From contig CABZJM010000009.1 of the NCBI GenBank assembly GCA_902526075.1, forward strand, positions 1 to 53,933: a DNA stretch of 53,933 nt, given 5' to 3'. How positions within the stretch are numbered: the stretch's first letter is position 1; every line of letters begins with the position of its first letter. Source of the DNA: an uncultured Bacteroidota bacterium. GTDB lineage: Bacteria > Bacteroidota > Bacteroidia > Flavobacteriales > Flavobacteriaceae. The translations under genes were made by a program, and so were the position numbers. This document shows positions 1 through 53,933 of this stretch, piece after piece. Under the pieces are notes generated by a model. It saw only the letters and a program-made list of their open reading frames with translations, was not told the DNA's origin and did not search any database.

Positions 1-2094
1 ATCACTTGTTGGAGTCAATACATAGTCTCCATCAAGTAAATTAGTCATTGTACCTTCTTCAGTATCCTCTAGGTAAATATTAAGATCTGCAGGAGTAGTT
101 CTATGAGAAATACCAATGGTCATTTCTTCACCATCTAAAGCGTTAATTCCAAGAGGAATCACTTTATCCCACATTTCAGAGAAAGGCAGGGCCTGATCCC
201 CAAAATTTACTCCATTATCATTATTTACTAACCTAGAATATATAGTTATCGTATTATTTCCATGAGGAAACCGTCTGCCGTCATAACCAGGGTCTAGTCC
301 GTTAGTAACTTCATCTAAGAAAAATAGCTCAGTTTTTGCTCTAAAATCATTTTGTGAAACTTCAACAAATAACTCCGCTCTATTTTCAGATTCGTTAATA
401 TCTCCAATCCAATCATTAGTGGAGGCTAGTCCAGAATCAGAGCCTAAAACTCTCATTCCTGTTCTAAAATCTAAAGAATTTGATGTTCCGCTAGCTGATG
501 AAACGAAAAATGCTGAACCTGGTGTTGCAAAAAGTTTAGCATCAGATTGAGTTCCAGTATTGTATTCGTCACCATCCCAATAATATATCGCAATTTCTGA
601 GTCTGTATGTCCAAGAACAATTTCGCCACTTTGAAATCCATTATACCATAAGAAATTTGATGATGCTAGAGTAGCTTGTGCTGCATTTGAATTTAATGCA
701 ATGAATTCTGGATATGGATTAGATACAAGATTCCATTGCGTACCAGAACCACTTCCTACATAATTTGAAATTGTTATTGTTTGATGCGAATTAATTAAAG
801 TTCCAGTGAAATCAACAGTGCCTGGGCTTCCTTCTGGCATAGCCATTGAATATCCAACCATATCAGTAAGTGCTAAAGTTAAATCACTAGTTGAGGTCCA
901 ACTATTAGTTTGATTATTATATGGTTGAATAGCATAATTATTGTTACTTGAATTTTGAGCCAATGATGTTGTATTTACTGTAGCACTACTTACAGGTGAC
1001 CCAACAAGATCCCAGCCTGGATCTGCATTTGTGGGTGATGCCGATGAAATATCGTTTATCCATCTTCTGTAAGTAAGATTACCTGTCATACTACCATCAA
1101 CTCTTAATGATGAGTAGCCATCTACATCAGAGTTTAATATTAAAGTTCCATTATTAATTAAATTTCCTGAATTATAGGAATCACTATCAGCAGATGAAGA
1201 AATTGTCAAGTCACTCGAAGCATTAACAGTTAGGGTTGCACCAGACTTAATTTCAATACTAGGAAATGATAATCCAGTTGTCGAAAGTGAAGCAGAACCA
1301 GAAGCTACATATACAGGTTTTACGTTTGAACCTGCAGGAGTCGTAGTACTAATATTTAAGTTTGATGAATCCCAGCTTCTCCAGTTAGTTCCGTCAAAAA
1401 TATACTGAACGGGTGGTATTCCAACTCCGGCAAGAGCTGATTCAAGACCGTCATCATGTCCATTGTAATCTGCATCAGCTCCACTTACAGTAGCATTGAC
1501 ACCCGAAGCAGTATAATCGACAATAGTTTCCCATTCAACAGAAATGTTATCAGTATTTGTTTGAGTTGCAGCCAAATAGTCAGTATCTCCGTTATAGATT
1601 CCTAATTTTCTTGAAATATTTTGATTTTGTGCTTTAACACCACCCCATGATGGTTGTGTTGAGTTTCCGATTACTTTTCCAAATGTGTCAGTTGTATTAC
1701 CACCTAATTCTAGTCTGATATGATCATTACCGTTAAAATACCAAGTTCTTTCAACATAAATCGCGTTAGGATTTCTTGATGACACAATGTTTTGTATTGC
1801 TTGCCCCATGTTATCATTGTCGCTTTGATCATCTGTTGTTTTTGGCCCTACAACCATCACTTGCCCAACGGCAAGAGTTCCTGAGCTTATAGTTTTTGCA
1901 ACAGATTCATCACCAGCATTTGCAGCATAATAGATCTTCAAATTAGTGGTTGCAAAATCAATATCAGAACCTGTATTGTTATATATTTCAAAAAGTTTGG
2001 GTTGACTTCCAGTATCTGTTTCCACATACTGGCTAATTATTTGGCCAAATGAAAACATAGGTGCAATAAAAAGTAATAGTAAAAATCTTTTCAT
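1..2094 (-). CDS. Secreted lamin-tail-type surface protein, 3' end beyond window
   Basis: An open frame of 698 codons runs from the ATG at 2094 to base 1 without a stop, so the C terminus lies outside the window. The N terminus is a signal peptide (MKRFLLLLLF, ending at SFGQ). The first ~60 mature residues (YVETDTGSQPKLFEIYNNTG) resemble the lamin-tail domain of Bacteroidota exoproteins. The rest is long, beta-rich and full of Asn, Ser, Thr and Gly, as in T9SS-exported multidomain adhesins or nucleases. A C-terminal sorting domain would be expected outside the window but cannot be seen. No catalytic motif was recognised. The call as an exported surface protein is firm; its function is unknown. 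Confidence 0.75.
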   Translation of the reverse strand, partial: MKRFLLLLFIAPMFSFGQIISQYVETDTGSQPKLFEIYNNTGSDIDFATTNLKIYYAANAGDESVAKTISSGTLAVGQVMVVGPKTTDDQSDNDNMGQAIQNIVSSRNPNAIYVERTWYFNGNDHIRLELGGNTTDTFGKVIGNSTQPSWGGVKAQNQNISRKLGIYNGDTDYLAATQTNTDNISVEWETIVDYTASGVNATVSGADADYNGHDDGLESALAGVGIPPVQYIFDGTNWRSWDSSNLNISTTTPAGSNVKPVYVASGSASLSTTGLSFPSIEIKSGATLTVNASSDLTISSSADSDSYNSGNLINNGTLILNSDVDGYSSLRVDGSMTGNLTYRRWINDISSASPTNADPGWDLVGSPVSSATVNTTSLAQNSSNNNYAIQPYNNQTNSWTSTSDLTLALTDMVGYSMAMPEGSPGTVDFTGTLINSHQTITISNYVGSGSGTQWNLVSNPYPEFIALNSNAAQATLASSNFLWYNGFQSGEIVLGHTDSEIAIYYWDGDEYNTGTQSDAKLFATPGSAFFVSSASGTSNSLDFRTGMRVLGSDSGLASTNDWIGDINESENRAELFVEVSQNDFRAKTELFFLDEVTNGLDPGYDGRRFPHGNNTITIYSRLVNNDNGVNFGDQALPFSEMWDKVIPLGINALDGEEMTIGISHRTTPADLNIYLEDTEEGTMTNLLDGDYVLTPTSD

Positions 2095-2192
2095 AAAATT
2101 AGAAACTTATTAACTCAAATTAAAAAAAAAATTAAATATTTCAATGATTTTAATTTAATATTTGTAAAATTTCATTGACTAGTTACCATTAT

Positions 2193-3845
2193 CTAATTAG
2201 TAATAATTTTTAGATCTTTTGTAAAAACATAGTAATCATCATCTACATTAATGTATAAATTTATAATGGGTATTTGTTTGAATTCTAATGTGGGATATAA
2301 CTGATTATTTTTCCCATCGATTATTACCTCCAACGGCATATCAAAACCATCAATAACATCATTCCATCTATACATTAACACACCATCAGTGATTTCATAT
2401 TCGAAGATAGGAATCCTGTAATCTCTGAGATATTGGTCAAATACTTTTGATAAATCAATCCCTAAACTTTTTGAAATATATTCTTCAATCTCAGCTGTTG
2501 TTACAGTTGAGTGATAGAACTCTCTATTCAATCCCCTCAATGTCTGTCTCCAGAGCTCATCATCCCTTGCTAGCTGTCTTATGGTGTGAAGAAGATTTGC
2601 CCCTTTAGAGTACATATCACTGGAACCTTCACGATTTATATCATATTGACCAATGATAGGTTTTTTGTTTGAAATTCCACTTCTTGTTCCAATCACATAT
2701 TCTGCAGAGGCATCTTTTCCAAAGAAGTAATCGACATATAAATTTTCTGAATAACATGTAAATCCTTCATGAACCCACATATCGGCTATGTCTTTGTATG
2801 TAATATTATTTGCAAACCACTCATGACCACCTTCGTGAATTATAATGTAATCAAATTTTAATCCCCAGCCAGAACCTGATAAATCCCTTCCAAGGTACCC
2901 ATTTTGATAGTTGTTACCGTAAGTTATTGAACTTTGGTGTTCCATTCCCAGGTAGGGGACTTCTACCATTTTAAAACTGTCTTCATAAAAAGGGTAGGGT
3001 CCAAACCAATGTTCGAAGGCTTCAATCATCATTGGTACTTGTTTAAACTGTTCTTTTGCTTTTTCTAAATTATATCTAAGAACATAGTTATCTATATCAA
3101 GATCTCCTTTTTCTCCTTTGTATAACTCTGAAAAACTAACGTAATCTCCTATATTTATGTTAACTCCATAGTTGTTTATCGGATTAGTTACAAACCAATC
3201 AAAAGTTTTAGTTTTATTTTTATGTTCGGTTACTTTTCTTAATCTTCCATTTGAAACATTAGTTAGATTTTTAGGTACATTTACACTAATTAACATTGAA
3301 TCAACTTCATCATACATATGATCTTTGTTTGGCCACCAAACACTGGCACCTAGTCCTTGACAGGATGTTGCGATAAAATGATTTCCATTTTCATCCTTAG
3401 TCCATGATAGACCACCATCCCATGGTGCTCTTATAGCTTCTTTTGGAAATCCTTCATAAAATATTTCTAAATAATTTACTTCATTTTTCTTCTGCTTAGA
3501 TTTTAGCTCAATAAAATATGCATTGCCTTCACGATTAAATTTTAATGGCTTACCATTTGCTATGACCGAAGTTATCTCCATTGGTTCCTGAAGATCTATT
3601 TGCATAGTTTTTTTAGATTTTAAAACTTTGTAACCTACTGTATTAGAGCCACTTATATACTTTTTATCAGGTTCTACTTTAATATCTAAATGATAATATG
3701 TTAAATCCCACCATTTCCTTTCAGGAGTGATACTTCCTCTGAGAGTATCTTGTCTAGTTGGAAGTAATTTATCTTCCATTAAACCCTGAGATAAACCATC
3801 AGCAGTAAATACAATAAATAAGAATATTATTAATCTTGATGCCAT
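2193..3845 (-). CDS. M1 family metallopeptidase (aminopeptidase N-like), exported
   Basis: This 550-residue protein has the gluzincin zinc site HEGGH (about residues 337-341) and the distal ligand Glu in WVHEGF (about 360). The substrate-binding loop reads GMEH near 300, where classical M1 enzymes have GxMEN. A hydrophobic N-terminal signal peptide ends near residue 20, so it probably acts in the periplasm or on the surface, removing N-terminal residues from peptides. The length fits the short M1 proteins common in flavobacteria, which lack the long C-terminal helical domain of E. coli PepN. The ATG start at 3845 is directly followed by the signal peptide. The family call is strong; the substrate is unknown. 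Confidence 0.9.
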   Translation of the reverse strand: MASRLIIFLFIVFTADGLSQGLMEDKLLPTRQDTLRGSITPERKWWDLTYYHLDIKVEPDKKYISGSNTVGYKVLKSKKTMQIDLQEPMEITSVIANGKPLKFNREGNAYFIELKSKQKKNEVNYLEIFYEGFPKEAIRAPWDGGLSWTKDENGNHFIATSCQGLGASVWWPNKDHMYDEVDSMLISVNVPKNLTNVSNGRLRKVTEHKNKTKTFDWFVTNPINNYGVNINIGDYVSFSELYKGEKGDLDIDNYVLRYNLEKAKEQFKQVPMMIEAFEHWFGPYPFYEDSFKMVEVPYLGMEHQSSITYGNNYQNGYLGRDLSGSGWGLKFDYIIIHEGGHEWFANNITYKDIADMWVHEGFTCYSENLYVDYFFGKDASAEYVIGTRSGISNKKPIIGQYDINREGSSDMYSKGANLLHTIRQLARDDELWRQTLRGLNREFYHSTVTTAEIEEYISKSLGIDLSKVFDQYLRDYRIPIFEYEITDGVLMYRWNDVIDGFDMPLEVIIDGKNNQLYPTLEFKQIPIINLYINVDDDYYVFTKDLKIITN

Positions 3846-3974
3846 GTGATTACCATTACAAATTATTCATTCAATTTAATAATTAAGAATGAGATTATTC
3901 AATTATTAATTACATTAGTTTTCTTTTCATTTTTCTAAAATTTAGAATTAATTTTCGATGAGAATTTAAAAGAA

Positions 3975-3998
3975 ATGAAGTTAAAATATCTACTTCAT
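3975..3998. repeat. 7-bp inverted repeat upstream of the M1 peptidase gene
   Basis: ATGAAGT and ACTTCAT are separated by 10 bases. The repeat lies in the 232-base gap between the M1 gene start (3845) and the end of the next minus-strand gene (4078), about 130 bases upstream of the M1 start. It could be a minor hairpin or an operator. In such AT-rich DNA, chance is also possible. I see nothing else in this gap apart from the terminator. Confidence 0.25.
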
Positions 3999-4031
3999 AT
4001 TAAAACTCCAACGGATTTTGAAGCATTAGTG

Positions 4032-4063
4032 AAAAAAAAACCTCCTTGAGGGAGGCTTTTTTT
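4032..4063 (-). terminator. Rho-independent terminator after the 4078-4839 gene
   Basis: The stem CCTCC/GGAGG (4041-4045 with 4051-4055) has a five-base loop. It is flanked by nine A on the left and seven T on the right. Read on the minus strand, it follows the stop at 4078 and ends in a long U run. The flanking A/T runs would also let it work on the plus strand. Confidence 0.85.
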
Positions 4064-4077
4064 AACGATTTTTTAAA

Positions 4078-4839
4078 TTATCTGAGTGAAATAAAATTCC
4101 AGTGGGTGTCACTGTAAACGTGCCTTCTGAGTTTTAGGATTTCATCATGTTTTTCTCTTTGTTCTTTAGACATTTCAAAAGTAGGTGCTCTTTCATCCAT
4201 CATTTCTGACATTTTATTATAAAAATCAACAGTCATGTAGTTGTTATTTAAACCACTTCCAAATCTGTCAACTCTTTTATGCACTGCCCATCCAGCTCTT
4301 CCTGAAGCTTCCACAGTTTGTTTGTATTCTTTCTCCATTTTTTCATACTCGAATTCATCCCCATGAGTAACTTTCATATAATTTGTAAGAGCGATTTTTG
4401 GAACTGAATCTTGTTTAAAATAGTTATCTACAACTTTATAAATGGTTGTATTAACGATTTTTCTAGCTTCTCTATTCTTTTTATTAAATTCAGAAACTTC
4501 ATCATCAGTCATTTCAGGAAAAGCTCTTTTTATTCCAGCACCAGCCCCTATGCTATCGATATGGCTTAATAAGGTTACAAGCAATATGTCGTGATTGGAT
4601 TCATCTGTCGAATTCATATTCCACCATGCGTCCCATCCAACAATTGTACCTTCTTTGATTCTTTTCTCTGCAAGTTTAGCCCATTTTTCAGAAAGTATTT
4701 GACCATAATTTTTGCCAGGTACTGTTTTTATATAATCAACTTGAAGGAAAGTAGCTCCGTTTGAAACAACGCCTTCTTCTTGAGCAGAAATAAAGCCAAT
4801 AGAAAAAAACAGAACAAGTGTAAAAAAATAATTTTTCAT
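4078..4839 (-). CDS. Exported protein with two ferredoxin-like (EthD/ABM-type) repeats
   Basis: The start is taken at the ATG at 4839 because it opens directly onto a signal peptide (MKNYFFTLVLFF, ending at FISAQ). A longer reading from 4866 would add nine residues with no signal character. The 253-residue product looks internally duplicated: a first unit beginning YIKTVPGKNYGQ and containing GWDAWWN, and a second beginning YMKVTHGDEFEYE and containing GWAVHKR. This layout resembles dimeric alpha/beta-barrel (EthD or antibiotic-monooxygenase-like) proteins. No catalytic residues were recognised and the function is unknown. It has its own strong terminator and appears to be a single-gene unit. 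Confidence 0.7.
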   Translation of the reverse strand: MKNYFFTLVLFFSIGFISAQEEGVVSNGATFLQVDYIKTVPGKNYGQILSEKWAKLAEKRIKEGTIVGWDAWWNMNSTDESNHDILLVTLLSHIDSIGAGAGIKRAFPEMTDDEVSEFNKKNREARKIVNTTIYKVVDNYFKQDSVPKIALTNYMKVTHGDEFEYEKMEKEYKQTVEASGRAGWAVHKRVDRFGSGLNNNYMTVDFYNKMSEMMDERAPTFEMSKEQREKHDEILKLRRHVYSDTHWNFISLR

Positions 4840-4916
4840 AGTTAGTTTAATTAAAGTTAAGTTCAATAATAAAAAAAATTTTTTAAAAATATTGTGGATA
4901 TTAATATGTCATGTTT

Positions 4917-5897
4917 TTAAATGTTCAAAAAAATATAGCAAGTAGTTGAATAAAACTGATTATTTGCCTTTAACATTGTTGATGGGAAATTATCATTGTT
5001 GGGTGAATTAGGAAAATGTTGAGTCTCTAAACATAGGCCTTGATTTTTATTAAAAAATCCTGATAGATGATTACCCGAATAAAACTGAATTCCAGGTCGA
5101 TCAGTACGAATTATTAATTTTCTCCCACTAGCTTCACTGGATAATTCAGCTGCTACAGTAGAATTTTTATTCAAAACAAAACAATGATCATATCCTTTAC
5201 CAATGTTTAACTGTTCATGATTGGTGTTAATTTCTTTTCCAATATTTTTATATTTAGTAAAATCAAACGGTGTTTTTAAAACACTTTCAATTGACCCCAA
5301 GGGAATACATTCATTATCAACCGGAATATAATTATCAGAATTGATTTTTAATTCATGTTTAAGAATCGAATTTTCCACAGGATTTAAATTAAAATATGAA
5401 TGACTGCCTGGGTTGAATATGGTATCCTTATCTGACTTTGCAAAAAATTCAATTTTAAACTCATTCTGATCACTAAGAGAATATTTTACATTACAATTCA
5501 AATTTCCGGGATATCCTAATTCTGAATCCATACTGTTTATCGATAGTATAACAAATTTTTGTTTTTTATCATACTCTATTAATTCCCAATGTTTTTTGTG
5601 AAAACCATTGAGACCTCCATGTAAGTGGTTATCACCCTCGTTTTTATCCAGATGATAAATATTTTTATCTAGCTTGAATGTGCTTTTAGCTATTCTGTTA
5701 GCATATCTACCGATTAGAGCGCCCATGTAAAACGAATCAGTTAAATATTTATGATTTGATTTATGATTAAGTACGATATTTTCAACATTTCCATTTTTAT
5801 CCGGAGTATTAATTTCTTTAATAACACCCCCGTAGGATAATATTATTATTGAGATATCATTTTTGTTTATAAGTTTATATTCTTTGATTGCACCCAA
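4917..5897 (-). CDS. galM: Aldose 1-epimerase (galactose mutarotase)
   Basis: This enzyme interconverts alpha and beta anomers of aldoses such as galactose and glucose. The 326-residue protein carries the GalM landmarks: HLHGG near residue 91, the catalytic His in NPGSHSYFNL (about 166), an Asp in GYDHCF (about 237) and the catalytic Glu in CLETQHF (about 291). The start appears to be TTG at 5897, since an in-frame TAA lies five codons upstream and no ATG sits near the conserved N terminus. No signal peptide is seen, so it is probably cytoplasmic. It is divergent from the BNR protein at 5987 and shares an 89-base intergenic region with it. No galactose genes are adjacent. Confidence 0.88.
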   Translation of the reverse strand: MGAIKEYKLINKNDISIIILSYGGVIKEINTPDKNGNVENIVLNHKSNHKYLTDSFYMGALIGRYANRIAKSTFKLDKNIYHLDKNEGDNHLHGGLNGFHKKHWELIEYDKKQKFVILSINSMDSELGYPGNLNCNVKYSLSDQNEFKIEFFAKSDKDTIFNPGSHSYFNLNPVENSILKHELKINSDNYIPVDNECIPLGSIESVLKTPFDFTKYKNIGKEINTNHEQLNIGKGYDHCFVLNKNSTVAAELSSEASGRKLIIRTDRPGIQFYSGNHLSGFFNKNQGLCLETQHFPNSPNNDNFPSTMLKANNQFYSTTCYIFLNI

Positions 5898-5986
5898 ATC
5901 TTGGTTTTTTTAATTAAAATCTCATTAAAAATAACCAATTTAAATATTACTTTTTAGTATTTTAGAAGACTCAATAAACTTAAATA

Positions 5987-8900
5987 ATGAAAAGATATAT
6001 ATTGCTAATCGCATTAATAATTTTTAGTTCTAATGCATATTCACAAAAAAAGAAAAAAGATAAAAAAAATTCACTTGACGAGACATCAGTTAGTGCTTTA
6101 AAGTGGAGAGCAGTAGGTCCGGCCTTGACATCAGGAAGAGTTTCCGATTTAGCCGTTAATCCGAATAATCCTTATGAATACTTCGTTGCTATCGCTTCTG
6201 GTGGCGTATGGAAAACTTCAACCTGGGGAGTAGAATACAAACCAATATTCGATGGTCAATCTTCATATTCTATTGGTTGTGTTACAATTGACCCAAATAA
6301 TACCAATATAGTGTGGGTTGGAACAGGGGAGAATAATAACCAAAGATCTGTATCATATGGTGACGGAGTATATAAATCAGTTGATGGGGGCGCTTCATGG
6401 AAAAATATGGGGCTCAAAAAATCAGAACATATTGGTAATATTTTAGTTCATCCTGACAATTCAGATGTTGTGTATGTCTCGGCATATGGTCCTTTATGGA
6501 GTAAAGGAGGAGATAGAGGTATTTATAAAACTGAAGATGGTGGAAAGACTTGGAATAATATTTTAAATATAGATGAGCATACAGGTTTCAATGAAATACA
6601 TATGGATCCTAGAAATCCTGATGTTTTATATGCTGCAAGTCATCAAAGAAGAAGACATGTCTACACATATGTTGGTGGCGGACCAGGTTCGGGATTACAT
6701 AAGTCTGTTGACGGTGGTAAATCCTGGAAAGAAATAAATAAGGGGCTTCCAATTGTAGAAATCGGTAGGATTGGTATGGATATTTCTGATGCAAACCCAG
6801 AAATTATTTATGCAATTGTTGAAGCAGCTGAGAGAAAAGGTGGATTTTATAAATCTACCAACAGAGGAGAGACGTGGGTTAAGCAAAGTGGAAAAGTTAC
6901 TAGTGGAAATTATTATCAAGAGATTTTTGCTGACCCGGTTGACGAGGATGTGGTATATATAATGGACACTTGGATGTCCGTTACTCATGATGGAGGAAAT
7001 ACTTTTAAATATGTAGGAGAGGATTATAAGCATGTTGATAACCATGCTATGTGGATCAATCCTAAAAACAACTCTCATTGGCTTGTTGGTTGTGATGGAG
7101 GCATATATGAAACTTTTGATTCTGGAAAAAAATGGGATTTTAAAAAGAATTTACCCGTTACGCAGTTTTATAAGGTGGCGGTTGACAATGCAGAACCTTT
7201 TTATAATATATATGGAGGTACTCAGGATAATTTCAGTATCGGTGGCCCATCAAGAGTAAATAATTCTCATGGAATATCGAATCAAGATTGGTTTATTACC
7301 CATGGTGGTGATGGATTTGAATCTCAAATTGACCCTGAAAATCCTAATATTGTATATGCGCAATCTCAATATGGATGGTTGGTAAGATATGATAAATTGA
7401 GTGGCGAGGAGGTTGGAATCAAGCCTATTGCTAGAAAAGGTGAATTAAATTATAAATGGAACTGGGATGCTCCACTAGCTGTAAGCCATCACAAATCTGG
7501 CAGATTGTATTTTGCTGCAAATAAGGTTTTTAGATCTGATGATTACGGAAATAGTTGGAGTGTAATCAGTGATGATTTGTCCAGAAAAATTGATAGAAAT
7601 AAATTAAAAGTTTTCGATAGAGTTTTAAGTATTGATGCTGTAGCGAAAAATGGCTCAACATCCCCTTATGGAACCATTGTGGCCCTATCTGAATCTCCAA
7701 TTGATGAAAACTTTATAGTTATTGGAACCGATGATGGATTAATTCAGATCACTGAAAATTCAGGTAAAACATGGAGAAAAGTTGATAATATTACTGATGC
7801 TCCAAAACAATCTTATGTTAATTCAGTTTATTTATCTCAACATAATGTGAACGTAATTTATGTTGCTTTTAACCATCATAAATACGGAGATTTTAAACCA
7901 TATATATTTAAATCTGATGATAAGGGTAACTCTTGGGAGTCTATAAGCAGTAGTCTTCCAGAAAGAGGAAGTGTCTATTCAATTGAGGAAGATCATATCA
8001 ATCCAAATTTAATATTTTGTGGGACTGAATTTGGAGCTTTCTTTTCACCTGACTCTGGTGGTAGCTGGAAAGAATTATCTGCAGGTTTACCAACAATAGC
8101 GGTTCGTGATATTGCTATACAAAGAAGAGAAAATGATATAGTACTTGGAACATTTGGTAGAGGATTCTATGTAATGGATGATTATTCTGTTCTAAGATGT
8201 ATTGAAAATTCTGAGATGCCATTAGAAGCTAAAATTTTTGATGTTCGTGACGCTCTGATGTGGGAAAAGGCTAATCCTTTAGGACTTCCAGGAAAAGCTT
8301 TTCAGGGAGATAATTTTTATCTAGCAGAAAACCTTGATCCTGTAGCTATTTTTACATACAACTTCAATGAAAAATTTGAAAGTCTTAAATCAAAGAGACA
8401 GAAGGCTGAGAAAAAGTTAATTAAGGATAAAAAGGATGTTTCTTATCCAACATATAAAGAGCTTTATGATGAGGTAAATGAGGCAAAACCAGAACTTGTA
8501 TTTACCATTCGAGATGATCAGGACAATGTTGTGAAAAAGTTCTACCGAAAGCCTTCGAAAGGTTTAAGTAGATTTCAATGGAATTTAAGGTATGAAGATA
8601 ACAATCCAATTGATTTAAGTTCATCTTCATTCTATAACCCTTTTGCAGGTGTTTCTGAGGGTACTTTAGTTAATCCTGGGACTTACTCAATAGATATGTC
8701 AATTTTAAAGGCTGGTGAGACAACAAAGGTTGCAGATGCTCAAAGCTTTAATGTAGTCGCTTTAAATAATACTGTAATGCCTGCTGATGATAGAGCAGCA
8801 AAGGTTAATTTTCAGAGGAAAGTTTCAAAATTACAAGCCGAGATGGGTGAGTATTCAAGAAAATTTTCTGAGGTAACTAATAAAATTCCTTACATAGACG

Positions 8901-9256
8901 AAGCGATTAAGAGGGTAGAGCAGCCAATTGATGAAATTTCAAAAATGGTATGGGAGGTCAAACAAGCGATAAAAGAAGTAAATCTTAAGTTTTACGGTGA
9001 TAATGTTAAAAGTAGATTAGATATTCAGTCTAATTTAACTCCTTATTCAAGATTAGGTTCGGTTGCTTATTATCAGAAGTATTCTACAGCTGCACCAACT
9101 AAAACACATATGTACAGTTATGAAATTGCTAAAGATGAATTTCAACCAATAAAGTTGATGATTGATGAACTTAGAATAAAAATGTTGGATTTGGAAAACC
9201 GTCTTAAGGACATGGGTGCTGCATATACACCAGGGGGACCAAAAGCTATAAATTAA
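5987..9256 (+). CDS. Large exported BNR/Asp-box repeat (sortilin-like beta-propeller) protein
   Basis: A signal peptide (MKRYILLIALIIF, ending at AYSQ) is followed by a Lys-rich stretch and then a beta-propeller region. I count about nine Asp-box motifs of the S-x-D-x-G-x-x-W type, for example SVDGGASW, KTEDGGKTW, SDDYGNSW and SPDSGGSW. These place it in the VPS10/sortilin-like BNR group common in Bacteroidota. The last ~350 residues are non-propeller, partly charged and helical. Asp-boxes are structural, so neither glycosidase nor peptidase activity can be claimed. The protein is probably periplasmic or surface-associated, and its partner or substrate is unknown. A strong terminator follows. 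Confidence 0.85.
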   Translation: MKRYILLIALIIFSSNAYSQKKKKDKKNSLDETSVSALKWRAVGPALTSGRVSDLAVNPNNPYEYFVAIASGGVWKTSTWGVEYKPIFDGQSSYSIGCVTIDPNNTNIVWVGTGENNNQRSVSYGDGVYKSVDGGASWKNMGLKKSEHIGNILVHPDNSDVVYVSAYGPLWSKGGDRGIYKTEDGGKTWNNILNIDEHTGFNEIHMDPRNPDVLYAASHQRRRHVYTYVGGGPGSGLHKSVDGGKSWKEINKGLPIVEIGRIGMDISDANPEIIYAIVEAAERKGGFYKSTNRGETWVKQSGKVTSGNYYQEIFADPVDEDVVYIMDTWMSVTHDGGNTFKYVGEDYKHVDNHAMWINPKNNSHWLVGCDGGIYETFDSGKKWDFKKNLPVTQFYKVAVDNAEPFYNIYGGTQDNFSIGGPSRVNNSHGISNQDWFITHGGDGFESQIDPENPNIVYAQSQYGWLVRYDKLSGEEVGIKPIARKGELNYKWNWDAPLAVSHHKSGRLYFAANKVFRSDDYGNSWSVISDDLSRKIDRNKLKVFDRVLSIDAVAKNGSTSPYGTIVALSESPIDENFIVIGTDDGLIQITENSGKTWRKVDNITDAPKQSYVNSVYLSQHNVNVIYVAFNHHKYGDFKPYIFKSDDKGNSWESISSSLPERGSVYSIEEDHINPNLIFCGTEFGAFFSPDSGGSWKELSAGLPTIAVRDIAIQRRENDIVLGTFGRGFYVMDDYSVLRCIENSEMPLEAKIFDVRDALMWEKANPLGLPGKAFQGDNFYLAENLDPVAIFTYNFNEKFESLKSKRQKAEKKLIKDKKDVSYPTYKELYDEVNEAKPELVFTIRDDQDNVVKKFYRKPSKGLSRFQWNLRYEDNNPIDLSSSSFYNPFAGVSEGTLVNPGTYSIDMSILKAGETTKVADAQSFNVVALNNTVMPADDRAAKVNFQRKVSKLQAEMGEYSRKFSEVTNKIPYIDEAIKRVEQPIDEISKMVWEVKQAIKEVNLKFYGDNVKSRLDIQSNLTPYSRLGSVAYYQKYSTAAPTKTHMYSYEIAKDEFQPIKLMIDELRIKMLDLENRLKDMGAAYTPGGPKAIN

Positions 9257-9290
9257 TAATAAAAAAGCCCTGAAATTAAATATAAACATA

Positions 9291-9323
9291 AAAAAAAGGC
9301 GCTCCAAGAAGCGCCCTTTTTTT
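9291..9323. terminator. Bidirectional terminator between convergent genes
   Basis: The stem GGCGCT/AGCGCC (9298-9303 with 9310-9315) has a six-base loop, seven A before it and seven T after it. It sits between the stops of the plus-strand BNR gene (9256) and the minus-strand T9SS gene (9341), so it can serve both. Confidence 0.9.
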
Positions 9324-9340
9324 GAGAAATATAGAATTAT

Positions 9341-10849
9341 TTATTTAATAGCTAACTTGAAGGTTTTTGTTTTTGAATTATTTCCTTCAACATTAACTAT
9401 GTAAACTCCTGAACTTAAATTTGATAAATCTAAGTTAATTGAGTTGCTATTTAGGTTTTTAAATAAAACTTGTTGACCTAAAATATTATGAATTTTAATT
9501 TCTGATAATAGCTCTTCAGAATTAACTTTTAGAATATTCGATTCTTGATTAAATGTATAATCAATGTTTTCTAAAGTAAATTCCTCATTACTCATTGTGC
9601 TTGAAGTAACAGAAACATTGTCAATAAACATGACAAACATATCGGTTATGTCGTGATGTCTAAAGGCAATATATACCTCTTCGCCAACTGCTCCCGAAAT
9701 ATCAAAGGATCTTGCACCCCATGTTCCACATCCATCTCCACCACTCGCAATGGTTTCATTATAGGAGACAGGACTATTTAGTAAATCGTCAGAGTTACTT
9801 GACGGGCCTACATAAACGCTATAATTTTCAGAACAATATGAAGCATCAGGACCTATAACATCCCACTCTAACATTGCGTCAGAAACATTAGTTAAATCAA
9901 TTGGACCAAGTACAAACCAATTGTCTGGGCTTAAGATAGTACCATTATACCAAGAGTATGATGCCGCTACAATGCCATTTGCAGCGTCATAAGGCATAAT
10001 ATGCCAGAAATCTATGTAACCTGGACTAACGGTATCTGAATCAAGGTTGTAGAATGTATTACAGCTTGACCAAGCATCAATGGCTTCTTGGGTTGGGTTA
10101 CCACTTGCATCAGCCTCTCCAAAATCATTGAAATAAGGCAGAGTGTAAACTGATAAACAACTACTTGTAGTCCACTGGTCCGGACCGTCATTTCCGTTGT
10201 CAGACCAACCTGAATAATTATCTTCTCCACAAACTGATCTGATAGTCATATAGTATGTTGTAGATCCTTCTAATACACCGCTCATTTCATGCGGGAAAGA
10301 TTCAAATTCATAAACCATTGCAGTTCCGTCTCCGCCTGTAAATGGAGAAGTGCTATATTCAATTTGATATCCTATAACACCTTCTTGATTGTAACCATCA
10401 AAACTAGCTCCATCACTTGTCATTTGCCATTGAGTTATCTGTGGTGGTGGACAACCATCAGAGCATACAGCCTCAAGTGCTGAAGTATCAGCAGGTCCTG
10501 CGTCACCAGCGCCGCCACCTGCTCCTTGTTGTTGGGTTTGAGCCTCTCCTATGTTGTTATAAATTGTATAACCGCATTCACCAGCCCAATTTCCACCGTC
10601 TGTAAATACAACGTCAATAAGATCGCCATTAGTGACTTCAAATGTGTATGACGCAGCAGTTCCATTGTTAATTGTAATGTCATCCAATACAACAGTACCC
10701 CCAACAACGACATCAATAGTGTGATAGACAGCGCCTGTAGCTACCCATCCGTCACCATATGTGTCAGATAAACTAATTGCAAATTCACATTGTGAATAAG
10801 AAAATTGATAGAATAAAAGAGTTAAAAGAATTAATGTAATTTTTTTCAT
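9341..10849 (-). CDS. T9SS-exported protein with type A sorting domain
   Basis: The ATG at 10849 opens a signal peptide (MKKITLILLTLLF, ending at SYSQ). The TTG six bases upstream is less likely. Near the N terminus is a DTYGDGW segment of the kind repeated in Bacteroidota exoproteins. A Gly/Ala/Gln-rich linker follows near residues 105-120, then a fibronectin-III-like region. A region around residues 240-415 resembles the choice-of-anchor or cleaved-adhesin fold. The final ~70 residues match a type A C-terminal sorting signal: IHNILGQQV, then NLSSGVYIVNV, ending in Lys. The product should cross the outer membrane by the type IX system, whose genes are not in this window. Adhesion is likely but not shown. 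Confidence 0.88.
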   Translation of the reverse strand: MKKITLILLTLLFYQFSYSQCEFAISLSDTYGDGWVATGAVYHTIDVVVGGTVVLDDITINNGTAASYTFEVTNGDLIDVVFTDGGNWAGECGYTIYNNIGEAQTQQQGAGGGAGDAGPADTSALEAVCSDGCPPPQITQWQMTSDGASFDGYNQEGVIGYQIEYSTSPFTGGDGTAMVYEFESFPHEMSGVLEGSTTYYMTIRSVCGEDNYSGWSDNGNDGPDQWTTSSCLSVYTLPYFNDFGEADASGNPTQEAIDAWSSCNTFYNLDSDTVSPGYIDFWHIMPYDAANGIVAASYSWYNGTILSPDNWFVLGPIDLTNVSDAMLEWDVIGPDASYCSENYSVYVGPSSNSDDLLNSPVSYNETIASGGDGCGTWGARSFDISGAVGEEVYIAFRHHDITDMFVMFIDNVSVTSSTMSNEEFTLENIDYTFNQESNILKVNSEELLSEIKIHNILGQQVLFKNLNSNSINLDLSNLSSGVYIVNVEGNNSKTKTFKLAIK

Positions 10850-10958
10850 AAGCAAAATTTTTTTATTAAAATATAAATTATATTTAAGAACTTTGATAAA
10901 TATCCAAGAATCTTCTGTGTTTTTTGTGGATTTGTTAAAAAGTTAATCATTTATTAAC

Positions 10959-10986
10959 AAAAAAACCCACTGAAAATCAGTGGGTT
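10959..10986 (-). terminator. Terminator of tRNA-Ser
   Basis: A perfect ten-base stem (10964-10973 with 10977-10986) has a three-base loop. On the minus strand it is followed by seven T. It begins about 12 bases after the tRNA 3' end. Confidence 0.9.
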
Positions 10987-10997
10987 ATATTTGATAG

Positions 10998-11082
10998 CGG
11001 AGGAAGAGGGATTCGAACCCCCGGAGGTGTGACCCTCAACAGTTTTCAAGACTGCCGCATTCGACCACTCTGCCATTCCTCC
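10998..11082 (-). tRNA. tRNA-Ser (anticodon UGA)
   Basis: The 85-base minus-strand sequence folds as a class II tRNA. The acceptor stem is GGAGGAA/TTCCTCC with discriminator G. It has a D arm, an anticodon stem with loop CTTGAAA (anticodon TGA at 11046-11048), a long variable arm as expected for serine, and a T arm with GGTTCGAATCC. The 3' CCA is not encoded. It reads UCA and, by wobble, other UCN codons. A near-consensus promoter and a strong terminator flank it, so it is an independent unit. Confidence 0.97.
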
Positions 11083-11093
11083 TTTGACGGATG

Positions 11094-11124
11094 CAAATAT
11101 AGACTTGTTTTTCTTCGCTTCAAA
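11094..11124 (-). promoter_or_regulatory. Bacteroidota-type promoter of tRNA-Ser
   Basis: On the minus strand, TTTG (11124-11121), a 19-base spacer and TATATTTG (11101-11094) match the Bacteroidota TTTG / TAnnTTTG promoter exactly. Transcription would start a few bases before the tRNA 5' end at 11082. Confidence 0.8.
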
Positions 11125-11169
11125 AAAAGTCTTTAAAATATTTATATTATATTAATTAAAATTCAAAAT

Positions 11170-11946
11170 ATGTTTAATTATAAAATAATATATATTGTTT
11201 TTACATTATTTATTCTTTCATGCAGTGATGTAAAAATTATTCCAGATTATGAAAAATTTACTACTGAAATTGGAGAGTTAAATTATCGAATATTATATCC
11301 CAAAAATTTTGATGAATCAAAAAATTACCCACTAACTCTTTTTTTACATGGAATCGGAGAAAGAGGTAATGATAATGAACTTCAGCTAAAGTACATTGAC
11401 AAAGTTTTTTTAAATACCAAAAATTATAATGATTTCACTTCATTAGTAATATTTCCTCAAGCTCCCTTAACTGATAATTGGTCATCAAGAATTTTAATAG
11501 ATAGTGAGATACGTCAAGTTTTTCCAAAAGATGCAAAACCTACAAATTCTCTTCAATTGGTTATTAAATTAATGGATTCCATGGTTAGAGAAGATTTTAT
11601 AGATAATAAGCGGGTGTATTTAAGCGGGTTGTCAAACGGAGCAATGGGCTCCTTTGAATTACTTAAGAATAGACCAAACATGTTCTCTTCAGCAGTTTTA
11701 ATATGTGGTGGTGGTGACCCCAAATGGGCTAAGGATTTTGCAAAAACAACACCGGTTTGGGTTGCTCATGGAGCAAAAGACATTGACGTTCATCCAATAT
11801 TTTCGATAAAAATGGTTGAAGCCATAATCAAAGAGGGGGGAAGTCCAAAATTTACATTATTTGAAGATGTATATCATGATAGTTGGAACAATGTTTTTGA
11901 AGACCCTGAGTTTCCAGAATGGCTATTTTCTCACCCTAAAAATTGA
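11170..11946 (+). CDS. Lipoprotein alpha/beta hydrolase (esterase/PHB-depolymerase-like)
   Basis: The 258-residue protein begins with a lipoprotein signal whose lipobox-like end is FILSC (Cys about 18). It then shows an alpha/beta-hydrolase core: an oxyanion-type HGIGERG loop, the nucleophile elbow GLSNG with Ser as nucleophile, an acidic residue in GAKDIDVHP, and the catalytic His in VYHDSW near the C terminus. The family includes predicted peptidases and feruloyl or polyester esterases, so the substrate cannot be named. It is probably anchored in an envelope membrane facing the periplasm or surface. Its last 11 bases overlap the end of the convergent ribB gene. Confidence 0.82.
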   Translation: MFNYKIIYIVFTLFILSCSDVKIIPDYEKFTTEIGELNYRILYPKNFDESKNYPLTLFLHGIGERGNDNELQLKYIDKVFLNTKNYNDFTSLVIFPQAPLTDNWSSRILIDSEIRQVFPKDAKPTNSLQLVIKLMDSMVREDFIDNKRVYLSGLSNGAMGSFELLKNRPNMFSSAVLICGGGDPKWAKDFAKTTPVWVAHGAKDIDVHPIFSIKMVEAIIKEGGSPKFTLFEDVYHDSWNNVFEDPEFPEWLFSHPKN

Positions 11947-13072
11947 TATATTCAGAAATTTCCAAACCATAACCAATCATTCCAACTCTCTTTGTCTCTT
12001 TTGTATTTGTTATTAGTCTAAGGTTTATGATATCTAGGTCATGTAAAATTTGTGCACCTATTCCAAAATCTCTGTCATCCATATTTAAAATCGGTGCCTT
12101 TGTGACCTTATTCTTAGCCTGATTTCTTCTAAGAATTTTTAATCTTTTAAGTGTGTTTATTGCTTTTAATTCAGGACTAATAAAAATCATTGCGCCCGTT
12201 CCATTAGTATTGATGATTTCAAACATTTTTGTTAAAGAGGCGTCTTTATCAATGGTCAATGTCCCTAAAATATCATTTTGAACTGATTTAGAGTTTATTC
12301 TGGTTAAAACAGCATCACCTTTATCCCAACTTCCTTTTGTCAAAGCAATATGAACATTATTATTTGTTGTTTGTTTATATGCTCTTAATCTAAATTTTCC
12401 AAAGCGTGTATTTATTTCAAAATCTTCTACCTTTTCAATTAAGGAATCATGTTCCATCCTGTATGCTACAAGATCTTCAATAGATATTATTTTTAAGCTA
12501 AATTTTTTGGCAACTTTTATTAAATCAGGAACTCTTGCCATTGAACCATCTTCATTCATAATTTCAACTATAACGCCTGCCGGTTTTAATCCAGCAAGCC
12601 TTGGTAAATCAATTGCTGCTTCAGTATGTCCAGTTCTCCTTAAAACACCCCCACTTTTCGCGACCAGGGGAAATACATGACCTGGTTTTGAAAATTGATC
12701 AGCTTTAGTCTTTTTATCTATTAGTGCTCTTATTGTGGCAGCACGATCAGAAGCTGATATTCCTGTTGTTACTCCATTTCCTTTTAAATCAATTGAAACC
12801 GTAAATGCAGTATCTTGAGGATCTGTGTTTGTTCCAACCATTAAATTTAAACCTAATCTTTTTGAAATATTCTCTGTAATAGGCGCACAAATTAGACCCC
12901 TTCCATGAGTTGCCATAAAATTGATAATCTCCGGAGTAACTAACTCTGCCGAGGAAAGAAAATCACCTTCATTTTCCCTGTTTTTATCATCTACTACAAT
13001 TACAATCTTTCCATCCCGGATATCTTTTATTGCAGATTCGATTGAATTCAGTTTAAACTTATCCTTTGACAT
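11936..13072 (-). CDS. ribB: 3,4-dihydroxy-2-butanone 4-phosphate synthase with degenerate GTP cyclohydrolase II domain
   Basis: Residues 1 to about 205 form a full DHBP synthase that converts ribulose 5-phosphate to the four-carbon riboflavin precursor. Visible motifs are DDKNRENEGDF, THGRGLICAP and RRTGHTEAAIDL. The remainder aligns with GTP cyclohydrolase II. Where RibA has three zinc-binding Cys (in the HSECLTGD...CDCG region), this protein reads RINSKSVQNDILGTLTI with no Cys. The cyclohydrolase half is therefore probably inactive and perhaps structural, so a separate ribA would be needed elsewhere. The gene is last in the ftsK-lolA-lptF/G run and overlaps the upstream permease gene by 14 bases. 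Confidence 0.88.
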   Translation of the reverse strand: MSKDKFKLNSIESAIKDIRDGKIVIVVDDKNRENEGDFLSSAELVTPEIINFMATHGRGLICAPITENISKRLGLNLMVGTNTDPQDTAFTVSIDLKGNGVTTGISASDRAATIRALIDKKTKADQFSKPGHVFPLVAKSGGVLRRTGHTEAAIDLPRLAGLKPAGVIVEIMNEDGSMARVPDLIKVAKKFSLKIISIEDLVAYRMEHDSLIEKVEDFEINTRFGKFRLRAYKQTTNNNVHIALTKGSWDKGDAVLTRINSKSVQNDILGTLTIDKDASLTKMFEIINTNGTGAMIFISPELKAINTLKRLKILRRNQAKNKVTKAPILNMDDRDFGIGAQILHDLDIINLRLITNTKETKRVGMIGYGLEISEYINF

Positions 13073-14486
13073 ATTTTTCTATTTTTTTAAAAAATGAAAT
13101 AATGTATTCTCCAAAATTGAAAACACTTTGATCATTTGTTGCACGATAAGTTAAGTACATGCTGATTGGCAACATGACTAAAGTTGAAAGCCAGCTCGCT
13201 AAAATAGGGTTAATACTGCTGTCTTCAGCCAGGTTTTTTGAAAAAATTCCCAAAAAGTGGTATGCTAAAAAAAGTAATATTGAAATTACAAGAGGCAAAC
13301 CATAACCTCCCTTTCTGATAATTGTGCCCAGTGGAGCACCAATGAAAAATAAAATTATACATGCAAAACCTAATGAAAATTTATCATGCATAGTCATCAC
13401 ATGCTTGTTCAAATTCTGTTCTCTATAAGATTGTATAGTTTTATTGGACTTAACAATACTTACAGTACTTTTAACTGAACTTATAGCTAAATCATAAAGT
13501 TGTTTTTGTTTTTTGGGTTGAAAAAGATTTAAAAAATTATCATTTTCATAATTTACCTCGTCCTTTGGATTTAGATTATAGTCTATAGTTTTAAAATTTG
13601 ATCTGTTAAACATTTTTGAGCTAATGACAGCTATATCTTCAGTTTTCTTTTCTTTTAGAGAATCAATGGCAGCACTTAATTCATTAACCTTCATCATTGA
13701 GTGTTTGTTCACATCGTCCTCCTCATTAAAATCAACATCATTGATTGAGGCAATATCAATGTTGATTAAATACTCCTCAAAATAGCTTTTAACAAAAGGT
13801 TTTTTTATTTTTTTTGAATAGTCTTCAGAAATTATCTCATCATAATAGTTACCGTTATACAACTTTAGTTGTAATATATTTGAGTTTTCTTCTGAAATAA
13901 TTTCCCCTGTTTTAGATTTTATTACAGTATAATTGCCTGGTTTATTTTTCTTTTGGTGAATAATGACCTTTTCAAGAAGTTTTCCTTCGTTTCCGAATTT
14001 ATTTTCGACCTTTATATTATAATCACCTATTTGACTAAACTGGCCTTCAGCTATTGCCATCGATGGTTTTACTTTTGAAATGTTTTTCCTTAGATTGTGA
14101 AAATTATATTCAGCTATTGGTGCAATATTATTTGAAAAAAAGAATGTAACTATTCCAAGTAAAAATGTAAAGAAAATTAGACTCTTCATTGATCGCTGTA
14201 GTGATATTCCGCTAGCTTTCATTGCTGCAAATTCATAGTTTTCTGAGAGACTACCAAAAACCATAATACTAGACAATAAAATTGTCAATGGTAAAACAAG
14301 AATTACCAATCTTGGTGATACATTAATTAGAAACTTGAGTATTATGTCAAGTTCTAAGTCTTTCCCCGCTAACTCTGAAATATATAGCCATACTGATTGC
14401 AATAAGAAAATCAACATCAAAATGCAAAATGTACTAGCTAATGTTTTTAAGTAAGATTTAAATATGTAGAGATCAAGTATTTTCAA
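13059..14486 (-). CDS. LptF/LptG family lipopolysaccharide export permease
   Basis: The 475-residue protein has the YjgP/YjgQ layout: three N-terminal membrane helices (within residues 1-120), a periplasmic beta-jellyroll-like middle (about 130-350), and three C-terminal helices (about 370-460). The N-terminal IFKSYLKT and the 'YEFAAMKASGIS' coupling-helix-like segment, where LptB would dock, fit the family. It would move LPS from the inner membrane to the periplasmic bridge. Only one permease is here, so whether it is LptF or LptG cannot be decided. It sits four bases after a LolA-like gene and overlaps ribB, suggesting one transcript. Confidence 0.88.
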   Translation of the reverse strand: MKILDLYIFKSYLKTLASTFCILMLIFLLQSVWLYISELAGKDLELDIILKFLINVSPRLVILVLPLTILLSSIMVFGSLSENYEFAAMKASGISLQRSMKSLIFFTFLLGIVTFFFSNNIAPIAEYNFHNLRKNISKVKPSMAIAEGQFSQIGDYNIKVENKFGNEGKLLEKVIIHQKKNKPGNYTVIKSKTGEIISEENSNILQLKLYNGNYYDEIISEDYSKKIKKPFVKSYFEEYLINIDIASINDVDFNEEDDVNKHSMMKVNELSAAIDSLKEKKTEDIAVISSKMFNRSNFKTIDYNLNPKDEVNYENDNFLNLFQPKKQKQLYDLAISSVKSTVSIVKSNKTIQSYREQNLNKHVMTMHDKFSLGFACIILFFIGAPLGTIIRKGGYGLPLVISILLFLAYHFLGIFSKNLAEDSSINPILASWLSTLVMLPISMYLTYRATNDQSVFNFGEYIISFFKKIEKYVKG

Positions 14487-14490
14487 AAAT

Positions 14491-15141
14491 TTAATCTAAA
14501 ATATTCATGTAATAGTCTTTGTATTTGTCCTTGTCAAAAACGAATAAATTTGTATCAAGTGGTAAATTGAATTCAAAATCAACAATAGAAATAGTAGTCA
14601 CAGTTTCGTTCTTACCAGTTTCAATTACTTCGTAAATATGGTTAAACTCGGTATCAATGCCTAAAAGAATATATTTAATTTCAGCTTCAGAATCTTTAGG
14701 GACTAATTTTACATATTGAATTTTTTTTCTAAACTGTCCGTTTCCGATTAATCTTGACTCATCCATTTCAAAATGGTATCCGTCCTCATAAAAATAAAGC
14801 ATTTTATTGGGTGTTATTGTCGTTTCGTCTTCAGGATCTTGGCTAGAAATTGTAACTTCTTCATCATCCGGGCTTATTGAATATAGTTTGTCTCCGTCAA
14901 AAATTCTTGTTACACCCAGCATTTCAAATCTCCAATTGTCATTTTCAGTAACAAAGCTTCCGTTATTTGTTTGGCTTATATCTTCTTCCAAATTCTGTAA
15001 AGTGTAGGCATAGTTTATGTAGATATTTTCATAACTCTTAATGTTATCTGAAACTTTGTTAAGTAGTAACTCGGCGTCCAGGTTAGCCTGAGAATAACCA
15101 AAAGTGCAAAATCCAAAAATTAATAAAAGTAGCTTTTTCAT
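14491..15141 (-). CDS. LolA-like outer membrane lipoprotein carrier
   Basis: The 216-residue protein starts with a signal peptide (MKKLLLLIFGF, ending at GYSQ). It continues as a LolA/LolB-fold chaperone: an early helix with LLNKVSDNIKSYENIYINY, then alternating beta strands such as GSFVTENDNWRFEM and RIFDGDKLYSISPD. The fold carries lipoproteins across the periplasm in a hydrophobic cavity. Flavobacteria often have such a gene beside ftsK, and the neighbouring LptF/G-type permease gives a shared envelope-biogenesis theme. Overall similarity to LolA is low, as usual in the phylum. Confidence 0.8.
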   Translation of the reverse strand: MKKLLLLIFGFCTFGYSQANLDAELLLNKVSDNIKSYENIYINYAYTLQNLEEDISQTNNGSFVTENDNWRFEMLGVTRIFDGDKLYSISPDDEEVTISSQDPEDETTITPNKMLYFYEDGYHFEMDESRLIGNGQFRKKIQYVKLVPKDSEAEIKYILLGIDTEFNHIYEVIETGKNETVTTISIVDFEFNLPLDTNLFVFDKDKYKDYYMNILD

Positions 15142-15152
15142 AAATATATCGT

Positions 15153-17477
15153 TTATTCGTTTTCTAAATGTCTATCAAGAGATTGCAAATCTGGGATTAA
15201 TACTTGCCTAGCTTTGCTTCCCTCAAAAGGCCCAACTATACCCGCAGCTTCCAATTGATCAATTAATCTTCCAGCTCTATTGTATCCTAATTTGAGTTTC
15301 CTTTGCAGTAAGGAAGCAGAGCCTTGTTGTGCTGTAACCAGAACCTCAGCAGCTTCTCTGAACAACTTATCTCTGTCTTCTATGTCGATATCAAGATTTG
15401 TGCCACCTTCCTCACCAATATACTCTGGTAATTGGTGGGCAGTAGCATATGCTTTTTGTGAACCAATAAAATCTGTTAACAACTCGATTTCGGGTGTATC
15501 AACAAATGCACATTGTATTCTTATTAGTTCGTTACCTTGTGTAAATAGCATATCACCTCTTCCAATTAATTGATCTGCTCCAGAACTATCAAGAATGGTT
15601 CTGGAATCAATTTTAGATGTCACTCTAAAGGCTATTCTTGCGGGGAAATTTGCTTTGATAACGCCCGTGATTACATTAACAGAAGGTCTTTGGGTTGCAA
15701 TTATTAAATGAATACCTATAGCTCTAGCCAATTGTGCTAATCTTGCTATTGGAGTTTCAACTTCCTTTCCTGCGGTCATTATCAGATCAGCAAATTCATC
15801 TACAACAAGGACTATGTATGGTAAAAACTGATGGCCATCGTTAGGATTTAATTTTCTGTCTTTGAACTTTTTGTTGTATTCTACAATATTTCTACAGGCA
15901 GCATTTTTTAATAATTCATACCTGTTATCCATTTCAATACATAAAGAGTTAAGTGTATTAATTACTTTTTTATTATCTGTAATTATGGCTTCTTCAGTAT
16001 CTGGAAGTTTTGCAAGATAGTGTCTTTCAATTTTATTATATAGTGTTAATTCGACTTTTTTAGGGTCAACTAGTACAAATTTTACCTCAGCTGGATGTTT
16101 TTTGTATAAGAGTGAAGTTAAAACTGCATTTAATCCAACGGATTTACCTTGTCCTGTAGCACCAGCCATAAGTAGGTGAGGCATCCTTGCTAAGTCAAAT
16201 ACAAGAGTTTCATTACTAATTGTTTTACCGATCGCTACTGGAAGTTCCAGTTCAGACTTCTGAAACTTTTCAGCAGAAATTACAGAATGCATAGAAACAA
16301 CAGTTGGTTTTTTATTTGGTACTTCAATACCAATAGTTCCCTTTCCAGGTATAGGAGCAATAATTCTTATCCCCAAAGCAGCAAGAGATAAGGCAATATC
16401 ATCCTCAAGATTTTTTATTTTTGAAATTCTAACACCAGCATCTGGAATAATCTCATACAAAGTAACAGTGGGGCCTATGGTTGCTTTGATATTTGATATA
16501 GAAATATTATAATTTCCGAGAGTCTCTACAATTCTATTTTTATTTTCCTCAAGCTCATCCTTATCAATTGTGATTTTTTCTGAATCATACCGTTTTAAAA
16601 GGGTTAACTTTGGAAATTGAAACTTACTTAGTTCAAGTTTTGGGTCAAATCTTCCAAAATTATCTACTAATTTATCGGATAAATTATCAGACTCTGATTT
16701 TTCTTCAAAAATCTCCTCAACTTCAATACCAACATCATTAATTATTTTTTCTTTTATATTATTTTCAGGCTTTTCACTTATCGAAGACTCTTCTAATTTT
16801 TCTTCGATCCCTTCATTATTGATTTCTTCATCAATTTGATTGTAGTTGGGAATTTCTTCTTCAATTTCTTCTTCAGGATCGACTTTTTCTGATTTTTTAA
16901 AACTTAAGCTTTTTAGAAAATTTATTACTTTGACAACATCATTTGTTCCGACTTTTAACCTGAATGTAACATAGATAAGTGTCATGAAAATGAGAAGAAA
17001 TGTTACTCCAATCTGACTTATGTAAATATTGAGGAAGCTTACTATTTCATAACCGATTATTCCAGAATATATATTACCATAATCTACTAATCCAAAAAAT
17101 ATAGAAACTAAAAAAACTAAATAAAAACCCCAGAGCCAGTTGTTGGAGAGCTTTCTTTTCTTAAAATCAAGTAAAAAGTGTAATGCACTAATAAAAATAA
17201 GAAATGGAAAAATGATTGAGCTCAAACCAAAACCTCTGTAAATAAAAAAATCACTTAACATTGCACCTATTTTACCTAAAGAATTTGTGGTTGAAATTGT
17301 ATTATCAGTGAAGTCATTTAAATTGCTTTGATCTATATAGCCAGTGAAAAAATAAGAAATAAATGAAATTAGAAGAAACAGTGAAAGTATAATTAATGAG
17401 CTTCCTATGAACAGTCTTTTTGCCCCGGAAAGTTCTTTCTTTTCTTTATTTTTTGAAAACGAAAAAATGTGCTTCAT
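15153..17477 (-). CDS. ftsK: DNA translocase FtsK/SpoIIIE
   Basis: The 774-residue protein has four N-terminal membrane helices (about 20-175), an acidic Glu-rich linker (about 200-270), and the RecA-like motor with Walker A GATGQGKS (about 439-446) and Walker B VLVVDEF (about 556-562). The C-terminal winged-helix gamma domain (about 705-770, containing LLQRKLKLGYNRAGRLID) reads polar DNA motifs. It moves chromosome ends through the division septum and activates XerCD at dif. It heads the run ftsK - lolA-like - lptF/G - ribB with gaps of 11 and 4 bases and then an overlap. Confidence 0.96.
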   Translation of the reverse strand: MKHIFSFSKNKEKKELSGAKRLFIGSSLIILSLFLLISFISYFFTGYIDQSNLNDFTDNTISTTNSLGKIGAMLSDFFIYRGFGLSSIIFPFLIFISALHFLLDFKKRKLSNNWLWGFYLVFLVSIFFGLVDYGNIYSGIIGYEIVSFLNIYISQIGVTFLLIFMTLIYVTFRLKVGTNDVVKVINFLKSLSFKKSEKVDPEEEIEEEIPNYNQIDEEINNEGIEEKLEESSISEKPENNIKEKIINDVGIEVEEIFEEKSESDNLSDKLVDNFGRFDPKLELSKFQFPKLTLLKRYDSEKITIDKDELEENKNRIVETLGNYNISISNIKATIGPTVTLYEIIPDAGVRISKIKNLEDDIALSLAALGIRIIAPIPGKGTIGIEVPNKKPTVVSMHSVISAEKFQKSELELPVAIGKTISNETLVFDLARMPHLLMAGATGQGKSVGLNAVLTSLLYKKHPAEVKFVLVDPKKVELTLYNKIERHYLAKLPDTEEAIITDNKKVINTLNSLCIEMDNRYELLKNAACRNIVEYNKKFKDRKLNPNDGHQFLPYIVLVVDEFADLIMTAGKEVETPIARLAQLARAIGIHLIIATQRPSVNVITGVIKANFPARIAFRVTSKIDSRTILDSSGADQLIGRGDMLFTQGNELIRIQCAFVDTPEIELLTDFIGSQKAYATAHQLPEYIGEEGGTNLDIDIEDRDKLFREAAEVLVTAQQGSASLLQRKLKLGYNRAGRLIDQLEAAGIVGPFEGSKARQVLIPDLQSLDRHLENE

Positions 17478-17540
17478 TAATAGCTAGTTGGATAATAGTT
17501 TGCAATTTAATAATCATTTCTGCAAGAATGAATTTTTTAA

Positions 17541-18980
17541 TTAAAATTTATGATTTGAAATCATCCTAATTTTTATCATAAGGGATGCGTAAATTAATGT
17601 AGTTATAGGGCTTAGCCAATTAAATATTGCGTAAATAAAATAATCAGCAACAGAAACTCCAAGTACCCCATGGTGGTATGCACCACAAGTATTCCATGGA
17701 ATTAGTGCAGAAGTGACTGTGCCAGTGTCCTCAAGAGTTCTACTCAAATTTACTGCTGATAGATTTTTTTCTTCAAAAGCATCCTTAAACATTTTACCGG
17801 GGATAACAATTGCGAGATATTGATCTGATGCTACTATATTAATACCAAGACAACTTGCTGCCGTACTTGCAAAAAGCCCGAATGTACTTTCAGCCTTGTT
17901 TAGTAAATAATTTGTTATTTTTTTTAGTGCTCCGATTCCATCCATTGAACCACCAAAAATCATTGCACTGATCGTGAGGTATATTGTCCACAACATACCT
18001 TTCATTCCTCCAGAGTCATATAGCCTTATGATTCTCTCATTTTCGGTTGGAATACTAGTATCCGTAAAAATTGATAGTAAAATAGATGTTGACTTAGACG
18101 GATCAATACTATCTAAGATATTATTTTGGAATATTATTGAAAATATTATTGCACCTAATATTCCAAAACTTAATGCAATAACCGGTCTTACTTTTAAGAA
18201 AGCTAAAATTATTACTAAAGCTGGAATTAAAAAAAGTAGAGGTGAAATATGAAAATCTTCTAAAATTGTTTCAGAAAGACTTCTTATATCTCTCATTTCT
18301 CCAACACTTCCAATTTCCATATTAAGACTTAAAATTATAAACACCACTAACGTAATAGCATAGGTTGGAAAAGTAGTGTATGTCATATATTTAATGTGCG
18401 AATAAAGATCTGTGCCAGCCATAGCTGGTGCTAGGTTAGTAGTATCACTTAAAGGAGACATTTTATCACCAAAGTAGGCACCTGAAATAACTGCACCAGC
18501 AGTCATTCCAGATGGAATGTTAAAAGCCACACCAACAGCAACTAGCGCAATTCCGACAGTAGCTGAAGTTGTGTAAGAGCTTCCTGTTGTTAATGATACA
18601 AGCGTAGAAACAACTAATGTAATAGGAAGAAATACAGCAGGATTAACAAGATTTAACCCATAATAAACCATTGCAGGAATTATACCGCTTACTTTCCATG
18701 AACCTGCAAGAGCGCCAACTAGCAGAAGAATAATAATAGGAGTGCTAATGCTTTTTATGCTTGAAAATATCTTCTTTATTACAAACCTAATTTTGATTTT
18801 TTCTGAAAGTCCTATGCCAGTTGCTACTATAGATGTAAAGACTAATATATAGTGGTATGTATAGTCACCTAACCAATCATTATTTTCAAAAAAAATAATA
18901 TTGTAAAATAATAATGAGATTAATAAAACAATAGGAATTATTGATTTTCTTAAGCTAATCTCAGAATTTGTTATTTCCAT
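17541..18980 (-). CDS. NhaC-family Na+/H+ antiporter-like transporter
   Basis: The 479-residue polytopic protein has about 11-12 hydrophobic segments and NhaC-type landmarks: GSSYTTSATVGIA (about 130-145), SGAYFGDKMSPLSDTTNLAPA (as two short conserved blocks) and PWNTCGAY near the C terminus. NhaC relatives exchange Na+ for H+ or carry organic solutes such as methionine or malate/lactate. Its start codon directly abuts the stop of a PLP gamma-lyase-type enzyme, with no spacer. The context therefore favours uptake of a sulfur amino acid over simple ion exchange. The family call is secure; the substrate is inference. Confidence 0.85.
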   Translation of the reverse strand: MEITNSEISLRKSIIPIVLLISLLFYNIIFFENNDWLGDYTYHYILVFTSIVATGIGLSEKIKIRFVIKKIFSSIKSISTPIIILLLVGALAGSWKVSGIIPAMVYYGLNLVNPAVFLPITLVVSTLVSLTTGSSYTTSATVGIALVAVGVAFNIPSGMTAGAVISGAYFGDKMSPLSDTTNLAPAMAGTDLYSHIKYMTYTTFPTYAITLVVFIILSLNMEIGSVGEMRDIRSLSETILEDFHISPLLFLIPALVIILAFLKVRPVIALSFGILGAIIFSIIFQNNILDSIDPSKSTSILLSIFTDTSIPTENERIIRLYDSGGMKGMLWTIYLTISAMIFGGSMDGIGALKKITNYLLNKAESTFGLFASTAASCLGINIVASDQYLAIVIPGKMFKDAFEEKNLSAVNLSRTLEDTGTVTSALIPWNTCGAYHHGVLGVSVADYFIYAIFNWLSPITTLIYASLMIKIRMISNHKF

Positions 18981-20180
18981 TTATATTAGATTGAGTTCTT
19001 TTAGACATTCTTTGATTCCATTGTATGTTCTAGAAATGTCCTGATCTAATCCAACCGAAAATCTTATCAAACCTTCGCCTAGTCCCATTTTTTCTTGCTC
19101 TTCCTCTGAAATCTCAGATGAAGTAGATGACCCTGGTGTACAAAATAGTGTTTTGTAGAAACCTAAACTCACGGCAAGATATCCAAGGTTTTTATTTTGC
19201 ATTTTTTCCATCAACTTATTAGCAATTTCTAAGGTGCCTACATCAATTGTTACCATACCTCCATATCCATATTCTTGATTCATCATTTTTGAAAAAACTT
19301 TATGTGATAGATGAGATTCAAGGCCTGGGTATACAGCTTTGATTCCGTCTTTTTCAAAGGATTTTGCCAGAAACATTGCGTTTTCACTATGTTTTTTTAT
19401 TCTAATATGAAGTGTTCTCATATTTTTCAGTACTGAAGCAGCCCTTAAGCTGTCCATGGTTGCACCCATTAACATGAAAGCCCCATCATTTACATCCCTT
19501 AAAGAGTGTATAAAATCTTTATCACCACATACGACACCAGCAATTGTATCACTTGTTCCATTAATAAACTTTGTCAGGCTATGAATAACAATATCGGCTC
19601 CGTTTTTTGCTGGGGATACTGAAAGAGGAGTAAATGTGTTATCAACAACTAATTTTAAATTATTTTTTTTTGCGATTTTAGAAATTGATTCTATGTCGGC
19701 TATCTCTAACAGCGGATTGGAGGAAACTTCACAATAAATAATTTTTGTACTAGGCTTTATTCGTTTTTTAATATCATCTGATGAAGTTATGTCAACAAAA
19801 TCAGTTTCAATCCCAAGTTTTGGAGTGAAATTTTTTAGAAATGCATAAGTGCCACCATAAACTGTTCTACTAGAAATTATATGATCTCCAGACTTACACA
19901 ATTGTAAAATACATGATGTGATTGCACCCATCCCTGAGGAAAATACATTAGCCGCTTCGGTCCCCTCCATCGCTGCGCAAGCTTCCTCTAGATAGAGATT
20001 ACTCGGTGAGGAATTTCGAGAATATAAATAACAACCCTCCATATTTCCTTCAAATGTTTCACTCATGGAATTCGCTGATAGGAATGTATAAGTTGAAGAA
20101 TCAGAAATGGATGGATTTACACCTCCAAATTCTCCAAAAAATTGTAAGTCTTGTATTTTATTTGCTGGCTTTGATTTCAT
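18981..20180 (-). CDS. PLP-dependent trans-sulfuration enzyme (methionine gamma-lyase-like)
   Basis: The 399-residue enzyme belongs to the Cys/Met metabolism PLP family. The Schiff-base Lys is at about 204 in HSLTKFINGTSD. Other family blocks are YSRNSSPSN, SSGMGAI, VDNTFTPL and GLIRFSVGLD. In bacterial methionine gamma-lyases of the Pseudomonas type, a Cys follows the YG of the substrate loop; here the loop reads VYGGTYAF. The reaction could therefore be methionine gamma-lysis or a related cystathionine or O-acylhomoserine step. The gene is first in a two-gene unit with the NhaC-like transporter. No SAM riboswitch-like structure was recognised in the 119 bases upstream. Confidence 0.82.
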   Translation of the reverse strand: MKSKPANKIQDLQFFGEFGGVNPSISDSSTYTFLSANSMSETFEGNMEGCYLYSRNSSPSNLYLEEACAAMEGTEAANVFSSGMGAITSCILQLCKSGDHIISSRTVYGGTYAFLKNFTPKLGIETDFVDITSSDDIKKRIKPSTKIIYCEVSSNPLLEIADIESISKIAKKNNLKLVVDNTFTPLSVSPAKNGADIVIHSLTKFINGTSDTIAGVVCGDKDFIHSLRDVNDGAFMLMGATMDSLRAASVLKNMRTLHIRIKKHSENAMFLAKSFEKDGIKAVYPGLESHLSHKVFSKMMNQEYGYGGMVTIDVGTLEIANKLMEKMQNKNLGYLAVSLGFYKTLFCTPGSSTSSEISEEEQEKMGLGEGLIRFSVGLDQDISRTYNGIKECLKELNLI

Positions 20181-20272
20181 TAAAATATTTGGTGATTTGA
20201 GTTTGTATTTATCACTAATTTACCAAAATCAATTTTAATACTTTAAAAATTATTTTAACATTTAAATATTTG

Positions 20273-20280
20273 TATTTTTG
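20273..20280 (+). promoter_or_regulatory. Possible TAnnTTTG promoter box of lpdA
   Basis: TATTTTTG matches TAnnTTTG and lies 20 bases before the lpdA ATG. No clear TTTG element is seen 17-23 bases upstream, so support is weak. Confidence 0.3.
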
Positions 20281-20299
20281 AAAACTAAATTCGAGATGT

Positions 20300-21703
20300 A
20301 TGAGCACATATGATGTTATTGTAATTGGTTCCGGTCCTGGGGGTTATGTTTCAGCTATTCGTGCAGCACAGCTGGGAATGAAAACAGCACTTATTGAAAA
20401 ATATTCAACAATGGGTGGCACTTGTTTAAATGTTGGCTGTATTCCGAGTAAATCATTGCTAGACTCATCACATCATTATGAAAATGCCCTTCATAATTTT
20501 GAGGACCATGGAATTTCAGTTGAAGGTAAAATTAAGCTTGATTTAGATAAGATGATGTCAAGGAAATCATCTGTTGTTGAACAAACTACTAAGGGTTTGG
20601 AATATTTAATGAATAAAAATGATGTGACAGTATTTCACGGCTTAGGTTCATTTAAAGAGAAAAGTACAATCGAAATAAACTCTGACGGTAACACTCAAAC
20701 AATAAAAGGAAATAATATAATTATAGCTACAGGAAGTAAGCCAACGAAACTACCTTTTGCTGATTTTGATGGTGAAAGAATTATTTCATCAACAGAGGCT
20801 CTAAAACTTTCAGAGGTGCCTAAACACTTAATTGTTGTTGGTGGTGGAGTTATTGGTCTTGAATTAGGTCAAGTGTATAATAGGCTTGGCGCAAAGGTAA
20901 CCGTACTTGAATATCAGGATAGAATAATTCCTAATATGGATTCAAGTTTATCAAAAGAGTTGACTAAAGTGTTTAAGAAAAGTGGCGTTAAAGTTAACAC
21001 ATCTCACAAAGTTTCATCCATTGAACGAAAAGGAGATTCAGTTTTTATAGTTGCTGAAAATCAGAAGGGAGAAAGTGAAACCTTTGAAGGTGATTATTGT
21101 TTAATTTCCATAGGAAGAAGTGCATATACGAAAGGTCTTAATCTTAAGGCAATCGGAGTTTCAACAGATAAATATGGTAGGGTAGAAGTTGATAATAATT
21201 TAAAGACTAGTGTTGACAATATATTTGCTATAGGTGATGTAGTCAAAGGTGATATGCTTGCGCACAAAGCAGAGGAGGAAGGAGTTTATGTTGCAGAATA
21301 CATAAAGGGACAAAAACCTCACATAAATTATAATCTAATTCCTGGTGTAGTATATACTTGGCCAGAGGTTGCTTCTGTTGGTCAAACAGAAGATGAATTG
21401 AAAAATAGTAATAAAAACTATAAAGTTGGACAATTCCCAATGAGAGCTCTTGGAAGAAGTAGGGCTAGTTCTGATTTAGATGGGTTTGTTAAAATATTAG
21501 CTGATGCTGAATCAGATGAAATTTTAGGAATTCATATGATTGGAGCCAGATGTGCCGATTTAATTTCTGAGGCAGTCGTTGCTATGGAGTATAGAGCTTC
21601 AGCAGAGGATATAGCTAGAATATCCCATGCTCATCCAACTTTTTCTGAGGCAATAAAAGAAGCCGCTTTAGCCGCAACTGAAAATAGGGCAATTCACATA
21701 TAG
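20300..21703 (+). CDS. lpdA: Dihydrolipoyl dehydrogenase (E3)
   Basis: The 467-residue flavoprotein reoxidises lipoyl groups of 2-oxoacid dehydrogenase complexes and the glycine cleavage system using NAD+. It shows the FAD dinucleotide fold GSGPGGYVSA at the N terminus, the redox disulfide GGTCLNVGCIPS (Cys 42 and 47), the NAD fold VVGGGVIGLELG (about 180), FAIGDV (about 310), and the C-terminal catalytic HAHPTFSEA. The length is typical. It stands alone here, with no E1 or E2 genes adjacent, so it may serve several complexes. Confidence 0.95.
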   Translation: MSTYDVIVIGSGPGGYVSAIRAAQLGMKTALIEKYSTMGGTCLNVGCIPSKSLLDSSHHYENALHNFEDHGISVEGKIKLDLDKMMSRKSSVVEQTTKGLEYLMNKNDVTVFHGLGSFKEKSTIEINSDGNTQTIKGNNIIIATGSKPTKLPFADFDGERIISSTEALKLSEVPKHLIVVGGGVIGLELGQVYNRLGAKVTVLEYQDRIIPNMDSSLSKELTKVFKKSGVKVNTSHKVSSIERKGDSVFIVAENQKGESETFEGDYCLISIGRSAYTKGLNLKAIGVSTDKYGRVEVDNNLKTSVDNIFAIGDVVKGDMLAHKAEEEGVYVAEYIKGQKPHINYNLIPGVVYTWPEVASVGQTEDELKNSNKNYKVGQFPMRALGRSRASSDLDGFVKILADAESDEILGIHMIGARCADLISEAVVAMEYRASAEDIARISHAHPTFSEAIKEAALAATENRAIHI

Positions 21704-21726
21704 CCATTATAATACATACATTTCTA

Positions 21727-21747
21727 TATATTTGTTTTAAACAAATA
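21727..21747. promoter_or_regulatory. Palindrome overlapping a promoter box just before tilS
   Basis: TATATTTG (21727-21734) matches the TAnnTTTG promoter box. It overlaps a perfect palindrome with nine-base arms, TATTTGTTT and AAACAAATA, around a single T (21729-21747). The palindrome ends two bases before the tilS ATG at 21750. It could be an operator or a start-site hairpin. No good -33 element was found. Confidence 0.4.
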
Positions 21748-21749
21748 AA

Positions 21750-23066
21750 ATGCAATCAAAGTTTGAATCTTACCTAAAAGATAACTTTCCTTATTTATTA
21801 AAGGAAAGATGTATTATTTGTTGCTCAGCAGGGGTTGATAGTGTTGTTTTGTTTCATTTGATGCTATCGATGAACAAAAATATTATTGTTGTCCATTGTA
21901 ATTTTAAATTAAGAGGAGTTGAAAGTGACAAAGATGAAGAATTTGTAATGAAGCTTTGTAAAGAAAATTCTGTAAAATTTTATTCAAAATCATTCGACAC
22001 AAAAAAAATTAAAGAAAATTCGAATAATTCAATCCAAATGATTGCCAGAGATCTTAGGTATGAATTTTTCGATAAAATCTCAAATGAACTTAAAATTAAT
22101 CACATATTAACAGCTCACCACTTAAATGATTCTTTAGAGAGTTTTATAATTAATATAAGCCGTGGCTCTGGTTTGGATGGTTTGATAGGGGTTCCGATGC
22201 TAAATGGTAAAATTAAAAGACCATTAATTGATTTTGAAAAGAAAGAAATTATTGATTATGCCAAGAATAAATATTTAAGATGGAGGGAAGATTCTTCAAA
22301 TAAATTAAATTCTTATTTAAGAAATAGGGTAAGAAATAATATAATCAGTGAGCTCGAAGATTTAGATGGTAATTTTTTAAAAAATTTTAAGAAAACTATC
22401 AAATATTTAAAGATATCAAATTCTTTAATTTATGAAAGAATTAACAAGATTAAGGCTGATTTATTAAAAAGTGAGGCAGATGAAATTAGTTTAAACATAA
22501 AAAGTTTAGATGAGGTCAACAAGGAGGCTTTCTTATATTATTTTTTAAGGGATTATGGATTTGTTGATTGGAGTAAAATTATGGATTTACTGGACGGAGA
22601 ATCTGGAAAAAAAATATATAGTAAATCCCACGTCTTATTCAAAGAGAAGTCAAAATTGATTCTTAGAGAAATTAAAGTAATCAAGAACTTTTCTTTAACG
22701 ATCAATAGTTTAGACAAGATCAAGCTACCTTTAGAAAATGGTGCTTCTTTGTCATTTAAGGAGGTAAAGGAAATTGAGAAAGATGATTTTGATATTATAA
22801 CTGTTGACAAGGGAAGCCTAATACTACCATTAAAATTAAGATATTTCAATCATGGGGATACTTTTTGTCCATTTGGAATGAACGGAACAAAAAAAGTAGG
22901 TAAATTTTTAAAAGATAATGGTGTAAATGAATTTGATAGGTCATCCAAACTAATTCTCATCAACGGAGATAATAAAATAATTTGGATTGTAGGTATGAGA
23001 CTTGATAAAAGATTTAGTGTCAAAGAAGATTCTGTTAAATTATTGAATATTGAATATCTTAAGTAA
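21750..23066 (+). CDS. tilS: tRNA(Ile)-lysidine synthase
   Basis: This enzyme attaches lysine to C34 of the CAU-anticodon tRNA-Ile so that it reads AUA. The N-type ATP-pyrophosphatase loop appears as CSAGVDSVV (about residues 25-33), a slight variant of SGGxDS. HHLNDSLES and ISRGSGLDG follow. The C-terminal TilS substrate-binding domain includes KKVGKFLKDNGV. The 438-residue length is normal. The next gene (Nramp-like) begins inside its last codons, so tilS appears to be the first gene of a translationally tight run into the 5-oxoprolinase genes. Confidence 0.93.
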   Translation: MQSKFESYLKDNFPYLLKERCIICCSAGVDSVVLFHLMLSMNKNIIVVHCNFKLRGVESDKDEEFVMKLCKENSVKFYSKSFDTKKIKENSNNSIQMIARDLRYEFFDKISNELKINHILTAHHLNDSLESFIINISRGSGLDGLIGVPMLNGKIKRPLIDFEKKEIIDYAKNKYLRWREDSSNKLNSYLRNRVRNNIISELEDLDGNFLKNFKKTIKYLKISNSLIYERINKIKADLLKSEADEISLNIKSLDEVNKEAFLYYFLRDYGFVDWSKIMDLLDGESGKKIYSKSHVLFKEKSKLILREIKVIKNFSLTINSLDKIKLPLENGASLSFKEVKEIEKDDFDIITVDKGSLILPLKLRYFNHGDTFCPFGMNGTKKVGKFLKDNGVNEFDRSSKLILINGDNKIIWIVGMRLDKRFSVKEDSVKLLNIEYLK

Positions 23067-24279
23067 TATTAGTTATCGATTAAAACATATAGGTCCCGGG
23101 TCTGTAGTGGCAGCAGCATTTATCGGACCTGGTACAATTACTATGTGTTCAATAGCTGGCGCCCAGTTCAAATACGCGCTTATCTGGGCATTGTTAGTGT
23201 CAATACTTCTCACTATGTTTATTCAATTGACAGCTATTAGAATTGGTTTAATAACTAAAAACACTCTATCCAATTTAATTAAAGATCAGTTTCAGAATGG
23301 TTTATTAAAATACACATCTATTTTACTAATTATTTCGGCAATCTTTATAGGAAACAGTGCATATGAGGCAGGTAATATTAGTGGTGCTGTTATGGGTTTT
23401 GAACTTTTTTTTGGAAAAGGTTTTGAATTTAATCATATTAATTTATTTAGTATCCTTTCAGGAGTTTTGGCCCTTCCTTTAATTGTTTTTGGCAATAATA
23501 AAGTTTTAGAAAAAATACTTGTAATTCTTGTTTTAATTATGAGTTTTTCTTTTGTATTTACCGTATTTATTGTTGGTGTTGATTTTGACTCATTAATCTC
23601 ATCTTCAAACCTTTTTAGTTTTCCACCTGAGAGTGTCTTAACCATTGTGGGTTTAATCGGAACAACGGTTGTACCATATAATATTTTTTTGCACGTCGCA
23701 TTAGTAAACAAGAGATGGGAAAGCAGCAAGGATTTAAGATTTGCAAACTTTGATACAATTGTATCAATTTCTATTGGGGGATTAATTTCGGTTTGTATTC
23801 TGCTTACAGCTGCAGGTTTAAATAACACAGATATTTTGAATGCTGTAGATTTAGCCAACAACCTTCAACCTCTTTACGGAGATTTTTCAAAATATGTCAT
23901 TGCAATAGGATTGCTCTCAGCTGGTTTGACAAGTTCTATTACTGCCCCTATTGCGGCTGCATATGTAGTCTGTGGTTGTTTTGGTTTTTCGACAAATCGT
24001 AAATCTAATTTATTTAAGATAATTGCGGTTATCGTTCTTTTAATTGGAGTAATTTTTTCATCAATTGGAATCAGTCCAATTGAAATCATCAAGTTTGCAC
24101 AGGTTACCAATGGAATACTACTTCCATTAATTGTTGTCTTTTTATTGTTTTTAACCAATAATACAAGATTACTTAAAAACAAAACGAATAATCTTTTTCA
24201 AAACATATTAGGATTAATTGTGATCGGATTTTGTCTTTTGCTTTGTTACAGAAGTATTGCTAAAGTTTTTCTACAATGA
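23050..24279 (+). CDS. Nramp-family-like transporter lacking metal-ligand motifs
   Basis: The 409-residue membrane protein has about 11 helices in Nramp order. The start is taken as TTG at 23050, because the conserved first helix (KHIGPGSVVAAAFIGPG) lies well before the first ATG; it overlaps tilS by 17 bases. Metal-transporting Nramps carry DPGN in helix 1 and MPHN in helix 6. Here these read GPGT (in FIGPGTI) and VPYN (in TTVVPYN), so the side-chain ligands Asp, Asn and Met are gone. A divalent metal is therefore unlikely to be the substrate. A related gene (ycsG) sits in the Bacillus kip/ycs cluster. Its overlap with pxpA points to 5-oxoproline or another product-linked solute. Confidence 0.83.
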   Translation: MNILSNISYRLKHIGPGSVVAAAFIGPGTITMCSIAGAQFKYALIWALLVSILLTMFIQLTAIRIGLITKNTLSNLIKDQFQNGLLKYTSILLIISAIFIGNSAYEAGNISGAVMGFELFFGKGFEFNHINLFSILSGVLALPLIVFGNNKVLEKILVILVLIMSFSFVFTVFIVGVDFDSLISSSNLFSFPPESVLTIVGLIGTTVVPYNIFLHVALVNKRWESSKDLRFANFDTIVSISIGGLISVCILLTAAGLNNTDILNAVDLANNLQPLYGDFSKYVIAIGLLSAGLTSSITAPIAAAYVVCGCFGFSTNRKSNLFKIIAVIVLLIGVIFSSIGISPIEIIKFAQVTNGILLPLIVVFLLFLTNNTRLLKNKTNNLFQNILGLIVIGFCLLLCYRSIAKVFLQ

Positions 24280-24998
24280 TTAATGTCAACTTAAATGCCG
24301 ATTTAGGTGAAGGAACAAATATTGAAAAGGTAATAATGCCATTTTTATCATCTTGCAGTATTGCTTGTGGTGGGCACACTGGTAATACTAATACAATGAG
24401 TGAAGCTATTCAAATTGCCGTTGAAAGTAATGTAAAAATTGGAGCTCACCCATCTTACCCAGATAAAGATGGATTTGGAAGAATTCCAATTAATATTTCA
24501 AATAAGGATTTAACAAAATCTTTAATCTCACAAATCAATTCCTTGAAGCAAATTTTAAATGATTTTCAAATAAATTTAGATCATATCAAACCACATGGCG
24601 CACTTTATAATTTAAGCGCAAAAAATTATGATTTAGCAATGCTTTTGATAGAAGTTATAATCCAAAATTATGACGATGTCTTTCTGTATGTTCCCTCTGG
24701 AAGTTTGATTGAGAAACTAGCTTTAGAAAACAGTGTAAAAATAAAAAAAGAGGTTTTTTTGGACAGAAACTATAACAGTGATAATTCTTTGGTTTCTAGA
24801 AATAATGATAATGCTATAATTAAATCATCTAAGCCCATGTTTGACAGAATTGAAAATATAACAAAAAATGGTTTTTTACTTTCTCATGATGGAAAAAAAA
24901 TTCATCTGAAAGCCGATACTTTCTGTATACACGGAGATAGTCCAAATATTGTTGATTATCTTAATGAATTAAATGATACATATGATGGGAAAATATAA
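24276..24998 (+). CDS. pxpA: 5-oxoprolinase subunit A (LamB/YcsF family)
   Basis: PxpA works with PxpB and PxpC to open 5-oxo-L-proline, a spontaneous damage product of glutamine and glutamate, to glutamate at the cost of ATP. The 240-residue protein shows the family signatures NLNADLGEG, SIACGGHTG, GAHPSYPDKDGFGR and HIKPHGALYN, all near the N-terminal half, and FCIHGDSPN near the end. The ATG overlaps the stop of the Nramp-like gene (ATGA), and its own end overlaps pxpB, so the subunits are likely made in step. Confidence 0.95.
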   Translation: MINVNLNADLGEGTNIEKVIMPFLSSCSIACGGHTGNTNTMSEAIQIAVESNVKIGAHPSYPDKDGFGRIPINISNKDLTKSLISQINSLKQILNDFQINLDHIKPHGALYNLSAKNYDLAMLLIEVIIQNYDDVFLYVPSGSLIEKLALENSVKIKKEVFLDRNYNSDNSLVSRNNDNAIIKSSKPMFDRIENITKNGFLLSHDGKKIHLKADTFCIHGDSPNIVDYLNELNDTYDGKI

Positions 24999-25716
24999 AA
25001 TTAACTTTTTTCATTACAGTCAAAATACAATCCTTGTAAATTGGCCACAGTCTATTTCTATTGAAATTTCCACTGATATTAATACATTTTGTAAAGCTCT
25101 TTACAATGAAGAAAATATAATTGAATATAGAAAAGGATATTGTTCATTGTTAATTCAATTTAATTCGGAAAACATAAGCTATAATCATTTTCATGTTTAT
25201 CTAATCAATATTTATAAAAATCTTAAAAAAATTAATATTGTAAAACCTTTAGTGTGGGAGGTTCCAGTGTGTTATGATAATAGCTTTTCATTTGACATGA
25301 AAGAGTACTCAAAAAAAATTTCCTTAACCAAGAATGAAATAATCCAATTACACAGTTCAAAAACTTACTACTTACATATGTATGGCTTTCTGCCTGGTTT
25401 TATGTATTTAGGGGGGTTGGATAATAAATTGCAAATTTCTAGAAAAACTATCCCTAGTAGAAGGGTTCTTAAAGGTTCTGTTGCAATTGGGGGAAGTCAA
25501 ACAGGAATTTACCCATCTGATTCACCGGGTGGCTGGTATGTGATTGGAAATACACCTATTAATTTGTTTGACGCATCAAATTTAAACCAACCAGTGGCTA
25601 TCCCTGATTCAAATTATGTGAAATTTATACCTGTTTCAATTGAAGAATATAAATTGATAAAGGATGAGGTGGAAAAATCTGAATATAAGTTTATTAAAAG
25701 GGAATTCTATGATTGA
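24985..25716 (+). CDS. pxpB: 5-oxoprolinase subunit B (KipI-like)
   Basis: The KipI/allophanate-hydrolase-subunit-1 family protein has the blocks WEVPVCYD, YGFLPGFMYLGGL, SRRVLKGSVAIGG and IYPSDSPGGWYVIG. Three in-frame ATG codons (24973, 24982, 24985) are possible. The last is preferred because it opens onto the conserved KYKINFF strand; all of them overlap the end of pxpA. In Bacillus the homologue was first known as an inhibitor of the sporulation kinase KinA. In most bacteria, including here by context, the role is 5-oxoprolinase. Confidence 0.92.
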   Translation: MGKYKINFFHYSQNTILVNWPQSISIEISTDINTFCKALYNEENIIEYRKGYCSLLIQFNSENISYNHFHVYLINIYKNLKKINIVKPLVWEVPVCYDNSFSFDMKEYSKKISLTKNEIIQLHSSKTYYLHMYGFLPGFMYLGGLDNKLQISRKTIPSRRVLKGSVAIGGSQTGIYPSDSPGGWYVIGNTPINLFDASNLNQPVAIPDSNYVKFIPVSIEEYKLIKDEVEKSEYKFIKREFYD

Positions 25717-26548
25717 GATTTTAGATTCAGGGTATCACATAACAATACAGGACAGAGGAAGATCTGGTTTCTCCAAGTATGGTGTGCCATTATCCGGAAG
25801 TATGGATTATATCTCTTCGAATAATGCTAACTCCATTATCGGTAATTCAATTGATGAGCCGGTATTTGAAATAGCGATGATGGGTGGAAAGTTTCTTTTT
25901 ACAGAAGAAGTAGATATTTGCATCTCTGGTGCAGTTTTCGAAGTAAAATTAAATAATAATTCAATCGATAATAATACCATAATTCAGGCGCAAAGAGGGG
26001 ATATTTTAAATTTTGGAAAAGCATTGAAAGGATTTAGAATTTATTTAGCAATTTCAGGCGGTTTTGATTCAGAATTAATTTTGAAAAGTCGTAGTTATTT
26101 TGAAAATATTACGTCTTCATCAGTTGTGAAAAAAGGGGATACATTTGATTTATTGAGAAATAAAACAAAACCTAGTAATTATATTAATTATCCTGAGCTA
26201 ATTTTTGAAAATATTATCGAGGTTTCAAGGGGGCCAGAGTTCAATCTAATCAGCGGAAATGATTCAAGGTTATTGCAAGAGCAGTTTTTTACAGTTTCAA
26301 GTAATAATAGAATGGGATATTTTTTTGAAAACGGACTAAGTTCAAATAATTTTTCAATTATTACTACAGCGGTAATCCCAGGAACCATACAATTGACCCC
26401 GTCAGGAAAAATGATAGCCTTAATGAAGGATGGGCAAGTAACCGGGGGTTATCCTAGAATATTACAGATGAACTACAATTCAATAAGTATTCTGTCTCAA
26501 AAAAAACAAGGCGATAATATCAGATTCAAACTTGTAAATCTATCATAA
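25709..26548 (+). CDS. pxpC: 5-oxoprolinase subunit C (KipA-like)
   Basis: The 279-residue protein belongs to the KipA/allophanate-hydrolase-subunit-2 family, with DRGRSGFSKYGVP and SGSMDYISSNNAN near the N terminus and LTPSGKMIALMKDGQVTGGYP near the C terminus. The start is set at the ATG at 25709, because the ~15 extra codons from 25664 read through the pxpB tail and are not family-like. It overlaps pxpB by eight bases. Its last six bases overlap the convergent aldehyde dehydrogenase gene. It completes the pxpABC set. Confidence 0.93.
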   Translation: MIEILDSGYHITIQDRGRSGFSKYGVPLSGSMDYISSNNANSIIGNSIDEPVFEIAMMGGKFLFTEEVDICISGAVFEVKLNNNSIDNNTIIQAQRGDILNFGKALKGFRIYLAISGGFDSELILKSRSYFENITSSSVVKKGDTFDLLRNKTKPSNYINYPELIFENIIEVSRGPEFNLISGNDSRLLQEQFFTVSSNNRMGYFFENGLSSNNFSIITTAVIPGTIQLTPSGKMIALMKDGQVTGGYPRILQMNYNSISILSQKKQGDNIRFKLVNLS

Positions 26549-27916
26549 ATATTTCATTATTTTTCTGAACAAACTTAATTTGTTCTTGTAAGGTGCATAT
26601 CTAAGATTGTTATCAAACAAAGTAGATCTCTTAACTACAGATTTTTTATGAGAAAATAATTCAAAACTAGCTTTTCCATGATAGGAACCAATTCCGCTAC
26701 TCCCAATACCACCAAAAGGCAATCTATGATTAGCTAAATGTACAATAGTGTCATTTATAGCTCCACCACCAAAAGGATATCTGTTAATTATTATTTCATT
26801 AAACTTTTTATTGTTAGAAAAAACATATAGGGCAAGTGGATTAGGATTTTTATTTATTATATTATCTATGTCTTCAATTTTTTCAAAGCTTAAAACAGGT
26901 AGTATTGGCCCAAAAATTTCTTCTTTCATTATCTCTTCATCCATTTTTGGACTGTCAATTATAGTTGGCGATATATATCTTTTATCTTTATCATATTTGC
27001 CTCCGTAGATTAACTTATTTTTATTAATTAAGCCAATGAGTCTATTAAAGTTTTTTTCATTTACAATTGCAGTGAAATCGTCAGTTTTTTCAAGTTGTTT
27101 CCCAAGTGTTTTTTCTATTCTATTTATTAATTCTTTTATCAAAGTCCCTTTAATTGATTTATGGGCAACTAGATAGTCTGGTGCAACACAGGTTTGACCA
27201 GAGTTTAAAAATTTACCCCAAACAATCCTCTTACTTGCTAATTTAAGATCTGAATCACCATTGATAATCGCTGGGCTTTTACCTCCTAGTTCTAGTGTGT
27301 AGGGTGTGAGTTTCTTTGCGGCTGCCATTGCAACAATTCCACCTATTTTTACATTACCAGTGAAAAATATATAATCCCATTTTTTTTCTAACAATTTTGA
27401 TGCTGTTTTCGAGTCACCTTCGACAACACTCATAATTTCTGTAGGAAAAACTTTTTCTACTATTTTTTTAACTAATCTAGAGGTGTTTGGGGTGTGTTCG
27501 CTAGGTTTTAACACAACACTATTTCCAGCTGCGAATGCAGACATTGCTGGAAGTAGGGCAAGTTGAAATGGATAATTCCAAGGAGAAATAACTAAAACTT
27601 TTCCATAAGGCTCAAAAATTATGTAATCTTTTGATGGGAAGTTAATTAGCGCAGGCCTTATTCTTTGTGGTTTTGACCATATTTTTAACTTCTTTATAAA
27701 TAGTTCAATTTCATTTAATAAAAAACCTATTTCAGTGGCATAGGTTTCAAATCTGGGTTTTTTTAAATCTAGATCTAAAGCTTCATAAATATATTCTTCA
27801 TTTAGCTTAATTTCATTTTTCAGGCTTTTCAAGAGGCGAACTCTTTCATCAGGGCTTATCCTAGAGTGAGAATTTAAAGGAATCGATATTTTTTCATTTA
27901 TTATTTCTGATTTCAT
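26543..27916 (-). CDS. Aldehyde dehydrogenase (class 3-like, NAD(P)-dependent)
   Basis: The 457-residue protein oxidises aldehydes to carboxylates. Visible family features are SPWNYPFQLALLP (about 111-123), LKPSEHTPNTS, the general-base Glu in LELGGKSP (about 209), the catalytic Cys in SGQTCVAP (about 243), EEIFGPILPV, and the C-terminal LPFGGIGSSGIGSYHG. The short length and the C-terminal region with basic and hydrophobic residues fit class 3/fatty-aldehyde types such as CoxB- or YwdH-like enzymes. The substrate is unknown. It leads a minus-strand group after the RluA-type and panB genes, with a six-base gap from the former. Confidence 0.9.
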   Translation of the reverse strand: MKSEIINEKISIPLNSHSRISPDERVRLLKSLKNEIKLNEEYIYEALDLDLKKPRFETYATEIGFLLNEIELFIKKLKIWSKPQRIRPALINFPSKDYIIFEPYGKVLVISPWNYPFQLALLPAMSAFAAGNSVVLKPSEHTPNTSRLVKKIVEKVFPTEIMSVVEGDSKTASKLLEKKWDYIFFTGNVKIGGIVAMAAAKKLTPYTLELGGKSPAIINGDSDLKLASKRIVWGKFLNSGQTCVAPDYLVAHKSIKGTLIKELINRIEKTLGKQLEKTDDFTAIVNEKNFNRLIGLINKNKLIYGGKYDKDKRYISPTIIDSPKMDEEIMKEEIFGPILPVLSFEKIEDIDNIINKNPNPLALYVFSNNKKFNEIIINRYPFGGGAINDTIVHLANHRLPFGGIGSSGIGSYHGKASFELFSHKKSVVKRSTLFDNNLRYAPYKNKLSLFRKIMKYL

Positions 27917-27922
27917 AATTTC

Positions 27923-28618
27923 TTATTTAGTAGCATTCCATATTTTCGTTTCTCTAACGGGTGCATCGATTATTATTTTTTTTCCATTAACAGGATGTTC
28001 AAAAATAATTTTTTTTGCGTGTAAATCAATCCCTCCATCATTATTACTTCTATCATACCCATATTTTAAATCTCCTCTTACAGGGCAACCCATAGCGCTA
28101 AGCTGACAACGTATCTGATGATGTCTTCCCGTTACTAGTTCAATTTCAATAATAAAATATCTTTCAAGCTTTTTTAAAACCCTGTAGTGAAGTACTGCTT
28201 TTTTTGCTTTTAAGGTTTCTTTTTTGAAGTAAGTTGATTTATTGGTCCTTTCATTTTTTCTTAACCAGTGGATTAAAGTGTCCTCTTGTTTTTCAGGATT
28301 ATTTTTTGTGACAGCCCAATAATATTTTTGAACCTTACCATCTTTAAATATTTTGTTTAGCCTGGATAGAGATTTTGAAGTTTTAGCAAACATCACGACA
28401 CCGGATGTTGGTCTATCCAATCTATGCGGTATTCCAAGGTAAACATTTCCAGGTTTAGAATATTTGGTTTTGAGAAATGATTTTACAATTTCTGAAAGAG
28501 GTTTGTCACCTGTTTTGTCTCCTTGAACAATGTCTCCACATCTTTTATTAATTGCTATAATGTGATTATCTTCAAAAAGAACTTGTAGGTTATTTTTATT
28601 AGAAATTATATTTTTCAA
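27923..28618 (-). CDS. RluA-family RNA pseudouridine synthase
   Basis: The 231-residue protein isomerises specific uridines in rRNA or tRNA. The catalytic Asp sits in HRLDRPTSGVV. Other RluA blocks are VLFEDNHIIAINK at the N terminus, VTGRHHQIRCQLSAMG and DLHAKKIIFEHP. There is no S4 domain. The start seems to be TTG at 28618, because no ATG precedes the conserved N-terminal strand. The site specificity (RluA, RluC, TruC or other) cannot be told. It begins two bases after the panB stop, so the two genes are co-transcribed. Confidence 0.9.
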   Translation of the reverse strand: MKNIISNKNNLQVLFEDNHIIAINKRCGDIVQGDKTGDKPLSEIVKSFLKTKYSKPGNVYLGIPHRLDRPTSGVVMFAKTSKSLSRLNKIFKDGKVQKYYWAVTKNNPEKQEDTLIHWLRKNERTNKSTYFKKETLKAKKAVLHYRVLKKLERYFIIEIELVTGRHHQIRCQLSAMGCPVRGDLKYGYDRSNNDGGIDLHAKKIIFEHPVNGKKIIIDAPVRETKIWNATK

Positions 28619-28620
28619 AT

Positions 28621-29433
28621 CTAATATTGCTCATTTTCATTTGGAAAGCTGCCAGACTTGATATCATCAGAAAAGTTTGAAATAGCGTTAATCATTTCAT
28701 CGTATAGATTCATGTACCTTCTCAGGAATCTAGGATTAAATTCTTTAGTCATTCCAACTAAATCATGAAGAACAAGTACTTGACCATCAACATGACTTCC
28801 TGCTCCAATTCCAATAATGGGAATACTTATTTCTTTTGCTACTTTTTTTGCTAACTTACTTGGTACTTTTTCTAAAACTATTGCGAAGCATCCTATTTTT
28901 TCAAGTAAATGTGCATCTTCAATCAGCTGTTTGGCTTCTTTTTCCTCCTTGGCTCTTACGGTGTAAGTTCCGAATTTATAAATAGACTGAGGGGTTAGGC
29001 CAAGATGACCCATTACAGGTATACCTGCTTTTATAATTCTTTTTATTGAATCTTTAATTTGTTTACCACCTTCTAATTTTACAGCATGAGACCCGCTTTC
29101 CTTCATGATTCTTATTGCTGACTCTAGGGCAGCCTGTGAATCACTTTGATATGTTCCAAAAGGAAGATCAACAACAACTAATGCTCTTTCAACACCTCTA
29201 ATAACCGATGATGCATGGTATACCATTTGATCTAGTGTTATTGGAAGGGTTGTCTCGTGACCTGCCATTATATTACTAGCTGAATCTCCAACCAGAATAA
29301 CATCAATACCTGCTTTATCAACTATTCCTGCAGATGTAAAGTCATAGGATGTTAACATAGATATCTTTTCGCCATTCTCCTTCATTTCTTGAAGGGATTT
29401 TACGGTTACTCTTTTGTATATTTTCTTGTTCAT
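28621..29433 (-). CDS. panB: 3-methyl-2-oxobutanoate hydroxymethyltransferase
   Basis: PanB moves a hydroxymethyl group from 5,10-methylene-tetrahydrofolate to 2-oxoisovalerate, the first committed step to pantothenate and CoA. The 270-residue protein shows SMLTSYDFTSA, VGDSASNIMAGHETTLP (metal-binding Asp), VKLEGGKQ, MGHLGLTPQS, and the catalytic Glu in IVLEKVP, in normal order and length. panC and panD are not adjacent. Its ATG at 29433 is divergent from dnaK, with 194 bases between the two starts. Confidence 0.95.
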   Translation of the reverse strand: MNKKIYKRVTVKSLQEMKENGEKISMLTSYDFTSAGIVDKAGIDVILVGDSASNIMAGHETTLPITLDQMVYHASSVIRGVERALVVVDLPFGTYQSDSQAALESAIRIMKESGSHAVKLEGGKQIKDSIKRIIKAGIPVMGHLGLTPQSIYKFGTYTVRAKEEKEAKQLIEDAHLLEKIGCFAIVLEKVPSKLAKKVAKEISIPIIGIGAGSHVDGQVLVLHDLVGMTKEFNPRFLRRYMNLYDEMINAISNFSDDIKSGSFPNENEQY

Positions 29434-29536
29434 TAATTCTAATAAATAAGTAGTTTGTAAAAGTAATAAATAATATCATTTGCAAAATATTTTTTCAACT
29501 ACTAATTAATTCTTCCCTGAACAAATAAAGAAATAA

Positions 29537-29604
29537 GACATTATGTCATTAAAAACTGACAAAATTGACATAAAAAACAAATGGCATAATGATTGACATT
29601 TGTT
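29537..29604. promoter_or_regulatory. Inverted repeats and TGACA motifs upstream of dnaK
   Basis: Within the divergent panB/dnaK gap there is an 11-base palindrome GACATTATGTC (29537-29547). TGACA-type half sites lie at 29544-29548 (reverse), 29557-29561, 29566-29570 and 29594-29598. An eight-base inverted repeat AACAAATG/CATTTGTT (29576-29583 with 29597-29604) has 13 bases between the arms. A TTGACA (29565-29570) with TAATGA 16 bases later resembles a sigma70-type promoter, which would be unusual in this phylum. No GAGCACT-type CIRCE element is seen. Confidence 0.4.
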
Positions 29605-29627
29605 AATTGAATTTAAAAATTAAAATT

Positions 29628-31526
29628 ATGAGCAAAATAATCGGAATAGATTTAGGTACTACAAATTCTTGTGTTTCAGTAATGGAAGGTAATGAGCCAG
29701 TTGTAATTCCTAATGCTGAGGGAAAAAGAACAACACCCTCAGTGATAGCATTTGTTGAAGGTGGTGAAATAAAAGTCGGAGACCCTGCAAAAAGACAGGC
29801 GGTGACAAACCCTACCAAAACTGTTTATTCTGTTAAAAGATTTATGGGAAATAAGTTTTCTGAGTCCAAAAAAGAAACAGGAAGAGTTCCATATAAAGTT
29901 GTAAAAGGTGATAATGATACACCAAGGGTTGATATTGATGGCAGACTATACACTCCACAAGAGTTATCAGCCATGATATTACAAAAAATGAAAAAAACTG
30001 CTGAAGACTATTTAGGCACTAGTGTTGAGGAGGCTGTTATAACAGTTCCTGCCTATTTTAATGATTCACAGAGACAAGCAACAAAAGAAGCTGGTGAAAT
30101 TGCTGGATTGAAGGTTAAAAGAATTATTAACGAACCAACATCAGCAGCTCTAGCATATGGTCTAGATAAAAAAGGCCAGGATCAAAAAATAGTAGTTTTT
30201 GATTTCGGTGGAGGTACCCACGATGTTTCGATACTTGAGCTCGGTGATGGAGTATTTGAAGTTCTATCAACGGATGGTGATACTCATTTGGGTGGAGATG
30301 ATGTTGATGAAAAAATTATTGATTGGTTAGCTGATGAGTTTAAGAATGATGAAAGTATAGATTTGAAAAAAGACCCCATGTCTTTACAAAGGCTTAAAGA
30401 AGCCGCTGAAAAAGCTAAAATCGAATTATCATCTTCAGCTCAAACCGAAATTAATTTACCATACATTACTGCTACAGATAGTGGTCCAAAGCACTTGGTT
30501 AGAACTCTAACTAAATCAAAATTTGATCAATTAATTGATGATTTAGTAAAAAGGACTATTAACCCTTGTAAAACAGCCCTCAAGGCAGCAGGGTTAAGCA
30601 AATCAGATATTGATGAGATTATTTTAGTTGGTGGTTCAACTAGAATACCAGCAGTTCAAGACGCTGTAGAGAAATTCTTTGGTAAAAAACCAAGTAAAGG
30701 AGTTAATCCAGATGAGGTTGTTGCGGTTGGTGCAGCAATACAGGGTGGAGTGTTCACTGGTGATGTTAAAGATGTATTACTATTAGATGTTACACCTCTA
30801 TCATTGGGTATTGAAACAATGGGCAATGTAATGACAAAATTAATTGAGGCCAATACAACGATACCAACTAAGAAGTCTCAGGTTTTCTCCACAGCAGCTG
30901 ATAATCAGCCTGCTGTTGATATTAGAATTGCACAAGGAGAAAGACCAATGTATCCTGATAATAAGGAGATAGGAAGATTTCAGTTAGCTGATATTCCTCC
31001 GGCACCAAGAGGTGTTCCTCAAATTGAAGTAACCTTTGATATCGATGCAAATGGTATTTTAAATGTTACTGCAAAGGATAAAGCTACAGCGAAAGAGCAA
31101 AATATTAGAATCGAAGCCTCTTCAGGTCTAACTGAGCAAGAAATTGAAAAAATGAAGAAAGATGCTGAAGCAAATGCTGAAGCTGACGCAAAGGCGAAAG
31201 AAACTGTTGATAAGTTGAATAGTGCTGATGCAATGATTTTTCAAACGGAAAAGCAACTCAAAGAGTTTGGTGATAAATTATCAGATGATAAGAAAAAACC
31301 AATAGAGGAAGCCTTAGAAGAGCTAAAAAAATCATACGAGAGCAAAGAATTAGAAAAAATAGATTCTGATCTTGAAAAGATTAATGAGGCTTGGAAAGCG
31401 GCTAGTGAGGAGATGTACAAAGCTCAACAGAATCAACAAGGTCATACTGAGCAATCAGCAGACAATAATTCTAACGCAAGTTCAGATAATGTTGAGGATG
31501 TAGATTTTGAGGAGGTAAAAGAATAA
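29628..31526 (+). CDS. dnaK: Chaperone DnaK (Hsp70)
   Basis: The start is the ATG at 29628 ([14 protein letters not shown]), since the seven residues from 29607 are not conserved. The 632-residue protein has the full ATPase domain ([22 protein letters not shown], a phosphate loop reading GGGTHDVS where GGGTFDVS is usual, and VGGSTRIP). The substrate-binding domain follows (about 390-510). The helical lid has an acidic tail ending [11 protein letters not shown], as in bacterial DnaK. It folds and rescues proteins with DnaJ and GrpE, neither of which is adjacent. A strong terminator follows, so it is probably monocistronic. Confidence 0.97.
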
Positions 31527-31544
31527 ATAATATTCTGTAATTCT

Positions 31545-31578
31545 AAAAAAGGGCGCTATTGACAGCGCCCTTTTTTTT
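31545..31578 (+). terminator. Terminator after dnaK
   Basis: The seven-base stem GGGCGCT/AGCGCCC (31551-31557 with 31564-31570) has the six-base loop ATTGAC, six A before it and eight T after it. It lies 25 bases past the dnaK stop. Confidence 0.93.
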
Positions 31579-31589
31579 ATGTAAATTTG
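31559..31589 (+). promoter_or_regulatory. Possible promoter of the thioesterase gene, starting inside the dnaK terminator loop
   Basis: TTG (31559-31561, in the loop of the dnaK terminator), 20 bases, then TAAATTTG (31582-31589) fits the Bacteroidota TTG/TAnnTTTG promoter. Transcription would begin near 31595, just before the TTG start at 31602. A separate promoter is needed here because the terminator cuts off dnaK readthrough. Confidence 0.45.
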
Positions 31590-31601
31590 CAAAAAAATAT
31601 T

Positions 31602-32030
31602 TTGAGTAAATCTGAAATTTTAAAAAAGGTAAATGAATTGAGTTCCAATACTTTAATGGAAACTCTAAAAATCACTTTTACCGAAATCGGAGATAACTAT
31701 GTTGTGTGTAAAATGCCGGTTACATCAGAGGTTCATCAACCAGCAGGAATTTTGCATGGTGGTGCAACTGCTGCTCTTGTTGAAACTGTCGGAAGTTTTG
31801 CATCTAGATATTTTATAAAAAACAAAGATTTATCTGTAAGAGGAATCGAGATTTCAACAAATCATGTGAAAAGTATTAGTGAGGGTTTTGTTTATGCAAA
31901 GGCAACGAATATTCATTTTGGAAGAACAATGCAGATTTGGGAGGTAAGAGTGACAGATGAGGATGAAAATTTGATTTCACTTGGAAAACTAACAACATTA
32001 GCAATAAAAAAAAATAAAATATGTACATAA
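31602..32030 (+). CDS. PaaI-type hotdog-fold acyl-CoA thioesterase
   Basis: The product of about 142 residues has the hotdog signature HQPAGILHGGATAALVET, in which the HGG block and the following acidic residue take part in catalysis. VYAKATNIHFGRTMQIWEV follows near the C terminus. Relatives hydrolyse phenylacetyl-CoA, 1,4-dihydroxy-2-naphthoyl-CoA or other acyl-CoAs, so the substrate is open. No ATG precedes the conserved core. TTG at 31587 or 31602 is possible, and 31602 is preferred because of the promoter position. A later ATG at 31656 would cut the first helix. Its end overlaps the CPBP gene by ten bases. Confidence 0.85.
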   Translation: MSKSEILKKVNELSSNTLMETLKITFTEIGDNYVVCKMPVTSEVHQPAGILHGGATAALVETVGSFASRYFIKNKDLSVRGIEISTNHVKSISEGFVYAKATNIHFGRTMQIWEVRVTDEDENLISLGKLTTLAIKKNKICT

Positions 32031-32945
32031 AACAAATTATTAGAGACGATTCGGATCGTTGGATAGATTTTTTAAAGTTATTTTTCACACTTGTTATAAC
32101 TGTATTAGTTACAACTCTTTTTTCAATACCTCATTTCATTGGCATAAAAAATAAAGTAATTAGTGATTCTGAGTATGAAATGAGTGATATGCAGGCCATT
32201 TTAGAACTAAATTCTATGGATATCACTGCGCAAATGCAAATTCTCGAATCAAATTATAACCTTTTTTTTGATGTTATTAGGATTTGTAGGTATGCTATTG
32301 TCAGTAGCTATATGCAATAAATTAATAAATCGAAATTCTTTTTTATCTCTGACTACTTCAAGAAATAAAGTTGATTTTGACAGAATTTTTTATTCATTTT
32401 TTTTGTGGTCCTCGATTTCTGCTTTTATGATTGCATTAGGTTATATCACAGCGCCAGAAAATTACATCATAAATTTTAATCTAAAACCATTTCTCATATT
32501 ATTTGTCATAGTAATTATACTGATACCGATTCAAACATCTGCTGAAGAATACTTATTTAGGGGTTATATGATGCAAAGTTTAGGCTCAATTGTAAGAAAC
32601 AGATGGTTTCCATTAATTGCTTCATCAATCGCTTTTGGGCTGTTACATTCAGCTAATCCTGAAATTGCAAAGTTTGGTAATGTTGTATATGTATTTTATA
32701 TAGGTTCAGGTCTTTTTGCTGGAATTATGACTTTGATGGATGAAGGTATTGAATTAGCCTTAGGTTGGCATGCTGCCAATAATATGACAGCTGCTTTATT
32801 GGTTACTGCTGATTGGACAGCTTTGCAGACACATTCTGTACTCAAGGATATATCAAATCCTGAAATAATGCCATTATCAGATGTATTGATTCCTGTTTTG
32901 GTATTTTTTTCCAATAATGTTATTAATTTTTGCCAAAAAGTATAA
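32021..32945 (+). pseudogene. CPBP-family intramembrane protease, frameshifted at a T8 run
   Basis: Two overlapping frames together make one ~307-residue CPBP (CAAX protease/bacteriocin-processing) protein. Frame one (32021-32320) holds the N-terminal helix region. Frame two (from about 32268) holds the rest, with the active-site motifs EEYLFRGY, FGLLHSANP and HAANNMT. The break is at eight T (32262-32269). Seven T would read LFLMLLGFVG straight through, and ten T would also restore the frame. As written, the first frame stops at 32320. A product restarted at the second frame would lack the first helices. The cause could be gene decay, slipped-strand phase variation or a sequence error. Confidence 0.8.
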
Positions 32946-32981
32946 TTGGACTGATTGGAAGGGTAAATTATTTGGTAGTAT

Positions 32982-34914
32982 CTAAATTTTCTCCAACACT
33001 ATTGATGACTCGTAGAATGAAGCCGCAGCATTTATAACTGCTCTAAATTCTTGATATCGTCCCTTATTATATCTAAGATTTTTATAAAATTCCTTTATTA
33101 AAATATTAATTTGATTGTTGTTTAACGTCGCATTTGAATTGAATTTAGCTGAAATGCTTCCATCAACAGAAATAAATTCTTTTGATTTAATTAATTCACT
33201 ATAATCTGAAATTTTGTAGCCTTTGGGAATTTCAATGTTAATCTCATATTCATAAGAGTTTGGAAAATTTATTTCTATTTCATTTATCCTTTTGTTGTCA
33301 TTAAATAAGTTACTTTGTAATCCTATGACTTTTCCAACTTTTAAATAAACCAATCCATCTACTTCTTCAACCAAGTCAGTGGTTGTTATCGTTGAGCTTA
33401 TTCTTAATGGAGTATTGTAGAAATTACTAGAGACGTCAAAATTTTTTATATTGTAATTAGTAACCTTCTTATTATCTAATCCACTAATAGTAAAAAAATC
33501 GATTAAAAAATCTGTTTCTTCATTTTCTGAAAGTGAAACATAGTTTCTGTTCATTATTGCCCAATAACCACTAAAAGACCTATTTTCTTTGATCTTTAAT
33601 TTTTTTAAATTTTTTGGAATTGATACTTCAATCTTCTTTTTTATTTCACTAAAATTTTTGTCAGACTGTGTGATTTCGCTGAAGTAATAATCAAGATTTT
33701 TATCTATAAATACACCATAGTTTCCTAATAAGTCATCTGGTGCCTCTGAAACTCTATATTCAATTCTATTTGGACTTATATATTTTTCAGAGTTTGGTAA
33801 ATAAATAACAAATTCCCTTAATTGATTTGGATCAAATAATTCTGGATCAAATTTTAAAAAAAATCTATTACAGCTTATCGCTACCTCAAAATCAATTTTT
33901 GCAGCTTTTAACAGATTAGTATATACTTGAATTATACTAAAGTCATTAGAAATTTTATTGTCAAATATGTAGTTAATTTCGTTTAAATTAGGATCATCAT
34001 CATCAGAAATGATAAAATTATCTTTTATATACTCATCTATTTTATTACTTACTTTTATTTCATCCAATGGAATCGAAATGTTATTATTTTTGATTTCTTC
34101 GAACAGTTCCCTAGCTTTGGGGTTTATTGAGCCTGGAAAAAAGAGTTCACGCAAATTTTGAACTAGGTTATTCCAGTATTCTGATTGTAAAACGTCCTCA
34201 CGATTTTCATAACATTGATATGATACTTTTATCTTATTTGCAATAGGTGTTGAGTATTGCTCATTAGATGTAGCATCTAGGTTTTTGAAATTTATTAGTT
34301 TACTCTTTTTTTCCGTCAATTAAAGTATCTTCTACAAGTGAATTGAAAGAATTGTAAATTTTTATATTGGATTTAAATTTATTTTCAATTAAAATAAATT
34401 TTGAAGATAAAATAGGATGAGACTCTTCAATAATTTTATTTCCATTAAAATTAAAATCCTTTTTAACAGTGTAAATAACCTCAACAACGTCCTGCTCTTT
34501 GATTCCAGGAATTTTATAATAATTATAGTTCTCACTGGATGTAGACTCATTAATCATCTTTTTCATCTTATCAAAATCATAAGTTACAGTACTGTCGTTA
34601 TTTATAATTTTTGACTTAACATCTACAATTTCAGAAATATTGATTTTGGATATGAAGATCTCATTATTGGAATCATCTGTTATTTTATTGATTTTTGTTT
34701 TCATATGATGAGTTTCATAAATATATACCTCATCACTAAATTTAGAATTAAAATATTCAACATAATGATTGCTGAATATACCTTGTATATCATGGTAAGA
34801 TGTTTCGAAATCATGTGTCTTATTGTCCCAACTTATATTCAAATAACTTTGAGAAAATGAATTTAAACAAACAAGAATTAAGAAAAATCTTAGTAGCAAA
34901 ATTTTTTTTTCCAT
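32982..34914 (-). pseudogene. DUF3857/transglutaminase-like exported protein, frameshifted at an A7 run
   Basis: Two adjacent frames form one protein of about 643 residues, typical of the flavobacterial DUF3857 family. 34914-34300 encodes a signal peptide (ending NSFSQS) and the DUF3857 domain. 34319-32982 encodes the transglutaminase-like and C-terminal beta domains. The break is at seven A on the minus strand (34306-34312). Six A would read through as DTLIDGKKSKLINF, whereas now the first frame stops at 34300. In the transglutaminase region the usual GDCKD and His blocks are replaced (NDFSIIQVYTNLL, IYLPNSEKYISP), so even an intact protein would lack the Cys-His-Asp triad. Function unknown. 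Confidence 0.8.
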
Positions 34915-34987
34915 GGATTAAACAATATTACTAGTTTGATATTACCTAAATTTACTAGACTTATAAATATACTTTAATAAAAGATTA

Positions 34988-35047
34988 TGAAGAAAATAAT
35001 TATTTTAATTTTTATGACAACATTTTCATTGAATTCACAAATTTTAA
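34988..35047 (+). other. Signal-peptide leader cut off from the M24 peptidase by TAA
   Basis: This 19-codon frame encodes MKKIIILIFMTTFSLNSQF, a clear signal peptide, and ends in TAA immediately before the ATG of the M24 peptidase at 35048. It is in the same frame as that gene. Flavobacterial M24 homologues usually carry such a signal peptide directly fused. Confidence 0.65.
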
Positions 35048-36310
35048 ATGAAAAAAGAACGAGCCAACAAGATAAATGAAATTCTTGAGCACAGGTTTGA
35101 TAATGTTCTTCCTGAATTAATGGATAAAACAGAAATTGACATGTGGATTTTGATTTCTAGAGAATATAATGAGGATCCTGTACTGAAAACGATGTTACCT
35201 GCTGAGTGGCTCAATGCACGCAGAAGAACAATTATAGTTTTTTATAGAGACAAATTAAATGATTCACTGGACAAATTGGCTGTAGCAAGATATAACTTTG
35301 GTGATAATATAGTTTCTGCTTGGGATAAAGACAAACAGCCAGACCAATGGAAAAGATTAAATGAAATTATTGAAGAAAGAAATCCACAAAAAATAGGCTT
35401 AAATTATTCTAAGTATTTCAATATAGCCGATGGATTAGACAAAACAGACCATGATGAGTTTATGGCAAATATTTCTGAAAAGAATAGGGAAAAGGTTGTT
35501 TCTGCTCAAAAATTGGCAACAGCATGGATAGAGACTAGAACCAATGAAGAAATGGAAATTTACCGTCAGATAGTTACAATCACAAAAGAAATAATAAATC
35601 AGGCATTTTCACTTGACGTTATTCAAATAGGTAAAACAACAACCTCAGACCTGGAGTGGTGGATGCGTCAAAAAGTTACAGATATGGGGCTAAACACATG
35701 GTTTCACCCCTCGGTGGATATTCAAAGAAAAAGTGAAGCAAATGGCGAACATCTCAGATCTTTTTCAAATAGACCTTCGGAAAATATTATTCAGAAAGGG
35801 GATTTATTACATTGTGATTTTGGAATTACGTACCTGAGGCTGAATTCTGATTGTCAACAAATGGCATATGTTCTAAATGATAATGAAGATAATATTCCTT
35901 TCTACCTATCGGAAGCTTTTAACAAAGCTAATCTTCTTCAAGATATTTTAACTTCAAATTTCATAGAGGGTAATTCAGGAAATCAAATTTTATTGAACTC
36001 CCTTTTTGAAGCAAAAAAAATTGGATTAAGGCCCTCAATTTATACTCATCCACTTGGTTCTTATGGACACTCCTCTGGACCAACTATAGGAATGTGGGAT
36101 GCACAAGGAGGCGTGGTGGGAACAGGAGATTATCCATTGAATGTTAACACTGTTTATGCTATCGAATTGAATAATACTTCTTTCATTGAAGAGTGGGGTC
36201 GTGATATTAGAATAATGTTAGAAGAGGCAGGTTTCTTTGGCGATAAAGGCCATAGTTATGTTAATGGTAGACAAACAAAAATTAAAATTGTAAATCCCAA
36301 TAGTATATAA
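35048..36310 (+). CDS. M24-family metallopeptidase (Xaa-Pro aminopeptidase-like), separated from its signal peptide
   Basis: The 420-residue protein has the pita-bread fold. The N-terminal part includes DMWILISREYNEDPV and the C-terminal part carries the metal ligands: Asp in LLHCDFGITYL with a second in LNSDCQQ, His in THPLGSYGHSSG, and Glu in YAIELNN and IMLEEAGF. It would remove N-terminal residues before proline or from dipeptides. A signal peptide is encoded immediately upstream in frame but ends in TAA just before this ATG. The protein made from 35048 should therefore be cytoplasmic unless the stop is read through. Alternatively, two compensating indels near 35041-35056 would give the family-like junction SQILNEKERA. 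Confidence 0.88.
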   Translation: MKKERANKINEILEHRFDNVLPELMDKTEIDMWILISREYNEDPVLKTMLPAEWLNARRRTIIVFYRDKLNDSLDKLAVARYNFGDNIVSAWDKDKQPDQWKRLNEIIEERNPQKIGLNYSKYFNIADGLDKTDHDEFMANISEKNREKVVSAQKLATAWIETRTNEEMEIYRQIVTITKEIINQAFSLDVIQIGKTTTSDLEWWMRQKVTDMGLNTWFHPSVDIQRKSEANGEHLRSFSNRPSENIIQKGDLLHCDFGITYLRLNSDCQQMAYVLNDNEDNIPFYLSEAFNKANLLQDILTSNFIEGNSGNQILLNSLFEAKKIGLRPSIYTHPLGSYGHSSGPTIGMWDAQGGVVGTGDYPLNVNTVYAIELNNTSFIEEWGRDIRIMLEEAGFFGDKGHSYVNGRQTKIKIVNPNSI

Positions 36311-36349
36311 ATTAAATAATTTATAAATTGCAAAATCACTTATTAAAAG

Positions 36350-36802
36350 ATGAAAAAAGTTATACTGTTTATTTTATTATTATACAGTTCAAATATTTTT
36401 GCTCAGCAAGTTTATGGAGTTCAAAGAGGTCAAAGAGGATATATACCTCCCCCCAAATATGAAGCATCTGTTTATATTACAACACTAAATGCTTATGAAG
36501 AACTAGAAAAAGTTTTACCTAAATCAATTGAGGTTTTTTCTCTTGATGATTTTGAAAAAGAAATTTTCAAGGGCTTATTGCTAGAAAAATTCGAAAATTA
36601 TAACAAAATAGTTGAAAATACAGACTCATCAAAGCAAGCAAGGCAGGAAGCATTAAAACAGTTGGAAATTGATTTTGTAAAATCATTAGCTGTTATTTTA
36701 ACACCTGATGAGATTACAACTTTTGTTGATATGGATTTTTCTGGAAAAGAAGAAAAAAAGAAAAGAAGAAAAGAAAAGAGAAAGAAGAATAATGATGAAT
36801 AA
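36350..36802 (+). CDS. Small exported flavobacterial protein with Lys-rich tail
   Basis: This 150-residue protein has a signal peptide (MKKVILFILLLY, ending IFAQQ), a motif VYGVQRGQRGYIPPPKY right after cleavage, a helical middle, and a tail from about residue 134 made almost wholly of Lys, Arg and Glu. It looks like a conserved hypothetical protein of flavobacteria. The helical, charged middle loosely recalls Spy/CpxP-type proteins, but no LTxxQ motifs are seen. It is probably periplasmic. Its last bases overlap the next small membrane gene, so the two are coupled. Function unknown. Confidence 0.7.
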   Translation: MKKVILFILLLYSSNIFAQQVYGVQRGQRGYIPPPKYEASVYITTLNAYEELEKVLPKSIEVFSLDDFEKEIFKGLLLEKFENYNKIVENTDSSKQARQEALKQLEIDFVKSLAVILTPDEITTFVDMDFSGKEEKKKRRKEKRKKNNDE

Positions 36803-36971
36803 AAATACAGTTTTAGGATGGGCAACCTTTATAATGATTTTTTTCGGATTAGTTCTAATTGCCTTAGGCGTCTTTAAGTATAATGAAATAGCTGGTTGGG
36901 GATTCGTTTCAGTGGGAATGGGTTTCTTTGCAATTGCTTGGGTATTCAATGCTTTGAAAGGTAGGGTTTAA
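36795..36971 (+). CDS. CAL67264-type small membrane protein
   Basis: The 58-residue protein begins MNKNTVLGWATFIM and has two hydrophobic helices separated by KYNEIAGWG, ending FNALKGRV. It matches my recollection of a small membrane protein family restricted to flavobacteria (CAL67264 family). Another ATG three bases upstream is equally possible. It overlaps the end of the preceding gene by eight bases and the convergent GNAT gene by four. Function unknown. Confidence 0.72.
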   Translation: MNKNTVLGWATFIMIFFGLVLIALGVFKYNEIAGWGFVSVGMGFFAIAWVFNALKGRV

Positions 36972-37435
36972 TCATTAGACCAAACCATTTTTATATTAGC
37001 TCTTAAGTAAGGAGATTTCTTTTCCATTTTAGTTTCTTTGAATCCATAAGTTCTGTACAGGTGAATTGCATTATCCAGTTTTTTGTTTGAATAAAGAATA
37101 ATTGAACTGCAGTTGTTATTAGTAGAATATTCAATACATTTTTTTAATAATTTTTTTCCTATACCCTTATTTCTATATTCTGGCTTTACAGCCATTTTAG
37201 TTAATTCAAATACTAATTTGTTGTTTGTTGGCATTAGCGCTACAGTTCCAATTATATTTCCTTCGGATTCTGCAAAAAAGATTTTCCCACCATTATTTAT
37301 AATATATTTTTTGGAATTTGATAAAACCTCGTAGTCATAATCTTCGACTTGAAAAAAGTATTCCAACCATTCAATATTCAAATCGTAAAAGTCTTTTTCA
37401 AATTTATCTTGAAAGTTTATAATATTTATTTCCAT
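36968..37435 (-). CDS. GNAT-family N-acetyltransferase
   Basis: The 155-residue protein has the acetyl-CoA-binding motif A as KPEYRNKGIGKKLLKKC (R/Q-x-x-G-x-G), preceded by the beta strands VALMPTNNKLVFELTKMAV and followed by SIILYSNKKLDNAIHLYRTYGF (split by a turn). It transfers an acetyl group to an amine. The substrate, whether a small molecule or a protein N terminus, cannot be inferred from its neighbours. Confidence 0.85.
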   Translation of the reverse strand: MEINIINFQDKFEKDFYDLNIEWLEYFFQVEDYDYEVLSNSKKYIINNGGKIFFAESEGNIIGTVALMPTNNKLVFELTKMAVKPEYRNKGIGKKLLKKCIEYSTNNNCSSIILYSNKKLDNAIHLYRTYGFKETKMEKKSPYLRANIKMVWSND

Positions 37436-37488
37436 CTTATTTAATATTACTTAATATTAATATCTTTAGAAAAGATTACAAAGTTATA

Positions 37489-39183
37489 ATGAAAAAATTA
37501 GTTGAATGTGTGCCAAATATCTCTGAAGGAAATGATTTATCAGTTATAAACAAAATTGTTGAAACTGTAGAAAAATATCCAGGTATTAAATTATTGAACG
37601 TTGATCCAGGAAAAGCTACTAACAGAACTGTAATAACATTTGTTGGGGATGCTGATATTATTGTTGATGCAGCATTTAAGTTAATTTCCAAAGCTAAAGA
37701 GCTGATTGACATGCGAAAACACTTTGGCGAACACCCAAGAATGGGTGCTGTTGATGTTTGTCCATTAATACCAATTTCGGGCATATCAATGGAAGAGACA
37801 ATAGATTTAGCACATAAACTTTCACAAAGAGTAGGTGAGGAGTTGTCAATTCCTGTGTATTGTTATGAAAATGCAGCAAAGGAAAATAAAAGAAAAAATT
37901 TAGCTAATTGTAGAGCAGGCGAATATGAGGGGCTAGAAAATAAATTTAAAGACAGTTTATGGAAACCGGACTATGGACCATCTGAATTTAACGATGAAGT
38001 AAGAAAATCAGGTGCTACAGCCATTAGTGCCAGGGACTTTTTAGTAGCTTATAATGTTAATTTAAATACAACTTCAACAAGACGAGCAAATTCTGTTGCT
38101 TTTGATTTAAGAGAAGCTGGAAGGATTAAAAGAGAAGGAGGAAAGCTGACCGGAAAAACAATTACAGACAAAAAAGGTAACCCGAAAAGAAATCCAGGTT
38201 ATTTTAAGAATCTAAAAGGAATTGGTTGGTTTATTGAAGAATATGGAATTGCACAAATTTCCTATAACATTACAAATATAAATACCACACCCCTACATGA
38301 GGTTTTCGATAAAACTTGTGAAAGGGCTCAAATCAAAGGAATGAGAGTAACTGGTTCTGAATTGATAGGTCTAGTTCCAAAAAAAGTATTGATTGAAGCT
38401 GGGAAATATTTTTTGACTAAGCAAAAAAGATCAAATGCAATTCCGGATAGTGAGATAATTCATATTGCTGTTAAGTCACTTGGACTAGATGAACTAGCAC
38501 CATTTGAACCGAAGTCAAGGATTATTGAATACATGATAGACGAAAAAAATAGAAGCTTATCAAAAAAATCATTACTTAATTTTGCTAATGTTACTTCTAG
38601 TGAATCTCCAGCACCAGGGGGTGGTTCAATTTCAGCCTATTGTGGTGCTCTTGCTGCTTCTCTGGCTGTTATGGTTGCAAATTTATCAGCCCATAAAAGA
38701 GGTTGGGATGATAAATGGGAATTCTTTTCAAAGATTGGAGAGGAGGGTATGAAAATACAATCTCAACTAATTGATCTGGTTGATGAAGATACAGAAGCTT
38801 TTAATTCCATAATGAATGCTTATTCATTGCCAAAAGATAATGAAGAGGAAAAACAAATCAGAAATAATCATATTCAAAATGCTACAAAAAATGCAATTGA
38901 GGTTCCTTTTAAAATCATGGAGGCATCATTTAAATCAATTGATATTATCAAAAAAATGGCATTGAGGGGAAATCCTAATTCGATTACTGATGTTGGAGTT
39001 GCTATGCACTGTACGAAAGCTGCAATTAATGGGGGTTTTTTAAATGTTAGAATTAATTGTAAAGACCTTGATGATAAAGATTTTGTTGAGAAAATTATTT
39101 CTAAAGGAAATAAAATTCTTGAGAAAACGAATATAGAGGAAAATAAAATTTTAGCAATTGTGAACAAAGTTTTATCTAGTTAA
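37489..39183 (+). CDS. ftcD: Bifunctional glutamate formimidoyltransferase/formimidoyl-THF cyclodeaminase
   Basis: The 564-residue protein fuses two enzymes of histidine breakdown. The N-terminal formiminotransferase (about 1-330; VECVPNISEGND, NVDPGKATNRTV, FGEHPRMGAVDVCP) moves the formimino group from formiminoglutamate to tetrahydrofolate. The C-terminal cyclodeaminase (about 345-564; SPAPGGGSISAYCGAL) releases ammonia and makes methenyl-THF. It converges with hutI, whose enzyme makes the formiminoglutamate precursor, and the two genes overlap by eight bases. The bifunctional fusion resembles the animal enzyme and is common in Bacteroidota. Confidence 0.95.
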   Translation: MKKLVECVPNISEGNDLSVINKIVETVEKYPGIKLLNVDPGKATNRTVITFVGDADIIVDAAFKLISKAKELIDMRKHFGEHPRMGAVDVCPLIPISGISMEETIDLAHKLSQRVGEELSIPVYCYENAAKENKRKNLANCRAGEYEGLENKFKDSLWKPDYGPSEFNDEVRKSGATAISARDFLVAYNVNLNTTSTRRANSVAFDLREAGRIKREGGKLTGKTITDKKGNPKRNPGYFKNLKGIGWFIEEYGIAQISYNITNINTTPLHEVFDKTCERAQIKGMRVTGSELIGLVPKKVLIEAGKYFLTKQKRSNAIPDSEIIHIAVKSLGLDELAPFEPKSRIIEYMIDEKNRSLSKKSLLNFANVTSSESPAPGGGSISAYCGALAASLAVMVANLSAHKRGWDDKWEFFSKIGEEGMKIQSQLIDLVDEDTEAFNSIMNAYSLPKDNEEEKQIRNNHIQNATKNAIEVPFKIMEASFKSIDIIKKMALRGNPNSITDVGVAMHCTKAAINGGFLNVRINCKDLDDKDFVEKIISKGNKILEKTNIEENKILAIVNKVLSS

Positions 39184-40408
39184 ATTCTTCCCCCTTGATT
39201 AAGACTTTTTCGATTAAATTATCTCCAATATAGTAAGGTAAATCATCAATTGAATCTATTTTGTCAGTGATTAACAAGTTGGCAATTTTCCCTTTACTAA
39301 TCGATCCTGTTTTGTCTGAAACACCCATTGCATAAGCACCGTTAATAGTTGCAGCATTAATTGCTTGCTGTGTTGTCAACTTTAATTTATTACAAGCTAA
39401 CGATAGTATAAAATTCATATTTCCAGTTGGACAGGAACCTGGATTATAATCACTCGCTATTGCAAAAGAAATTCCATTAGATAATAAATCTCTTGCATTC
39501 GCATAATCGATTCCTAAAAAGAATGAGCAACCTGGTAATAACACAGGCATCGTTTTACTATTTTTTAGAGCATTTATATCATCTCGAGTCATAACTTCGA
39601 GATGGTCGACACTTAAAGCCCCATTATCAACACCAGCCCTGATACCACCAATTGAGTTGAATTGATTTGTGTGGATTTTTACTCGGATATCTAGTTGATT
39701 TGCCCTTTTACAAAGTAATTTTGTATCATCAGATGAAAAATAGTTTTGTTCACAAAAAATATCAACAAAGTCAACTAATTTTTTATCTACAAATTCTGGG
39801 AGCATTTTATCAATGACCAGATTAAAGTATTCCTCTTTTTTATAATTTTTTGGAACTGCATGAGCACCAAGGAATGTTGATTTTATTTCTATTGGTAAAG
39901 AGTTTTTTAGTCTATTGGTAACTTCAAGCATTTTTAATTCAGAATCATAACTTAACCCATATCCAGATTTAATTTCTAATGCCCCAGTTCCTTGACGAAT
40001 TAATGATTTAATCCTTTTTTTTGACTCTTGAAACAAATCTTCTAATGAAATAGATTTAATTTGATTGGACGATTTTAAGATTCCTCCCCCATTTTTTGCT
40101 ATATCTTCATAAGTAGCACCTTTTATTCTTTGCATATATTCATCCGACCTATTTCCTGTGAAGACAGAGTGTGAATGGGAATCGCACCAAGCAGGTAAAA
40201 CAATTTTATCTTTTGCATTTATTGTTTCAATATCCCCAAAATTTGGTATTTCTGACATTTTTCCATAGTCAGCAATAACACCATTTTTTACAAACAAGAA
40301 TGCATCTGAGATTGAGGGTAATTCATTCATTCTTTCTGGTTTCACAAACGAAATATCTTTACTTCTAACTTGCGTAAGTTGTTTTATGTTGATAATTAAT
40401 TTAGACAT
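39176..40408 (-). CDS. hutI: Imidazolonepropionase
   Basis: HutI hydrolyses imidazolone-5-propionate to N-formimino-L-glutamate, the third step of histidine degradation. The 410-residue amidohydrolase shows DSHSHSVFTG (metal-binding His pair), EIKSGYGLS, FLGAHAVP, the metal His in IHTNQF, and ASDYNPGSCPTGN (catalytic Asp). The start is the ATG at 40408 (MSKLIINIKQLTQ). The 11 extra codons from 40441 run into fumC. It follows fumC by ten bases, so both share the fumC promoter. Confidence 0.95.
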   Translation of the reverse strand: MSKLIINIKQLTQVRSKDISFVKPERMNELPSISDAFLFVKNGVIADYGKMSEIPNFGDIETINAKDKIVLPAWCDSHSHSVFTGNRSDEYMQRIKGATYEDIAKNGGGILKSSNQIKSISLEDLFQESKKRIKSLIRQGTGALEIKSGYGLSYDSELKMLEVTNRLKNSLPIEIKSTFLGAHAVPKNYKKEEYFNLVIDKMLPEFVDKKLVDFVDIFCEQNYFSSDDTKLLCKRANQLDIRVKIHTNQFNSIGGIRAGVDNGALSVDHLEVMTRDDINALKNSKTMPVLLPGCSFFLGIDYANARDLLSNGISFAIASDYNPGSCPTGNMNFILSLACNKLKLTTQQAINAATINGAYAMGVSDKTGSISKGKIANLLITDKIDSIDDLPYYIGDNLIEKVLIKGEEFN

Positions 40409-40418
40409 AAATTGTATA

Positions 40419-41801
40419 CTAGACCATACTTTTTGGATCAACTAACTGATCGTATTCTTCAGCAGTTAAGTATCCCGATTTAATTGCTTCCTCCTTAAGA
40501 GTTGTGCCATTTTTATATGCATTGTTAGCAATCTCAGCAGCTTTGTAATATCCAATTTTTGGATTTAATGCTGTTACTAGCATTAATGAATTATCTAATT
40601 TATCCTTGATAGACTTGAGGTTAGGAATTATCCCCTTAACGCAATTTGAATTAAAACTATTAACAGCATCTGCAATTAATTGTGATGAATTTATAAAATT
40701 ATAAATAATTACAGGCTTGAAAACATTAAGCTGAAAATGACCTTGGCTGGCTGAAAACGTAATTGTAGTATCATTTCCGACAACCTGACTACAAACCATT
40801 GACATTGCCTCACATTGGGTTGGATTAACTTTTCCAGGCATTATTGAGCTTCCTGGCTCATTGGCAGGTAAAATTATTTCACCAATTCCGCTTCTGGGTC
40901 CAGATGAAAGCATTCTAATATCATTCGAAATTTTATTTAGAGCAACAGCGATTTTTTTTAATGAACCATGACAATCAACGAATGAATCATTCGAAGACAA
41001 TGCCTCGAACTTATTTTCCGCTGACACAAAGGGGTAATTTGTTTCTTTAGCAATTATTTCAGCTACTTTTTGTGAATAACCTTTGGGTGCATTTAATCCA
41101 GTTCCAACTGCAGTGCCACCAAGGGCGATTTCCAAAATAAATTTCAGGGATTTTTTTAAGCTTATAATACCATTTTCAATTTGTTTGGAAAAGGCTGAAA
41201 ATTCTTGACCCAATGTAATAGGTGTGGCATCCATCATGTGAGTTCTGCCAATTTTTACAATATCTTTAAACTCTTCAGATTTTTTATCAAGAGATACCTT
41301 TAAATTTTCAATCGCTGGAATAGTATCCATCAAAATTATTTTATATGCAGCTAAGTGCATTGCTGTTGGAAAAGTATCATTTGATGATTGAGATTTATTT
41401 ACATCATCATTAGCTTTAACATATTTTTCATCATTTAAATCTTTTTCTAGTAGTTGTTGACATCTATTTGAAATAACCTCATTAACGTTCATATTTGTTT
41501 GAGTGCCCGATCCTGTTTGCCATACAACTAAAGGAAATTGGCCATCATGTTTTCCATCAACAATTTCATCACAAACAGTTGAAATCAGTTCCATTTTTTC
41601 TTTACTTAATATTCCACATGAATGATTAGTTATTGCAGCTGCCTTTTTAACAATTGCAATGGAGTGAATTACTTCGATTGGCATTGAAGCCTGTAGGCCA
41701 ATTTTGAAGTTATTTCTAGACCTTTCAGTTTGAGCACCCCAAAGTTTATCAGCGGGAACTTTAACATCGCCTAGAGTGTCTCTTTCAATTCTGTATTCCA
41801 T
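40419..41801 (-). CDS. fumC: Class II fumarate hydratase
   Basis: This TCA-cycle enzyme adds water to fumarate to give malate. The 460-residue protein starts at the ATG at 41801 ([16 protein letters not shown]). It shows [37 protein letters not shown], and the signature loop [15 protein letters not shown] with the catalytic Ser. It has no iron-sulfur motif, so it belongs to the oxygen-stable class. A good promoter lies just upstream. Co-transcription with hutI, in place of other TCA genes, is unusual. Confidence 0.96.
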
Positions 41802-41818
41802 GGTTAGCAATTATTATA

Positions 41819-41851
41819 CAAATTTACACATTAAATACAACTAAACACAAA
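41819..41851 (-). promoter_or_regulatory. Bacteroidota-type promoter of fumC-hutI
   Basis: On the minus strand, TTTG (41851-41848), 21 bases and TAAATTTG (41826-41819) match the TTTG / TAnnTTTG consensus. Transcription would begin near 41812, about 11 bases before the fumC ATG at 41801. Confidence 0.7.
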
Positions 41852-41958
41852 ATGTATCATTATTGAACTTTTTTAATGAAAGAATGTTAAAAATTATTTT
41901 AATTTAATATTATCTATAAAGATTCTATGCTTTATATTTACATCAGTAATACTAAACT

Positions 41959-42123
41959 ATGTTTGAATTTGACCAATATTTAGGTTTTTTAGCATTTCTA
42001 ACTATTTTGACAATAGGTTTTTGGTTATTTTTTGTATTACTGCTATTTGTTATTCCTTATTGGGTTTTTGGTGCTTTAAAAGAGAGAATCGAAGAGTTTG
42101 TTGAAGAAAGAAAAAATAAATAA
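41959..42123 (+). CDS. 54-residue single-helix membrane protein
   Basis: A clean ATG-to-TAA frame of 54 codons encodes a short N terminus (MFEFDQYLGF), one long hydrophobic helix of about 27 residues, and a charged amphipathic tail (ALKERIEEFVEERKNK). The order of an aromatic-rich helix followed by an acidic/basic coiled tail is protein-like, not random. It ends four bases before the convergent TonB-type gene stop. The family was not recognised. It could be a small regulator or a subunit of a membrane complex. Confidence 0.55.
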   Translation: MFEFDQYLGFLAFLTILTIGFWLFFVLLLFVIPYWVFGALKERIEEFVEERKNK

Positions 42124-42127
42124 TAGT

Positions 42128-44566
42128 TTAAGAGCCAAAACCACCATCTTCGAACCTTGCATTTCTCATTTGTCTTCTATTTTGATTTTTCTTTTGGTTA
42201 AACCTGTAAGTAAAATTTAGTGTTGCAGATCTTTGACTCCATCTGAATTCAAAGTTATTGTAAAAGTTTTCATTGAACGTTTCGTTTCTCCATCCTCTTT
42301 GGTCCAATAAATCTTTAATATTCAAGGTTAATGTGGCTTTTTCTTTTAATAATTCTTTACTGAATGCCAAGTCTATTGAAAAATCACCATCACTTTTACT
42401 GACAGCAGTTTCATTAGGCCCTCTAACATTCATTCTTGTCTGCCAATCAATTTTCCCTGGTAAAGTTAGTTTGTTGTTAAGTCTAAAACTCCAACTAACA
42501 TTTTCGTTATCATAAACAATATCATTGTAAGTACCTTCAACTTTATTCTGAAACAAATTAAAGTTCGTATTGATGTTCCAATTTCTTCCCTTTCTGTATG
42601 AAAGGTTTAATTCAAATCCGATTCTTTCATTCGTGGACAAATTGATTGGCGTTCTTACAACGATAGGCACATTAACTCCATTTATTTCTGCATATTCACC
42701 CGTTTCTTCAATAATTGTGTTTATTGAATTGGTAGATTTTTGAAAGTAAGCTGATGTATTAACAGTAAATGAAGATTTATATCTCTTTATGTATCCAAAA
42801 TCAATATTATTTGAGTAAGTGGGATCTAAATATGGATTTCCCTGCCAAATTAGTATTGGACTTATTTTGGTTGGAAAAGGATTAACAAATCTTGACCAAG
42901 GTCTTCGTATTCTTCTATTATATCCAAAGGTTAAAGTTTCTTCCTCAGTTATCTCTAAACCAAAATTAAATGTAGGGAATAAGCCAATTTCATTAATTTC
43001 AGTGTAATCTTGAATGGTAAGCTGATTTACATTTTTCAGTGTATTCTCCACCCTCAAGCCAAGAAGAAAAGAATATTTGTTTTCAACTTTAACCCCATAC
43101 TGAGTGTATGCTGAACTGATTCTTTCTTTGTATTGAAATATGTTACTTTGGTCAAGATCTTCGACAAGTATATTGCCAACATTGTCAAAAACCTTGTAAT
43201 CAGTGATATCATCTTCACTTTCTACTCTAAATCCTGCTTCAAATTGACGGTTTTCTCCAATTGGTAAAACATAATCAGAACGAATGAAAAATGATTCAGA
43301 TTGAATATTTTCATCTACACTTTCATTTGCAACACCGTTTTCATCAATTAATGAATTCTCCCATTCTTTTGAATTTTCATATTGTAAATCAATAGTGATT
43401 AGTTGACCTTTATCATCTAATTTTTTTTCAAAATTTAAATTGTATTCTCGATTATTGTCAATATCATCCTCAAAATCATTTTGGGTTATTGTATTTAGAA
43501 TGTTAGAATTGGAGTCCAATTCTCTGATAGTATTTGATTCTAAATTATCTGAACCGTAGTTGTTGTAGAAAAATGAACCTAAAAGTGATGTATTATCCTC
43601 TATGTACCATTCAAAACCATTATTTATAAAATATCCGTTACTTGCCCTTTCTCTTATTCTATCTTCACTGAAAAAAGTACTAGGCTCTGAGCCGTTGAAA
43701 TATTCCGTAATACCACTTGAGCTTCCAGGTCTGATTCTGTCATATAGACTTGACGAATTAAAGAAATTAATTTTACCATTTCTATAATTTATGTTAGATG
43801 ATATAGAACTTGATTTGGGTTCACCGATATTGGCACTTAATGAACCATTTAATCCAAGTTTTTTGGACTTTCTTAGTATTATATTTATAATACCACCGCT
43901 TCCTTCAGCCTCATATCTTGCTGAAGGGGATGTAATAACCTCAACCTTTTCTATTGCATCAGCTGGTAATTCTTTTATGAATGATGAGTTAATACCAACT
44001 AATCTAGATGGTTTTCCGTTTATAAGGATTCTAGCAGCATCATTACCTCTTAAAAGTATATTTCCGTCAATATCAGTTGAAACAGACGGAATATTGTCTA
44101 GCACATCAGTTCCTGTACCACCTCTTACAGTTAAATCCTTACCGACTGTATATATTTTTTTATCCAATCGAATCTCAACAGTTGTTTCCTCTGCAATGAT
44201 TTCAACTTCACCAAGTGATGCATAATCTAGTTCTAGTTTTATTTTACCTAGATCTAAGTTGTTATCAAGTTCAACCTCATTCAAGGTTAAATTTTTAAAT
44301 GAAATATATTCAATTAAAATATTGTATTTTCCAGCTTTAGCAGGAATAGAAAATTTACCAAAATCATCGCTAATCCCTCCAGTAATAACATCATTATTTT
44401 CAGTATTTAATATTGTAATTGTAGCATATTCCAAAAGCTCGTCGTTGTCAAGACTGGAGATAACACCAGATATGATAAATTCTTTTGGTTGACTAAATTT
44501 ATATGATTGGGAAAAGTTTAGGTTAAAAGTTAGTACAATTATTACAGCAATTAGATGCTTTTTCAT
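42128..44566 (-). CDS. TonB-dependent receptor-type outer membrane beta-barrel protein
   Basis: The 812-residue protein has a signal peptide (ending NFSQS), an N-terminal carboxypeptidase-regulatory-like beta domain (about 30-115; GVISSLDNDELLEYATITI), and a plug domain (about 130-235; GGTGTDVLDNIPSVSTD, then IEKVEVITSPSARYEAEG). A long barrel follows, ending in FEDGGFGS after a basic stretch. The layout fits the outer-membrane-beta-barrel group of TonB-linked receptors in Bacteroidota that lack a SusD partner. The ligand is unknown, and no SusD gene or hydrolase is adjacent. Some members of this group act in siderophore or peptide uptake. Confidence 0.88.
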   Translation of the reverse strand: MKKHLIAVIIVLTFNLNFSQSYKFSQPKEFIISGVISSLDNDELLEYATITILNTENNDVITGGISDDFGKFSIPAKAGKYNILIEYISFKNLTLNEVELDNNLDLGKIKLELDYASLGEVEIIAEETTVEIRLDKKIYTVGKDLTVRGGTGTDVLDNIPSVSTDIDGNILLRGNDAARILINGKPSRLVGINSSFIKELPADAIEKVEVITSPSARYEAEGSGGIINIILRKSKKLGLNGSLSANIGEPKSSSISSNINYRNGKINFFNSSSLYDRIRPGSSSGITEYFNGSEPSTFFSEDRIRERASNGYFINNGFEWYIEDNTSLLGSFFYNNYGSDNLESNTIRELDSNSNILNTITQNDFEDDIDNNREYNLNFEKKLDDKGQLITIDLQYENSKEWENSLIDENGVANESVDENIQSESFFIRSDYVLPIGENRQFEAGFRVESEDDITDYKVFDNVGNILVEDLDQSNIFQYKERISSAYTQYGVKVENKYSFLLGLRVENTLKNVNQLTIQDYTEINEIGLFPTFNFGLEITEEETLTFGYNRRIRRPWSRFVNPFPTKISPILIWQGNPYLDPTYSNNIDFGYIKRYKSSFTVNTSAYFQKSTNSINTIIEETGEYAEINGVNVPIVVRTPINLSTNERIGFELNLSYRKGRNWNINTNFNLFQNKVEGTYNDIVYDNENVSWSFRLNNKLTLPGKIDWQTRMNVRGPNETAVSKSDGDFSIDLAFSKELLKEKATLTLNIKDLLDQRGWRNETFNENFYNNFEFRWSQRSATLNFTYRFNQKKNQNRRQMRNARFEDGGFGS

Positions 44567-44643
44567 AGTTTGTTTTTTGTCTTAAATACAAATTCATCAA
44601 AACATATGCCACTAAGGGATAATTATCATACATTAACGATTTG

Positions 44644-44982
44644 CTAGAGCATTATATCAATATTTTCTTTGGGTCTTCCAATTACGGCTCTATTTTTTGA
44701 TTCAATAATAGGTCTTTCCATCAATTTTGGTTCAGTGCAGAGAAGATTTATAATTTGACTTTCAGCAAGTATTTTTTCTTTAAATTTTTCTTTCCATATT
44801 TTTTCGTTTTTTCTGATTAATTCTAGTGCTGAAATATTCAATTTATTTAGTAATATTTTCATTTTATTTTCAGAGATTCCCTCTTGCATATATTCAACAA
44901 TTTCAAATAAAACATGTTTTTCGGTTAAATACTGAACCGCTTCTCTTGATTTTCTACATCTTGGGTTATGATAAATTTTCAT
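44644..44982 (-). CDS. ArsC-family (arsenate reductase-like, thioredoxin-fold) protein
   Basis: The 112-residue protein has the glutaredoxin-coupled ArsC fold: YHNPRCRKSREA with the nucleophilic Cys at about 9, LTEKHVLFEIVEY, a helical domain, and the late PKLMERPIIESKNRAVIGRP. In true arsenate reductases three Arg bind arsenate. The Arg of RPI and RAVIGRP are visible here. Many Spx/ArsC-like proteins beside housekeeping genes have no link to arsenic, and no arsenic genes are near. It follows prfB by five bases and is probably co-transcribed. Confidence 0.83.
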   Translation of the reverse strand: MKIYHNPRCRKSREAVQYLTEKHVLFEIVEYMQEGISENKMKILLNKLNISALELIRKNEKIWKEKFKEKILAESQIINLLCTEPKLMERPIIESKNRAVIGRPKENIDIML

Positions 44983-44987
44983 TTTTA

Positions 44988-46083
44988 TTAATTATTTTGA
45001 TTAGAATGAAACATTAAAAAAGATTTTAAAAATTCATTAAGATTTCCATCTAACACTGATTCAACATTTCCTGTCTCCATTCCAGTTCTTAAATCTTTAA
45101 TAAGTTTATAAGGGTGAAGAACATAATTTCTTATTTGACTTCCCCACTCAATTTTCTTCTTTTCAGACTCTATTTCAGATCTTTTTTCATTTTTCTTCTT
45201 TAATTCAATTTCATAAAGCTGAGATTTTAGCATTTGCATTGCCCTAATCTTATTGTCTAGTTGAGATCTGGTTTCAGAACATGTTATCTGAATTCCAGTA
45301 GGTTTATGAGTTAGTTGAACTTTGGTTTCGATTTTATTAACACTTTGTCCACCAGCACCACTAGATCTAGAAGTATTTATTTCAATATCAGACTGATTGA
45401 TTTCAATATTAATAGAATCATCAACTAGAGGATAGACATATACTGAAGCAAAACTAGTATGTCTTTTTGCATTGGAATCAAATGGGGATATTCTCACCAG
45501 CCTATGAACACCATTTTCGCCTTTAAGCCATCCGAATGCATATTCACCTTCGAATTTTAGAGTAACTGTTTTGATACCAGCTGATTCACCATCTTGTTCG
45601 TTTAATTTTGATACTTTAAAATCATTTTTTTCTCCAAACATCAAATACATTCTCATCAACATCTGAGCCCAATCACAACTTTCTGTACCACCAGCCCCTG
45701 CAGTTACCTGTAATACTGCGTCCATATTATCGGATTCATCAGATAACATAGTCTTAAACTCAAGTTCCTTTAGGAATTCTTCTGCTGAGTTATATTGATT
45801 TAATAATTCTTCATCGCTACATTCATCATTTTTATTAAATTCAAATAAAATTTCTAGATCAGAAATATTTTCACCTGATTTAGTAATATTATCAATCCAA
45901 TTTTTTAAAAATTTAATTTTTTTTAGAACTATTTGAGCTTTTGAGGAATTATCCCAAAAATCAGATTTGAGTGTTTTGTTCTCTTCAATTTCCAGAGAGG
46001 ATTTTTTATTGTCAAAGTCAAAGATACCCCCTTAACGCATCCAGGCGATTTCTAAGTGATTGTATTTGTTCTTGGGTTATCAC
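44988..46083 (-). CDS. prfB: Peptide chain release factor 2, programmed +1 frameshift
   Basis: RF2 ends translation at UAA and UGA. The full gene needs a +1 shift. A 21-codon frame from GTG at 46083 ([15 protein letters not shown]) ends at TGA (46018-46020) within AGGGGGTATCTTTGAC, the classical RF2 autoregulatory site with an internal Shine-Dalgarno-like AGGGGG three bases before CTT-TGA. Skipping T46020 gives GAC at 46019, and the frame then runs open to 44988, for a total of about 364 residues. Domain motifs include [11 protein letters not shown], the peptide-release loop [11 protein letters not shown], and [13 protein letters not shown] in place of the usual SPF-type block. Low RF2 favours the shift and restores its level. 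Confidence 0.95.
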
Positions 46084-46166
46084 GGGGTAAAATTAATACT
46101 AATTAAACAAGATGAGAATATTTTTATTAAAAATTTATATTGTGTAGATTTATAAAAATTTAAAAA

Positions 46167-48596
46167 ATGTATAAAGTAAGACTAACACTCGCTTTTTTTA
46201 TCCTTTCAATTGCTCTTTCATTTTGTAACTCAAATGAATTAGAAAAATTCAAAGGATTTTTTAATTTTTCTTATGATGAATCTAAGGATAAAATATTCCT
46301 AGAAGTTGATAAACTAGATTATGAGTTTCTTTATATTGGTTCATTGGCCTCGGGTGTTGGTTCAAATGATATAGGCTTGGATCGAGGTCAACTGGGACTA
46401 GAGAAGTTGGTCAAATTTGTAAAAAAGGGTAATAAAATCTTGTTGGTTGAGCCTAACTTATTCTACAGGGCTCAAACCGAAAATATCAGTGAAAAAAAAA
46501 GTGTTGAACAAGCTTTTGCAAAATCTGTAATTTTCGGATTTGAAATAGTTGAAACTAATAATGGACACCACCTCATTGATTTTACCCCCTTTTTATTATA
46601 TGATAGACATGGGGTAGCTAAAAAACTGAGAGATTTAAAACAGGGCTCATATAAAGTTGATAAATCCAAAAGTGCGATTGAAATTTTCAATACAAAAGCG
46701 TTTCCTGAGAATGTAGAATTTGAGGCTTTATTAACTTTTTCAGGTGAGGCAAAGGGCAGTATGATAAGAAGTGTTGTTCCCGATCCTGACAATGTTTCAG
46801 TTGTTCAACATCACTCCTTCATAAAACTTCCCGACAACAATTATAAGCCAAGAAAATTTGATCCTAGAAGTGGTGCTATATCAATTTCATTTATGGACTA
46901 TTCAACACCAATTGATGAGCCAATCACAAAAAAATTCATCATTAGGCATAGATTAGGAAAGAAAAATCCAGAATTAGAAATCTCCGAAGCAGTTGAACCA
47001 ATTATTTATTATTTAGATCCTGGGACACCCGAGCCAGTTAAGAGTGCTTTATTAGATGGTGCAAGATGGTGGAATCAGGCATATGAATCAATTGGTTTTA
47101 AAGATGCTTTTCAGGTTAAAATGCTTCCAGAAGGTGCAGATCCATTGGACTGCAGGTATAACGTTATTCAATGGGTTCATCGCTCCACAAGAGGATGGAG
47201 TTATGGTGCTAGTGTAGTTGATCCAAGAACTGGTGAGATTATTAAAGGTCATGTAAGTTTAGGTAGTCTTCGAATAAGGCAGGACTACATGATAGCTCAG
47301 GCATTAACCAATGAACCTTTTGCCTCAGAAAATAATAATAATAAAATGAAGGAATTAGCTGTAGCGAGAATAAGACAGTTGAGCGCTCATGAGATAGGTC
47401 ATACAATTGGATTTGCTCACAATTTTGCAGCAAGTACAAATGACAGGGCCTCAGTTATGGACTATCCTCATCCGTTGGTAAATTTAATTGATGATGAAAT
47501 TATTTTTGACGATGCTTATGATACTGGAATTGGAGATTGGGATAAAGTTACTGTTGCATATAGCTACAGTGATTTTAGAGCAGATCAAAATGAGGATTTT
47601 GAGTTAAATAAAATATTGGAAAATTCAACTAGTGATGGTTTACGATTTATTAGTGATTACGATGCAAGATCAATTGATGGCTCCCATGCATATGCACACT
47701 TATGGGATAATGGAGAAACCGCATATTCTGGATTAGATAAAGTAATAGATATTAGAAAAAGGGCAATTGAAAATTTTTCTGAGTATAATGTTCCAGAAGG
47801 CACCCCAAATTCATTGTTGGAGGACGTTTTTGTTCCATTGTACTTTTTTCACAGATATCAGACTGAAGCTGCTGTAAAGTTAATTGGAGGTATGGATTAC
47901 AATTATTCTCTGATTGGGGATAATCAGAAAGACTACTATCATATTGAAAAAGTTAATCAAATACAGGCTTTAAATTCATTAATGAAAACATTACAACCTG
48001 ATTTTTTAGCGATTCCAAAGGATAAATTACAATTGTTTCCGCCAAGGGCATTTGGATACCCAAGAACAAGAGAATCATTTAGGTCTAACCTGGGTGTCGC
48101 CTTTGATCCTTTTTCGGTTGCTGAAACATCTGCTGATATGACCTTAAGTTTAATTTTAAGGCCAAAAAGACTAAACAGATTAATATTACAGCATTCATTA
48201 GATAATTCAAATCTGAGCCTTGATGAACTATATGCTTTAATATTAAAGAAAACGACCTTTTTGAAGCCCTCTAACATTACAGAACCAGAAGACTCCTACC
48301 TCGGGGAGATTCAACATATCGTTAATACTACTTTTTTAAAGAATGTTTTTAAAGTTATTAATAGCTCAAGCAGTTATTCTCAGGTAAGAAGCATAAGTAA
48401 TAAACTTGTAAGAAAAATTTCATCAGAACTATCGTCAAAAAGAAGAAAGGACTATAAACTTTCAAAATATTACAGTCATTATATTGATATGATAAGTAAT
48501 TTTCATAAAGATCCTAAAGAATACGAAATCATTAATTCGTTAAAAATACCTGACGGTTCCCCAATTGGAACAGATAATTGCAGCCATTACGAATAA
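46167..48596 (+). CDS. Exported zinc metalloprotease (DUF5117-type, metzincin-like)
   Basis: The 809-residue protein starts with a hydrophobic export signal (residues 1 to about 19; FFILSIALSFC). It carries the metzincin-style zinc motif HEIGHTIGFAH (about 408-418) followed by SVMDYPHP, a Met-turn-like segment. The N-terminal DUF5117-like region (about 30-200) and the long helical C terminus fit the large Bacteroidota zinc-dependent metalloproteases. The Cys after the signal does not follow a good lipobox, so lipidation is doubtful. It acts outside the cytoplasm on unknown proteins. The threonine aldolase-type gene begins one base after its stop. Confidence 0.88.
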   Translation: MYKVRLTLAFFILSIALSFCNSNELEKFKGFFNFSYDESKDKIFLEVDKLDYEFLYIGSLASGVGSNDIGLDRGQLGLEKLVKFVKKGNKILLVEPNLFYRAQTENISEKKSVEQAFAKSVIFGFEIVETNNGHHLIDFTPFLLYDRHGVAKKLRDLKQGSYKVDKSKSAIEIFNTKAFPENVEFEALLTFSGEAKGSMIRSVVPDPDNVSVVQHHSFIKLPDNNYKPRKFDPRSGAISISFMDYSTPIDEPITKKFIIRHRLGKKNPELEISEAVEPIIYYLDPGTPEPVKSALLDGARWWNQAYESIGFKDAFQVKMLPEGADPLDCRYNVIQWVHRSTRGWSYGASVVDPRTGEIIKGHVSLGSLRIRQDYMIAQALTNEPFASENNNNKMKELAVARIRQLSAHEIGHTIGFAHNFAASTNDRASVMDYPHPLVNLIDDEIIFDDAYDTGIGDWDKVTVAYSYSDFRADQNEDFELNKILENSTSDGLRFISDYDARSIDGSHAYAHLWDNGETAYSGLDKVIDIRKRAIENFSEYNVPEGTPNSLLEDVFVPLYFFHRYQTEAAVKLIGGMDYNYSLIGDNQKDYYHIEKVNQIQALNSLMKTLQPDFLAIPKDKLQLFPPRAFGYPRTRESFRSNLGVAFDPFSVAETSADMTLSLILRPKRLNRLILQHSLDNSNLSLDELYALILKKTTFLKPSNITEPEDSYLGEIQHIVNTTFLKNVFKVINSSSSYSQVRSISNKLVRKISSELSSKRRKDYKLSKYYSHYIDMISNFHKDPKEYEIINSLKIPDGSPIGTDNCSHYE

Positions 48597-48597
48597 A

Positions 48598-49620
48598 ATG
48601 ATAGACTTAAGAAGTGATACGATAACGAAACCATGTGATAGAATGCTTGACTTTATGCTCAATGCTAAAGTTGGAGATGATGTATATGGAGAGGATCTAA
48701 CGGTAAAAGAGTTGGAAAATAAAATTGCTAATTTTTTTGGAATGGAAAGTGCAATGTTTTTTCCATCTGGTACAATGGCTAATCAAACTGCTGTAAAAAT
48801 TCATACAAATCCAGGTGATCAGGTTATTGCTCATGAATATTCCCATGTCTACAATTATGAAGGAGGTGGAGCTTCTTTTAACAGTGGTGTGTCGTTCAAG
48901 CTTCTACAAGGTCAAAAAGGTATGTTTAATCCAGATCAATTAAAATATGCAATAAATCCAAAGAATTTTTATCACTCACCACTCACAAAATTAGTATCAT
49001 TGGAAAATACCACAAACAAGGGGGGTGGACACTGTTGGGATGTAAAACATTTTGAGGAAATAAAATTCATATGTGATGAAAATGGGCTTGGATTACACAT
49101 GGATGGTGCTAGGGTATGGAATTCAATAGTTGCCAAAGACAACAATCCTAAAATTTATGGAGATCATTTTGATACCATTTCTGTTTGTTTAAGTAAAGGG
49201 CTTGGTTGTCCAGTCGGTTCTGTATTAGTAGGTAGAAAACATTTTATTGATAAAGCATTAAGGATTAGAAAAATTTTAGGTGGGGGAATGCGTCAAGCAG
49301 GTTACTTAGCAGCAGCAGGGCTGTATGCTCTTGAAAACAATTTACAAAGACTCGCTTTTGATCATCAAAGAGCTAAGGAGATTGCATCTGGTCTTTTATC
49401 CAAGAATTGTATCAAGAGTGTAAATGAAGTAGAAACAAATATTATAATATTAGAGCTTGATGATTCTGTAGATAAGCAAACAATTATTGATTATTTTACA
49501 GAAAAAGAAATATTATTTGACTGGAATTCTATGGGGCTCAAAAAGATAAGAATTGTTACACATTTAAATTACACTGATCAAGAACATAAACTTTTACTTA
49601 AGGTTGTCGATAACTTATAG
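48598..49620 (+). CDS. Low-specificity threonine aldolase-type PLP enzyme
   Basis: This enzyme cleaves L-threonine or allo-threonine to glycine and acetaldehyde. The ATG at 48598 (MIDLRSDTITKP) is the family start; the 11 codons from 48565 read through the previous gene. Other blocks are VGDDVYGEDLTVKELE, FFPSGTMANQTA, HMDGARVWNS (PLP-binding Asp), the Schiff-base Lys in VCLSKGLGCPVGS, and GGGMRQAGYLAAAG. The length of 340 residues is normal. Related enzymes act on other beta-hydroxy amino acids, so the exact substrate is open. Confidence 0.9.
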   Translation: MIDLRSDTITKPCDRMLDFMLNAKVGDDVYGEDLTVKELENKIANFFGMESAMFFPSGTMANQTAVKIHTNPGDQVIAHEYSHVYNYEGGGASFNSGVSFKLLQGQKGMFNPDQLKYAINPKNFYHSPLTKLVSLENTTNKGGGHCWDVKHFEEIKFICDENGLGLHMDGARVWNSIVAKDNNPKIYGDHFDTISVCLSKGLGCPVGSVLVGRKHFIDKALRIRKILGGGMRQAGYLAAAGLYALENNLQRLAFDHQRAKEIASGLLSKNCIKSVNEVETNIIILELDDSVDKQTIIDYFTEKEILFDWNSMGLKKIRIVTHLNYTDQEHKLLLKVVDNL

Positions 49621-49651
49621 AAGATAATTTAAAAATCAGCTCAAAAACACT

Positions 49652-49659
49652 TATTTTTG
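49652..49659 (+). promoter_or_regulatory. Possible TAnnTTTG box before the cysteine-synthase-like gene
   Basis: TATTTTTG lies 29 bases before the ATG at 49688, in a 67-base gap. A matching TTG element 17-23 bases upstream was not found, so this is a weak prediction. Confidence 0.3.
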
Positions 49660-49687
49660 TAATGCTCTTAGATAATTTTTTTCATTG

Positions 49688-50731
49688 ATGAAAAAAAATA
49701 AAAATGTAGTTAACAATTTATTGGAGCTTGTGGGAAATACCCCTATGGTGAAAATTGATAATCTAACCAAAGACTTTAACGGTACTATCCTAGCTAAGCT
49801 TGAATCTGCTAATCCTGGTCATTCTTCAAAGGACAGAATTGCTTTGTATATTGTTGAGAGTGCTGAAAAAAAAGGTATTCTTAAGCCTGGTGATACAATT
49901 ATTGAAACTACATCAGGAAATACTGGATTTAGCCTAGCTATGGTGTCATTAATAAAAGGATACAAGTGTATTTTGGCTGTATCTTCCAAATCCTCAAGTG
50001 ATAAAATCGAAATGTTAAAGGCAATGGGTGCTACTGTTTATGTATGTCCTGCTAACGTGTCAGCTGATGATCCAAGATCGTATTATGAGGTTGCAAAAAG
50101 GCTTCACAGTGAAATTAAAGGCTCAATATACATTAATCAATATTTTAATGATTTAAATGCAGATGCACATTACTCATCAACAGGGCCAGAGATTTGGGAT
50201 CAAACTCAAGGAAAAATAACCTATTTAGTAGTTTGTAGTGGAACTGGAGGTACAATCTCTGGGACAGCTAGGTATCTTAAGGAAAAAAACCCAAATATCA
50301 AAGTAATTGGAGTTGATGCATATGGGTCTGTTCTTAAGAAATATCATGAAACTGGAGAATTTGACGAAAATGAAATATATCCGTATAGAATTGAAGGACT
50401 TGGGAAAAATTTAATTCCATCTGTGACTGATTTCGAAATTATCGATAGATATGTAAAGGTTACCGATGAAGATAGTGCACATTCCGCAAGGCAACTTGTT
50501 AAATATGAAGGTATTTTCGTTGGTTACACAAGTGGGGCGGCCTTTCAAGCTGTTAAGCAACTTAATCATGAAAAAGAATTTAATGAGTCAGACGTAGTAG
50601 TTGTAATTTTCCCTGATCATGGTTCAAGGTATTTGAGTAAAATTTATAGTGATAAGTGGATGGAAGATCAAGGATTTACTGATTCAAAAAGAGAAATTAA
50701 TAATAACGATATACAATATATTAGAAAATAA
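49688..50731 (+). CDS. Cysteine synthase/cystathionine beta-synthase-like enzyme, candidate cysteate synthase
   Basis: The 347-residue fold-type II PLP enzyme has the Schiff-base Lys in [12 protein letters not shown] (about 48; usual family form NPGGSVKDR), the substrate loop [12 protein letters not shown], and the PLP-phosphate loop [11 protein letters not shown]. It makes a C-S bond at the beta carbon of a serine-derived substrate. The start is the ATG at 49688. Its stop overlaps the next start (TAATG), so it is coupled to an alpha-oxoamine synthase of the capnine-forming type. That context suggests the product is cysteate, made with sulfite, in place of cysteine. The enzyme class is firm; the cysteate role is inference. 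Confidence 0.87.
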
Positions 50732-51975
50732 TGAGAGACCTATTTGATAGAATGCGCCAGGACAAAGGGCCACTAGGAAAATGGGCTGATATTGCTGAGG
50801 GATATTTTGCTTTTCCTAAGCTTGAAGGTCCCATTTCAAACAGGATGAATTTTAATGGAAAAGAAGTAATAACTTGGAGTGTCAATGACTACTTGGGATT
50901 AGCAAATGAACCTGAAGTGCGAAGAGTTGACACAGAAGCTGCTGCTAAGTATGGTTCAGCTTATCCAATGGGTGCTAGGTTGATGTCAGGCCACACAGAT
51001 TTGCATGAGAAACTTCAGAATCAATTAGCTGATTTTGTTAATAAAGAGGCTGCATATGTGTTAAATTTTGGATACCAAGGTATATTATCAACTATTGATT
51101 CTTTGGTAAGTAAAAATGATGTCATTGTTTATGATATTGATTCTCATGCTTGTATTATTGATGGGGTTAGACTTCATATTGGAAAAAGGTTTACTTATCA
51201 ACATAATGACATGGGTAGCCTTGAGAAAAATTTAAATAGAGCAACTAAAATAGCTGAAGAGACTAATGGAGGTATATTGGTTATTTCAGAAGGGGTTTTT
51301 GGAATGAGGGGCGAGCAAGGAAAATTAAGGGAGATTGTTGAGCTTAAGAAAAAATTTAAATTCCGATTACTTGTTGATGATGCTCATGGTTTTGGCACCC
51401 TAGGCAAGACTGGTGCTGGAGCAGGCGAGGAGCAAGGCGTTCAAGATGATATTGATGTCTATTTTGCCACGTTTGCTAAATCTCTTGCCAGTACAGGAGC
51501 GTTTATTGCATCTGACAAAGAAATTATAGATTTTTTAAAATATAATATGAGATCACAAGTTTTTGCAAAATCTTTACAAATGCAATTAGTTGAGGGTATT
51601 TTAAAGAGGCTAGAAATGTTGAGAACCAAACCTATATTTAAACAAAAACTTTGGGACAATGTAAACAAACTCCAATCTGGATTAAAAGAAAGAGGTTTTG
51701 ATATTGGTACCACTCAAAGTTGTGTAACTCCAGTATATTTAAAAGGTTCTGTTCCTGAAGCTATGGCATTGGTAAAAGATTTAAGAGAAAACTACAGGAT
51801 ATTTTGTTCTATAGTGGTTTATCCGGTAATTCCAAAGGGATTGATTTTACTTAGGCTTATTCCAACTGCTTCACACAACTTTGATGATATTCAGGAGACT
51901 TTGGAAGCTTTCTCCTCAATCAGGGAAAGATTAGTCACAGGAGTCTATAAAAAACTTTCTGAAAGCCTGAGCTAA
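50731..51975 (+). CDS. Alpha-oxoamine synthase, likely cysteate-fatty acyl transferase (capnine synthase)
   Basis: The 414-residue PLP enzyme belongs to the group of serine palmitoyltransferase, KBL and BioF. The Schiff-base Lys is about 250 in FATFAKSLAS. The cofactor Asp-x-x-His block is LVDDAHGFG (about 214-222), and the N-terminal WSVNDYLGLA and GSAYPMGARLMSG are family blocks. Such enzymes condense an amino acid with an acyl thioester and release CO2. In Flavobacterium johnsoniae a homologue makes the sulfonolipid precursor capnine from cysteate and is needed for efficient gliding. Coupling to a cysteine-synthase-like gene supports cysteate over serine. It overlaps the convergent acyltransferase gene by four bases. 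Confidence 0.85.
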   Translation: MRDLFDRMRQDKGPLGKWADIAEGYFAFPKLEGPISNRMNFNGKEVITWSVNDYLGLANEPEVRRVDTEAAAKYGSAYPMGARLMSGHTDLHEKLQNQLADFVNKEAAYVLNFGYQGILSTIDSLVSKNDVIVYDIDSHACIIDGVRLHIGKRFTYQHNDMGSLEKNLNRATKIAEETNGGILVISEGVFGMRGEQGKLREIVELKKKFKFRLLVDDAHGFGTLGKTGAGAGEEQGVQDDIDVYFATFAKSLASTGAFIASDKEIIDFLKYNMRSQVFAKSLQMQLVEGILKRLEMLRTKPIFKQKLWDNVNKLQSGLKERGFDIGTTQSCVTPVYLKGSVPEAMALVKDLRENYRIFCSIVVYPVIPKGLILLRLIPTASHNFDDIQETLEAFSSIRERLVTGVYKKLSESLS

Positions 51976-53093
51976 CTAAGGTTAAGCTTATAGGTTGATC
52001 TAGTTTTAATCAGTTTAGGATTGAAATTTTTCCATATTTTATCAATTGAAATATTATCTGTCAACTCAGGTGTTCGCCTACAAATTTGTATCCCCTTACC
52101 TTTAAGTGTTTGAATAAACGAATTAAATATTATTGCGGTAACTCCAAGTTTCTGATAATTTGGATCAATTCCAATAAGATATAAAATGACATCTTTATTA
52201 AATTTCTTTGCCCACAATAGATTTAAAAATCCAAAAGGAAACAATTTTCCATTCATTCTTTGTAAAGCCTTGGCAAATGAGGGCATTATAATAGCAAAAG
52301 CAACAATTTCCCTATTTTCATTTTCGACAAACTTTATATATTCAGGGTTTATAAACTTTATGTATTTTTCTTTCATAAATTCTTTTTGCTCCTGATTTAT
52401 TTTGACAAATGAGGAAAGTTTGGCATATGATCTATTAAACAGGTCAAACATTTCATTTGTTCTTTTCATTACCTCGCTTGTAGATGTAAAATTGACTTCA
52501 TTTAATTTATTTCTGGTTTTTACAATCCTACTCATCTTTTCATAGTAACCTGTGTCAATGTCCTCGAACATAAATGTTTTTTCATGGAAGTTTTTTTCAG
52601 TAATTAATCCATATTTTTCATAATGATTTACATAATAACTGTGATTGTACGCTGTTATCATGGTTCCGATTATCTCAAATCCACTAGTAAGCACCCCAAC
52701 TTTGTCCAAGTTGCTAAAACCCATTGGACCCTCCATGTATTTAAGTTTATTTTTCTTACCAGACTCTACAACTTTATCTAAAAGCAATTTACTTACTTCA
52801 AAATCATCAATAAAATCAAACCAGCCAAATCTAATTTTACTGGTTTTTTGTTCATTTACCTCATACCAGTTAATAATAACCGCTATTCTTCCAACAATTT
52901 CATCATTTTTTGATGCCACATATAATTTAACTTCAGCATTTTTAAGATTTGGATTTAGATCTTTATTGAAACTATTCATTTCCTGTTCAATAATATGAGG
53001 AACCCAATATTTTGAGCCTTTGTACAATTTAAATGGAAACATGACAAACTCTCTTAACTCTGAATCGTTAGAAACTTTTATAATATCAATCAT
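51972..53093 (-). CDS. GNAT-like acyltransferase, candidate sulfonolipid N-acyltransferase
   Basis: The 373-residue protein has two GNAT-type halves. The first has FPFKLYKGSKYWVPHI, an acetyl-CoA-fold strand pair with VGRIAVIIN, and GPMGFSNLDKVGVL. The second has FAIIMPSFAKAL and LIGIDPNYQKLGVTAIIF, a motif-A-like site. I recall similar proteins labelled, probably wrongly, as GTP cyclohydrolase in flavobacteria. They resemble the GNAT-fold ceramide synthase described in Caulobacter. Lying against the capnine synthase gene, it may add the N-acyl chain to capnine. The fold is moderately sure; the role is inference. Its ATG overlaps the stop of the upstream outer membrane gene (ATGA). Confidence 0.72.
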   Translation of the reverse strand: MIDIIKVSNDSELREFVMFPFKLYKGSKYWVPHIIEQEMNSFNKDLNPNLKNAEVKLYVASKNDEIVGRIAVIINWYEVNEQKTSKIRFGWFDFIDDFEVSKLLLDKVVESGKKNKLKYMEGPMGFSNLDKVGVLTSGFEIIGTMITAYNHSYYVNHYEKYGLITEKNFHEKTFMFEDIDTGYYEKMSRIVKTRNKLNEVNFTSTSEVMKRTNEMFDLFNRSYAKLSSFVKINQEQKEFMKEKYIKFINPEYIKFVENENREIVAFAIIMPSFAKALQRMNGKLFPFGFLNLLWAKKFNKDVILYLIGIDPNYQKLGVTAIIFNSFIQTLKGKGIQICRRTPELTDNISIDKIWKNFNPKLIKTRSTYKLNLS

Positions 53094-53933
53094 TTTATTG
53101 CATTTAAATTAAGTCTGTAGCTCAATCCTAGGCCCACATTAAATATTTGTGGAGTATCTTTAAAGTTTACACTAACACCCGAATCAATTTGAAGATTATC
53201 AGTAAATAGAAATGCAACTCCGAAATTCACTTTGTTTTCAGCATAATAATCACTTTTTATTGCATGGGTTTCGATAAATCCAATCATACTTTCACTAAAC
53301 GCGTGGGTTAACGAAACAATATATTCGAAATCATTTTGTGATGAACCAATTCTCTCAAAGATTAAATTTGTTGTGATAACGGATCTGTATGTGATATTGC
53401 TTTGTGTAAAAATTGCTGCTGATGGACTAATACCGCTCAAATTCGTATTTGTGTATGGATTATTTCTTGAATCCAAATTTATTCCAACGTATGCTGAAAT
53501 TGCTGGAATGAGATTTTTCCATTCAAATTTTTTATCTGCAAAATAACTGTACACGTTGGGTTTTTTAACTTCACCCTTTGTTGGGTCATAAATTAGATAT
53601 TTAGCTCCAATTTTAAATTTTTTGAAGTTTTTTCTGTCAAAACTATTAGATGGTAAATATCGATTATCGGTAAAATTATCTGTCTGATATACTCCATCTA
53701 TTATGAGCTCTAGTTTATCTATTAGAAGCCCGTATCTAATTTTAAAGTCTGCTCCAAGGCCTTTAACCCTGTAGTTTAATAATTGATGTTCCTCATTAGT
53801 GTAATAAAAACCGTTTTCAAGTTGTAGTATATTTTTACCTACAGCGAAAGCGCCAGATGAGCTGCCCGGTCTATTTGAATTAATTATTTCAGTAAACTGT
53901 GAGTAACCGAGGTTAAATTTTAAAATAAAAATA
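53090..53933 (-). CDS. Outer membrane beta-barrel protein (transporter/phenol-degradation MetA-like), 5' end beyond window
   Basis: The frame ending at 53090 stays open to the right edge of the window (first full codon at 53932), so the start lies outside and at least 280 residues are visible. The visible N-terminal part reads INSNRPGSSSGAFAVGKN, then LQLENGFYY, followed by alternating amphipathic strands and a final strand ending LSYRLNLNAIK. This resembles the PF13557-type outer membrane 'transporter' barrels of flavobacteria. The GTG at 53554 within this frame is only an internal codon. Coupling to the GNAT-like gene suggests a joint envelope role. Confidence 0.72.
   Translation of the reverse strand, partial: IFILKFNLGYSQFTEIINSNRPGSSSGAFAVGKNILQLENGFYYTNEEHQLLNYRVKGLGADFKIRYGLLIDKLELIIDGVYQTDNFTDNRYLPSNSFDRKNFKKFKIGAKYLIYDPTKGEVKKPNVYSYFADKKFEWKNLIPAISAYVGINLDSRNNPYTNTNLSGISPSAAIFTQSNITYRSVITTNLIFERIGSSQNDFEYIVSLTHAFSESMIGFIETHAIKSDYYAENKVNFGVAFLFTDNLQIDSGVSVNFKDTPQIFNVGLGLSYRLNLNAIK

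Follow-up and report, generated by a model that had tools for sequence, protein, structure and literature searches.

The window, a stretch of 53,933 nucleotides that is contig 9 of a 1.24-Mb MAG (62% complete), carries two adjacent genes that can be assigned with high confidence, from sequence and structure comparisons, to a CapA-CapB operon, the known start of capnine synthesis. The identity of this pair is itself of an already known kind. Tail to tail with its second gene lies a gene for a tandem-GNAT protein, which is a candidate capnine or 3-ketocapnine N-acyltransferase.

The capA-type gene (49688..50731, forward strand) runs from an ATG at 49688 to a TAA ending at 50731 and encodes a fold-type II PLP enzyme of 347 aa with Lys46 as the PLP lysine. 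The capB/sulA-type gene (50731..51975, forward strand) runs from an ATG at 50731 to a TAA ending at 51975 and encodes an alpha-oxoamine synthase (AOS) of 414 aa. The stop codon of capA and the start codon of capB have one base in common, within the TAATG at forward-strand positions 50729..50733, as can be seen in AAAATAATGAGAGACC. The one-base overlap of the two reading frames and the two catalytic lysines had both been pointed out in the sequence-only reading, and both were borne out, with Lys46 located in the GHSSKDR motif of CapA and Lys250 in the FATFAKSL motif of CapB. Neither reading frame is a product of chance, since each protein has matches among curated families or solved structures with E-values of 1e-150 or lower.

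CapA scored 622.5 bits against the NCBIfam equivalog NF053679 (CysteaSynCapA) and passed its curated cut-off of 600. The second-best model, for cystathionine beta-synthase (CBS), gave 397.5 bits and stayed below its cut-off of 510, and none of the CysK, CysM and SbnA models reached its cut-off in the NCBIfam profile search. The best PDB match of CapA was 9k2p with 505 bits, and the next was a cystathionine beta-synthase with 288 bits. The motifs GHSSKDR (Lys46), TSGNTG (starting at 75) and SGTGGT (starting at 184), which we take to be the PLP lysine and the PLP-phosphate loops, were all present. The PDB title of 9k2p reads only 'Pyridoxal-5'-phosphate-dependent protein beta subunit'. Cysteine synthase and CBS were rejected as the identity of the first gene on the basis of the cut-offs and of the 505 versus 288 bits. 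The proposal that the first enzyme makes cysteate from a serine derivative and sulfite is supported by the passed NF053679 cut-off, which the cysteine synthase and CBS models did not match with their own; in the passages available of PMC10191378, the substrate of CapA is phosphoserine and its product cysteate.

The distribution of CapA was analyzed in 296 genomes drawn evenly from the phylum, all at least 90% complete except the MAG of the window itself. The NF053679 cut-off was passed in 30 of them, and these are exactly the members of the window's family, its own genome included; all 30 also encode a CapB of at least 666 bits. This family (f1) was taken to be the Flavobacteriaceae. Among the matches listed for the next family (f2), a CapA-like gene adjoined capB in six of six genomes and scored 540-552 bits with NF053679, under the cut-off.

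CapB was assigned by its nearest structures and its residues, while CapA could be assigned by a curated cut-off, because no NCBIfam CapB model was among the CapB matches. The closest solved structure was the 'Cysteate-C-fatty acyltransferase' 28eh/28fa (28eh: 682 bits, residues 1-412), and 7u7h, the SulA of Alistipes finegoldii, matched with 556 bits (residues 1-409). Serine palmitoyltransferase (SPT; 3a2b) gave only 245 bits, more than 300 bits under the cysteate enzymes, so that the closest characterized relatives are 28eh and SulA; SPT or BioF in that place had been named in the sequence-only reading as a result that would refute it. Asn53, His140, Lys251 and Arg376 of SulA are described as common to SPT, whereas Lys281 is described as marking the cysteate enzymes, with an alanine in SPT (PMC9304779, in part). 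In the alignment, these five residues correspond to Asn52, His139, Lys250, Arg375 and Lys280 of CapB. A SulA variant with alanine in place of the diagnostic lysine reportedly binds cysteate but does not turn it over. The diagnostic lysine was present in 39 of the 40 AOS genes of a set of 60 named loci, gathered by similarity to the window GNAT protein, and was replaced by Ala in one (L056, Bacteroidales); the SPT-type AOS genes beside CerS-type genes had Ala at the Lys280 site in every locus aligned.

That the second gene is instead of the SPT, BioF or Kbl type and the first an ordinary cysteine synthase or CBS, which would make this a sphingolipid or amino-acid locus, is very improbable. The proteins do belong to the same superfamilies, the SPT model NF047600 is the top NCBIfam match of CapB and the CBS model is second for CapA. 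However, NF047600 (299.7 bits, cut-off 640), the SPT models NF047599 (275.2, cut-off 500) and NF047603 (200.2, cut-off 670) and the CBS model all remained under their cut-offs, the cysteate enzymes are the closest structures, and CapB has Lys280 where SPT has Ala. Moreover, the genome has a separate and weaker CapA-family match of 467 bits on contig 10 (C10:31139-32104), which is perhaps a CBS-like paralogue. SPT, BioF and Kbl were rejected as the identity of the second gene, with cysteate-enzyme structures closest and SPT models far below their cut-offs.

The assignment as CapA-CapB agrees with what is described for Capnocytophaga ochracea, in which the same two enzymes (Liu et al. 2022, via PMC10191378 and PMC12927429, both in part; matched by description) have consecutive accessions, C7M8J5 and C7M8J6 (PMC12927429). 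Apart from the other species and the one-base overlap of the window pair, no difference was noted at this level. The window CapB shares with A. finegoldii SulA (7u7h, PMC9304779) all five active-site residues, the diagnostic lysine among them, but the cysteate of Alistipes comes, according to the available passages of PMC10191378, from a homologue of archaeal cysteate synthase and not from CapA, which the window has.

The pair was also conserved as a pair. Of the 60 named loci, 39 contain capB, and in 35 of these capA lay beside it, less than 1 kb away and in the same orientation; in one (L032) capA was 5.5 kb away, and in the other three (L006, L021 and L030) the available DNA ends before the capA position. 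The exact one-base overlap was found in 6 of 12 near relatives checked (L003, L004, L005, L007, L008 and L012) and is a local trait; the others had gaps of 1 base (L009 and L010), 11 bases (L011 and L013), 23 bases (L044) and 25 bases (L014).

In the pathway that we propose, CapA would exchange the phosphate of O-phosphoserine for sulfite, giving L-cysteate, and CapB would hold cysteate as a PLP aldimine and condense it with a fatty acyl thioester (acyl-ACP in SulA) under loss of CO2, giving 3-ketocapnine. A short-chain dehydrogenase (SDR) encoded elsewhere would reduce this to capnine and an N-acyltransferase would complete the sulfonolipid (N-acylcapnine), with reduction and acylation in either order. 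These reactions are known from relatives in the literature, and by analogy the window proteins would catalyze the same ones; the organism presumably makes sulfonolipids. An alpha-oxoamine synthase joining cysteate to a fatty acyl unit had been anticipated from the sequence, and this part holds, but capnine is not the expected direct product, as that of SulA is described as 3-ketocapnine (PMC9304779, in part). With 3-ketocapnine as the product, the ketoreductase is missing from the pair, and any N-acyltransferase at this locus would be encoded by the adjacent gene on the opposite strand. The description of the pair as a compact headgroup-and-backbone module therefore stands for steps one and two of the four and not for the other two, for which there is no ketoreductase and at best an adjacent N-acyltransferase.

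The available passages of PMC10191378 likewise have CapB condensation lead to 3-ketocapnine, which CapC reduces, and place N-acylation next without a named enzyme. For C. gleum and A. finegoldii, reductases have been tested, and their genes are described as lying apart from those for the first two steps (PMC11211663, in part). No reductase gene linked to capA-capB was found in the window. SDR genes were present in the MAG (62% complete), where four of five matches exceeded the PF00106 cut-off, all on contigs other than that of the window, and SprA was present as well; judged by sequence, these genes would fit a reductase step and a gliding/secretion apparatus. Neither a published capnine N-acyltransferase nor a candidate gene for one was found in the literature searched, which covered titles, abstract openings and selected passages.

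The tandem-GNAT gene (51972..53093, reverse strand; 373 aa) faces capB tail to tail, with two bases shared between their stop codons. In the window its start also shares 4 bases with the end of the next reverse-strand gene, which encodes an outer-membrane beta-barrel-like protein (53090..53932), has its 5' end beyond the window and matched PF13557, presumably an outer-membrane beta-barrel family, with 85 bits. A PDB sequence search with the GNAT protein gave no matches up to E 10. The predicted model (pLDDT 92.7) showed a tandem GNAT fold, and the PDB structures closest to it, with identities of 6-13%, were a glucosamine N-acetyltransferase (5kf1) and several tandem GNATs. The protein is very probably an N-acyltransferase with an amine as its acceptor. 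We put it at slightly less than an even chance that this amine is capnine or 3-ketocapnine, onto which the protein would transfer a (3-hydroxy-)acyl group as an N-acyltransferase of the sulfonolipid pathway, in the way that bacterial ceramide synthase (CerS) acts on sphingoid bases; the tandem GNAT fold speaks for this. It is about as probable, and again just short of even, that the gene goes with its outer-membrane partner, that the protein acylates another amine (an amino-acid lipid, a peptide or a sugar) and that its proximity to capB is inherited synteny, for which the 4-base overlap with the outer-membrane gene speaks.

By sequence, the GNAT protein is remotely related to bacterial ceramide synthase (CerS/bCerS), described as CC_1154 in Caulobacter (PMC11324152 and PMC11087976, both in part). 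It matched plasmid genes of Klebsiella, Rahnella, Roseomonas marmotae, Aureispira and Rubrobacter with E-values from 2e-21 to 3e-29 in alignments that covered 89-99% of the query, and its identity to genes in the CerS position was 22-28% over at least 89% of its length, which favors capnine or 3-ketocapnine as the substrate. The Rahnella locus has the order fatty acyl-AMP ligase (FAAL) - epimerase - ACP - AOS (spt) with the GNAT gene divergent, the same five-gene set that is described for Caulobacter (PMC11324152, in part). Further relatives in the CerS position occur in a Roseomonas cluster, in Rubrobacter (AOS(spt)-GNAT-oxidoreductase) and in Aureispira (AOS(spt)-GNAT). These plasmid-borne relatives are distant, at 22-27% identity. 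The AOS-GNAT pair was absent from a Diaphorobacter stretch (a lipid cluster with no AOS) and from a Chloroflexota plasmid (no AOS). Among the matches listed, 14 SPT loci were chosen without regard to GNAT, none of them among 17 loci for which an SPT-GNAT pair was already apparent by position; in 13 of the 14 (exception: L130), SPT was directly followed, in the same orientation, by a GNAT gene of the same superfamily, again in favor of the sulfonolipid N-acyltransferase. For spt and the CerS-clade gene, these SPT-GNAT pairs differ from the statement, in the available part of PMC11334938, that Bacteroidota which produce sphingolipids do not have spt, bCerS and cerR near one another.

A quick tree was built from 95 GNATs, with 19 near-copies of the 114 left out and the truncated loci L047 and L060 not included; the Rahnella and Roseomonas rows were counted as SPT-linked although their spt genes are 3.7 and 7.5 kb away. 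The starred CerS clade comprised 30 rows, which were 26 of the 28 SPT-linked rows and four unlinked ones, and included the Rahnella and Roseomonas genes. The window GNAT fell into a separate clade of 36 rows, likewise starred, made up of all 23 capB-linked rows and 13 others. This position outside the CerS clade counts against an N-acyltransferase of the sulfonolipid pathway, and because of it simple CerS orthology was rejected. Outside both clades were unlinked Spirochaete, Chloroflexota and Bacteroidales relatives, and many members of this wider group have no AOS neighbor and lie in varied, unrelated contexts, which also argues against it; the same region holds L056 and L080, relatives that adjoin SPT outside the CerS clade and so argue for it. 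Positions of the window GNAT such as Gly68-Arg69, Gly122-Pro123, Gly282 and Asn347 were common to 26 of 26 CerS-clade rows, which did not include CC_1154 itself; unlike these rows, to which its mean identity is ∼24%, the window GNAT belongs to the other clade and has capB and not spt as its neighbor.

Both superfamilies are near universal in the 296 genomes, with GNAT relatives in 283 at 1e-10 and any AOS in 290 at 1e-40; joint presence or absence of GNAT and CapB was therefore uninformative, and linkage was used instead. Within the 60-locus set, a Lys-type AOS (capB) was convergent with the GNAT gene within 1.5 kb in 37 loci and farther from it in two (L030 and L031), an Ala-type SPT was the neighbor in one (L056), and no AOS was found in the available DNA of the remaining 20, some of it cut by contig ends. 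The same-family sample consisted of the 29 other genomes of the window's family in the 296-genome set, all of which have capB, and 28 of which have the GNAT gene. Among the matches listed for these 29 genomes, 21 had the GNAT gene convergent with capB at less than 1 kb and 11 had capA next to capB; capB had both neighbors in 8 genomes, only GNAT in 13, only capA in 3 and neither in 5. The link of GNAT to capB was hence kept more often in this sample than that of capA to capB, which supports a role in the sulfonolipid pathway, and its persistence beside capB in the 13 genomes with no adjacent capA, with no aldolase found in the stretch, weighs against mere inherited synteny.

The outer-membrane gene was used as a control in 23 same-family loci. 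In all 22 loci that contain GNAT it preceded the GNAT gene, in the same orientation and less than 1 kb away, and the pair was also found in L038 and L062, with no capB within the retrieved stretch; both observations favor another amine as the substrate. An aldolase gene was located 2.6-5.0 kb from capA in the 8 control loci that have both capA and GNAT beside capB; in the other 15 none was found. These counts indicate that much of the block is conserved synteny and that the link of the GNAT gene to the outer-membrane gene is no less firm than its link to capB. This linkage, more constant than that to capB, and the orientation of the GNAT gene on the strand opposite to capB tell against a capnine N-acyltransferase.

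Beyond the family, the GNAT gene was a neighbor in 0 of 20 capB loci of families f3-f10, where capA was not found beside capB either, and by position in 0 of 6 genomes of f2 among the matches listed, so that it was not found there in 26 of 26. In addition, five genomes with a strong CapB (G053, G041, G064, G158 and G178) had no GNAT relative at 1e-10, and genomes whose best AOS is only SPT-like (e.g. G047, G124 and G267) had GNAT relatives at about 250 bits. All of these results likewise stand against a capnine N-acyltransferase. As a tentative overall proposal, to which we give rather less than an even chance, the GNAT protein would be the capnine or 3-ketocapnine N-acyltransferase of the Flavobacteriaceae, recruited, as CerS was in parallel, from a single tandem-GNAT family of long-chain base N-acyltransferases; its outer-membrane partner may in that case assist in bringing the completed lipid into the outer membrane.

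Upstream of capA lies a gene for a GntG-type PLP aldolase (48598..49620, forward strand; NF041359, 361.8 bits, cut-off 230), which is probably outside the pathway. A role as a supplier of serine or glycine was considered, and the gene was left as a bystander. The nearest named relatives of the window belong to uncultured Bacteroidetes and to Flavobacteriaceae, with GNAT proteins 94 to 83% identical in the first six loci, and the host is probably an uncultured, marine flavobacterium, judging from the names of the isolates of its nearest kin.

The capA-capB pair marks this host as a very likely maker of sulfonolipids. These are sulfur-containing relatives of sphingolipids known from related bacteria, and the available parts of PMC11211663 and PMC10191378 link them with gliding, rosette formation in choanoflagellates and inflammation. 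The pair is accompanied by a candidate gene for sulfonolipid N-acylation, which lies beside capB across much of the family and is distantly homologous to CerS.

CapB-like alpha-oxoamine synthases (AOS) were also encountered within long fused proteins and on plasmids. The locus of genome G254 (L076:2145-5576) and that of genome G179 (L078:3472-6852) each encoded a single protein (1126-1143 aa) in which fatty acyl-AMP ligase and acyl carrier domains preceded a CapB-like AOS. These domains were assigned by a Pfam search, which among the fused frames covered L076 and L078 only; a long frame similar to both was present in genome G219 (L077). The diagnostic lysine was present in the CapB-like part of the fused proteins, and it is possible that such a fusion acts as a one-chain 3-ketocapnine synthase.

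Large plasmids of Bernardetia (L071) and Aureibacter tunicatorum (H1) carried CapB genes with 59-60% identity at 98% query coverage, and neither capA nor a GNAT gene was found near the Bernardetia copy within the fetched stretch. The AOS of a Spirosoma plasmid (L072:5932-7131) was 47% identical to the CapB of the window and had an arginine in place of the diagnostic lysine (motif FGRTLP), which may perhaps indicate a third substrate type. On a plasmid of the actinomycete Rubrobacter radiotolerans (L066:4707-8074) an AOS, a GNAT and an oxidoreductase gene were tightly packed, and this set apparently represents a ceramide route.

The pairing of serine palmitoyltransferase (SPT) and GNAT genes was analyzed in loci L119-L132, L079-L081 and others. 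Of the 14 unselected SPT loci from the phylum of the window, 13 carried a CerS-superfamily GNAT gene directly downstream of SPT. This adjacency is at odds with PMC11334938, which states that spt, bCerS and cerR do not lie near one another in Bacteroidota that produce sphingolipids.

Upstream of capA, the window contained a GntG-type PLP aldolase gene (48598-49620, + strand), which lay immediately 5′ of capA in the nearest relatives and at a distance of 2-6 kb in many others. A small lipoprotein-like ORF (155-183 aa) separated capB from the GNAT gene in L082 and L083, which come from two genomes of genus g2; 10 further genomes of this genus had a gap of comparable length (659-944 bases), and in G057 it measured 83 bases. 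The GNAT gene of the window overlapped by 4 bases an outer-membrane beta-barrel-like gene (53090-53932, − strand) matching PF13557, an outer-membrane beta-barrel family. This gene pair was retained in all examined loci of the window's family that carry GNAT (22/22), and, as a guess, the beta-barrel-like protein might serve lipid export.
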